In this document: positions 1-45,616 of the stretch, piece after piece
Layout of the letters: the number at the start of each line of letters is the position of its first letter
How positions within the stretch are numbered: the first letter of the stretch is position 1
Assembly (NCBI GenBank): GCA_021789935.1
Contig: JAJYIR010000020.1
Span: 1-45,616, forward strand
Length of the DNA: 45,616 nucleotides
From: Nitrospirota bacterium
GTDB lineage: Bacteria; Nitrospirota; Thermodesulfovibrionia; Thermodesulfovibrionales; JdFR-88
Direction: 5' to 3'
Translations under genes and position numbers: made by a program
The notes under the pieces: generated by a model
Seen by the model: the letters and a program-made list of their open reading frames with translations, nothing else
Told to the model about the DNA's origin: nothing
Databases searched by the model: none

Positions 1-32
1 TGGCATCAACCGAAATAATTTAGGGCACTTGG

Positions 33-58
33 CCGGAGGGATTGCACATCCCTTCCGG
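33..58. repeat. Imperfect hairpin near the left edge
   Basis: A purine-rich arm (CCGGAGGGA) is followed after a short loop by its approximate complement (TCCCTTCCGG), with one bulged base. There is only a weak T run after it (TGTTTT at 65-70), so it is a poor candidate terminator for a gene lying left of the window. The rest of 1-162 has stops in all three forward frames and no recognisable gene. Confidence 0.3.
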
Positions 59-162
59 TCAAACTGTTTTAAGACAGGTTAGAAGATTGTGAGAATTTGG
101 AGTTAGATTAATGTGCGACGTGACATCAGGATTTCGGATATCTCCCCAGTTCGACGTGGCTG

Positions 163-1245
163 GTGCATGACAATGTCGCAAATGAGATCGTGAAGAAGGT
201 GGAAGAAGAAATCGCTCCAATGCAGTTAGGGATAGAGGGAATTGCTGAAAAGCCCGGCGTGGCCGCGGTAGTGGCAAAAACCACCGAGTTGGTGCTGCAA
301 CAGTCGATTGACATTCCGCGCATTCTTGTGGTTCCGAAGGGAGAGGCAACACTGGGATTTCACCAGTTTACATTGGACACGAAAGCGGTCAACTATCCAC
401 CTGTTGAGCGTGACCTGCTTATCCAGCATCTGCGCACGAACGTGCAGGATCTCCTGACGGCAGACGGTGCAATCAAGAAGGAAAAGCGGCTTGAGGATTA
501 TCTTGTTCGCACTCTGATCGATTATGATGACATCTCCTATGATGATCATGCCGATTTGCTTTACGACCTCTCCGGGCAGATGGTCAATCATTTAAAAAGC
601 TATCTGACAGAAGAAGAAAAGGTTGAAAATGTCTTGCTCTATTATCAAAAGAAGCTTGCCGGGCTTATTCATAGTCAAATGCAGCAGCATCAGTGGGAAA
701 GCTCAGTGGAGTATGAAGTTGTGGTGAAAAAAGGGTTCACCCCTCTCAAGCAGAGCGCGTATACCGCCCTTTCAGGACCCCCTCAGTACTTCAGGCAGAC
801 TGTTGAAGACAAAAGCAAGATTGGGCAGATCGTTTTTGGCGGTTTTGCCCGGTGCCTATATCCGCTCCAAAAGTTCCAGTCCGATACGGAGCGAAAATTC
901 GCGGTTATTCTGGAGAAAGAATCTGATCCGTCGATTTTAAAATGGTTCAAGCCGGCCAAGGGGCAGTTTCAGATATTCTATAAATTCGAGAATAATCATC
1001 CCGAATACGTGCCGGATTTCGTTGTGGAAACAACAGACTGCATTTATATGTGTGAAACAAAGGCCCGAAATGAAATGAATGGCCATGAGGTACTGGCTAA
1101 GAGAGAGGCTGCAGAACAATGGTGCCAGAACGCCTCCGATCATTCGCTATCAAATGGCGGCAAGCCCTGGAAGTATGTGCTCATCCCTCATGATATCATT
1201 GCGGCAAATATGACATTGGAGGGGCTTGTAAAACTGTGTTCGTGA
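163..1245 (+). pseudogene. C-terminal fragment of a type III-like restriction helicase-endonuclease
   Basis: The 360-residue frame matches, from memory of the family, only the C-terminal third of large (about 900 aa) restriction subunit R proteins of the DEAD/DEAH type. No Walker A, DEAD box or other helicase motif is present. A PD-(D/E)xK-like nuclease core is visible: YVPDF with D285, then ETK with E298 and K300, followed by the AEQWC and LIPHD signatures of this family. The assigned start is a GTG with no ribosome binding site. The same frame is closed by stops at 16-18, 70-72, 109-111 and 121-123, so the missing N-terminal part is not just off the window in frame. Base composition is visibly more AT-rich than the lpx genes that follow. 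Most likely this is a decayed horizontally acquired restriction gene; a free-standing nuclease is possible but less likely. Confidence 0.75.
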
Positions 1246-1349
1246 AATTCAAGGACTGTATAATCGATAAGGCGCAGGGTTTATAGCAGTACTTGCCCAA
1301 ACTCCGCATTTTAATGCAAAATATCCAATGGTAATCGTGATGGGTTTTT

Positions 1350-2267
1350 ATGATTAAAGCTGCGGTAATAGGGGCCGGATATCTGGGCTGTCACCATGCG
1401 AGGGTCTATAGCTTGCTGGCCCGGGAGACAGGCGAAGTTGAGCTTGCCGCGGTCTGCGATACGGACATCGGCAGGGCCCGGGAGGTAGCGGAAACCTATG
1501 GCGCAAGGGCCTGCTCCGATTACAGGGAGGTCCTCGGGCTGGTGGACGCAGTGAGCATTGTGACCCCGACGGTTTCGCATTACGAAATCGCGGCTGATTG
1601 CCTGATGGCGGGGAAAGACATCCTCCTGGAGAAGCCCGTTTGCGCCACACTTGCCCAGGCCCGTAAGCTGGGCGCCCTTGCCGCAGAGAAGGGCCTGATA
1701 CTCCAGGCCGGGCACATAGAGAGGTTCAATCCGGTTGCGGAGAAGGTCCTGTCGCTGCTTGGCAAGCCGGTTTTTATTGAGGCAGAGCGCATATCGCCTT
1801 TCCCGGAAAGGTCCCTGGACGTGGACGTTACCCTTGACGTGATGATACATGACCTGGATTTCGCGCTGCATGTCTTTGGCTGCCCGGAAGTAAAAGAGAT
1901 CAGGGCGGCCGGGGCAAGCATTGTCACCGGCAAGCTGGACACCGTAAAGGCGTGGGTGGATTTCGAGGGCGGACATTCCGCCTTTTTCAGCGCCAGCCGG
2001 ATAGCGGCCGAAAAAAGACGGACCATGAAATTCATTGAAGAGGGCAAGCTTGTGGATGCTGATTTCCTTTTAAAACGGGTGACAATAAAGACCGTCGGCA
2101 ACGAGGAGCATATTGACGCCGGTGCGGCTGAGCCGCTCAAGGAGGAGATCAAGGATTTCATAAGGTGCGTAACCACCAGAACGGCCCCCAGGGTGAGTCC
2201 CAGGGAGGCCGAATTCGCCCTTGGGCTTGCGCTTAAAATTTCTGACACCGTAAGGAGCTCGCGCTAA
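1350..2267 (+). CDS. gnnA: Gfo/Idh/MocA oxidoreductase, probable UDP-GlcNAc 3-dehydrogenase GnnA
   Basis: Predicted NAD-dependent enzyme that oxidises the 3-hydroxyl of UDP-GlcNAc to a 3-keto sugar. An N-terminal Rossmann motif (GAGYLG, residues 8-13) is followed by the LLEKP signature with its conserved Lys and by the MIHDLD segment whose His is typical of the Gfo/Idh catalytic region. At 305 residues it is of usual length. It starts at ATG 1350 with GATGGG about 7 bases upstream, and ends 5 bases before the aminotransferase gene. In GnnA/GnnB organisms such as Acidithiobacillus and Leptospira the pair makes UDP-GlcNAc3N for lipid A, and lpxB follows directly here. An alternative is a WbpB/WlbA-like enzyme for O-antigen sugars, which the lpxB-waaA context makes less likely. 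A TATAAT at 1259-1264 is a possible -10 for the operon, but no good -35 is seen. Confidence 0.8.
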   Translation: MIKAAVIGAGYLGCHHARVYSLLARETGEVELAAVCDTDIGRAREVAETYGARACSDYREVLGLVDAVSIVTPTVSHYEIAADCLMAGKDILLEKPVCATLAQARKLGALAAEKGLILQAGHIERFNPVAEKVLSLLGKPVFIEAERISPFPERSLDVDVTLDVMIHDLDFALHVFGCPEVKEIRAAGASIVTGKLDTVKAWVDFEGGHSAFFSASRIAAEKRRTMKFIEEGKLVDADFLLKRVTIKTVGNEEHIDAGAAEPLKEEIKDFIRCVTTRTAPRVSPREAEFALGLALKISDTVRSSR

Positions 2268-2272
2268 AAAAT

Positions 2273-3388
2273 ATGGTTCCAATGCTGGACTTGAAAAAAC
2301 AGATGGAAGGCCTACGGGATGAGATGCTGAGGGAAGTGGCCGCAGTGATCGAAAGCGGCCAGTACGTACTGGGCAAAAAGGTATTGCAGTTTGAGCAGAA
2401 GGCCGCGGAATACATAGGCGCCAGACACGCAATAGGGGTGGCCTCCGGCACGGACGCTCTGCACCTGTCGCTTAAGGCCCTGGGCATCGGCCCGGGTGAC
2501 GAGGTGATAACCACGCCTTTTACCTTTTTCTCTACGGTGGAGGCGATAATGTACCTGAACGCAACGCCGGTGCTTGCCGACATAGAGACTGAAACCTTTA
2601 ATATCGATCCCGCGAAAATAGAGGAAAAGATCACTCCAAGGACAAAGGCGCTCATTCCGGTCCACATTTTCGGCTGTCCCGCCCGTATGGACGAGATACT
2701 GCGGATTGCCGGCAAATATAATCTTAAGGTGGTGGAGGACTGCGCGCAATCGTTTGGCGCCGCGCTGGGAGGTAAAAAAACCGGGAGCATCGGGGACGCG
2801 GGCTGTTTCAGTTTCTATCCCAGCAAGAACCTGGGCGCCTACGGCGACGGCGGGCTTGTATGCGTAAACGACGATTCCGTGGCGGCGGAGATAAGACTTT
2901 TAAGAAACCACGGTTCCTCCGGTGGCTACATGCACAGCACCGTGGGGTTCAACAGCAGGCTGGACGAGATACAGGCGGCCATCCTCCTGGTGAAGATGGG
3001 CAAAATAGATTCCTACAATGAAAAAAGAAGGCAGAAGGCGGCGCTTTACAATAAAAAATTGCTTTGCGGCGCCGGGTCCTCTGGAATAATGTGCCCGCCG
3101 CTTGGGGAAGGCGGGTCTTCCTCTTTCACGCACGTATTCCACCAGTACACCATAAGGCACCCCCGGAGAGACGCGGTGAGGGAGAAGCTGAGGTCTGAGC
3201 AGGTCTCATCAATGATATATTATCCAGTCCCCATGCACCTTCAGCCGGCGCTCAAGTTTATGGGTCACAAGGAAGGGGACTTCCCGGCCGCCGAGGCGGC
3301 CTGCCGCGAGGTGGTGTCCCTCCCGATTTATCCTGAGCTTGAGGACCAGGTCATAGAGCGCATCTGCAACGCCATAAAGAGTGTCTAA
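2273..3388 (+). CDS. gnnB: DegT/DnrJ/EryC1 aminotransferase, probable GnnB
   Basis: PLP-dependent sugar aminotransferase predicted to convert the 3-keto product of GnnA to UDP-GlcNAc3N, the donor for lipid A with amide-linked chains at position 3. The family layout is clear: SGTDAL (residues 59-64) for phosphate binding, the PFTFF segment, VVEDCAQ with the PLP-contacting Asp156, and FYPSKNLG with Lys185 as the Schiff-base lysine. The length of 371 is normal. GGAG in the end of gnnA is about 15 bases from ATG 2273; a second ATG at 2282 is also possible. The stop overlaps the lpxB start by 8 bases, so translation is probably coupled. Function beyond sugar aminotransferase is inferred from the gnnA partner and the lpxB-waaA neighbours. 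Confidence 0.8.
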   Translation: MVPMLDLKKQMEGLRDEMLREVAAVIESGQYVLGKKVLQFEQKAAEYIGARHAIGVASGTDALHLSLKALGIGPGDEVITTPFTFFSTVEAIMYLNATPVLADIETETFNIDPAKIEEKITPRTKALIPVHIFGCPARMDEILRIAGKYNLKVVEDCAQSFGAALGGKKTGSIGDAGCFSFYPSKNLGAYGDGGLVCVNDDSVAAEIRLLRNHGSSGGYMHSTVGFNSRLDEIQAAILLVKMGKIDSYNEKRRQKAALYNKKLLCGAGSSGIMCPPLGEGGSSSFTHVFHQYTIRHPRRDAVREKLRSEQVSSMIYYPVPMHLQPALKFMGHKEGDFPAAEAACREVVSLPIYPELEDQVIERICNAIKSV

Positions 3389-4523
3389 AAGCCTTCTTAT
3401 AGTTGCCGGCGAGTCTTCCGGCGAGCTGTACGGGTCTCTCCTTGCCGCTGAGATCAAAAAGGCCCACCCGGATGTGAGGTTGTTCGGGGCGGGCGGCGAA
3501 CGCATGAGGGAGCAGGGGGTAGAGATCGTCCGTGAGATATCGGGAGCGTTCGGCCTTACCGAGCTCCTGGCACATCTGAAAGACCTTAAGCAGACCTTCA
3601 GGGAACTTATCGGGAAGACTGCGGAAATGCGCCCCCAGGCGGCAGTCCTTATAGATTTCCCGGATTTCAATTTCAAGGTTGCGGGCGAGCTTAAAAAAAT
3701 GGGAATCCCGGTCCTGTATTATGTCAGTCCTCAGCTTTGGGCATGGCGGGCCGGCAGGATAAAAAAGATAAAGAGGCTGGTGGATTTCATGGCCCTCATC
3801 CTTCCCTTCGAGGAAGAAATATACCGCGGGGCCGGTATCCCCCACGAGTTTGTGGGCCACCCCGCTTTTGATGAGATATCCCTGATGCAGGATGAGCTGC
3901 CGGATATTTTTTTGTCCGGCCTTGGGTTTGACTCCAAGCGCCCGCTTCTTGCCATGCTGCCTGGAAGCAGGCCCTCCGAATTGAAAAAACATCTGCCCGT
4001 CTTTATCGAGCTGCTGGGGCTGTTCAAGAGGGAATTCCCGGCGTGGCAGTTTTTTGTCCCCCTGGCGCCCAACTTGAAAACGGAGCAGTTTAAAGAGGAT
4101 TTCAAGGCCCTGAGAGAGATGGGGGCTGTAATAAAGAAGGAAAGCGCCCTTAAGGTGCTTCTGGCGTCAGATGCGGCAGTTATTGCCTCCGGGACCGCGA
4201 CCCTTCAGGGCGCGCTCCTTGAGAAGCCCTTCACCGTAATTTACAAGGTCTCACCTGTTACGTTTTATATTGCCAAGGCGCTGGTAAAGGTGAAATACGC
4301 CTCCCTTGTGAACATCCTTTCGGGCGGGCAATGCGTGAAGGAATATCTGCAAAAAGACGCCAAGCCGGACAAGATAATGGCGGAGCTGCGGGAGATAATT
4401 AAAAACCCGGACTACCGGAAGGACATGCTTTCCCGTTTTAAGGAAATAAGGGCCGTTTTTGAAGGCAAGAGCGCCTCAAAACGGGTTTCGGAGATCGTCT
4501 GCCGGATTGCCGGCTGGGGATAA
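3381..4523 (+). CDS. lpxB: Lipid-A-disaccharide synthase LpxB
   Basis: Family GT19 glycosyltransferase joining UDP-2,3-diacylglucosamine (here perhaps its diamino form) and lipid X at the inner membrane to give the lipid A disaccharide. Visible signatures are VAGESSGELYG (8-18), IDFPDFN (91-97), YYVSPQLWAWR (113-123), FVGHP (157-161) and the nucleotide-binding LPGSRPSE (193-200). The length of 380 is typical. The start is GTG inside the last codons of gnnB, and the end is 8 bases before waaA, so it sits in the middle of a tight operon. Identity is secure; substrate type (GlcN versus GlcN3N) is inferred from gnnA/gnnB. Confidence 0.95.
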   Translation: MSKSLLIVAGESSGELYGSLLAAEIKKAHPDVRLFGAGGERMREQGVEIVREISGAFGLTELLAHLKDLKQTFRELIGKTAEMRPQAAVLIDFPDFNFKVAGELKKMGIPVLYYVSPQLWAWRAGRIKKIKRLVDFMALILPFEEEIYRGAGIPHEFVGHPAFDEISLMQDELPDIFLSGLGFDSKRPLLAMLPGSRPSELKKHLPVFIELLGLFKREFPAWQFFVPLAPNLKTEQFKEDFKALREMGAVIKKESALKVLLASDAAVIASGTATLQGALLEKPFTVIYKVSPVTFYIAKALVKVKYASLVNILSGGQCVKEYLQKDAKPDKIMAELREIIKNPDYRKDMLSRFKEIRAVFEGKSASKRVSEIVCRIAGWG

Positions 4524-4531
4524 GAAAGATT

Positions 4532-5776
4532 TTGTTCTTTATCTACACCGTCATCTATGGCATCCTGCTGCCTTTTTTCCTGCCCGGGGAGATATTGAAA
4601 AGGCCGAAGGGGATGCGCAAAAAGTGGTTTTCCGAAAAGCTGGGGTTTTTTACCGGCAAGGACGGGAGCGGGGCGGTCTGGGTGCATGCCGTAAGCGTTG
4701 GCGAGGTGATGGCGGCGGCGCCTTTTATCGAGGCCTTGAATGAACGCGGATTAAAGACCGTCGTTTCCACCATTACAGACACGGGGCGCAAGGTTGCCCA
4801 GACGAGATTCCCGGGCATGCCCGTTGTCTATCTGCCTTTTGACATTCCCTCCGCGCTCGGCAGGGCCGCAGACCGGATAAGACCCCGGGCCTTCGTGCTC
4901 ATGGAGACGGAGTTGTGGCCGAATGCCATAAATGTAATGGCGGGCCGCGGGGTCCCTGTTTTCGTAGTAAACGGAAGGCTCTCCGAAAAATCCGCGGCCG
5001 GTTACCGCAGGCTCAGGTTTTTCTTCAAGCGGGTATTAAGCCGCTTGACCCTCATATGCGTGCAGGAAGACGTTTATGCCCGTCGCGCGGCCTCAATGGG
5101 GGCGGAGGCCGGCAAGGTGGTCGTGACTGGCAATTTCAAATTCGAGATGAAACCCGCCGGCCGCATCCCCTCCTGGCTTGAAAAACTGCCGGAAGATGCG
5201 CCTGTGGTTGTGGCCGGAAGCACGCACAAGGGGGAAGAGGCGCTGATAGTGTCCGTTTACAAAAGGCTCAGGGAAAAATTCCACGGACTGCGGCTTGTGC
5301 TTGCCCCCAGGCACCCGGAGCGCGTGCCAGAGGTTGAAGGGGAACTTAGGGCGGAGGGGCTTGCTTATTTGAAAAGCTCTGGGGCCGGAGAGAAGGAGGG
5401 ACCTTTATCGGAGCCTGTAATAGTGGTGGACACTGTGGGGGAGCTTTTTCGGGTATATTCAAGGGCGGATGCGGCCATCGTGGGCGGAAGTTTTGCCTGC
5501 CGGGGCGGGCAGAACCCGCTTGAGCCCGCCTATTGGGGCAAGCCTGTAATATGCGGCCCGGATATGCGGAATTTCCCGTTCATGGGTGAGCTTCTAAAGG
5601 CGGGCGGCGCGTTAATGGTGGATGCCGGCTCCCTTTTTGAGGCGCTGGACGGACTTTTGTCCGATGGGGGCAAAAGGGAGGCGATGGGCGGCAAGGCCAG
5701 GGAGTTTTATCTTGAGCGCTCGGGAGCAGTGCAAAAGACGATAGATGCCATTTTGGGGTATTTAAAGATAGATTAA
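4532..5776 (+). CDS. waaA: 3-deoxy-D-manno-octulosonic acid transferase (Kdo transferase)
   Basis: Membrane-anchored GT30 enzyme that transfers Kdo from CMP-Kdo to lipid IVA. Residues 3-18 form the N-terminal membrane segment. HAVSVGEV (52-59) carries the conserved catalytic Glu58, LPFD and METELWPN (124-131) follow, and the C-terminal half has GNFKFE, APRHPER and the donor-site GGQNPLEP motif. The length of 414 is normal. The only sensible start in frame is TTG 4532, 8 bases after the lpxB stop, with a weak AAGAAAG upstream. Whether it adds one or two Kdo residues cannot be told from sequence. Confidence 0.93.
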   Translation: MFFIYTVIYGILLPFFLPGEILKRPKGMRKKWFSEKLGFFTGKDGSGAVWVHAVSVGEVMAAAPFIEALNERGLKTVVSTITDTGRKVAQTRFPGMPVVYLPFDIPSALGRAADRIRPRAFVLMETELWPNAINVMAGRGVPVFVVNGRLSEKSAAGYRRLRFFFKRVLSRLTLICVQEDVYARRAASMGAEAGKVVVTGNFKFEMKPAGRIPSWLEKLPEDAPVVVAGSTHKGEEALIVSVYKRLREKFHGLRLVLAPRHPERVPEVEGELRAEGLAYLKSSGAGEKEGPLSEPVIVVDTVGELFRVYSRADAAIVGGSFACRGGQNPLEPAYWGKPVICGPDMRNFPFMGELLKAGGALMVDAGSLFEALDGLLSDGGKREAMGGKAREFYLERSGAVQKTIDAILGYLKID

Positions 5777-5842
5777 TCCTTTTCGCTTAATTGTCCTTGC
5801 GGACTTCGGCCAATACTGCCGGCCGGCTGAGGGGCCGGAATT

Positions 5843-5892
5843 GCCGTGATTCCAGGAAAGATAACGAAGCCAGCGGCACGGTAAAGTTTTTT
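5843..5892 (+). terminator. Possible terminator after waaA
   Basis: GCCGTG at 5843-5848 can pair with CACGGT at 5877-5882 (one G-T pair), followed by AAAG and six T residues. The stem is short and the loop long, so support is modest. Just before it, CCGGCC...GGCCGG at about 5819-5838 forms a second strong hairpin. I could not match this region to a riboswitch class. The remainder up to 6063 is very AT-rich and probably holds the chemoreceptor promoter. Confidence 0.4.
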
Positions 5893-6063
5893 CGACTGCA
5901 AATTTTTTTCAGAATATCCGTCCTGTTTTATAAACAAATAAATTAGAAAATAAATTTATAGATTATCTAAAATTAGAAATTTAAGTAATCATAATTAATC
6001 CGATAGGAAAAAAGATGGGATAAAAATTGGGAGATAAGAAAGTTCAGGTGAAACAGGAGAGAT

Positions 6064-7599
6064 ATGAAAATCGGCACCAGCCTTAAAATCGTTGTTGTCA
6101 TGTTAGCGGCTTTCTCTTTAATAAGTACTCTGTCAGTCCTCTTGTATTCAGGAAACACCATGTTAAAAACAATACAATTGGTCCTTTTTGTTTTTAATTT
6201 CATAATTCTTGGGGGTATATGGCTGATGGTCCACCGGAAAATAGCCTCACCTCTTCGGAAGCTCACCGGAGATATTGATGAGGTTTCCAAAGGGAATCTC
6301 AAGATAAACATTGAGGCCGGAGAAGGAGACGACGAGATAAACACACTCGCCCTGGCAATGAACGGCATGGTAACTTCCTTCAGTGAAATTATAAACAAGA
6401 TCATAATATCGGCCAATGATGCCATAGCAGCAGTTGATGTTCTAAGGGCAAGGGCGGGCAGGATGACCGAGGGGGCAAGGAACCAGTCCTCACAGGCGTA
6501 CCAGATATCGACGGCAGCAGAGGAGATGAGCCAGACTATCCTGGACATTGCCAGGAATGCCAATATATCGGCTGACAAATCGGAAGAGGCAATGAAGACG
6601 GCCAATGATGGCAACGAGATAGCCGGAGGCGCCGTGACCACCATAAACAGGGTGTATGACTCCACTGCGGAGCTTGCCGCGATGGTTGAACAATTAAACA
6701 ACAGGGGCTCCGAAATAGGCGATATAGTGGCCGTTATCAAGGACATAGCGGATCAGACAAATCTGCTGGCGCTTAACGCGGCAATCGAGGCGGCAAGGGC
6801 GGGAGACCAGGGCCGCGGCTTTGCCGTTGTTGCCGACGAGGTAAGAAAGCTCGCCGAAAGGACCATTAAGGCCACCGTGGAGGTCTCGGAAAAGATAGGG
6901 GCGATCCAGGTCGAATCTACCCGGACAGCCCAGAGTATGAACGAGGCCTCCGGGGAGGTGACACAGGCAACGGAATACATGAAAAAGGTTGGTGGTTCAT
7001 TAGACCACATAGTGAAGGATGTTCAGGGGGTGAAGGACCAGATAACCAATATCGCCGCTGCCGTAGATCAACAGTCGGCCGCTTCTGAAGAGGTGGCCAG
7101 AAACATCGAAAAGACATCCGCCATATCAAAGGATACCGAGAAGATGGCGGATGACGTGATGCACGAGGTGAACTCTCTGACAAAGATCGTCGAGAACCTG
7201 AGGAGTTTCACCGCGGAATTTAAAACAAAAGGCAATGAATTAATGATACTTGATATAGCCAAAACGGACCATCGCATTTTCTGCGGAAAGATCTCCTCCT
7301 GCCTTAAAGGTGACCTGACCCTGTCGGCCTCCGATATAGCGGACCACTACTCATGCCGGTTTGGAAAGTGGTACTTTGGGACCGGCCTGGAGATCTGCGG
7401 GCACCTGCCCAGCTATAAGGCGATAGACGTGCCCCATAAACGGATACACGAACTTGCAAAGGCGGCGGTCTCCTCGATAAACTCGGGCAACAAGGATATG
7501 GCTGAGCAGGCCTACAGGCAAATGGAAGACGTGTCGGTGCAGATAGGCGGCTTGCTTGACGGGATCAGGAGCGAATGTAAAAAACACTCCGCGCTCTGA
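6064..7599 (+). CDS. Methyl-accepting chemotaxis protein with C-terminal CZB zinc domain
   Basis: Chemoreceptor that would signal through CheA/CheW. Two membrane segments (about 8-28 and 36-56) are separated by only some seven residues, so there is no periplasmic ligand domain. A HAMP domain (about 57-108) leads to a long methyl-accepting coiled coil whose hairpin tip ([19 protein letters not shown] region) is canonical. After it lies a chemoreceptor zinc-binding (CZB) domain, about 400-511, with the expected 3-His/1-Cys ligand set: His403 (DHRIF), Cys431 (SCRFGKWY), His458 and His462 (PHKRIH). In characterised CZB proteins this site binds zinc and can respond to zinc or hypochlorous acid; the ligand here is inference. 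It stands alone, with no che genes in the window. ATG 6064 is preceded by AGGAGAG. Confidence 0.92.
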
Positions 7600-7821
7600 G
7601 AAAATAAAAACCGGTGAGACAGTATATCCTGCTTTAATGTCCCCATTTCCCGCCGTTATATAACAGGTCCGCAGGCATCGGCAACGAAAAAAAAGCCCGC
7701 GCCTTCCGTCTTCCCCTGCCGGCATTTTTTATCATCTGCGGTAAATGGGTGGAGAATGCAGGGATTTTTGGCCGCTGGGAATGAGCAAACCGCGTTATCC
7801 CCACCCCATCGGGCAGATGTG

Positions 7822-7856
7822 CTTAATCGTGCCCCTTTTTTTGTGGGCCGATTAGG
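7822..7856. repeat. Long inverted repeat just upstream of lpxK
   Basis: CTTAATCG, a bulged T and GCCC are followed by an 10-base T-rich loop and then GGGC and CGATTAGG, giving a near-perfect 12-bp stem with one bulge and one G-T pair. It ends 15 bases before the lpxK GTG. It could be an operator, a leader hairpin or a terminator for transcripts entering from the left. No protein family can be assigned from this alone. Confidence 0.5.
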
Positions 7857-7871
7857 GTTAGAATAAAGAAC

Positions 7872-8873
7872 GTGAAAGGTCTTTTTGAGCTTGCATATTT
7901 CCTGGGCTACAGTTTAGACAAGGGCCGGAAGTCGAAGAACGCCAAGTCCCTTCCGGTCCCTGTAATAAGCGTCGGCAATCTCACGACCGGGGGCACAGGC
8001 AAGACCTCGCTTGTGATCTCGCTCTGCCGGTTTCTTAAAGATAAAGGTTATAACGTCGCCGTCCTCACAAGGGGCTACAAGGGGGACCTCCCGGGGCCTG
8101 TCCTTATAACAGAGGGAATGAGCGCAAAGGAGGCGGGCGATGAGCCTGTCATGATGGCCAAAAAGCTGCCGGGTATCCCTGTTGTAAAGGGCGCAGACAG
8201 GTATGAGGCCGGACTGTACGCCGGGGCCCTCTCCAAGGGGGCAAATGCCGGGCCTCCAGAGCTCTTTATCCTTGATGACGGTTTTCAGCACTGGAGACTT
8301 AAGCGGGACCTGGACATACTGCTTTTAAGCGCAACGGACCCGTTTTATCTGGAAAAACTCATACCGGTGGGCAGCCTTCGGGAGCCGCTCTCCGCCATGG
8401 AAAGGGCGGACCTCATCGTGGTCAGCAAGGCAAGGGAGGTCCCCGGGGGCTATGAGAAAGAGATAAGGAGATACAACGCCCATGCCCCCATATATCCGGC
8501 ATGGTACGAGGCCGATGGCGTGACCTGCTGCGCAACGGGCACCGCATATCCGGTTGATTGCCTCCGCGGCAAGGAGGTCTTTGCCTTTGCGGGCATCGGG
8601 GAGCCCTATTCTTTCAGGCAGAGCCTTATGGAGGCCGGAGCCGTAATAAAGGGATTTATGGAGTTCCGGGACCATCATATGTTCAACCAGGCAGACATCG
8701 GCCGCATAAAAAAGAGGGCCGGAGGGCTGTGGATAATCACTACGGAAAAGGATATAATGAGACTCAGGGATTTCTGTGCCGGGGAAACCGGCTTCTATTG
8801 CCTCTCCGTGAAGATGCGGGCGGGGGACGGCTTCTATGACGAGGTTTTAAAAAAGGCCGGGGCGAGGCCTTAA
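7872..8873 (+). CDS. lpxK: Tetraacyldisaccharide 4'-kinase LpxK
   Basis: Inner-membrane kinase that phosphorylates the 4' position of the lipid A disaccharide with ATP to give lipid IVA, the substrate of WaaA. The P-loop GNLTTGGTGKT (36-46) is followed by TRGYK (66-70), GDEP (89-92), DDGFQH (135-140) and the VGSLREP segment, all typical of LpxK. The length of 333 is normal. The start is GTG 7872, which has no Shine-Dalgarno sequence. TAGAAT at 7858-7863 could be a -10 element placing the transcript start at or near the codon. It is separated from the gnn-lpxB-waaA operon by the chemoreceptor gene. Confidence 0.94.
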   Translation: MKGLFELAYFLGYSLDKGRKSKNAKSLPVPVISVGNLTTGGTGKTSLVISLCRFLKDKGYNVAVLTRGYKGDLPGPVLITEGMSAKEAGDEPVMMAKKLPGIPVVKGADRYEAGLYAGALSKGANAGPPELFILDDGFQHWRLKRDLDILLLSATDPFYLEKLIPVGSLREPLSAMERADLIVVSKAREVPGGYEKEIRRYNAHAPIYPAWYEADGVTCCATGTAYPVDCLRGKEVFAFAGIGEPYSFRQSLMEAGAVIKGFMEFRDHHMFNQADIGRIKKRAGGLWIITTEKDIMRLRDFCAGETGFYCLSVKMRAGDGFYDEVLKKAGARP

Positions 8874-9035
8874 AAAGGCGTGCGTCTTAAAGGGAGATCT
8901 TTTCTTGTTTTTTAATTTTTCTTGAAAGGGATTTTTTGGCAGCAGGCGAATCCCGGAAGCGATGGCTGGCCGCTTGATCAGGCGGCTTGTCATTTGTTCT
9001 TGTTACTTGCCGCATGCATGGGGAGACCAGATGGC

Positions 9036-9434
9036 ATGATCAAGTACCTGAATATCCGCAGCAAACAGCGAAACGAGTTCATAGACATAACCGCCGAGGT
9101 TGAAGAGGCCCTTGGGGAGTCGGGTATAAAAGAGGGCGTTTGCTATATATACGTGCCTCACACCACGGCCGGGGTCACTATAAACGAAGGGGCGGACCCC
9201 TCCGTCCAGCGCGATATCATAAACAGCCTGACGCGTCTTGTACCGCACGACCTTGGGTATTTCCACCGCGAGGGCAATGCAGATGCCCATGTGAAATCAG
9301 CTCTTGCCGGCGTAAGCGCCAGCGTGCCCATAGAGGCCGGTAAACTCATCCTGGGCACCTGGCAGTCTATCTACTTCTGTGAATTTGACGGCCCGCGCCA
9401 CCGCAGGTGTGTGGTTAAATTCATCAAGGGCTGA
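9036..9434 (+). CDS. YjbQ/UPF0047 family protein
   Basis: Small conserved enzyme-like protein of the YjbQ (UPF0047) family, members of which have been linked to a weak thiamine phosphate synthase activity; the real role is unsettled. Family motifs are all present: PHTTAGVTINE (41-51), EGNADAH (79-85), GTWQ (107-110) and EFDGPRHRR near the end, with His and Glu residues suited to metal or phosphate binding. I chose ATG 9036, giving 132 residues, the usual length, rather than the upstream start at 8922 that would add 38 residues of unrelated composition. GGGGAG lies about 11 bases before it. Confidence 0.88.
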   Translation: MIKYLNIRSKQRNEFIDITAEVEEALGESGIKEGVCYIYVPHTTAGVTINEGADPSVQRDIINSLTRLVPHDLGYFHREGNADAHVKSALAGVSASVPIEAGKLILGTWQSIYFCEFDGPRHRRCVVKFIKG

Positions 9435-9516
9435 AAAAACAAAAACTCATTTAAAGATTCCAGGCCCGAAGCAAAGCAAAAATCAAAAAATCACAAAAGC
9501 AAAAGGCGGCAGCGCG

Positions 9517-10980
9517 TTGAAAAACAAAAAATATGATGTCGTCATCGTCGGCGCCGGGCCGGCCGGCATCTTTGCCGCGATGGAGTTTTTTGCGCCTCAG
9601 GGGACGGGCGCAAAAGAAGGGAAGCCGCCAAGCGTCCTTGTAATTGAAAAAGGGCGGGACATTGACAGGCGGGTCTGCCCCATGAAGACGAAAGAGATAT
9701 CCTGTGCGGCCTGCGCCCTCTGCGGCCTTTTAAGCGGCTGGGGCGGGGCTGGGGCTTTCAGCGACGGGAAACTCTCCTTGTCCCCGGAAGTGGGGGGCTA
9801 CCTGAAGGAGTACATCGGCCAGGAGATGCTCCTGGAGATGATCGATTATGTCGATAAGATATATGTCCGGTTTGGTGCTCCGGCGGAATATTACGGGCAT
9901 GAAGGGGACGAACTGGACAATATTTCCAGGGAGGCGGCCAGAAACGGGCTCTTGTTCGTCCGGTCAAGAATCAGGCATATAGGCACCGACAAGGCAAAGG
10001 GGGTACTGAGCCGGATGAGAAGACATGTGGCTGGCAAGGTTGACGTGCTCTTTGAGAGCGAGGTGGAACAGATACTGACCGGTCCGGGGAAAAAAATTCC
10101 CGCCGGCTCCGGAGAGGCACGGCGGGAGGTTTCAAGGGCGGCATCAAGGGTGATGGGCATCCGGCTTGCAACGGGAGAGGAGATAGAGGCCGGGTTTGTG
10201 ATAGTGGCCCCCGGCAGGGAAGGCTCCAAGTGGCTTGAAACGGAGGTAAAAAGGCTCAAGCTTCACACCATCAATAACCCGGTGGACATAGGGGTGAGGG
10301 TAGAGGTCCCGGCCCCCGTAATGGAGCCCCTCACCAGGGCAACTTACGAGCCCAAACTGATCTTCTATTCCAAGGCCTTTGACGACAAGGTGAGGACTTT
10401 TTGCGTAAACCCTTACGGGGAGGTGGTTAAGGAATACCTTAAGGGCATCTGGACCGTCAACGGCCACAGTTATTCCAGCCGCAGGACGCCGAACACGAAC
10501 TTTGCCCTGCTTGTGAGCACCACGTTCACGGAACCTTTCCACGAGCCCGTCTCATACGGCAGGCACATAGCCAGGCTGGCCAACTTCCTTGGACAGGGCG
10601 TCATAGTGCAGAGGCTTGGCGACCTTCAAAGCGGCAGACGCTCTACGCCGGAAAGGATAGGGCGGGGCACGGTAATGCCCACGCTCAAGGATTCAACTCC
10701 GGGGGACCTGAGCTTTGTGATACCGTACAGGTATTTAAGCGACATAATGGAGATGATGGATGCGCTGGACAAACTGGCCCCTGGCATAAATTCCAGGCAA
10801 ACGCTTCTGTACGGCGTGGAGGTGAAGTTCTATTCGATGAAACCCAGGCTGAATTCGTCTCTTGAGAGCGAGATAGAAAACCTCTTTGCCGTGGGTGATG
10901 GGGCCGGCGTCAGCAGAGGGCTTGTGCAGTCCTCTGCTTCCGGCGTAATTGCGGCCAGGGAGATACTGAAAAGGCTCTGA
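9517..10980 (+). CDS. FAD-dependent dehydrogenase of the COG2509 type
   Basis: Uncharacterised flavoprotein family. From a TTG start at 9517 (AGGCGG upstream) the protein opens directly into a Rossmann dinucleotide-binding motif, GAGPAG at 12-17. The family hallmark follows: a CPMK (Cys54) segment, a cluster Cys63, Cys66, Cys69 and WGGAGAFSDGKL (about 75-86). Near the C-terminus GDGAGVSRG closes the FAD site. Total length is 487, typical. An earlier start at 9379 would overlap the YjbQ gene by 56 bases and adds a lysine-rich stretch outside the family, so I reject it. The cysteines may bind metal or form disulfides; that is inference. Substrate unknown. Confidence 0.85.
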   Translation: MKNKKYDVVIVGAGPAGIFAAMEFFAPQGTGAKEGKPPSVLVIEKGRDIDRRVCPMKTKEISCAACALCGLLSGWGGAGAFSDGKLSLSPEVGGYLKEYIGQEMLLEMIDYVDKIYVRFGAPAEYYGHEGDELDNISREAARNGLLFVRSRIRHIGTDKAKGVLSRMRRHVAGKVDVLFESEVEQILTGPGKKIPAGSGEARREVSRAASRVMGIRLATGEEIEAGFVIVAPGREGSKWLETEVKRLKLHTINNPVDIGVRVEVPAPVMEPLTRATYEPKLIFYSKAFDDKVRTFCVNPYGEVVKEYLKGIWTVNGHSYSSRRTPNTNFALLVSTTFTEPFHEPVSYGRHIARLANFLGQGVIVQRLGDLQSGRRSTPERIGRGTVMPTLKDSTPGDLSFVIPYRYLSDIMEMMDALDKLAPGINSRQTLLYGVEVKFYSMKPRLNSSLESEIENLFAVGDGAGVSRGLVQSSASGVIAAREILKRL

Positions 10981-11075
10981 AAAATTGTTTTACCGCTTGC
11001 AAATCGTTTGAAACGTGCTAACATTTATTGCATATATAAAAATTCATTTCCGGGATGGAGGAGGTTTTTGAAATC

Positions 11076-11540
11076 ATGAAAGGCAATCCTAAGTTGATCG
11101 AAAAGCTCAATTCGCTTCTTGCTGATGAATTGACGGCCATTAACCAGTACATGGTGCATTCCGAGATAGCAGCCAACTGGGGATATGCCAAGCTGCACGA
11201 CCATTTTGAGAAGAGGGCCATCGCCGAGATGAAGCACGCCGAGGCGCTCATCGGGAGGATAATCTTTCTCGAAGGCATCCCGATTGTCTCCAACCTGCGG
11301 GAGATCCACGTGGGCAGCGATGTTCCGAAGCAGCTTGAAAACGACCACCATTCGGAAGAGGGGGCCATCAAGGGATACAACGAGGGCATAAAACTGGCGG
11401 GGGAAATAAGCGACTTCGCCACCCGCGAGATATTGGAGCGCATACTCAATGACGAGGACGGCCATATCGACGGAATAGAAGAACTCCAGGACCAGATTGG
11501 CCATATGACGCTGCCTGTCTTTCTCTCCACACAGGTTTAA
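11076..11540 (+). CDS. bfr: Bacterioferritin
   Basis: Iron-storage protein forming a 24-mer shell that oxidises Fe(II) and stores it as ferric mineral. With the start at ATG 11076 the residue numbers coincide with E. coli Bfr: ferroxidase ligands Glu18, Glu51, His54, Glu94, Glu127 and His130 are all present, as is the haem ligand Met52. A longer frame begins at ATG 11055, but the Shine-Dalgarno sequence GGAGGAGG lies at 11057-11064, inside that extension, which settles the start at 11076 (154 residues). Monocistronic, followed by a strong terminator. A possible promoter is TTGAAA at 11008-11013 with TATATA at 11033-11038 (19-base spacing, so not ideal). Confidence 0.95.
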   Translation: MKGNPKLIEKLNSLLADELTAINQYMVHSEIAANWGYAKLHDHFEKRAIAEMKHAEALIGRIIFLEGIPIVSNLREIHVGSDVPKQLENDHHSEEGAIKGYNEGIKLAGEISDFATREILERILNDEDGHIDGIEELQDQIGHMTLPVFLSTQV

Positions 11541-11561
11541 AAAAATATCCCGGCAAAGACA

Positions 11562-11606
11562 GGAAGGGAGAAAAACCACGTGAGGGGTTTTTCTCCCTTC
11601 CCTTTT
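11562..11606 (+). terminator. Strong intrinsic terminator of bfr
   Basis: A perfect 16-bp inverted repeat (arms 11562-11577 and 11586-11601) with an 8-base loop is followed by CTTTT. The run of A residues before and T residues within the arms makes it potentially active in both directions. Confidence 0.9.
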
Positions 11607-11663
11607 CATTCCCGCCATTTTTGATTTTTGACTTTTCCACTCCCCGGGCAATAGAATAGGTAA

Positions 11664-12743
11664 GTGAGCGCTAACACTAATAAGCCGGCCCGTAAAAAGC
11701 GCATTGCCATCACGCTTCTGGCAATACTGGCGGCGGTTGTTCTTGCTGTCTTTCTGGCCCTCAGGATCGAGCGGAAAAATACTGTCTCTTCCATCCATGT
11801 GTCTGGGATCATGGATGGGTATGAGGTTAATCTGTCCCCCAAAGCGGCGGGACGCATCTCATGGCTTGGAGCGGGCGAAGGCGATGCGGTAAAAGCGGGC
11901 CAGACGCTGATAACCCTGGACAGCGAGGACGTAAAGGCATCGCTGGCGCAGGCCGTGGCCGCCCGGGAAAAAGCGGAGGATGACATCCGCGCCGCAAAGG
12001 CGCAGGTGGAGGACTCAAAGGCCGCCATCGCCAGCGCCGGTGCGGACGCAAAAAGCGCCGCCGCCGATGCGGACATGGTCCTTGCCCAGGAAGACGAAGC
12101 AGGCAGAGATGCCAAGCGGGCGGAGGACCTCTATAAGGAAAGCTTCATATCCACGCAGTCCCGCGATCAGGCGGTTTCCGCTTATGACGTAAACAAGGCG
12201 GCATACAGCTCTTCAATAGGCAAACTTGCCTCGGCCCGCGCAAAAAAGGCGGAGGCCGTCACCGGGCTCAATGTGGCTGAAAGCCAGCTTGAGTCCGCAA
12301 AGGCGGTACTCAGGGAGGCGCAGGCGAACGTGGCCTATTACCAGTCAAAACTCGATGATACCATCATAAAGACCCCGGTTGAGGGCACCGTCATATTCAA
12401 GGCGCATGAGCAGGGCGAGACGGTGAATCCCGGGGACACCATATTGACGGTGGTGGATTTTAACGGACTTTACGCCAGGGTGGATATTGATGAGACGAAG
12501 ATCGGCCGCGTGGAGTTGAACGGGCCGGCTTTTATTACGGTGGATGAGGTGCCGGGGAAGGTGTTCAAGGGCAGGATAACAGAGATAGACCGGTATGCGG
12601 AGTTTGCGACCCAGAGGGACGTGATCCGCGGACGGGAAGACATAAAGACCTTCAGGGTGAAGGTAAGAGTCCTGAACGACCCTGGAAGGATATTGAAGCC
12701 GGGAATGACGGTGGAAGTCACAATACCGCCGCCCGCGTTATAA
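11664..12743 (+). CDS. HlyD-family membrane fusion protein
   Basis: Periplasmic adaptor of an export system. A single N-terminal membrane anchor (about 13-33) precedes the first lipoyl half (about 47-90, with the GDAVKAGQTL turn). An Ala/Lys/Glu-rich coiled-coil hairpin spans about 92-220, and the second lipoyl half carries TPVEGTV and GETVNPG. A beta-barrel region ends the protein. The length of 359 fits YbhG/YhiI-type adaptors that pair with ABC transporters. The start is GTG 11664 with only a weak upstream purine tract. The ABC ATPase gene begins 74 bases downstream, so the three genes to 14960 probably form one efflux operon. The cargo cannot be predicted. Confidence 0.88.
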   Translation: MSANTNKPARKKRIAITLLAILAAVVLAVFLALRIERKNTVSSIHVSGIMDGYEVNLSPKAAGRISWLGAGEGDAVKAGQTLITLDSEDVKASLAQAVAAREKAEDDIRAAKAQVEDSKAAIASAGADAKSAAADADMVLAQEDEAGRDAKRAEDLYKESFISTQSRDQAVSAYDVNKAAYSSSIGKLASARAKKAEAVTGLNVAESQLESAKAVLREAQANVAYYQSKLDDTIIKTPVEGTVIFKAHEQGETVNPGDTILTVVDFNGLYARVDIDETKIGRVELNGPAFITVDEVPGKVFKGRITEIDRYAEFATQRDVIRGREDIKTFRVKVRVLNDPGRILKPGMTVEVTIPPPAL

Positions 12744-12817
12744 GGAGAGCGTGAATATCTTGCAGGACATGGCGGCCGATTCTCCATGCCATTTTCAGCT
12801 GAATAAATTATTCGATC

Positions 12818-13828
12818 ATGCTTGATGATGCCAAGGCGATTACCGTATCCGGGCTGATCAGGAAATTCGGTCCCGCCACCGCGGTGGACGGCATAAGCTT
12901 CCAGGTGGACAGGGGAGAATTTTTCGGCTTCCTGGGCCCCAACGGCGCCGGGAAAACGACTCTCATAAGGATGCTCACCACCCTTTTGAAGCCAACGGGC
13001 GGGCAGGCCGTAGTCTCCGGTTTTGATGTGGCTGAATACCCCGCGCGGGTCAGAAAACATATAGGGGTGGTGCCCCAGGCCATGACCAGCGACCTGGACC
13101 TTACGGGCCGGGAGAACATGGACATATACGGCCGGTTCTATGGCATACGCTCCAGGGAGAGAAAAGAGAGGACGGACTACCTGCTTGAGATGGTGGGCCT
13201 GGCGCAGAGGGCCGGTGACCTTGTGGCCACCTATTCCGGAGGGATGAGAAGAAGGCTGGAGATCGCCCGTGTGCTTGTCCATAAGCCGGCCCTGCTTTTC
13301 CTGGATGAGCCCACCATAGGGTTGGACCCTCAATCCAGGCGCGTGGTATGGGGGCTTCTGAAAAAACTCTCGCAGGGGGATTCGATAACTATATTCCTGA
13401 CCACGCATTACATGGAAGAGGCGGAGATGCTCTGCGGCCGGGTGGCTATAATAGACGCCGGGAAGATAATAGCCATGGGAAGCCCGGCCGGGCTCAAGGC
13501 TGGCATACCGGGAAATGACATCATTACGCTCCGGGTGGGCGGCCTTTCTGATGATATGGCCGGGGCAATAGAAAAAATACCCTTCGTTCACAAGGTAAAC
13601 AGGGAGGAAGATTCCATTGCCGCCTACGCGGACAACGGGGCGGAGAACCTCCCCGTGCTGATAGATGCTGTCAGGGCCTCCGGAGGGGTGATACTTTCAG
13701 CCTCCGTCCACGAGCAGTCGCTGGAAGACGTCTTTATCCACTACACGGGCAAATCCATAAGGGAAGAAGAGGCCAAAAAGGTCAGCTTCCTGGTCGGGGC
13801 CGGCATGCCCCAGAGGCTGGGAAGATGA
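12818..13828 (+). CDS. ABC transporter ATP-binding protein (ABC-2 export type)
   Basis: Cytosolic ATPase subunit driving the permease encoded next. Walker A GPNGAGKTT (40-48), the Q-loop in VVPQAM (about 84-89), the signature SGGMRRR (140-146), Walker B LLFLDEP (159-165) and switch His197 (TTHYMEEAE) are intact. The roughly 100-residue C-terminal extension resembles that of DrrA/NodI-like and YbhF-type exporters. ATG 12818 has no clear ribosome binding site. The stop is 17 bases before the permease start. Confidence 0.92.
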   Translation: MLDDAKAITVSGLIRKFGPATAVDGISFQVDRGEFFGFLGPNGAGKTTLIRMLTTLLKPTGGQAVVSGFDVAEYPARVRKHIGVVPQAMTSDLDLTGRENMDIYGRFYGIRSRERKERTDYLLEMVGLAQRAGDLVATYSGGMRRRLEIARVLVHKPALLFLDEPTIGLDPQSRRVVWGLLKKLSQGDSITIFLTTHYMEEAEMLCGRVAIIDAGKIIAMGSPAGLKAGIPGNDIITLRVGGLSDDMAGAIEKIPFVHKVNREEDSIAAYADNGAENLPVLIDAVRASGGVILSASVHEQSLEDVFIHYTGKSIREEEAKKVSFLVGAGMPQRLGR

Positions 13829-13844
13829 CCCGGAAGATTTTTTA

Positions 13845-14960
13845 ATGATAAGGCTTTTTGCGGTGATAGAGAGGGACCTGAAAAAGTTCAAGCGCAATCC
13901 TGTTGTGCTTGGCATGAGCATACTCATGCCCTTGATCTACCTTGTGATCCTGGGCAATTCCTTTCAGGGTAAGCTCACGGACCTGCCCCTGGCCGTTGTC
14001 AGCCAGGACTCAGGCCCCTATGCAGACCGGCTGATGGAATACCTGATGGCCGTGCAGGCGGGCCCCAGGACTTTTTTGGTACTGCCCATGGATGACCAGC
14101 AAAAGGCGGTGGACGGGGTACGGACGGGGAAATACAAGGCGGCGCTCATTATACCCCCGGATTTCAGCAAACGGGTTGCGGTGAGCGGCAGGCCGGACAT
14201 CGGGCTTTTCCTCGACAACACGGACAGCATTTCCGCAGGCACCATAAGGGGCCTCATAGACGAGGCGCTGCCTTCAATAAGATCTGAGTATGTGCCAATA
14301 AGGGAGGCAAACAATGAACCCCTGCTGAGGGACATCAACCTCTATGGCAAAGTGGACTACTACCAGTCCCTCGTCCCGGGTGTCGTTATAATGGCCATAT
14401 TCCTTGGCACCCTGACCACGGGGGCGTTCAACCTTGTAATGGACCGCTTTTTGGGAATAGAGGAAAGCTATCTGCTTACGCCGCTTTCAAAAGCGGACAT
14501 CGTCGGAGGGCTCATCATCAGCGGCCTTTCCATAACCACCATGAACGCCCTGCTCATATTCGCAACGAGCATGCTGATAACGGGCATTCCTTTTTCAAGA
14601 GGGGTTTTGAACTTTTTCCCAATCCTTCTTGTTGTGGTCCTTACCACCCTGTGCCTTCTGAGCCTCATGTTCGCCATAATGGGAAGGATAGGCCATCCAA
14701 GGATTGTGGGTGTTTTAAGCGGGTTTCTGAATGTGATATTGTTTTTCCCAAGCGGAGCGGTCTATCCGGTTGCGAGCTTCCCAGGATGGCTTAAATCCTT
14801 TGCCAGGGTGAACCCGGAGGCCTACGCGGTGGACGCCCTGAAATCCATCCTTTTTAAAAACGCGGGCATGGGCAACATCCTTGGGGACCTTGCTTTCCTT
14901 GCGCTCTTCACCGCGGCGATGATGAGCCTTTCCATAATCACCTTCAAGCGCACCCTGTAA
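13845..14960 (+). CDS. ABC-2 type permease
   Basis: Integral membrane subunit of the exporter. One membrane helix near the N-terminus (about 17-38) is followed by a large extracytoplasmic domain of about 130 residues, and five further hydrophobic segments fill the C-terminal half, the standard ABC-2 (YhhJ/YadH/DrrB-like) arrangement. Length 371. Only one permease gene is present, whereas ybh-type loci have two, so the channel is probably a homodimer. A T-rich tract at 14977-15001 follows the stop but without a convincing stem. Confidence 0.88.
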   Translation: MIRLFAVIERDLKKFKRNPVVLGMSILMPLIYLVILGNSFQGKLTDLPLAVVSQDSGPYADRLMEYLMAVQAGPRTFLVLPMDDQQKAVDGVRTGKYKAALIIPPDFSKRVAVSGRPDIGLFLDNTDSISAGTIRGLIDEALPSIRSEYVPIREANNEPLLRDINLYGKVDYYQSLVPGVVIMAIFLGTLTTGAFNLVMDRFLGIEESYLLTPLSKADIVGGLIISGLSITTMNALLIFATSMLITGIPFSRGVLNFFPILLVVVLTTLCLLSLMFAIMGRIGHPRIVGVLSGFLNVILFFPSGAVYPVASFPGWLKSFARVNPEAYAVDALKSILFKNAGMGNILGDLAFLALFTAAMMSLSIITFKRTL

Positions 14961-15081
14961 ACAAAAAGACAAAACAAAAACAGGGATTTTTTCTTTTTTC
15001 CTTCAAAACCCCCTCATTATGTGATATATGTAGCTTAGTAAACGGCTCAAATTAATTTTCCCAAAAGGAGGATGTATATTT

Positions 15082-15363
15082 ATGGCGGTAAAGAAAGCTG
15101 GCGCAAAGGGGGCGAAGGCCCCGCAGGCAAGGGCCGCGAAAAAGACCGTCGCAAAAAAGCCGGCCAAGGCGGTGAAGGCGGTTGCCAAGCCCGCTAAGAC
15201 GGCCGCGAAAAGACCAGCAGCAAGAGCCGCGAAAAAAGCAGCTCCCCAGGAAGCGGGCCGCTTCGGCTGCGAGGTTTGCGGTCTCATGGTCTCCGTGGAC
15301 GAGTGGGGCGAGATGAATGTTGTGAACCTTATCTGCTGCGGAGAGCAGATGCAGCCTGTCTGA
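15082..15363 (+). CDS. Histone H1-like tail fused to a desulforedoxin-type FeCys4 domain
   Basis: Residues 1-57 are almost only Lys, Ala, Pro, Arg and Val in KPAKA/AAKK-type repeats, like bacterial H1-like nucleoid proteins. Residues about 60-93 match desulforedoxin: Cys63-x-x-Cys66 in GCEVCG and adjacent Cys85-Cys86 in ICCGEQM, the spacing and CCGE signature of the FeCys4 site in desulforedoxin and in the N-terminal domain of desulfoferrodoxin. GGAGG at 15067-15071 gives ATG 15082 a strong start. It is monocistronic between the ABC exporter and the convergent nuo operon, and is followed by two hairpins. Expected to bind nucleic acid and to hold iron or zinc; both are inferences from composition and motif. 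Confidence 0.85.
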   Translation: MAVKKAGAKGAKAPQARAAKKTVAKKPAKAVKAVAKPAKTAAKRPAARAAKKAAPQEAGRFGCEVCGLMVSVDEWGEMNVVNLICCGEQMQPV

Positions 15364-15368
15364 ATAAA

Positions 15369-15467
15369 CACCGGGTCTCGCCAGGGAAACAGGGCAGAGT
15401 TTTTTTAAGAGCAAAGCGGAAAGCAAGACTCTGCCCTTTCGCACTGCGGGGCTCCCGGTGTGCTTTT
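15369..15467 (+). terminator. Nested hairpin terminator after the H1-like gene
   Basis: CACCGGG (15369-15375) pairs with CCCGGTG (15454-15460), followed by TGCTTTTTT. Inside it GGGCAGAGT (15392-15400) pairs with ACTCTGCCC (15428-15436). It lies between two convergent transcription units and may stop both. Confidence 0.65.
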
Positions 15468-15480
15468 TTGCTTCCGGGTG

Positions 15481-15530
15481 CCGGGGAGGAGCCGTTTTCC
15501 GCCGCCCCCGGTTTTTTATTTTTATTTTAT
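15481..15530 (+). terminator. Second terminator with long T tract
   Basis: CCGGGG (15481-15486) pairs with CCCCGG (15506-15511) and is followed by a T-rich run to about 15530. It backs up the preceding hairpin for rightward transcription and abuts the end of nuoM. Confidence 0.65.
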
Positions 15531-15536
15531 TTGTGC

Positions 15537-17066
15537 TTAGGTGAAAAGGGCCTTGAGGAAACCGGACAGGGCGCTCAAACCAGGCTGCCTTGGGCCGAGC
15601 CTGCCAAGGAGGTTCTGCACCGAGGGGTGCAGGAAGCCAAGAAGCGCGTTCGGATAAATGCCTATCCAGAAGACCAGCAGGGCCATCGGAGCGATGGCGA
15701 TAAACTCCCTTGCGCTTATGTCCGGCAGCCCTTTCAATTTGGGATTTACTTCAGTGAAAAATACCCTCTGATATAGCCAGAGCATGTATGCCGCCCCTAT
15801 TATTATCCCGGTTGCGGCAAGTACGCCTGCCAGCCTGCTGGCGGTGAACCCGCCAAGTATTATCAGGAATTCCCCGATAAAACCGTTTGTGCCCGGCAGA
15901 CCTATCGCGGCCAGGGTGAAGACCATGAAAAAACCGGCATACACCGGAAGGACGCTTGCCGCTCCGCCGTAGTCGGATATCTGGCGCGAGTGCGTCCGGT
16001 CATAGATGATGCCTATGCAGAGGAAGAGAGCGCCGGTCACTATGCCGTGGTTCAGCATCTGGAGTATCCCGCCTTCCACGCCCTGGGAGTTCAGGGCAAA
16101 GATGCCCAGGGTCACAAATCCCATGTGGCTTACGGAGCTGTACGCTATGAGCCGTTTAAGGTCCGTCTGGGCCAGGCACACAACCGCCCCGTAAATTATT
16201 GCGGCAACGGAAAGAACAATCATCGGGATGGCCATGGCCCTGGTTGCGTCCGGGAACATCGGTATGGAGAACCTTAAAAAACCGTAAGCGCCCATCTTTA
16301 TAAGCACTGCGGCAAGGATAACACTGCCGGCCGTAGGCGCCTCGGTGTGGGCATCGGGCAACCATGTGTGCAGCGGGAACATCGGCACCTTTACGGCAAA
16401 GGCCGCGAAGAAGGCCCAGAAAAGCCACATCTGCATGGGTAGAGGGTATTTCAAATTTTGCAGATGGAGGATATTAAAATCTCCGCCCGAGTAATTGTAC
16501 AGATAGATAATCCCGACAAGCATGAGGACGCTGCCCAAAAGGGTATATAAGAAAAACTTTATAGATGCGTAAAGCCTGTTCGGGCCGCCCCAGACGCCGA
16601 TGAGCAGGAACATGGGTATCAGCATCGCTTCCCAGAAGATGTAGAAAAGGAAAAAATCCAGGGAGCAGAAGACCCCGATCATGGCCCCTTCGATCAGAAG
16701 GAGGGACATATAGAACTCTTTTGTCCTTGTTTTAATGGAATTCCATGATATCAGCACACAGAGCACCGATATGAGGGTTGAAAGAAGCACGAACAGGGCG
16801 CTTATGCCGTCTATCCCGACAAGGTAATCGGTATGAAAGGCCGGTATCCACGTCCGCCACTCCACAAACTGCATCTTGGCAGTCGTCTTGTCGAAATTGA
16901 AAAATACCGGCAGCGAGGCGGCAAAGACCGCCAGGCTTACAATGAGGGCCCAGGCCTTTATGAGCCCTTCGCGCTTTCTGCCTATGAGCCCAAGAAGCAG
17001 CGCTCCCGCGATGGGCAGGAATATGAGTGTGCTCAACACCGGATATCCAAGGGAATTCATTATCAT
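15537..17066 (-). CDS. nuoM: NADH-quinone oxidoreductase subunit M
   Basis: Antiporter-like membrane subunit of complex I taking part in proton translocation. About 14 hydrophobic helices are visible, with the LLIEGAMIGVF segment near residue 120 carrying the conserved Glu, and KxPxFPLHTWLPDAH-type helix 7 residues with the essential Lys. I start the gene at ATG 17066 (509 residues, normal); the open frame runs back to 17237, but that part is non-hydrophobic and overlaps nuoL. It is the last gene of the operon, where nuoN would be expected next. Confidence 0.93.
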   Translation of the reverse strand: MIMNSLGYPVLSTLIFLPIAGALLLGLIGRKREGLIKAWALIVSLAVFAASLPVFFNFDKTTAKMQFVEWRTWIPAFHTDYLVGIDGISALFVLLSTLISVLCVLISWNSIKTRTKEFYMSLLLIEGAMIGVFCSLDFFLFYIFWEAMLIPMFLLIGVWGGPNRLYASIKFFLYTLLGSVLMLVGIIYLYNYSGGDFNILHLQNLKYPLPMQMWLFWAFFAAFAVKVPMFPLHTWLPDAHTEAPTAGSVILAAVLIKMGAYGFLRFSIPMFPDATRAMAIPMIVLSVAAIIYGAVVCLAQTDLKRLIAYSSVSHMGFVTLGIFALNSQGVEGGILQMLNHGIVTGALFLCIGIIYDRTHSRQISDYGGAASVLPVYAGFFMVFTLAAIGLPGTNGFIGEFLIILGGFTASRLAGVLAATGIIIGAAYMLWLYQRVFFTEVNPKLKGLPDISAREFIAIAPMALLVFWIGIYPNALLGFLHPSVQNLLGRLGPRQPGLSALSGFLKALFT

Positions 17067-17118
17067 ATTGCACCACACAAAAACTTTTTTATAGAAATAA
17101 AAGTGTCCATTTCCTCTC

Positions 17119-19071
17119 CTATAAGCGCAGCAGGAGGGCCGTTGCGATGAAGATGAGGACCCCCAGGGCCATGATGTCAGCGTAATGCTGGGTAACGCCG
17201 GACTGGATTTTTCTGAGCTGCTGCCCGAAAGAGCCAATGGCCCTGGGCACGCCGTTTACGATACCCTCTATCCACTTTCCGTCCGTCACGCCCACAATCA
17301 CGCTTTGGGCCACCCAGAAGGTTGGCTTTACGATAACGTGGTCATAAAATTCATCTATATAGTACTTGTTGAAAGAGAGCCTGTAGGCCCACTTGAATGT
17401 GCGGGCGATAGCCTCCGGCACCTCCGGGTTCCAGAGGTACATATAAGCGGCAAGCAGGATGCCGAGGACGCCCAGGGCCGCCGATACGCCCATCAGGGTC
17501 ATCTCCATGGCCGGCGCTCCCGCCGCACTTGAAACGGGGCCGGAGATGGCCTTTTCAAGAAACGGCCCTATCTTGTCCATTTGCCCAAGGCCAAGGGACC
17601 TGCTGATAACCGTGGGTATGCCCACCCAGCCTGCGCCAACCGCACCGGCTGCAAGCACCAGGAGGGGCAGGCCCATTGACATGGGAGACTCGTGAATATG
17701 GTGTTCCTGCTCCTTGCTGCCGCGGAATTTTCCGTGGAATGCGAGAAACAGAAGCCTGAATGAATAAAAAGATGTCAGAAGCGCGGTAAAGGCCCCGGCG
17801 GCCCAGAGAGTCTTTCCAAGGGGGCCTGAGGAATATGCCCTCCAGAGGATCTCGTCCTTGCTGAAAAACCCCGCAAACCCGGGTATGCCCGATATGCTCA
17901 AAGAGGCAAGCAGGAATGTCCAGTAGGTAATAGGCATATATTTTTTGAGCCCGCCCATCTTTCTGAGGTCCAGCTCCCCGGACATCGCGTGCATCACCGA
18001 GCCGGCGCCCAGGAAGAGAAGGGCCTTGAAAAACCCGTGTGTGAACAGGTGAAAAACACCCGCTCCGTAGGCCCCCACGCCGCAGGCCAGGAACATGTAG
18101 CCAAGCTGGCTGATGGTGGAGTAAGCGATGACGCGTTTTATATCGTTTTGGGTAATGGCGATCGTTGCGGCGAAAAGGGCGGTAAATGCGCCCGTTACGG
18201 CCACGACGCCCATGGCGGCCGGTGAGAGGTTGAAAATTGGGCTGCACCTGGATACCATGAAGACACCGGCCGTCACCATCGTTGCCGCGTGGATGAGGGC
18301 GGAGACGGGCGTGGGGCCTTCCATGGCGTCGGGAAGCCAGACGTGCAGCGGGAACTGGGCCGATTTGCCCATGGCCCCGCAGAAAAGCAGAAGCGCTATC
18401 ACCGTGGGCAAAGAGACGCTTGCGCCAAACAGGTTTACCGTCTGTCCGGCCAGGCTGTGCGCGGCCTGGAAGACAGGGCCGTACTGGAGGCTCCCGGTGG
18501 AAAGGAAAATGAGCATGATCCCAAGGCCGAATCCGAAATCTCCGAACCTGTTGACGATGAACGCCTTCTTCCCGGCGTCCGCCGCGGATTTTTTCTCATA
18601 CCAGAACCCTATCAGAAAATACGAACAGAGGCCCACGGCCTCCCAGCCGAAATAAAGCTGCAGGAAGTTGTCTGCCATTATGAGCATGAGCATCGAAAAG
18701 ACAAAGAGCGAGAGATAGGCAAAAAACCTGTAAAACCCCTTGTCCCCGCGCATGTAGCCCACGGAATAAATGTTCACAAGAAGGCCAACGGACGTCACCA
18801 CGACCAGCATCACCGCCGTAAGCTGGTCCACAAGGAAGCCGGCCTGCACCTTGAACGCGCCGGAGACCACCCATGTATAAAGGTCCCCCTGGAAAACCTG
18901 TCCCCTGGACACATCATATACAGCCATCATGGCCAGTGCCCAGGACGCCGCCAGGGCGGGGATGGAGACCAGGTGTGCCTTGTCTTTTATGAAGGCCTTG
19001 CCCATGGTGATGTTGATAATGAAGGCAAGAAGCGGAAGCGCCGGTATGAGAAGAAGGCCGTTCATGGTCAT
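17119..19071 (-). CDS. nuoL: NADH-quinone oxidoreductase subunit L
   Basis: The largest antiporter-like subunit of complex I, 650 residues, with the distal pumping half channel and the long lateral helix at the C-terminus. Typical segments include GWEAVGLCSYFLIGFWY with the conserved Glu, FPLHVWLPDAMEGPTPVSAL around helix 7-8, and FLGAGSVMHAM. ATG 19071 lies one base after nuoK stops, indicating coupled translation. A second ATG at 19065 is in frame. Confidence 0.96.
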   Translation of the reverse strand: MTMNGLLLIPALPLLAFIINITMGKAFIKDKAHLVSIPALAASWALAMMAVYDVSRGQVFQGDLYTWVVSGAFKVQAGFLVDQLTAVMLVVVTSVGLLVNIYSVGYMRGDKGFYRFFAYLSLFVFSMLMLIMADNFLQLYFGWEAVGLCSYFLIGFWYEKKSAADAGKKAFIVNRFGDFGFGLGIMLIFLSTGSLQYGPVFQAAHSLAGQTVNLFGASVSLPTVIALLLFCGAMGKSAQFPLHVWLPDAMEGPTPVSALIHAATMVTAGVFMVSRCSPIFNLSPAAMGVVAVTGAFTALFAATIAITQNDIKRVIAYSTISQLGYMFLACGVGAYGAGVFHLFTHGFFKALLFLGAGSVMHAMSGELDLRKMGGLKKYMPITYWTFLLASLSISGIPGFAGFFSKDEILWRAYSSGPLGKTLWAAGAFTALLTSFYSFRLLFLAFHGKFRGSKEQEHHIHESPMSMGLPLLVLAAGAVGAGWVGIPTVISRSLGLGQMDKIGPFLEKAISGPVSSAAGAPAMEMTLMGVSAALGVLGILLAAYMYLWNPEVPEAIARTFKWAYRLSFNKYYIDEFYDHVIVKPTFWVAQSVIVGVTDGKWIEGIVNGVPRAIGSFGQQLRKIQSGVTQHYADIMALGVLIFIATALLLRL

Positions 19072-19072
19072 T

Positions 19073-19375
19073 TTATCCCTTCATCTCCTTTACCTCTTCT
19101 ATCTGTGCGGTTGCCCTGTTCCTGAAGAGCGCGATGAGTATGGCAAGCCCTATCGCCGCCTCGGAAGCCGCCACCGCGATTACAAAAAGCGCCAGCACCT
19201 CTCCCCTCAGGTCGTTCAGGAAATGGGCGAAAGAGACAAGCGAGAGGTTCACGGCATTGAGCATCACCTCTATGGAAAGAAACATCATTATGATGCTTCT
19301 TCTAGTGAGGAACCCGAACACCCCTGTCATGAAGAGGGCCACGCTAAGCCAGATGTACCATTGAAGCGGGACCAT
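19073..19375 (-). CDS. nuoK: NADH-quinone oxidoreductase subunit K
   Basis: Three-helix MrpC-like membrane subunit of complex I, 100 residues, the standard size. The conserved glutamates that form part of the proton path are seen in LSIEVMLNAVNL and AASEAAIGLAI. It sits 13 bases downstream of nuoJ. Confidence 0.95.
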   Translation of the reverse strand: MVPLQWYIWLSVALFMTGVFGFLTRRSIIMMFLSIEVMLNAVNLSLVSFAHFLNDLRGEVLALFVIAVAASEAAIGLAILIALFRNRATAQIEEVKEMKG

Positions 19376-19388
19376 TTTACCTTTTACC

Positions 19389-19895
19389 TCACCTTAGTTT
19401 TTTCTTGGCAAGCACGATCGCCCCCACCACCGCCACAAGCAATATAAGGGAAGCGATCTCGAAGGGGAAGATATATTGCGTGTAAAGAAGCGTGCCGACC
19501 AGTTTCGTGTTCGTCTGCGCCGCGATGACCCCGGGAGTGTACGGGCCCTGCTGGCCGGGGACAATATTGCCCGTAATAAGGACCACGAGAAGAAAGAGGC
19601 CGGATGCTATGGCAATTCCAAACGGCCAGCCGCCGCTGAAGCGCTCGCCCTCCATCTCCTCCTTTATGTTCAGCACCATGATAACGAAAAGAAAGAGCAC
19701 CAGGATGGCCCCCGCGTATACGATTATCTGCACCGCGGCCAGGAACTCCGCCCCCAGGCCAAGGTACAACACCGCCAGATGAAAGAACATCACTATCATG
19801 TACAACACCGCGTGGACCGGGTTTTTTCTTGTGAGCGACAGCGCGGAGAGCGCAAGGATGGCCGCGCCCAGGTATCCAAACAGGTACGGGTTCAT
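19389..19895 (-). CDS. nuoJ: NADH-quinone oxidoreductase subunit J
   Basis: Membrane subunit of complex I with five helices in 168 residues. Helix 3 has the characteristic YAGAILVLFLFVIM stretch, including the Tyr and Gly that form the pi-bulge in known structures. Its ATG overlaps the nuoI stop by 4 bases. Confidence 0.95.
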   Translation of the reverse strand: MNPYLFGYLGAAILALSALSLTRKNPVHAVLYMIVMFFHLAVLYLGLGAEFLAAVQIIVYAGAILVLFLFVIMVLNIKEEMEGERFSGGWPFGIAIASGLFLLVVLITGNIVPGQQGPYTPGVIAAQTNTKLVGTLLYTQYIFPFEIASLILLVAVVGAIVLAKKKLR

Positions 19896-20482
19896 TTGCC
19901 CTCCGCCCCGGCCTCTTTATTTCCGGCTCCCTGCCTTTTGAAGACCGGCTGGCCGGGGTAGGCCCTGAAGCTGTCCTTCCCGGGTGTCCAGAATTTTTTG
20001 AAATACTCCCGGCCCTTCTCGCCGGCCATAAACCTGTCCCAGTTGTCCATGAGTTTTTCCTTTGTCATATAAAGGGCGTCCCTTGTATACTCCGAATACT
20101 CGTAGTTTTCCGTAAGGACCACAGCCCCAACCGGGCAGGCCTCCACGCATAAAGCGCAGTAAACACACCTCAGAAGCTCTATCTCATAGCGGTCGATTAC
20201 CTTTTTCCTCGTCTCGGGGTCTTCCTTCGTATAGATGTAGATGCACTTGGAGGGGCATACGGCGCCGCACAGGCCGCAGGCTATGCATTTCTCCTTGCCT
20301 GTGGCCTCGTCGCGCACGAAGGCATGCTGCCCCCTGAAGCCTGGAAACGGCTGCCTCTTCTCTTCGGGGTACTGTATGGTCACCGCCGGGGAGAAAAAAG
20401 ATTTCAGGGTGAGCGCCATGCCCCTTATTATCTCCGTAAAAAATATGGTGTCTATTATTTTTTTAATCTTTTTGTTTATCAT
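19892..20482 (-). CDS. nuoI: NADH-quinone oxidoreductase subunit I (2x[4Fe-4S])
   Basis: Peripheral-arm subunit carrying clusters N6a and N6b that pass electrons towards NuoB. The two ferredoxin motifs are CIACGLCGAVCPSKC and CVYCALCVEACPVGA. An amphipathic N-terminal helix anchors it to the membrane arm. Length 196, with a C-terminal tail longer than that of E. coli NuoI. It begins 9 bases after nuoH. Confidence 0.96.
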   Translation of the reverse strand: MINKKIKKIIDTIFFTEIIRGMALTLKSFFSPAVTIQYPEEKRQPFPGFRGQHAFVRDEATGKEKCIACGLCGAVCPSKCIYIYTKEDPETRKKVIDRYEIELLRCVYCALCVEACPVGAVVLTENYEYSEYTRDALYMTKEKLMDNWDRFMAGEKGREYFKKFWTPGKDSFRAYPGQPVFKRQGAGNKEAGAEGK

Positions 20483-20491
20483 CTCACGGCA

Positions 20492-21511
20492 TTATCCTTT
20501 TAACAGCATTTTTACGAGCCCCGTGCCGATTATGTTCAGAAGGGCAAGTGGTATCAGAAGCTTCCAGCCAAGCGCCATCAACTGGTCATACCTGTAGCGG
20601 GGCAGAGTGGCCCTTACCCAGTAGAAGAAGAATATGAACAGGTAGAGTTTTATGAAAAGCCAGGCGAATGGCAGGTAAGGTATGGCAAACGGCCCGTTCC
20701 AGCCCCCGAGAAAACACGTTATGCCCACAAGCGACATCACGATCATCCCGATGTACTCCGCCACGTAGAAGAGGGCAAAGCGCATCCCGCTGTATTCCGT
20801 GAAATATCCGGCCACAAGCTCGCTTTCCGCCTCCGGCAGGTCAAAAGGCGTGCGGTTGGTCTCCGCGAAGGCCGCCACCATGAAAACGAAAAAACCGAGG
20901 GCCTGGGGCCAGAAGAAGCCGCCGGGGAACCTCTGCTGCGCCCGCACGATCTCCGAAAGGTTCAGGGAGCCGGCCATCATCATCACTCCGACAAGGGAAA
21001 GCCCCATGGCTATCTCATAGCTTATCACCTGGGCCGAGGACCGCAGGCCGCCCAGGAACGAATACTTGGAATTGGAAGCCCAGCCCGCCAGCACAACGCC
21101 GTAGGCGTTAAGAGAGGACATCGCGAATATGAACAGAAGCCCTATGTTTATATTGGCCACAACGAAGCCGCTGAAAAACGGGATCACGGAGATCGCCGTC
21201 ATGCCCGCGAATATGGATATCGCGGGGGCGATAAAGAATATGGGCTTGTCGGCGCTGGCCGGTATGATGTCTTCCTTGAAAAAGAGCTTTATGAAATCAG
21301 CGATGGGCTGCAGCAGCCCATGCGGCCCGACCCTCATGGGGCCCAGCCTTACCTGCATGTGCCCTATACTTTTCCTCTCGAAATAAGTGGCGTAGGTCAC
21401 ATGTAGCATAAGGACGCCAACCACCACGAGCGCCTTCGCCAGGATTATGAGCACCTGTATAAGAGGACTGTATGTCTCCGGCCTGAAAACGGCGTTGTAT
21501 AAAAGGTCCAT
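20492..21511 (-). CDS. nuoH: NADH-quinone oxidoreductase subunit H
   Basis: Eight-helix membrane subunit that shapes the quinone chamber with NuoB and NuoD. Conserved features are RLGPMRVGPHGLLQP in the first loop, KLFFKEDIIPA and the NRTPFDLPEAESELVAGY charged loop with its Glu residues. Length 339. ATG 21511 with AAGG-type purines upstream, 30 bases after nuoG. Confidence 0.96.
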   Translation of the reverse strand: MDLLYNAVFRPETYSPLIQVLIILAKALVVVGVLMLHVTYATYFERKSIGHMQVRLGPMRVGPHGLLQPIADFIKLFFKEDIIPASADKPIFFIAPAISIFAGMTAISVIPFFSGFVVANINIGLLFIFAMSSLNAYGVVLAGWASNSKYSFLGGLRSSAQVISYEIAMGLSLVGVMMMAGSLNLSEIVRAQQRFPGGFFWPQALGFFVFMVAAFAETNRTPFDLPEAESELVAGYFTEYSGMRFALFYVAEYIGMIVMSLVGITCFLGGWNGPFAIPYLPFAWLFIKLYLFIFFFYWVRATLPRYRYDQLMALGWKLLIPLALLNIIGTGLVKMLLKG

Positions 21512-21541
21512 ATTTATATGAATTTCCCCGCCAAAATTATT

Positions 21542-24157
21542 TTAAGGTATATGGCCTTCAAAAAGGGCAATTTTAAGATCTGAAACCGTGAGCACAGGGG
21601 TTTTGGATTCGGGTTCCAGATGATAGCCGAAAAGCCCGAGCGACCCCGCCTCCCCGAAATTGTTTCCGGCGAATACGGCGCCCGCAGGAAGCCCTTTTTC
21701 AATTTGAGCCTTAAGAACCATTTCTCCATCGGCTGTTGATATCTTCACCTTGCCGCCCTCCGGGATGCCCAGTTGTCCGGCGGTCTCAGGGCTCATCCTG
21801 GCCTCCGGGCCGCTCATTATATCCAGCAGCGCACCGGAGTGCCTGCTCAACGTGCCCGAATGGAAAAGGGTTTTTTCCAAAACCACCCTGGCCGCGTCCA
21901 AAGAAGATGCCATTGCCCTCAGGGAAGGCAGCGGCGGCACGCGTCCACCCATGCGGAGAGGCTTGCCTTTGTAGGGCCACATCATGCCGTCTTCCTCCAG
22001 ATCCTCAAGCCCAAGTCCCGTGTGAAGGGGCGAAACCCTGGCAATCTCACCTATTATATCCGAAGAGGCGGCATAAGACATATTATTGAGCCCGGCCCTT
22101 TTGCCTATACCGGCCAGTATCCTCCAATCCTCCATCCCGCTTTCCTGGTTTTTATCTTTTTCAAGGGCTTTCCGCAGTCTCTGTACCCTTTTTTCAAGGT
22201 TGGTGTATGTGCCTTCCTTTTCAGACCATGCCTTTGACGGCAATACGATATCCGCCAGAGAGGCCGTCTCGGTCATGAAGATGTCCTGCACAACGAGGAA
22301 ATCGAGTTTCCCCAGCGCCTCTTTTACCTTCTTTCTGCCCGGCAGGTTAAAGGCCGGGTTCTCACCCATTATGTACATGGCCCGGACGGTATCGCCTGCC
22401 TGCTCGAACATCTCCATCAGCGTGAGCCCAGGTTCCGGGTTCAGCTTCCCGCCCCATTCCTGCTCGCACCTTTCCCTGAAGGTCTGGAGCGTCAGCGGCC
22501 TGCCTCCGGGCAGGATGTCCGGGGCGCAGCCCATATCGATAAGGCCCTGTTCATTAGGGTTTTCGGAGATAAGGAAAAACCGTGAGTTAAGGATATAGCC
22601 GATGGCGGCCAGCAGCATGAAATTTCGTCTTGCGTCCATGCTGGCAGCAAGCTCGCGACCGGCAATTATGCTGGAAGTGGCGGCGTCCTTCAAGGCGGAC
22701 GCGGCCCCGGTTATCACGGCCGGCGGCACCCCGGTCAGCATCTCCACCTCTTCAAGCTCGGGGAGCTCAAAACCCCTTATGGCGGCCTCAAGCTCCGGGT
22801 TTTCCCCTGGTAAAAACTTTTTTGTCCTCAAAAGTTCCCTTAAAAGGCCGGCCAGCGCAATTCCTTCGGTGCCGAAGGCCGCTGGAAGCGAATGCGTCCG
22901 GTGGCGGTTGAGCCCCTGCGCATGGCCTATTGTTACCACCTTTTTGCCCGCCTTGGCCGCAGCCCTCACCTGGAGGCCCATCACGGGGTTTGTCCGCGTG
23001 GGGTCGCACGCCGCAATCAGCACGGCGTCCGAACGTGGAATGCCTTGTATGACGTTGGCCGCGGCGCCCTGCCCGAAGACGCCTTCAAGGAGGTTTTGGG
23101 CGTGCAGAAGGCCAAGCCTGGCCACGGAATCTATATTGTTTGAACCGAAGCCCGCCCGCAAAAATTTCTGGAAGGCATAGTTTTCCTCATTAGTGCACCT
23201 GCTGCCGGCTATGCCGCCTATCGCCTGGCCTCCGTACCGGTTTTTAATCTCCAGGAGCCTGCTGGCGGCAAGGGCCAGTGCCTCATCCCAGCTTGCGGGT
23301 TCGAGCTTGCCGTTTTTCCTTAGCAGAGGGGTTTTCAGCCTCTCCGGACTGCCAACATACCCGTAACCGAACATGCCTCGGCCGCAAAGAAGCCCGTTGT
23401 TCACTCCCGTTCCGAACGCCGGGGAAACTTTTTGTATGGCGTCCCCCCTTATCTCAAGGGACAATGTGCAGCCCACTCCGCAGAAGGGGCATATAGTCCT
23501 TACCGTTTTGTCCATCTGCCAGGGCCTGTAGGTATACCTGTGAAGCCTGGACATTATTGCCCCGACAGGGCAGACATTAAGGCAGTTCCCGCAATATTCG
23601 CAGTTGTATCTGCCTCCTGAAAAAGGCTCCACGTGCGACCTTGCCCCCCTTCCCACCACTCCTATGGCAAAGGCCCCCTGCACGCCATCGCACATGCGCA
23701 CGCAGCGGGTGCACATTATGCACCTCTCCATGTTTCTGACCACAATGGGGTCGTCAACATTTTCAGGGAAAGTCCTTTTGCCTTCCTCAAACCGGCCCGC
23801 AACCGCGCCGTATCTTACCGTCAGGTCCTGAAGCGCGCACTCCCCGGCCTTGTCGCAGGTGGGGCACTGGAGGGGATGGTTGATAAGCAGAAACTCAAGC
23901 ATGGCCTTTCTTGCCGCAACCACCCGCGGCGTTTCGGTGTACACTGTCATACCGTCGGCCACCGGCACTGTGCAGGATGTCTGGAGCCTTGGCATCTTCT
24001 CTATCTCGACGAGACACATCCGGCACCCGCCCCAGAGCTCCAATGCCGGATGGTGGCACAGGACCGGTATGTCTATGCCGTTCTTTTTTGCCGCCTCCAG
24101 TATGGTGGAGGGCCCTTCAATATTAATCTTCTTCCCGTTTATGGTAATCGAGATCAT
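21542..24157 (-). CDS. nuoG: NADH-quinone oxidoreductase subunit G
   Basis: 871-residue iron-sulfur subunit of the peripheral arm. From the N-terminus: a [2Fe-2S] ferredoxin domain (cysteines in CHHP, WGGCRMC and TSC), a His-Cys3 cluster (HPLQCPTCDKAGEC), then two [4Fe-4S] motifs CIMCTRCVRMC and CEYCGNCLNVCP. The molybdopterin-oxidoreductase-like domain follows and keeps CPFCGVGC plus a fourth Cys (LLCGRG), as in formate dehydrogenases and in NuoG proteins that retain cluster N7. No active-site Cys/Sec of a working FDH is evident. It overlaps nuoF by 4 bases. A separate formate-dehydrogenase-like role is possible but not supported. Confidence 0.93.
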   Translation of the reverse strand: MISITINGKKINIEGPSTILEAAKKNGIDIPVLCHHPALELWGGCRMCLVEIEKMPRLQTSCTVPVADGMTVYTETPRVVAARKAMLEFLLINHPLQCPTCDKAGECALQDLTVRYGAVAGRFEEGKRTFPENVDDPIVVRNMERCIMCTRCVRMCDGVQGAFAIGVVGRGARSHVEPFSGGRYNCEYCGNCLNVCPVGAIMSRLHRYTYRPWQMDKTVRTICPFCGVGCTLSLEIRGDAIQKVSPAFGTGVNNGLLCGRGMFGYGYVGSPERLKTPLLRKNGKLEPASWDEALALAASRLLEIKNRYGGQAIGGIAGSRCTNEENYAFQKFLRAGFGSNNIDSVARLGLLHAQNLLEGVFGQGAAANVIQGIPRSDAVLIAACDPTRTNPVMGLQVRAAAKAGKKVVTIGHAQGLNRHRTHSLPAAFGTEGIALAGLLRELLRTKKFLPGENPELEAAIRGFELPELEEVEMLTGVPPAVITGAASALKDAATSSIIAGRELAASMDARRNFMLLAAIGYILNSRFFLISENPNEQGLIDMGCAPDILPGGRPLTLQTFRERCEQEWGGKLNPEPGLTLMEMFEQAGDTVRAMYIMGENPAFNLPGRKKVKEALGKLDFLVVQDIFMTETASLADIVLPSKAWSEKEGTYTNLEKRVQRLRKALEKDKNQESGMEDWRILAGIGKRAGLNNMSYAASSDIIGEIARVSPLHTGLGLEDLEEDGMMWPYKGKPLRMGGRVPPLPSLRAMASSLDAARVVLEKTLFHSGTLSRHSGALLDIMSGPEARMSPETAGQLGIPEGGKVKISTADGEMVLKAQIEKGLPAGAVFAGNNFGEAGSLGLFGYHLEPESKTPVLTVSDLKIALFEGHIP

Positions 24158-25443
24158 GGCTGTACCGGGTTGTAATGGTAAGGGTTAAGATCATCCGGGC
24201 CAAATGGGCATCCGTTTTTTATGTGTTCCGCGAATTCTTCCCTGAAATGCATGAGGAAGCCAAGGACGGCCGCGGCCGCGCCGTCGCCCAGAGGGCAGAA
24301 GGTGTTGCCCGTGATATTTTTGGAGACGTCCTCAAGCAGCCGGATGTCTCCCTCTCGGCCCTGCCTTGTTTCTATGCGTTCGAGTATGCCCCGCAGCCAG
24401 CCTGTACCCTCGCGGCACGGCGTGCATTTGCCGCAGGATTCACGTTCGAAGAATTCGAGGGCCCTGTGCGCCACCCTCACAATGCATGTGTCCTCATCAA
24501 AGACCATTACGCCGCCGGAGCCAAGCATGCTCCCCTGTTTCTGGACAGATACGAAGTCCATGGGGCAATCTATCAAGCCCGGCGGCAGGACCGGCGCGGA
24601 AATGCCCCCCGGTATAACGGCCTTAAGCGTCTTGCCATTTTTGATCCCCCCGGCGTGCTCATAGATTATCTCTCTGAGGGTTGTGCCCATGGGCAGCTCA
24701 TAAACGCCAGGCCTCTCCACATGTCCGCTCACCGGGAAGAGCTTGTTGCCTGGACATCCGGGGTCCCCGATCCTTACGTACCGTCCGGCCCCCTCTCTCA
24801 CTATGAATGGGAGATTGGCCAGGGTCTCAACGTTATTGACTATTGTGGGGCTGCCCCAGAGTCCGGAGTTTACGGGAAAAGGCGGCTTCAGACGGGGCTG
24901 CCCTCTTTTGCCTTCAAGGGAGTCTATGAGGGCCGTTTCCTCTCCGCATATGTAGGCGCCTGCGCCCAGGTGCACATGGACGTCGAATCTCTTTCCGCTG
25001 CCCATGATGTTTTCCCCTAAATAGCCGCTTGCGCGGGCCTGGCTGATGGCGGTCTCCAGGATATCTTTTTCTTTCAGGTATTCGCCTCTCAAATAGATAT
25101 ATCCAAGCTCCGCCTTCAGCGCGTGTCCCGCTATTGCCATCCCTTCTATAAGCAGGTGAGGGTTTTCATCCAGAATTGCCTTGTCTTTAAATGTGCCGGG
25201 CTCGCCTTCGTCGGCATTGCAGGCTATGTATTTAGGGGATTTTGGGTCTCCGGCCGCGAACATCCACTTCATGCCGGTGGGGAAACCGGCGCCGCCTCTG
25301 CCCCGGAGGCCGGATTTTTTAACTTCCTCTATGACTTGGCCCGGCTCCATCGAGAGGGCCTTGCCAAGCCCCTGGTAACCGCCTGCCCTTTCGTATTCGC
25401 CTATGCTCCGGTTCTCGACGACGTCCAGGAGGTATCTGGTCAT
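24154..25443 (-). CDS. nuoF: NADH-quinone oxidoreductase subunit F (FMN, NADH site)
   Basis: Flavin subunit where NADH is oxidised. GRGGAGFPTG binds nucleotide, ADEGEPGTFKD lies at the FMN site, GAGAYICGEETAL follows, and CGKCTPCREG with a later Cys holds the N3 [4Fe-4S] cluster. The length of 429 is typical. It starts 8 bases after nuoE. The presence of nuoE, F and G shows this is a full NADH-type complex I rather than the short form. Confidence 0.96.
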   Translation of the reverse strand: MTRYLLDVVENRSIGEYERAGGYQGLGKALSMEPGQVIEEVKKSGLRGRGGAGFPTGMKWMFAAGDPKSPKYIACNADEGEPGTFKDKAILDENPHLLIEGMAIAGHALKAELGYIYLRGEYLKEKDILETAISQARASGYLGENIMGSGKRFDVHVHLGAGAYICGEETALIDSLEGKRGQPRLKPPFPVNSGLWGSPTIVNNVETLANLPFIVREGAGRYVRIGDPGCPGNKLFPVSGHVERPGVYELPMGTTLREIIYEHAGGIKNGKTLKAVIPGGISAPVLPPGLIDCPMDFVSVQKQGSMLGSGGVMVFDEDTCIVRVAHRALEFFERESCGKCTPCREGTGWLRGILERIETRQGREGDIRLLEDVSKNITGNTFCPLGDGAAAAVLGFLMHFREEFAEHIKNGCPFGPDDLNPYHYNPVQP

Positions 25444-25451
25444 TGGGCTGT

Positions 25452-25952
25452 TTACTTGTAGTTCTCCAGGACCTCTATTATTTTTTTTGCATCCAGTCCT
25501 GTGTGCAGGTCATCGTTTACCAGCATTGCAGGCCCGCTGCCGCAGGCCCCGATGCAGTCCGCGATCTCAAGAGAGAAGCGCCCATCCGGGCTGACTCCGC
25601 CCGGCGCCACGCCGTACAGGCCCTCAAGCACGCCTTTCAGGGTGCGGGCGCCAAGCACCATGCAGGAGACGTTCGTGCAAATACGGATTACGTTTCTGCC
25701 GGCCTTCCTGTGCCTGTACATGGAGTAGAAGGTCGCGGTGCTCCGTACAGTCATCTCAGGGAGTTCCAGGCAGTCCGCCACCGCCTCCAGGGCCTCCGGC
25801 ATGAGCCATCCGAATTCCTCCTGGGCCACGTACAGGGCAGGCATGATCGCCGCCCTCCCTGTGGGATACTTTGTTTTTATCTCGTTTAGAAGGGCAAGGG
25901 CCCCGGGGCCGAAAGAGTTTTTCATTTCATTTAACTTTTTTACCTGTCGCAC
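25452..25952 (-). CDS. nuoE: NADH-quinone oxidoreductase subunit E ([2Fe-2S])
   Basis: Thioredoxin-fold [2Fe-2S] subunit (cluster N1a) beside NuoF. The ligands are CTNVSC and CIGAC, the usual C-x4-C and C-x3-C pairs. The longest start is GTG 25952, overlapping nuoD by 13 bases (166 residues); ATG 25925 is an alternative giving 157 residues. Neither has a clear ribosome binding site, so the start is uncertain. Confidence 0.94.
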
Positions 25953-27151
25953 TCACCGAGAACTATGTCTATGGTCCCTATATTGGCTATTACGTCCGCT
26001 ATGAGCCCGCCTTCACACAACCTCGGCAGGACCGAGGCGTGGACAAAGGAAGGCGCCCTTACCCTCATCCTGTAAGGGGTGCCCGTGCCGTCGCTTACGA
26101 TATAAAAGCCCAGTTCGCCTTTTGGCACTTCGCTGGCGGAATATATCTCGCCGGGGGGGGCTGTAAGCGGCCCCTTGGTCATAAGGACGAAATGGTGGAT
26201 GAGCGACTCCATGCTCTTAAACAGGTCTTCCTTTGGCGGGAGCACGAACTTTGCTGCATCGGGTGAAAGTATGGGCCCCGGCGGCAGCTGCTCAATGCAC
26301 TGTTTTATTATCCTGTTTGATTGGCGCAGCTCCTCCATCCTGCAGCGGTATCTGTCATAGACATCGCCATGGACGCCCAGGGGCACGTCGAATTCCACCT
26401 TGTCATAAGAGTCATAAGGGAAGGCCTTTCTTACGTCGTAGTTGACGCCGGAGCCTCTAAGGGTGGCCCCTGTCAGCCCCCAGTTTATGGCTTCCGCAGC
26501 GGAGATCACGCCTATACCCTTTGTCCTTTTAAGCCATATCCGGTTTTTGTCTATGAGGGTCTCGTATTCGTCCAGTCTTCCGGGGAACTGCTGCGTGAAC
26601 TCGTAAAGGCTGTCCAGAAACTGCTGGGAAATATCGTTTCTTACGCCCCCGATGCGCGGATAGCTGGCGGTGAGCCTGGCCCCGCAAGTCATCTCGAATA
26701 GGTCAAGCAGCCATTCGCGCTCCCTGAAGGAGTAAAGGAAAACGGTCATCGCGCCAATGTCCAGGGCATGTGTTCCAAGCCAGATTATATGGCTTGAGAT
26801 CCTCGTCATCTCGGACATGATGGTGCGGATGTACTTGGCCCTTTCCGGGGCCTCTATGCCGAAGAGTTTTTCGACTGCGTTGACGTACCCCACATTGTTG
26901 GACATGGATGAAATGTAATCCAGCCGGTCCGTAAGCGGCAAGGCGGAGAGATACGTCCTGTTTTCTCCAAGTTTTTCCACACCCCTGTGCAGATAGCCCA
27001 CGTGGGGAGTGCATTTGACCACCGTCTCGCCGTCCAGCTCCAGCACCAGCCTCAGGACGCCGTGGGTGGCGGGGTGTTGAGGGCCCATGCTCAGGGAGAT
27101 CTCTTTTGTTTTTATTTCTTTCCCTTCGGGCTCTATTTCTAATTCCCCCAT
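25940..27151 (-). CDS. nuoD: NADH-quinone oxidoreductase subunit D (49 kDa)
   Basis: Quinone-site subunit related to [NiFe] hydrogenase large subunits. [12 protein letters not shown] near the N-terminus carries the conserved His of the quinone pocket, followed by [19 protein letters not shown] and a C-terminal DIVLGECDR ending. Nickel-binding CxxC pairs are absent, as expected. Length 403, separate from NuoC. It overlaps nuoC by 13 bases. Confidence 0.96.
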
Positions 27152-27678
27152 TCGAACTCCTTCAGCTTCCTGGACAACTCCACGACCTCCGTGTACCCGG
27201 GCCAGTCCTCCTCGCCCTTGAACCCCTCAACCGGGTAGTCCTTCCTCAGGGGATGGCCCTCCCAGTCCTCAGGCAGGAGCACTCTTCTTAAGTCGGGATG
27301 ACCGTCAAAGCGGATGCCTAACATGTCGAAACATTCCCTTTCATGCCAGTTTGCCCCCTGCCACACGGGGACGACCGAGCGCACTGCGGCGTCTTCCTCC
27401 GGCACCTGTACCCTGAGACGTATAAAATGCCTGTGGGTAATGGAATACAGGTGGTAGACGGCCTCGAAGCGCGGCGTTTTTTTGCCCATGTAGTCTACCC
27501 CGCAGACATCCACAAGATAGTCGAAGTCCAGTTCTGGGTCTTGCCTCAGCATGAGGCAGATATCGTACAGCCTGTCCTTTTTAAGGTGCACCGATACCTG
27601 GTCCCTGAACGAGCTTGTTTCCAGGACCTCGCCGGGGAACGCCTGGCTGATCTTTTCCGCTATCTGAAGGGGCTCCAT
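27139..27678 (-). CDS. nuoC: NADH-quinone oxidoreductase subunit C (30 kDa)
   Basis: Structural subunit of the peripheral arm next to NuoD. Recognisable by [20 protein letters not shown] and the [19 protein letters not shown] stretch near the C-terminus. Length 179. It overlaps nuoB by 19 bases, suggesting coupled translation. Confidence 0.95.
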
Positions 27679-28247
27679 CTCATCTGCTCCTTCTTTATTT
27701 TTTCCTGGAGTTTGATAATGCCTTCAATGAGGGCCTCCGGCCTTGGCGGGCAGCCGGGTATGTACACGTCCACGGGCAGGAAGCTGTCCACCCCCTGGAC
27801 CGTGCTGTAAGTGTTGAATATCCCGCCCGAGCAGGCGCAGCTGCCCATCGAGATGACATACCTGGGCTCCGGCATCTGGTCGTATACGCGGCGCACTATC
27901 GGCGCCATCTTCTTTGTAACAGTGCCGGCAACGATAACGAAGTCCGCCTGTCTTGGCGACCCCCTGAATATCACGCCCAGCCTGTCTAGGTCGTAATGGG
28001 AGGCGCCGGTGGCCATCATCTCAATGGCGCAGCAGGCAAGCCCGAAGGTAACGGGCCAAAGGGAGGACTGCCTCCCCCAGTTTACAAGCTTGTCCAGCGA
28101 TGCGATTATCGTGTTTGCGCCGGGGATGATCTTGAGCCCCTTTTCGAGCTCCAGGACCCCCGCGTCTCCGCTCAGCACCTCGCGCGCATTGGTGCCGGAG
28201 ATTATCTTACTCCCATCTGAAAGCGTCTTTTTTCCAGGCATAAACAT
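27660..28247 (-). CDS. nuoB: NADH-quinone oxidoreductase subunit B (cluster N2)
   Basis: Holds the terminal [4Fe-4S] cluster N2 that reduces quinone. The ligands are the tandem Cys pair in GLACCAIEM, then GSCACSGG and the PGCPPRPE motif. The N-terminus is longer than usual by some 20 residues. The first ATG is 28247, with GGTGGGG just upstream, overlapping nuoA by 41 bases; ATG 28241 has better spacing and is equally plausible. Confidence 0.95.
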
Positions 28248-28575
28248 ACCCCACCATAAGTATTGCTATAAACAGCATCATTTCCACAAAGGCATAGAGA
28301 CCCAGTTTATCGAAGGTCACAGCCCACGGATAAAGGAAAATGGCCTCCACATCGAAAATAACGAAGAGCATTGCCACTATATAGAATTTTACTGAAAACC
28401 TGTAGCGAGGTTCGTCAACCGGGGGATTCCCGGACTCATATGGCATGAGCTTTTCAGGATATGGCCGCCTGGGCCTTACAAGCATGCCTGCAACCAGAGA
28501 CCCCAAGCCAAACCCGAGGGCAATAATCATCAATACCAATATGGGAAGGTATGGAGAAAGAACATGTCCAGGCAT
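28207..28575 (-). CDS. nuoA: NADH-quinone oxidoreductase subunit A
   Basis: Three-helix membrane subunit beginning the complex I operon. The hallmark loop [20 protein letters not shown], with its conserved Glu and Cys-position residue (here Asn), lies between helices 1 and 2. The length of 122 is normal. ATG 28575 has no Shine-Dalgarno sequence and lies directly behind a good promoter, so the message may be leaderless. The operon runs nuoA-B-C-D-E-F-G-H-I-J-K-L-M in the classical order. Confidence 0.95.
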
Positions 28576-28583
28576 ATCATCTT

Positions 28584-28613
28584 TTTATACTGCAACATGG
28601 GCCTATAAGTCAA
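28584..28613 (-). promoter_or_regulatory. Sigma70-type promoter of the nuo operon
   Basis: On the minus strand TTGACT (28613-28608) and TATAAA (28589-28584) are separated by 18 bases. The expected start site is around 28577, essentially at the nuoA ATG (28575). Confidence 0.65.
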
Positions 28614-28712
28614 ATTGAAAGGCATAGGCGGCCATTTTCATTTGAAGGTTTTTTCCGGAGAAAAGAGGTCTTCTGGACGCTAAGGGGCTTTTTTTGGTAT
28701 CATACCCTTCAA

Positions 28713-28789
28713 GCCCCCTTAGCTCAGTAGGATAGAGCACAGGTTTCCTAAACCTGGTGTCGCAAGTTCGATTCTTGCAGGGGGCACCA
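28713..28789 (+). tRNA. tRNA-Arg (anticodon CCT)
   Basis: Full cloverleaf of 77 bases with encoded CCA: acceptor GCCCCCT pairs with AGGGGGC, D-arm AGCTCAGTAGGATAGAGC, anticodon stem CAGGT/ACCTG with loop TTCCTAA (anticodon CCT) and T-loop GTTCGATTC. An extended -10-like TGGTATCAT at 28695-28703 lies just upstream. It is divergent from nuoA. Confidence 0.95.
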
Positions 28790-28848
28790 GACTTTCCCCT
28801 TTAAAGCCGCTCATTTTAATCACAAAAATTGCTCCGCAAGGTTTTAAA

Positions 28849-28890
28849 TTGACTGTGCATCGCGGCATTTTATATTGTAACTGGTATAAT
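28849..28890 (+). promoter_or_regulatory. Promoter region of the cobO-type gene
   Basis: Two overlapping options are seen. TTGACT (28849-28854) with TATATT (28871-28876), spacing 16; and an extended -10 TGGTATAAT (28882-28890) which would start transcription only 3-4 bases before ATG 28901. Confidence 0.5.
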
Positions 28891-28900
28891 CTGCTAAAAG

Positions 28901-29416
28901 ATGGAACAGGGCCTCATCCATATATATACTGGCAATGGAAAGGGGAAGACCACCGCTTCCGTGGGGCTTGCCGTGCGTGCCAGGGGGAGAGGCATGAAGG
29001 TGCTTTTCTCCCAGTTCATGAAAACGGTAAACGGCGGGGAAGTCGCCATGCTTGAGAAACTCCAGGTGCGGATTCTGAGCTTCAAGGAGGTCCTTTCCCC
29101 CTATTTTCACCCGGGGGCCGACCTTGGCGCGCTGAGGGCAATGGCGATGGGGGCGTTGGAACAGCTTGCCGTCATTATGCCCGGATACGACCTGGTGATA
29201 ATGGATGAGTTTACGCACCTGATAAGACACGGGCTTGTCACGGAAAACGAGGCGCTCGCGTTCCTGAAACGGAAGCCCGCCGGAGTGGAGCTTGTGCTGA
29301 CTGGAAGGGAGGCTCCTGCATCCCTTATAGAGGCCGCCGATTACGTTACGGAGATGAGGGCGGTAAAGCACCCGATGGACAAGGGGCTTAAGGCCAGGGC
29401 CGGCATAGAGTTTTAG
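28901..29416 (+). CDS. cobO: Cob(I)yrinic acid a,c-diamide adenosyltransferase, CobO/CobA family
   Basis: Transfers the adenosyl group of ATP to cob(I)alamin or its precursors. The P-loop GNGKGKTT (11-18) is the CobA/CobO form; MDEFTH holds the Walker B-like Asp-Glu, and the C-terminal VKHPMDKGLKARAGIEF ending is diagnostic of the family. The length of 171 is typical. No other cobalamin gene is in the window, so it may serve salvage rather than a local synthesis operon. ATG 28901 has no Shine-Dalgarno sequence. It stands between tRNA-Arg and the tRNA-Val/Asp pair on the same strand. Confidence 0.93.
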   Translation: MEQGLIHIYTGNGKGKTTASVGLAVRARGRGMKVLFSQFMKTVNGGEVAMLEKLQVRILSFKEVLSPYFHPGADLGALRAMAMGALEQLAVIMPGYDLVIMDEFTHLIRHGLVTENEALAFLKRKPAGVELVLTGREAPASLIEAADYVTEMRAVKHPMDKGLKARAGIEF

Positions 29417-29421
29417 GCCAG

Positions 29422-29447
29422 CAGGGCTCCTTTTCCCCCTGTTTTTT
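29422..29447 (+). terminator. Probable terminator after cobO
   Basis: CAGGG (29422-29426) can pair with CCCTG (29437-29441) ahead of a T6 run. The stem is short. Confidence 0.45.
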
Positions 29448-29500
29448 GTTCTTTATTTTTGCGCACGGCCGCTTTTCCCGCTAGAATATATGGGAGGCAT

Positions 29501-29530
29501 TTGACAAAAAGGTTTTTGTTTTTGTTTAAT
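29501..29530 (+). promoter_or_regulatory. Promoter of tRNA-Val/tRNA-Asp
   Basis: Consensus TTGACA (29501-29506), 18-base spacer, TTTAAT (29525-29530). The predicted start near 29537 lies 11 bases before tRNA-Val, fitting a stable-RNA promoter. Confidence 0.7.
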
Positions 29531-29547
29531 ATAGCTTCCCAGAAGCC

Positions 29548-29623
29548 GGGCGGATAGCTCAATCGGGAGAGCGCAGCCCTTACAAGGCTGAGGTCACAGG
29601 TTCGATCCCTGTTCCGCCTACCA
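29548..29623 (+). tRNA. tRNA-Val (anticodon TAC)
   Basis: 76 bases with encoded CCA. Acceptor GGGCGGA pairs with TCCGCCT (first pair G-T), anticodon stem CAGCC/GGCTG with loop CTTACAA gives anticodon TAC, and the T-loop is GTTCGATCC. Eight bases separate it from tRNA-Asp, so the two are probably one transcript. Confidence 0.95.
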
Positions 29624-29631
29624 TGCAATTA

Positions 29632-29708
29632 GGGGTGGTAGTTCAGTTGGTTAGAACGTCGGCCTGTCACGCCGAAGGTCGCGGGTTCGAGCCCCGTCCA
29701 CCCCGCCA
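29632..29708 (+). tRNA. tRNA-Asp (anticodon GTC)
   Basis: 77 bases with encoded CCA. Acceptor GGGGTGG/CCACCCC, discriminator G, anticodon loop CTGTCAC (anticodon GTC) and T-loop GTTCGAGCC. The G discriminator agrees with tRNA-Asp identity. Confidence 0.96.
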
Positions 29709-29733
29709 AACCTCATGCTTTGACTGTCCTGGT

Positions 29734-29815
29734 GTAGTGTCCCTAACACTTTTTTACGTTTGTTAGAGTGTTTTAGTTTTGGCCGTCATTCCCGCGTGTA
29801 AAACAGGGTGGCACT
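29734..29815 (+). repeat. Dispersed repeat, copy 1
   Basis: Begins GTAGTGTC (29734-29741), contains an inverted AACACT/AGTGTT pair (29745-29750 and 29767-29772) and reaches CGTCATTCCC at 29784-29793, 50 bases after the start. The same two blocks recur 52 bases apart at 31316-31377. The right part is degraded here. It resembles the CGTCATTCCC-type interspersed repeats common in some bacterial genomes; it could also act as terminator of the tRNA unit. Confidence 0.6.
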
Positions 29816-29839
29816 CCGAGGTGAGGTTCCATAATTTTC

Positions 29840-29968
29840 ATGACAGGTTATGTAAATGATAGACCCAGAAAAGAGGCTGAAATTCTCCGGCCAGCCGCAT
29901 ACCTGACAAAACCCTTTGAATTGGACGAATTGAGATCGGTCCAGGAGTCGGCCAGCCACGCACAATAG
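29840..29968 (+). pseudogene. Remnant of a response-regulator receiver domain
   Basis: A 42-codon frame from ATG 29840 to TAG 29966-29968 opens with MTGY and contains AYLTKPFELDEL. These are the beta4 end and the beta5 Lys-Pro segment that close a CheY-like receiver domain, at about the right distance. The phosphorylated Asp, the N-terminal two thirds and any output domain are missing, and there is no ribosome binding site. Best read as a decayed tail of a two-component regulator, left beside a dispersed repeat. A functional microprotein is possible but unsupported. Confidence 0.65.
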
Positions 29969-29980
29969 TCTATGCCCGCT

Positions 29981-31177
29981 TCATCCGCCCTTTTTACCCA
30001 TCATCTCTTTTAATACCACGCCAAGCCTCTTTATCCCGGTCCCGATGGTTTCTTCATCAACGCAGGAGTAGTTCAGCCGGAACGTGTTTACGCCCTGCCT
30101 GTTCACATAAAAGGGGTCTCCGGGGACAAAGGCCACCTTGCGTGCCACAGCCTGTTTGAAGACATCCATTGCCGGCAGGCCTTCGGGCAGGGTTATCCAG
30201 AGGAACATGCCGCCTTCCGGCCTGGTAAACCGGGCCTCTCCGGGAAAGTGCTCCTCGATGGCCTCTATCATTGCGTCCCTCTGGTTGCCGTATGAGGCCC
30301 TAATCTTCTCAATGTGCCTGTCGATATCGTTGTCCTCAAGGTATCTCAGGATCACCCTCTGGCCGAAGTAGTTTGTATGGAGGTCCGACGCCTGTTTTGC
30401 GATCACCAGCTTCTCCATGATCTCGTCCCCGGCAACAAGCCATCCGATGCGGAAGGAAGGGGCCACTATCTTGGAGAACGAGCCCAAAAGCACGGTATTT
30501 TCCGGTATGAACCGGTGGAAGGAGGATTTCGCGGCGCCCCGGAACCGCAGTTCCCCATATGGGTCGTCTTCTATCAGGAGGGTGTCTCTTTTTTTTTCGA
30601 TAAGAGCGGAAACGCGCCTCCTGTTTTCTTCGGAGTAGCTTATTCCTGAGGGGTTCTGGAAATCAGGCACCGCGTAGAACAGTTTTACGGGATGTTCGCG
30701 GAGCGCCTGCTCCAACCGGGCGGTATCTATCCCGGACATATCCACTGGCACAGGATGAAAGCGTGTTTTATAGACGGAGAAGGCCTGTATGGCCCCAAGG
30801 TATCCGGGCTCCTCAATTACCACATGGTCTCCCTCGTTAAGAAAGGTCTTGCCGAGGAGGTCGAGCCCCTGCTGGGACCCCGATGTGATAAGTATGTTGT
30901 CCGGATGGACATTGATATCCTTTTGGGTCTTGTATCTTCCCGCGATCCATTCCCGCAGCCCGGGATAACCCTCCGATACGCTGTACTGCAATATGTCCTT
31001 GCCGCATTCGGCAAAAAGACGGCTGGCGGCAGCGCTTATCTCCTTGACGGGGAAAAGGTCGCGGTTCGGCATCCCGCCCGCGAAGGAGATGATGGATTCA
31101 TCCAGCGTCAGCTTCAGGATGTCCCGGATGAACGACCTCGGGACGTCCGATATCCTGTCTGAAAAGATGTTGCCCAT
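29981..31177 (-). CDS. PLP-dependent aminotransferase, class I/II, 2-aminoadipate/MocR-catalytic type
   Basis: Fold-type I aminotransferase resembling LysN/ARO8-like enzymes that act on 2-aminoadipate, aromatic or branched substrates. PLP contacts are visible: SGSQQGLDL (99-107), Asn175 in FQNPSG, Asp205 and Tyr207 in EDDPYGEL, and Lys236 in GSFSKIVAP, followed by RIGW. The C-terminal Arg in FRLNYSC should bind the substrate carboxylate. Length 398, with no GntR-type DNA-binding domain, so it is the enzyme rather than a MocR regulator. ATG 31177 is preceded by GGAAGG. The gene stands alone between two direct repeats. The exact substrate cannot be told. Confidence 0.88.
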   Translation of the reverse strand: MGNIFSDRISDVPRSFIRDILKLTLDESIISFAGGMPNRDLFPVKEISAAASRLFAECGKDILQYSVSEGYPGLREWIAGRYKTQKDINVHPDNILITSGSQQGLDLLGKTFLNEGDHVVIEEPGYLGAIQAFSVYKTRFHPVPVDMSGIDTARLEQALREHPVKLFYAVPDFQNPSGISYSEENRRRVSALIEKKRDTLLIEDDPYGELRFRGAAKSSFHRFIPENTVLLGSFSKIVAPSFRIGWLVAGDEIMEKLVIAKQASDLHTNYFGQRVILRYLEDNDIDRHIEKIRASYGNQRDAMIEAIEEHFPGEARFTRPEGGMFLWITLPEGLPAMDVFKQAVARKVAFVPGDPFYVNRQGVNTFRLNYSCVDEETIGTGIKRLGVVLKEMMGKKGG

Positions 31178-31610
31178 GCCCGCCTTCCTGAATTACGGTA
31201 TTTTATTTTACCGCAAAAAATGAAAATGGGCCATGCAGACTTTTCGGACATCATGCAAGGCCGGTCCTGAACCCGTGGTGCAGCCCCATCTGGACTATAC
31301 CGCCTTCTGTCTAGAGTAGTGTCTCGTAAATCTCTTTACATTAGAGAGTTCCAAGAAATCCGTTTTTCGTCATTCCCCGGGTATTAATCGGGAATCCAGT
31401 GACTTTGATTTTTGCCGGTCATAAGACAACGCCGCTGGCCAGACTTGATCTACCTGCACTGGTTCATGAGCGTAGGGCATGCGCGTAGCAAAAAAAGGTA
31501 TCCACTCGATGAAGGACAATGATCGGGAAAAAGAAAAGCGGATGCTTAAATTGCAGGAAAATGTGTTTGCCCTGCCAAGACGCCATGGGGCGGCAAGTTC
31601 GAACAAAAGT
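31178..31610. other. Intergenic stretch with repeat and a doubtful small frame
   Basis: Between the aminotransferase start and the end of the next minus-strand gene there is no convincing gene. It holds the second repeat copy and, on the plus strand, a 45-codon frame from ATG 31479 to TGA 31616 rich in Lys, Glu and Arg (MKDNDREKEKR region), with no family I recognise. The frame on the minus strand over 31370-31606 reads through the repeat and is not credible. Confidence 0.5.
31316..31403 (+). repeat. Dispersed repeat, copy 2
   Basis: GTAGTGTC at 31316-31323, CGTCATTCCC at 31368-31377, then a hairpin in which ATTCCC pairs with GGGAAT and the element ends GTGAC. It has the same order, orientation and spacing as the copy at 29734, but with a better preserved right hairpin. 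Confidence 0.65.
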
Positions 31611-32036
31611 TTATGAGTATTTTATCGAGATGTCGTAAGAGACGCTGGCATGGCTGATCCCGGAACCGTCTTTTTCTTCGCAAAGCATCTTCCCTTTGCC
31701 GGATTTCTTTTTGTCCCTGACCATTTCCTCAATTCTGGAAGTCAGATCAAAACCGCCATTGACGCAATTGCCTTCCATGCAGGGTATATGAAGAAGATAT
31801 AGATTGCTCCCAGGAACCATATTGACGGTCCGCTCCATGAAAACCTGGCCGGTTATCCCATAAAATTGGATGATATGGATGGTTATGTCCGATACCCCGG
31901 GAAACCTTTCTGAAAGCAGGCCGGCGTCAAGTTTCTTCTGGATCAGTTCGAGTCTTCGGGCGTTTTTCCCGGCATTGAAGTTCTTTCTGCCTTTTTTACC
32001 GGCAGGTTTCTCTTTCTCAGATGTTTTTATTGCCAT
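31611..32036 (-). CDS. Uncharacterised conserved-looking protein
   Basis: A 141-residue soluble protein that I do not recognise. The first 35 residues are Lys-rich and probably disordered. The body has a hydrophobic ITIHIIQFYG strand (51-60), a PGSNLYLLHIPC segment and three cysteines (86, 91, 119), of which CMEGNC is a possible metal or disulfide pair; HASVSYDISIKY ends the chain like a beta strand. I place the start at ATG 32036, which has AGGAGA six bases upstream; a TTG at 32072 is less likely. It lies downstream of the cold-shock gene but beyond that gene's terminator. Confidence 0.7.
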   Translation of the reverse strand: MAIKTSEKEKPAGKKGRKNFNAGKNARRLELIQKKLDAGLLSERFPGVSDITIHIIQFYGITGQVFMERTVNMVPGSNLYLLHIPCMEGNCVNGGFDLTSRIEEMVRDKKKSGKGKMLCEEKDGSGISHASVSYDISIKYS

Positions 32037-32112
32037 TTCTTCTCCTGATTTTCCTGAACTTTTTATTCCCAAAAAAATGTTCCGTATTCGAGCATAACCG
32101 GACCGGGAGTAA

Positions 32113-32140
32113 AAAGCGGCCCCTAAAACGGGGCCGCTTT
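32113..32140 (-). terminator. Intrinsic terminator of the cold-shock gene
   Basis: An 11-bp perfect stem (arms 32113-32123 and 32130-32140) is followed on the minus strand by a T5 tract, five bases beyond the stop codon of the cold-shock gene. Confidence 0.9.
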
Positions 32141-32144
32141 CAGG

Positions 32145-32345
32145 TTAAAGCTTTACGATCTTGGTGGCTTTAGGCCCTTTGCCCTCTTCCGCAACATCAC
32201 AGCTGACAAGTTCGCCTTCAGCAAGGCTTTTGAAACCATCGTCCTGGATTGCAGAATAATGGGCAAAAACATCGGTCCCGTTTTCCAGGGTAATAAAACC
32301 AAACCCCTTGGACTCATTGAACCATTTTACTGTTCCTTTTATCAT
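32145..32345 (-). CDS. Cold-shock domain protein (CspA family)
   Basis: Single OB-fold RNA chaperone of 66 residues that binds single-stranded RNA and DNA. Both RNA-binding motifs are intact: KGFGFI (RNP1) and VFAHYSAI (RNP2 form), with the usual opening GTVKWFN. A longer frame extends to 32435, but ATG 32345 begins exactly at the family N-terminus and has GGGGG eight bases upstream. The leader is about 105 bases long and structured. I cannot tell whether the gene is cold-induced or constitutive from the protein alone. Confidence 0.95.
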
Positions 32346-32351
32346 TATCGG

Positions 32352-32387
32352 ATCCCCCTTTCGTAAAGATAAAGTTAGAGGAGGATC
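32352..32387 (-). promoter_or_regulatory. Leader hairpin masking the cold-shock gene ribosome binding site
   Basis: On the minus strand GATCCTCCT (32387-32379) can pair with AGGGGGATC (32359-32351): 9 bp with one T-G pair across a 19-base loop. The second arm contains the GGGGG ribosome binding site of ATG 32345. A second 7-bp hairpin (GGCCGCA/TGCGGCC, 32400-32421) lies upstream in the same leader. This would limit translation unless the hairpin opens. Confidence 0.6.
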
Positions 32388-32456
32388 TGCCATTGAAGGG
32401 GCCGCACAGATTTTTGCGGCCTGGATTGATAACAAAACTACTCCAGAAACTAATAT

Positions 32457-32485
32457 ATTATGGCATATCGAGCGGCATTGGTCAA
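32457..32485 (-). promoter_or_regulatory. Promoter of the cold-shock gene
   Basis: On the minus strand TTGACC (32485-32480), 17-base spacer, CATAAT (32462-32457). The start is expected near 32450, giving a leader of about 105 bases. I see no gene in the remaining 32486-32664. Confidence 0.7.
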
Positions 32486-32664
32486 TTTGCTATCGCCGCC
32501 CTGGCCCCAGATGTTAAGAAATAGCCGGTTTCCCGATTATTGATTTGGATCGGGGACATTAAAAAAATTGAAAAAAGGCCGATAAAGCTTTGCCTGGAGC
32601 CCCCGGCCGCCCCGCCAAACTCTTTCCCTTGCATAAACGGATTAATTTCCGCCTGATATTTTTT

Positions 32665-33753
32665 TCAAACCCTGGAATAAGTGATTATGTCCTTCTGGAA
32701 CTCCTCAACTATCTCATCGGTCAGGGACGGTCGGATTTTGGGCAGAATTTCAACAAAAGTGCCAGTTGTCACCTCGTAATTCCGCCTGCTCGCAAGTTCC
32801 TGCTCGAAAGAGAACTGGGCTGTATGCTGGAAGAGATATTCTATATCGGCCGGCGTGAACCGGGCCGTCATCTTTACGATGAGGCTGAGATCGACGTTCG
32901 CCGCATTGATATTGAGCCTGGACATGAACCGCTCCAAAATAGTCCGCCTTCCGTCCTCGTCCAGGCCGCCGACGGGGATGACACAGTCAAACCTGCCGGG
33001 GCGAAGCAGCGCGGCATCCAGCTGCCGTATATAATTTGTGGCGCACACGAACAGTATCTTGTTGCCCCTGTTTTTAAGCAGTGGAACCTGTTTTAAAAAT
33101 TCATTGGTTATCGATTTGTCCAAGCGGTTTGCGGCGTCGCGGCTGGAGGCGATCTCCTCGAACTCGTCTATAAAGACGACGGCCTCCTCCAGCGTGCGTG
33201 CCTTTTCCATCACGTTGTGCAAATTGGCGCCTATCCTGTCCGCCCCGTCAACCATGAGCATGCTTGGCAGTATCTCTATATACCACCATGACAGCGCGCC
33301 CGCTATGGCCTTTACAAAATGGGTCTTTCCCGTGCCCGGAGGCCCGAAGAAGATGATGGTTCTGGGCGGGGTCACGCCGTGTTTTTTGGAAAGGCCCTCC
33401 TCCTTCAGAGGCAGGATTATCCTTCTTTGGATCAGTTGTTTCGGGGGCTGGGAATCGGATATGGTGTCCCATATTTCACCGCTGATCCGTTGTGCCCCCA
33501 TGTCGGCCAATATGTCCTTGCGTTTATAGTCCATATATTCCCTCAGGGCCTGGTCCATGTTTTCCAGAAAATCGATGCACGCGGTCCGAAGGCCGACATC
33601 GCGGCCAAGTTTTTCAGACATCAGCCACTTGTGCTGCAATATCTTTTGCCATAAGTCCGCGGCTATGTCCGCCTCGAATTTGACGCCGCTTATCTCGAAG
33701 ATTTTATTGGCGCACGCCTCTGGAGACGGCATCTCCTGTATGGAATTTTTCAC
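32665..33753 (-). CDS. AAA+ ATPase with N-terminal GRDVG domain
   Basis: A 362-residue AAA+ protein. Walker A GPPGTGKTH (137-145), Walker B VVFIDEFEE (192-200), sensor-1 FVCATN and the arginine-finger segment LRPGRFD are all present, so it should hydrolyse ATP. It has no protease, helicase or membrane domain. The N-terminal 80 residues hold HKWLMSEKLGRDVGL (41-55), a motif I recall from DUF4032-like proteins; the link is from memory only. The start is GTG 33753 with AGGAGA 11 bases before it. Neighbours give no function: a cold-shock gene on one side and a divergent kinase on the other. A role in protein or complex remodelling is the most that can be inferred. Confidence 0.85.
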   Translation of the reverse strand: MKNSIQEMPSPEACANKIFEISGVKFEADIAADLWQKILQHKWLMSEKLGRDVGLRTACIDFLENMDQALREYMDYKRKDILADMGAQRISGEIWDTISDSQPPKQLIQRRIILPLKEEGLSKKHGVTPPRTIIFFGPPGTGKTHFVKAIAGALSWWYIEILPSMLMVDGADRIGANLHNVMEKARTLEEAVVFIDEFEEIASSRDAANRLDKSITNEFLKQVPLLKNRGNKILFVCATNYIRQLDAALLRPGRFDCVIPVGGLDEDGRRTILERFMSRLNINAANVDLSLIVKMTARFTPADIEYLFQHTAQFSFEQELASRRNYEVTTGTFVEILPKIRPSLTDEIVEEFQKDIITYSRV

Positions 33754-33974
33754 TAGTTTCGGTCTCCTTGCCGCCTGAAAATGAAAAATCAGGACAGAGT
33801 GCGGTTCTTGGTGTTCACGTGACGGTGTAAATGGCAGGAAGCTGCTCTCTGTCCCGATTCTTATGCAGGCTTACATGAAGTATAGTGAAGGGAATCCCGG
33901 ATGTCAAATCGGCCGGTTTTTTTGTTTTTTGTCCCCGGGCTGTTAAATCCTTTATTTTTGGGCCGTCTTTTTTA

Positions 33975-33980
33975 TATAAT
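33975..33980 (+). promoter_or_regulatory. -10 element of the hybrid kinase operon
   Basis: A perfect TATAAT, with a T-rich but non-consensus -35 region. Transcription would begin near 33987, after the TTG-independent part of the leader and 59 bases before ATG 34046. Confidence 0.5.
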
Positions 33981-34045
33981 CCAGACAGTTGCTTATTATT
34001 ATGCCCGCGTTTGAAAGCAAAAAACTTCCCGGGCAGAGGGACCAG

Positions 34046-37000
34046 ATGGAGAGGAAGCTGCCGGATAAGACGTTCGAGATGCTGTTTGAAAGCTCCCCCG
34101 ACGCATGCCTGTTGATCGAAAACAACCATTTTATTGACTGCAACCAGGCGGCCGTGCGTATTTTGCATGCCCCTTCCATGGCCCAGGTTTTAAATACTCA
34201 CCCTTCGGCCCTCTCTCCGGAGTTCCAGCCCGACGGCCGCCCGTCCGCCGAAAAGGCCGACGAAATGATAGCTGTGGCCATCAGGAACGGCTCTCACAGG
34301 TTTGAGTGGACACACAAAAGGGCGGATGGGGAAGAGTTCCCGGTAGAGGTGTCCCTTACCTTGATAAGACATGGCGGAAGGGAGATCATTTATACCGTAT
34401 GGCGGGACATAACGGAGAGAAAAAAGGACGAGAAGACCGTCCGGGACTCGTATAACCTCCTCAACAACATAATCAATTTCCTGCCGTATCCCACCTTCAT
34501 AATCGATCATGCCGGGATCGTGATGTTCTGGAACAAGGCCATGGAGGACATGACGCACGTGAAGGCCGGCGAGATCATAGGGCAGGGCAACTATGAATAC
34601 AGCCTTGCGTTCTACGGAGAGAGGCGGCCCATCCTCATAAACCTTGTTTCAAAGGACAAGACGGAGATAGAAAAAAATTACCCGCGCTTAAGACGTGATC
34701 AGGACAATGAGAGGCTGTTCGGGGAAACTGCGCTAATCCCCTTTCTGCAGCGCTATCTGGACGGCTGCGCCTCCGTGCTGCGGAACGAATCGGGAGAGGT
34801 CCTCGGTGCAATAGAGATAGTCCGGGACATCACCGAGGAGAAGAACACCCAGCAGGAGCTGATACGGGCAAGGGAGGAGGCGCTTTCCGCCGCCAGGGTC
34901 AAAAGCGAATTCCTTGCCAATATGAGCCACGAGATCAGGACCCCCATGAACGCTATCATCGGGCTTTCCCATTTACTGGCCAAAACGGAGCTGGACGGCA
35001 AACAACTCGATTACCTGAACAAGGTTCGGGACTCGGCCCAGCACCTGCTAGGCATTATAAACGATATACTCGATTTCTCGAAGATAGAGGCGGGCAAGCT
35101 CACCATGGAGGAGACGGACTTTGACCTGGAAGAGGTGCTCGACCATGTTTCAAACGTGGTGGGGCAGGCAGCCCACAAAAAGGGCCTGGAACTGCTTTTC
35201 AACGTCCAGGAAGGCATACCCGTCTCATTAAGGGGGGACCCCCTGCGGCTTGGACAGATACTGATAAACTTGGCCAATAACGCTATAAAGTTCACCGGAA
35301 GCGGCCATGTTTTGATATCTGTGGAGCTGCGCTCCCGGCGCAGGCAGAAGGGCCGCGAAAGAGGGCATTTCAAATTCTCCGTAAAGGACACCGGCATAGG
35401 CATCACGAAGGAGCAAAAGGCCAGGCTCTTTCAGTCGTTTTCCCAGGCGGACGCCTCGGTTACCCGCAAATACGGGGGGACTGGCCTCGGCCTTGCCATC
35501 TCAAAAAAGATTGCCGGTCTGATGGGGGGCGATTTGGATTTCAGGAGCCGCTACGGCAAGGGAAGCACGTTCTTTTTTACCCTGCCTATTGCCATCAGGC
35601 AGGAATCCGATGGAGATCATTATAAACAGATACCCGATCTAAGGGGATCGAAGGTCCTGATAGTGGACGACCAGGAGGTGTCCCTGGAGGTCCTGTGCTC
35701 GTATATGGAGTCCATGGGATTCAGGGTAACGACGGCCCAATCGGGCCATGAGGCGCTTGGTATACTTGAGAGTTCCCGCAATGAACCATTTAAGACGATC
35801 ATCATGGACTGGAAGATGCCGGGACTGGACGGCTTTGAAACCATATCGATGATGAAAAAAGGCGGCCTGGTAGACTCTTCAAGCATGATAGTGATGGTCT
35901 CTGCTTACAGCGCCGACGAAATAAAGGGCAGGGCCGCACCTCTTGATATAGGGGGATATCTCACCAAGCCCGTGACCCAGTCCAGGCTTTTTGACACGCT
36001 CATGAACATTTACGGAGGCAAGCCCGGAGTGCAGCGGGGCAAGCGCATTGAAAACGCCGGCACGGACGTTCTATTTGAGGGACGCAAGGTCCTGCTCGTG
36101 GAAGACAATGCCATAAACCAGCAGGTGGCCATGGAACTGATGGAAAGCGCCGGACTGAAGGTGGATGCCGCCTCAAACGGGAAAGAGGCCATCGAGATGC
36201 TGGGCAAAGGCCAATACGCATGTGTTCTCATGGACATACAGATGCCTGTGATGGACGGGTTTGAGGCGACCAGGGTGATCCGCGGCATCGACAAATATAA
36301 AGATTTGCCGGTCATAGCCATGACGGCCCATGCCATGGCCGGAGACAGGGAACGGTGCCTTGAAGCGGGCATGAACGATCATACTCCGAAGCCCATCGAC
36401 CCTGAAAAATTCTTCAAGACCCTCCGCCGCTGGCTGGGCGGCAGGCCCAAACCGCCGCGGGCCGGGGGCACTGCGGCTGGCAATCAAACAACGCCTCTCA
36501 ATAAAGAGACGCAAAGCGGGCGCGATTCGGGTTTTTTGCCCGATACCCTGCCCGGGATAAACATAGAGGCCGCCCTGAAGCTTGTGGCGGGAAACAGAAG
36601 ACTGCTGAGAAATATCCTCCTTGAGTTTGCGGATTCCTTCAGGGTAGCGTACAAGGAATTGTCCTTTCTCCTTGAGCAAGACAGGATGGCCGAGGCCTTG
36701 CGTCTTATCCATACCATAAAAGGGACCTCCGGCAACATCGGGGCGCAAGGCCTCCAGCAGGCGGCAATAAGGCTGGAAAAAAACATGAAACAAAACGGAG
36801 ACCGCAAGATAGCGGAAGACATGCGGGCCTTTCATGATGAATTGGCGCTGGTCCTCGGCGTGTCAGGGATTTTATCGCCTGTGGGAATCGGCGCTGCCTC
36901 TGGTCCGGCCTCCGCGCCCTCCGGCCTGTCAAAAGACGAGACGGAAAAATTAAGGCATCTGTTTGAGCAGCTGCAGGACATGATACTGCAAAACAGTTTT

Positions 37001-37171
37001 GAAGCGGCGGACTTTTTTGAAAATATCATGAGCGGCGCCGCTAAGGGATTTTTACCCTTGGCTTCCGAAGAAATGGAGGCGTTGGGCAAGGCGCTGAACA
37101 GTTTCGATTATGAGGGCGCTTTAGGGCCTATGCGGGCGGCGCTTGAAAAACTTGACCCCGGCAAAATTTAG
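34046..37171 (+). CDS. Soluble hybrid sensor histidine kinase (PAS-PAS-HisKA-HATPase-REC-REC-HPt)
   Basis: Complete phosphorelay in one cytosolic chain of about 1041 residues. Two PAS domains (about 8-125 and 130-270) precede the dimerisation helix with phospho-acceptor His295 (NMSHEIRTPMN). The ATP-binding domain follows with its N box, DTGIGI and GGTGLGL. Receiver 1 has Asp588 (MDWKMPGLDG), receiver 2 has Asp730 (MDIQMPVMDG), and the C-terminal HPt domain has His889 (LIHTIKGTSGN). A helical tail of about 100 residues follows. No membrane segment is seen, so the signal is intracellular. I prefer ATG 34046, which has AGAGGGA upstream; ATG 34001 and TTG 33989 are in frame but lack a binding site. 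The diguanylate cyclase gene 63 bases downstream is its likely partner. Confidence 0.93.
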   Translation: MERKLPDKTFEMLFESSPDACLLIENNHFIDCNQAAVRILHAPSMAQVLNTHPSALSPEFQPDGRPSAEKADEMIAVAIRNGSHRFEWTHKRADGEEFPVEVSLTLIRHGGREIIYTVWRDITERKKDEKTVRDSYNLLNNIINFLPYPTFIIDHAGIVMFWNKAMEDMTHVKAGEIIGQGNYEYSLAFYGERRPILINLVSKDKTEIEKNYPRLRRDQDNERLFGETALIPFLQRYLDGCASVLRNESGEVLGAIEIVRDITEEKNTQQELIRAREEALSAARVKSEFLANMSHEIRTPMNAIIGLSHLLAKTELDGKQLDYLNKVRDSAQHLLGIINDILDFSKIEAGKLTMEETDFDLEEVLDHVSNVVGQAAHKKGLELLFNVQEGIPVSLRGDPLRLGQILINLANNAIKFTGSGHVLISVELRSRRRQKGRERGHFKFSVKDTGIGITKEQKARLFQSFSQADASVTRKYGGTGLGLAISKKIAGLMGGDLDFRSRYGKGSTFFFTLPIAIRQESDGDHYKQIPDLRGSKVLIVDDQEVSLEVLCSYMESMGFRVTTAQSGHEALGILESSRNEPFKTIIMDWKMPGLDGFETISMMKKGGLVDSSSMIVMVSAYSADEIKGRAAPLDIGGYLTKPVTQSRLFDTLMNIYGGKPGVQRGKRIENAGTDVLFEGRKVLLVEDNAINQQVAMELMESAGLKVDAASNGKEAIEMLGKGQYACVLMDIQMPVMDGFEATRVIRGIDKYKDLPVIAMTAHAMAGDRERCLEAGMNDHTPKPIDPEKFFKTLRRWLGGRPKPPRAGGTAAGNQTTPLNKETQSGRDSGFLPDTLPGINIEAALKLVAGNRRLLRNILLEFADSFRVAYKELSFLLEQDRMAEALRLIHTIKGTSGNIGAQGLQQAAIRLEKNMKQNGDRKIAEDMRAFHDELALVLGVSGILSPVGIGAASGPASAPSGLSKDETEKLRHLFEQLQDMILQNSFEAADFFENIMSGAAKGFLPLASEEMEALGKALNSFDYEGALGPMRAALEKLDPGKI

Positions 37172-37234
37172 GAAGATGCGGGAAAAAGCCGGGAAGGCCC
37201 CGGGAAGGCGCCCAAAATCGAGGAAGGCAATGTA

Positions 37235-38206
37235 ATGGAAAAAATACTTATTGCGGATGATGTGCCCGCAAATATAAAAATGCTTGGCGAGATGCTCAAA
37301 CGCAAGTATGAGATACTCGTGGCCACAAATGGGGGCAAGGCGCTGAAACTCGCCTGTGAATGTGCTCCGGACCTTGTCCTAATGGATGTCATGATGCCGG
37401 GGATGGACGGTTTCACGGCGTGCGAACGCATGAAGGCGGCGCGGGAGACCGCCGATATCCCCGTCATATTCATAACGGCCAGCAACGAGGATGAGGACAT
37501 CGTGAAGGGCTTTACCTCCGGTGGAGTGGACTATATAACAAAGCCGTTCAATCCGACGGAGCTCCATGCCCGAATAAAGACGCACCTTGAGATAAGGAAC
37601 TCCCGCGAAATCCTGAAACGGTATTCCAGGGATCTGGAGGCGATCAACAACGAACTTCATGAAAAAAACGCCCTCCTGGCCGGGGCTCTGGAAAAGATCA
37701 CACACATGGCGCGCACCGACTGCCTGACAGGCCTCTGGAACAGAAGCCATATGATGGAGAAATGCAGGGAGGAAGAGATCCGGTTCAGAAGGAAAAAAAG
37801 ACCGTTTTGTTTTGCGCTGTGCGACGTGGACAATTTCAAGAAGGTCAACGACACTTACGGCCATGAGTGCGGGGACTATGTGCTGCGCGCCATCTCCGGC
37901 ATTTTAAAGCAGTCCCTGCGGGAACAGGATGTGGCATGCCGCTGGGGAGGAGAAGAGTTCCTTCTGCTTTTGCCGGAGGCGGACATCCCCGGCGTCCTCG
38001 AGGTTGCCTCGCGGGTACGGCAGCGGGTCGCCTGCAGCGGCTTGACTTACAATGATGAGCCCCTCCGGGTAACGATGACCTTCGGTCTGGCCGCTTATGA
38101 ACAGGATGAAGGCATCGACGGCAGCATCAGGAACGCGGACCTTGCCCTGTACGAGGGCAAAAGCGCGGGGCGGGACCGGATCGTTTCCTTTAAAAAGACG
38201 GAATAA
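37235..38206 (+). CDS. Response regulator with GGDEF diguanylate cyclase output
   Basis: PleD/WspR-like protein of 323 residues that should make c-di-GMP when phosphorylated. The receiver has the acidic pair DD (8-9), phospho-Asp51 (MDVMMPGMDG) and Lys103 (ITKPF). A coiled-coil linker (about 112-158) leads to the GGDEF domain with active signature GGEEF (238-242), DVDNFKKVND metal and base contacts, and an inhibitory I-site RxxD (Arg229 to Asp232) five residues before the signature. GAGGAAGG lies before ATG 37235. It ends 8 bases from the convergent atpG stop. Confidence 0.95.
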   Translation: MEKILIADDVPANIKMLGEMLKRKYEILVATNGGKALKLACECAPDLVLMDVMMPGMDGFTACERMKAARETADIPVIFITASNEDEDIVKGFTSGGVDYITKPFNPTELHARIKTHLEIRNSREILKRYSRDLEAINNELHEKNALLAGALEKITHMARTDCLTGLWNRSHMMEKCREEEIRFRRKKRPFCFALCDVDNFKKVNDTYGHECGDYVLRAISGILKQSLREQDVACRWGGEEFLLLLPEADIPGVLEVASRVRQRVACSGLTYNDEPLRVTMTFGLAAYEQDEGIDGSIRNADLALYEGKSAGRDRIVSFKKTE

Positions 38207-38214
38207 AAAATTTT

Positions 38215-39078
38215 CTACGTTTTTTTGTCTGTTTCCCCGCTTTGAAGGATTTCCAGCACCTCTTCGGTGATCTCCTCCTGGCGCACATATTTCTGAAGCG
38301 CTTCGATCCCGGACAACCGCCTGCGCAGGTTTTCTCCCGCCCTTTCCATGCTTTGCAGGCGGTACCAGTTCTCGCTTCTCAGGGACTCCGCGCAGCTCCT
38401 GTAAAGGGTTATGAAGATCAGGTGGTCGATGAGCTTTTCAAATACCCTTCCGGCGTCCATATATAACAACGGGGGATTTTGATTTTTTACCGGAGGGTTG
38501 TCCCCCTGTCCGGTCAGTTCTATGACGGGGGGCAAGACCCGCTCAATAAGGATTTGCGGTCTTCCTCCCGAGATGCCTGTGAAGATAAAGGCGAGCCTGT
38601 AGAACTCCCGCCTGCTGTAGATGTCCATGAGCCGGGAAAGCGCCTCCTCCAGCGCGCCCTGTATGCCGCTTGCGCTTGCAACCGAATCTGCATAATATTC
38701 GGGGACAATCCGCCTGGATTCAAGGGATAATCTCAATTTTCTGCCAATCACGAAAAGCGCGTCGCCTTTCTTTATTTCCCGTAAGACGGCATCGGCCATC
38801 TTTTCATTGAAAAGTCCGCAAAGCCCCTGTGAGGAACCGCAGGCCACAAGTATCCTTCTGCCCTGCCCCGAATATTCTATCTTTCTTGCAATTTTCTGAT
38901 GGTGCGCCACAATGCCGGCCATCGCCTGAAATATGCTTTCTTCGTATTCCCGTACATTGGATACCAGCTCATCGGTTTTCCTTATGGCGATCCCGGCATA
39001 GGCCTTCATGGCGCCCACTATATCTTCGATCATCCTGAAGGCGCTTATCTGTCTGTCAATTTCCGAAGATGTGAGCAT
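38215..39078 (-). CDS. atpG: ATP synthase gamma subunit
   Basis: Central rotor shaft of F1, 287 residues, the last gene of the atp operon. The N-terminal helix (IDRQISAFRMIEDIVGAMKAYAG) and the C-terminal helix (ESLRSENWYRLQSMERAGENL) are the two strands of the coiled coil that turns inside alpha3-beta3. CGSSQGLCGLFN in the middle corresponds to the conserved GLCG motif. The sequence is rather divergent from standard gamma subunits, consistent with an N-ATPase-like complex. It starts 42 bases after atpA. Confidence 0.9.
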   Translation of the reverse strand: MLTSSEIDRQISAFRMIEDIVGAMKAYAGIAIRKTDELVSNVREYEESIFQAMAGIVAHHQKIARKIEYSGQGRRILVACGSSQGLCGLFNEKMADAVLREIKKGDALFVIGRKLRLSLESRRIVPEYYADSVASASGIQGALEEALSRLMDIYSRREFYRLAFIFTGISGGRPQILIERVLPPVIELTGQGDNPPVKNQNPPLLYMDAGRVFEKLIDHLIFITLYRSCAESLRSENWYRLQSMERAGENLRRRLSGIEALQKYVRQEEITEEVLEILQSGETDKKT

Positions 39079-39120
39079 CCGGCGGGCAAGTCCTCCTTTA
39101 AAATTAAAGATGCAAAAGGC

Positions 39121-40653
39121 TCAATTTCCCGTCTGCTTCCCTTGAAGGGCCAGGAATTGATTCACCGCGTCCCGGCCGGCCCGTTCCAGGATGCCTTTGT
39201 CTCTTATTTCCTCCATTACCCAGGGCAGGTCTTTTTTTATCGAGGCCAGGATGTCCTGGCAGGCCTTTTGCGCAAGTTGGGGCTCGAACCCGTCCAGGGC
39301 TCCGGAGGCTATGGCCAGTAGTGTCATCACCTCTTCATCTATTGAAAGGGGGTGAAACCTCGGCTGCTTGAGTATCTCCCGGAGACGCGTCCCGCGTCCC
39401 AGGAGTTTAGCGGTCTCTTCCTCCAGGCGGGCCCCGAATTTTGTGAATACTTCCAATTCAAGGAACCTCGAATAATCTATCTTCAGTCTCTCGGACACTT
39501 CTTTCAACGCCTTCACCTGTGCCTTGCCGCCTATCCTGGACACCGATTTCCCAACGTCCACCGCGGGCCGGAAACCCTTGTCGAAGAGCATTGAATCCAG
39601 GTATACCTGCCCGTCGGTTATGGAGATGAGATTGGTCGGGATATACGAGGAAATGCGCCCCTGCAGTGTTTCGGCGACCGGGAGGGCCGTTATTGAGCCC
39701 CCTCCGTATTGCTGGGCTATTCTGGCCGATCTTTCCAGGAGACGGGCATGAAGGAAGAAGATGTCCCCGGGATAGGCCTCTCTGCCCGGGTGCCTGTTCA
39801 GAAGCAGGCTTAAGGAACGGTATGCCTCCGCGTGTTTGCTCAGGTCGTCCAGGACCAGGAGCACGTCACGCCCCCTGTCCAGGAAGTATTCCGCCAGGGC
39901 CATCGCGCTGTAAGGCGCGATGTACTGCATCCCCAGGGAGTCCGAGGCGTATGCGGCCAGGACGATGGTCCTTGAAAAATCGCCGTAGGCCTTCAACTCA
40001 TCGACTATCTTGAGGATGTGGGTCTTTTTAAGCCCTATGCCCGCGTATATCGAGATGACATCGGAGTTGTTGTTCTTTTTGTTTTTTGCCCTTTTCTGGT
40101 TTATGATGGCATCCACGCAGATGGACGTCTTGCCGGTGGAAGGGTCGCCTATTATCAGCTCCCTTTGCCCCCTCCCGATAGGGAACATAGAATCGATCAC
40201 CTTGATGCCCGTCAGGAGCGGTGTGGAGACATGGTCTCTTTTTATGATGGGCGGGGCCTCCCGTTCTATGGGATACGCAGTTGTATTTGCGGGGTAAGGG
40301 CCGATGCCGCCGGGATTGCCCAGGGCATCGACCACCCGGCCAAGCAGTTCATCCCCGGCGGTTACGGACACAACCCGGCCGGTCTTCCGGACCTCATCGC
40401 CGGCCTTGATTTCTCCTTGTCCGGCAAGAAGCACAACCCCCAGGTTTTCGCTATTCAGGTCGAAAACGATTCCCGTATTGCCGTTTTTAAATTCTACAAG
40501 CTCATATAGCCTTGCCTCGCTCAGGCCGGACACTGCGGCAATCCCGTCACCCGTTGAAAGCACTCTGCCTTCCTCATGCATCCTCAGGGTGAAGCGGACT
40601 TTTCCAGCCTCTTCAGACAGCCTTTCAATAAAAGTGCACCGGGTTTTTTCCAT
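39121..40653 (-). CDS. atpA: ATP synthase alpha subunit
   Basis: Non-catalytic nucleotide-binding subunit of F1, 510 residues. The P-loop is GDPSTGKTS (169-177) in place of the common GDRQTGKTA, a variation seen in divergent ATPases. The arginine-finger segment near LISITDGQVYLDS and the PAVDVGKSVSRIGG stretch are well preserved. Its start is one base after atpF ends, so translation is coupled. Confidence 0.93.
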   Translation of the reverse strand: MEKTRCTFIERLSEEAGKVRFTLRMHEEGRVLSTGDGIAAVSGLSEARLYELVEFKNGNTGIVFDLNSENLGVVLLAGQGEIKAGDEVRKTGRVVSVTAGDELLGRVVDALGNPGGIGPYPANTTAYPIEREAPPIIKRDHVSTPLLTGIKVIDSMFPIGRGQRELIIGDPSTGKTSICVDAIINQKRAKNKKNNNSDVISIYAGIGLKKTHILKIVDELKAYGDFSRTIVLAAYASDSLGMQYIAPYSAMALAEYFLDRGRDVLLVLDDLSKHAEAYRSLSLLLNRHPGREAYPGDIFFLHARLLERSARIAQQYGGGSITALPVAETLQGRISSYIPTNLISITDGQVYLDSMLFDKGFRPAVDVGKSVSRIGGKAQVKALKEVSERLKIDYSRFLELEVFTKFGARLEEETAKLLGRGTRLREILKQPRFHPLSIDEEVMTLLAIASGALDGFEPQLAQKACQDILASIKKDLPWVMEEIRDKGILERAGRDAVNQFLALQGKQTGN

Positions 40654-40654
40654 T

Positions 40655-41419
40655 TCATTGGCCGCCCGGTATTGTCCGGCCCGTTTTCAGCTTCGAGGCA
40701 AAAGCCTCTATCTGGCCCGCCAGGGAAAAATCATAGACCTTGTCGCCAGCCTTTATGCTGACCCCCGCTATAAGGTCCTTGTCCGCAATTTCCCGTGCGG
40801 AAAGGCTGGTGCCCGGGACCATGGACTGGAGTGTCCGCCGAAATTTTTCAAGCTCCGTATCCCCGATCGGCCAGGCAGTCCGGACCTCGAGGTCTATGGA
40901 GGAGGCGGAAGGCCCGTGCGACCCGGAGATGTTTTTTGCTATCGTGCCTGCCTCACTTATCAGGTTTTGCCAGACGCTTTTGTTGAGGGCCTCGCTGGAG
41001 ATGTCCTTAAGGAGGCTGCAGGCCATCGATGTTACGATCTTAACGGACCTGTTTTCCGTCTCTTCTCCGGCCCTTTTTTTCTCAGCCTCGAACAGTGCCC
41101 TTTCTTTTTCGATTATGTCCTTTGCGCTCCCCTGGGCGTCAAGCAGGAGTTTTTTTCTTTCTCCTTCCGCCTCTCGCCTAGATTGTTCAATAAGGTCCGC
41201 TTTCATGACCTGAAGGTTTTTCATTTCCCTTTCCTGGACTTCCTTCATCCGGAGCGCCTCATCCCTGGCCATTTCGGCGTCTTCCAGTATTTTCCGCGAG
41301 ATATCCCTTCTTTTCTCAAGTATCTCCCTTACGGGTTTGTAGAGCAGCCCCTTTAGGATGAAGAGCAGTACGATGAAATTTATTGCCTGGAATGAGAACG
41401 TCCAGAAATCAAACCTCAT
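40655..41419 (-). CDS. atpF: ATP synthase b subunit with delta-like C-terminal region
   Basis: Peripheral stalk subunit of 254 residues, about 90 longer than ordinary b subunits. One N-terminal membrane helix (about 8-24) is followed by a long charged coiled coil (about 27-150). The last 80 residues end in a pattern (DLIAGVSIKAGDKVYDFSL, then a final helix) that resembles the C-terminus of the delta subunit, whose typical form is LIGGxxxxxGdxvxDgS. No separate atpH exists in the locus, so this protein probably does both jobs. The ATG overlaps the atpE stop by 4 bases. Confidence 0.88.
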   Translation of the reverse strand: MRFDFWTFSFQAINFIVLLFILKGLLYKPVREILEKRRDISRKILEDAEMARDEALRMKEVQEREMKNLQVMKADLIEQSRREAEGERKKLLLDAQGSAKDIIEKERALFEAEKKRAGEETENRSVKIVTSMACSLLKDISSEALNKSVWQNLISEAGTIAKNISGSHGPSASSIDLEVRTAWPIGDTELEKFRRTLQSMVPGTSLSAREIADKDLIAGVSIKAGDKVYDFSLAGQIEAFASKLKTGRTIPGGQ

Positions 41420-41679
41420 TTCAGTAAACTGACCAGCGGATTGGCAAACAGGATAATGAGCGCTATCACAAAGGCATATATTGCGATGGATTCTATAAGC
41501 GCCATGCCCACGAAGAGCGTCCTTGATATCTGGGTGGATGCCTCCGGCTGCCTGGCCATGGCGTCAAGGGCCTTCGAAAGGGCTTCTCCCAGCGCCCTGG
41601 CCGGGCCGTATGCGCCGGCGGCGATGGCAAATGCAGCCGCCGCCACCGACGCAATGATGACAAGCGTTAATGGACTCAT
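41416..41679 (-). CDS. atpE: ATP synthase c subunit
   Basis: Rotor ring subunit, 87 residues, two helices joined by the polar loop ARQPEA (42-47). Helix 2 carries the ion-binding Glu63 with Ser64 and Tyr68 (ESIAIY). In helix 1 the residue aligned with the sodium ligand Gln32 of Ilyobacter is Leu30, and an extra Glu32 lies two residues on; the position of Thr67 in Ilyobacter is Ile65. So only part of the sodium site is present and coupling ion cannot be decided. GGAGGAG lies before ATG 41679, giving a strong start. I discard the longer open frame reaching to 41937. Confidence 0.94.
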   Translation of the reverse strand: MSPLTLVIIASVAAAAFAIAAGAYGPARALGEALSKALDAMARQPEASTQISRTLFVGMALIESIAIYAFVIALIILFANPLVSLLK

Positions 41680-41696
41680 TTTAAGCTCCTCCTTCC

Positions 41697-42365
41697 TTAT
41701 GTCTCGTTTTGGGTTCCGCCCGCTATAAAAACAAGCGTCAATACGCCAAAGATGTATGCCTGTATCAGCCCAATGACGATATGAAGCAGGGTAAACGGTA
41801 TGGGCACGAGCAGGCCGGCTACACCCAGTATTATCGCCGCCGTCATCTCGCCGCTTAGCATGTTGCCGAAAAGCCTCACCGCAAGCGCCATTGTTCTTGT
41901 GGTCTCCGCTATGAGGTGAAAGGGCAGCAGCACCCATGAGGGGCTTACATAATGTCTGACGTATCCCTTAAGCCCGCGTGTCTTTATCCCAAAATAATGC
42001 GTCATGGAATATGACAGCGCCGCGAAGGCGAAGGTCGTGTTTATGTCAGCGGTCGGCGTTTTGAGCCCCGGGATGACGCCGGCCAGGTTCGAGACGCCGA
42101 TGAGTATCCACAAGGTCCCGACTACGGGCATTACCAGCCATGGGTCGATATCCGGCAACACCTCTTTTACCATCTTTTCCATGGCTTCCAGGGCCGCCTC
42201 CAGGCCCTCCTGCAGCACCGGGGGTTTAAGCGCCAGGCGCCTTTTTACGAACCAGCAGGCCAGGGTTATAAAGGCCATTACGAGCCAGGTGGTGACGACG
42301 GTCCTGGTGATGATGACAGGCCCCACGCTCATGAGCGGCTCCGGAGAGATAACGATAGTTTTCAT
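41697..42365 (-). CDS. atpB: ATP synthase a subunit
   Basis: Stator channel subunit, 222 residues with about five or six helices. Essential Arg164 lies in MALAVRLFGNMLSGE, the conserved helix facing the c ring. ATG 42365 overlaps the stop of the preceding gene by one base (TGATG). The longer frame to 42554 is a shadow over atpQ. In known N-ATPase operons atpR lies between atpQ and atpB; here there is no room for it. Confidence 0.94.
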   Translation of the reverse strand: MKTIVISPEPLMSVGPVIITRTVVTTWLVMAFITLACWFVKRRLALKPPVLQEGLEAALEAMEKMVKEVLPDIDPWLVMPVVGTLWILIGVSNLAGVIPGLKTPTADINTTFAFAALSYSMTHYFGIKTRGLKGYVRHYVSPSWVLLPFHLIAETTRTMALAVRLFGNMLSGEMTAAIILGVAGLLVPIPFTLLHIVIGLIQAYIFGVLTLVFIAGGTQNET

Positions 42366-42640
42366 CACTGTTTCCTGAAATAGAAAAGCCAGACGTTGTA
42401 AATGCCCGCAGCTGTCCCGATTATAATGAACGTGATAGTCCAGGAGATGCCCGCCTTCATCCTGCCGTCCAGATAGCGTCCGAGATATGCTCCCCCGACC
42501 ACCGGCAGTACGAAGAGCCACCCTCCGACCCCGATTGTATAGGCATAATGCCAAAAAACGGATCTTTCCCTGCGGCCCCTCACGAGCTTCGAGGCCGATT
42601 TCTCTATGGAGTCAGCGAATTTTTCCGTTTTCTTTTGCAT
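42365..42640 (-). CDS. atpQ: AtpQ (ATPase gene 1, AtpI-like) membrane protein
   Basis: A 91-residue protein with two membrane helices (about 30-54 and 66-87) joined by the LGRYLDGR loop, typical of the AtpQ/gene-1 and AtpI-like families that help assemble the c ring. Its place after atpC and before atpB matches N-ATPase operons. The upstream sequence has no Shine-Dalgarno match, so translation may depend on coupling to atpC, which ends 18 bases earlier. Confidence 0.85.
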   Translation of the reverse strand: MQKKTEKFADSIEKSASKLVRGRRERSVFWHYAYTIGVGGWLFVLPVVGGAYLGRYLDGRMKAGISWTITFIIIGTAAGIYNVWLFYFRKQ

Positions 42641-42658
42641 TATTGGGGGGAAACCATG

Positions 42659-44795
<2,137 letters not shown>

Positions 44796-45353
44796 ATGAA
44801 AAAAGTCTTGATCGGTCTGTCTGTTATCTTCGCGTTACTGGCTGCCGTCCCCTATAGCTCCTATGCGGCTCCGGATATTTCATGGGGCGGTCCTTTCGGT
44901 GCCAATGGGGCTTCGGGTTGTAACTGCGGGCAAGGCGGCATGCAGCACGGGCGCATGATGAAGTTTCAGGCGCGGCGGCAGATGATGTGGGAAAAAACCC
45001 TTGGTTTGAGCAAACAGCAGGAGGAAGCGATAAGGCAGATAAGGACCAGCACTCTGAAAGAGACCATCAGAAAGCGGGCGGATGTCGAGATAGCAAGGGT
45101 GGACCTGATGTCCATGCTCAGGAAAGACCATGTGGATATGTCAGCGGTTGAGGTGAAGCTCAAGCAGATCGCCTCTCTTCAAACGGACCTCCGGCTGGCC
45201 CGGATAAAGGCCTTTGAGGGCATCAAATCAGAGCTGGCACCGCAGCAGCGCACGAAACTCAGAGAAAATCTGAGGGGCCTCTGGATGCACAAGGGGGGCA
45301 CTGGCATGAACGGCTGCAATAAGGGAAAAGGTTTTTTTCACAACAAGGACTAG
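44796..45353 (+). CDS. Spy/CpxP-like periplasmic protein
   Basis: Secreted helical protein of 185 residues. A clear signal peptide (1-24, cut after SSYAA-type residues) precedes a Gly-rich segment with the Cys pair GCNCG and several Met and His residues. Three or four amphipathic helices follow, with an LTxxQ-like repeat (LGLSKQQEEAIRQIR and ELAPQQRTKLREN). The pattern fits Spy/CpxP/CnrX-type chaperone or metal-sensor proteins. The tail GCNKGKGFFHNKD adds a further Cys and His. AAAGGAGG lies seven bases before ATG 44796. Function in envelope stress or metal response is inferred from family only. Confidence 0.85.
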   Translation: MKKVLIGLSVIFALLAAVPYSSYAAPDISWGGPFGANGASGCNCGQGGMQHGRMMKFQARRQMMWEKTLGLSKQQEEAIRQIRTSTLKETIRKRADVEIARVDLMSMLRKDHVDMSAVEVKLKQIASLQTDLRLARIKAFEGIKSELAPQQRTKLRENLRGLWMHKGGTGMNGCNKGKGFFHNKD

Positions 45354-45420
45354 GCAGTTCATTGCTTTTATCAGGCAATGGCAAAGCAAAAAACAAAAAA
45401 ACGGAAAAAGCGAAAAACCC

Positions 45421-45450
45421 TTGACGGAAAGGACGCCCGCCGCTTACAAT
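45421..45450 (+). promoter_or_regulatory. Possible promoter of the last gene
   Basis: TTGACG (45421-45426), 18-base spacer, TACAAT (45445-45450); the start would be near 45457. It overlaps the hairpin that probably ends the preceding gene, so only one use may be real. Confidence 0.4.
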
Positions 45451-45489
45451 TTTTTTGTGCGGAAGGGGTCCTTTCTCCTTTCCGTTTTT
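45424..45489 (+). terminator. Large terminator hairpin after the spy-like gene
   Basis: ACGGAAAGG (45424-45432) pairs with CCTTTCCGT (45477-45485), followed by a T run; GAAAGGAC (45427-45434) can alternatively pair with GTCCTTTC (45468-45475). An inner CCGC/GCGG pair shortens the loop. Confidence 0.55.
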
Positions 45490-45517
45490 AAAGACCCTCC
45501 AGGAGGAAACGGCTATC

Positions 45518-45616
45518 TTGAATAAAAAGACGATAGATAAGGCAGCGCAGCTAAGGAGGCTTTGGAGCGCGTTCTGGCAGGCAAGGCCGCTGCTTACGGC
45601 CGTCAACTTTGACCTT
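45518..45616 (+). CDS. Start of an unidentified protein (cut by the window edge)
   Basis: An open frame begins at TTG 45518, behind AGGAGG about 11 bases upstream, and runs off the end after 33 codons. The segment RRLWSAFWQARPLLTAVNFDL resembles in shape the N-terminal dimerisation helices of SAM-dependent O-methyltransferase-like proteins, but the fragment is too short to say more. Confidence 0.55.
   Translation, partial: MNKKTIDKAAQLRRLWSAFWQARPLLTAVNFDL

Follow-up and report, generated by a model that had tools for sequence, protein, structure and literature searches.

A histone H1-like basic tail joined to a desulforedoxin-fold domain in a small protein family of Nitrospirota

Desulforedoxin of D. 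gigas is a dimer, and to our knowledge no desulforedoxin-type domain occurs in proteins of the Hc2/AlgP type. The classical desulforedoxin arrangement of cysteines is C-x2-C-x15-CC (PMC3116461). The same source (SORGOdb) describes HTH-Dx-SOR superoxide reductases, in which a DNA-binding-type part (HTH) stands ahead of the desulforedoxin domain in one chain, a precedent for joining such a domain to a DNA-binding part. Bacterial H1-like proteins such as Hc2 (PF07382) and AlgP carry Lys/Ala/Pro-rich low-complexity tails, and AlgP of P. aeruginosa, which has a tail of KPAA repeats, associates with polyphosphate granules (PMC9239181). Archaeal Cren7/Sul7 and their zinc-chelating relatives are small chromosomal proteins built from a metal-binding ribbon domain (PMC5906684). 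WhiB4 of M. tuberculosis is a cysteine-metal protein with sequence-independent, thiol-oxidation-controlled DNA binding; its apo form, when thiol-oxidised, makes disulphide-linked oligomers that bind DNA (PMC3438311).

The protein described here differs from each of these. HTH-Dx-SOR proteins have a folded HTH and end in a superoxide reductase domain, whereas our protein has a basic tail predicted to be disordered and no such domain. Compared with Hc2 and AlgP, the tail is N-terminal and short. Cren7/Sul7 belong to another fold lineage and another domain of life and are described as contacting DNA through their folded domain, while WhiB4 has an unrelated fold and a 4Fe-4S cluster. Bacterial H1-like proteins and desulforedoxins are each already known, but their combination in one chain is apparently undescribed: we found no description of it in the curated families or open-access literature searched, papers that mention desulforedoxin included.

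The gene lies at 15082-15363 on the plus strand of the window, by which we mean the whole 45,616-nt stretch of DNA that was analysed, in a genome of 2.47 Mb. The open reading frame begins with ATG and encodes a 93-aa protein (MAVKKAGAKGAKAPQARAAKKTVAKKPAKAVKAVAKPAKTAAKRPAARAAKKAAPQEAGRFGCEVCGLMVSVDEWGEMNVVNLICCGEQMQPV). As the preliminary description had proposed, it has a strong ribosome binding site of its own, AAAGGAGGA at 15065..15073 (plus strand), ahead of the ATG; most orthologues are likewise preceded by a strong site. Its likely own promoter (15002..15030, plus strand) consists of TTCAAA (15002-15007), a 17-nt spacer and TATATG (15025-15030) with a TG extension. This promoter is absent from the list of a generic consensus scan and is kept in 6 of 6 clade members (window gene counted), 41-62 nt ahead of the ATG, with one member reading TTTAAA; these include members with a different upstream gene, which is an ABC transporter in one genus and LpxI in another. 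Downstream, a nested hairpin (15368..15461, plus strand), with an inner 13-bp stem within an outer 14-bp stem, is followed by U6 (15464-15469) and is a probable terminator (folding of 15364-15475, –48.6 kcal/mol, z = –3.6). The double terminator reported earlier is better read as this one nested hairpin with its U-run. The terminator rule of the scanner did not flag it, and a search for the hairpin as a repeat family gave no further copy in the genome, bar a 24-nt partial match. Opposite-strand overlapping ORFs (15003-15371 and 15052-15444) were taken as frame artefacts. The gene is real, having a ribosome binding site, its own sigma-70-type promoter, a 3' hairpin and orthologues under purifying selection.

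Some family members have short palindromes upstream, such as CCGCT...GGCGG in a number of f13 genomes. They stand after a TATACT-like –10 box and ahead of the ribosome binding site at L074, L075, L083, L092 and L094 (f13) and also at L062, L065, L066, L071 and L086, and their sequences differ. A structured 5' leader or RNA element was rejected, since members fold no better than controls (Mann-Whitney test, P-value 0.69).

We surveyed Nitrospirota genomes with a domain-only profile, because the tail would otherwise have been built into the search. Among 396 Nitrospirota genomes this profile gave 36 matches with E < 2e–14, and generic desulforedoxins appeared at E > 6e–5. Within the order the family is patchy, being found in 38 of 176 genomes (40 copies); its weakest member scored E = 4.6e–12 and the next match 6.9e–5, and family and ordinary desulforedoxins are more than seven orders of magnitude apart in E-value. 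A further family within the class contributes two copies, which brings the total to 42 copies in 40 Nitrospirota genomes. An earlier whole-protein contig search had found only one relative and was weak because its unaligned peptide patterns took in the tail. No family members were found in plasmids, phages or viral contigs. On one contig (G032:C49, locus L078) the tailed gene occurs twice, at a distance of about 2.4 kb, and a cytochrome P460 gene lies just upstream of the first copy.

All 42 copies have the N-terminal basic tail (each sequence inspected; L076 scored after start-site correction). The proposed joining of an H1-like tail to a desulforedoxin-type domain is therefore real and conserved in orthologues, and the idea that the tail might vary freely and be absent from some of them did not hold, as its charge is constant. 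In the window protein, the tail comprises residues 1-59 (15082..15258, plus strand), is Lys/Ala/Pro-rich with a histone H1/Hc2-like composition, and is predicted to be disordered. Its residues 1-60 include 19 K+R and 1 D+E, and 93% of them are K/A/R/P/T/V/S/G. Among neighbouring ORFs, a 57-aa stretch with K+R ≥ 15 and D+E ≤ 2 occurs in just 5 of 451; this rarity, with both parts kept in orthologues, speaks against a chance combination. Across the family the tail spans 22-74 residues with a net charge per residue of +0.23 to +0.40 (36 members); sequence and length drift among orthologues, and the charge stays. Comparison of the window gene with its G002 orthologue gave dN 0.10 and dS 0.45 for the tail (dN/dS ∼0.23, every K/R kept) versus dN 0.013 and dS 0.72 for the domain (dN/dS ∼0.02). 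The tail evolves faster than the domain, yet under purifying selection. Pfam HC2 (PF07382) matches 10 of 37 family members (best E = 3.6e–6) but not the window protein at E 0.1, and NCBIfam histone H1-like models match the tails of several members. The long Lys/Ala-rich low-complexity basic region typical of Hc2 is present in the window protein and in all members alike. Weak matches to triosephosphate isomerase, beta-lactamase and the like were discarded as low-complexity matches, and no DNA-level tandem repeats were found within the tail. At L087, a 1030-aa minus-strand ORF begins with a Lys-rich basic segment of 57 residues that resembles the family tails.

The desulforedoxin-fold domain covers residues 60-93 (15259..15360, plus strand), with C63, C66, C85 and C86 spaced C-x2-C-x18-CC. 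Residues 60-91 match Pfam Desulfoferrod_N (PF06397) with E = 1.3e–4 and 22.0 bits, below the gathering cut-off of 23; the TIGR00319 score of 12.8 is also below its cut-off (36.05), and among PDB sequences D. gigas desulforedoxin scores best, though only with E = 0.081. The four metal-ligand-type cysteines (CxxC...CC) are invariant throughout an alignment of 37 sequences and in another 5 members; within the alignment the invariant positions are C63, C66, G67, V72, D73, C85, C86 and M90. An extra Cys-x-Cys sits in the middle loop of 34 of the 42 copies, and these 6-Cys relatives have x19 in place of x18. Six copies, from the genus of the window and a neighbouring one, have WGE/WGD at this place and are one residue shorter there, the window's clade having lost the pair; a further two copies, from f13, are without one or both extra cysteines.

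We also modelled the window protein and a 6-Cys relative (L062) as monomers with AlphaFold2. Confidence was moderate (mean pLDDT about 60; about 60-88 by block in the domain), and the tail came out unstructured at low confidence. With either model, each of the top six Foldseek matches in the PDB was a desulforedoxin or a desulfoferrodoxin; the window model matched desulforedoxin (1dxg) with probability 0.92 and TM 0.70 by target. VIA-align superposed 36 of 36 residues of the L062 model on 1dxg at 1.0 A with Z 4.4, a value that is low because the domain is small, and gave no unrelated chain above Z 2.2. Sequence and models together support a desulforedoxin-type fold. Like D. gigas desulforedoxin (1dxg) and the desulfoferrodoxin N-terminal domain (PF06397), the family has four cysteines (CxxC...CC), the same fold by prediction and a core of similar size. 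The family differs from both in having x18/19 not x15, the N-terminal basic tail, no superoxide reductase module and, in most members, the extra CxC, with the window member under the Pfam cut-off. We therefore rejected desulforedoxin proper as a class, since spacing (CxxC-x15-CC is not found in the window protein) and family cut-offs fail despite the agreeing fold; the best name is a desulforedoxin-fold, H1-tailed family. The desulforedoxin domain of the preliminary description, with a putative FeCys4 site, is supported by the CxxC...CCGE motif and the predicted fold, but the spacing differs and the scores fall below the curated cut-offs.

In the same order we found a second family with the parts reversed: an N-terminal Cys4 domain (CxxCG...PIYCCG) precedes a basic tail of H1-like type at the C-terminus, as at G055:C25:44533-44664 and G035:C2:112501-112632. 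A domain-only search places it in about 36 of 176 genomes. We read 22 loci (L115-L134, L099 and L100), representing 21 distinct genes (L099 and L115 are one and the same). The tails are Lys-rich, with 28-62 residues of which 10-24 are basic, in all loci read but L100, whose tail is weaker (13 basic in 53 residues). Pfam barely recognises the Cys4 domain, and its relation to desulforedoxin, suggested by CxxCG...CCG, is a lead. Both families occur together in 12 genomes (7.8 expected, P-value 0.07). Since one family has its tail at the N-terminus and the other at the C-terminus, the pairing of parts probably arose twice; Cys4 domain and basic tail seem to have been joined more than once.

Neighbouring genes of the tailed gene are conserved within genera only. 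In genus g78 (L067, L080) it follows a ferritin-family gene at a distance of 41-102 nt and closely precedes a RidA-like gene (assigned by eye), and in genus g12 it adjoins a PfpI-type gene. Co-occurrence gave no support to superoxide reductase as a partner: PF01880 is present in 11 of 38 tailed genomes versus 15.3 expected (Fisher test, P-value 0.14) and in none of the 12 genomes that make up the window's family, its own genome included. Rubrerythrins are uninformative because they are nearly universal, 174 of the order's 176 genomes having them.

We put at roughly 0.5 the probability that the product is a stand-alone H1-like nucleoid-type protein with a metal-Cys4 core, probably dimeric, which binds a polyanion, most likely DNA. 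Gene, both parts, their strict linkage and the conservation of the Cys4 site are directly observed, and the fold is predicted. The disordered tail would hold polyanions by charge, with chromosomal DNA the likeliest by analogy with Hc2 and AlgP (PMC9239181). The core would bind one metal, Fe or Zn, on its four cysteines and probably pairs two chains as D. gigas desulforedoxin does, so that each particle would have two tails and could bridge or coat DNA. The gene's own promoter and the lack of neighbours conserved across genera fit a general chromosomal protein. Against this reading, tails of low complexity can attach to RNA, polyphosphate or membranes as well. With four HU/IHF-family genes in the genome there is no need for another nucleoid protein, the family has a patchy distribution, and the AlphaFold model is a monomer of moderate confidence.

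As the preliminary description suggested, the binding might in addition be gated by redox state or iron, metal loss or cysteine oxidation shifting the oligomeric state and hence DNA binding. WhiB4 offers an analogous precedent for metal or thiol control, the Cys4 site is invariant in 42 copies, the additional Cys-x-Cys would provide spare thiols close in sequence, and the lineage is of anaerobe type with its rubrerythrins. However, no Fur/PerR-type operator was recognised upstream by eye, no regulator is conserved as a neighbour, Cys4 sites this small are often merely structural, and the window's clade, being without the extra pair, argues against a 6-Cys switch as the common function; we regard gating as tentative and on balance doubtful. 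Rather unlikely is a tail aimed at another polyanion, which would make this a protein that binds RNA, ribosomes or polyphosphate. Ribosomal and RNA-binding proteins often contain small metal-Cys4 domains, and in composition the tail is similar to those of AlgP and other proteins that bind polyanions generally, but no neighbourhood is conserved and hence none with translation or polyphosphate genes. Less probable again, the tail could park an electron-transfer or oxidant-scavenging centre on the chromosome for protection, with unregulated binding. In superoxide reductase proteins, sites of the desulforedoxin fold act as one-electron carriers, and the ferritin-family and RidA-like genes of g78 lie nearby; the absence of a constant redox partner, with the PF01880 counts given above, speaks against it. 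An ordinary desulforedoxin, donating electrons to superoxide reductase and carrying an incidental low-complexity extension, agrees with fold and Cys motif but is strongly disfavoured, because the tail is never lost, ordinary desulforedoxins of related genomes (L067 minus strand, L097) are 38-39 aa without it, and the window protein's own genome was found to have no superoxide reductase and no canonical desulforedoxin domain elsewhere.

More speculatively, and improbably on present evidence, the two separately assembled Cys4-metal, H1-tailed families could together build, in this Nitrospirota order, a chromatin layer gated by metal or thiols, in which a small metal-bound dimer coats DNA, and metal loss or Cys-x-Cys oxidation would yield larger DNA-condensing assemblies that protect the chromosome in oxygen or metal stress. 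Overall, the reversed second family suggests that these bacteria benefit from a metal site tied to DNA-like polymers. Together with a tail never lost across the order, it opens the question whether bacteria wire such a site to chromatin to a direct test on two small proteins.
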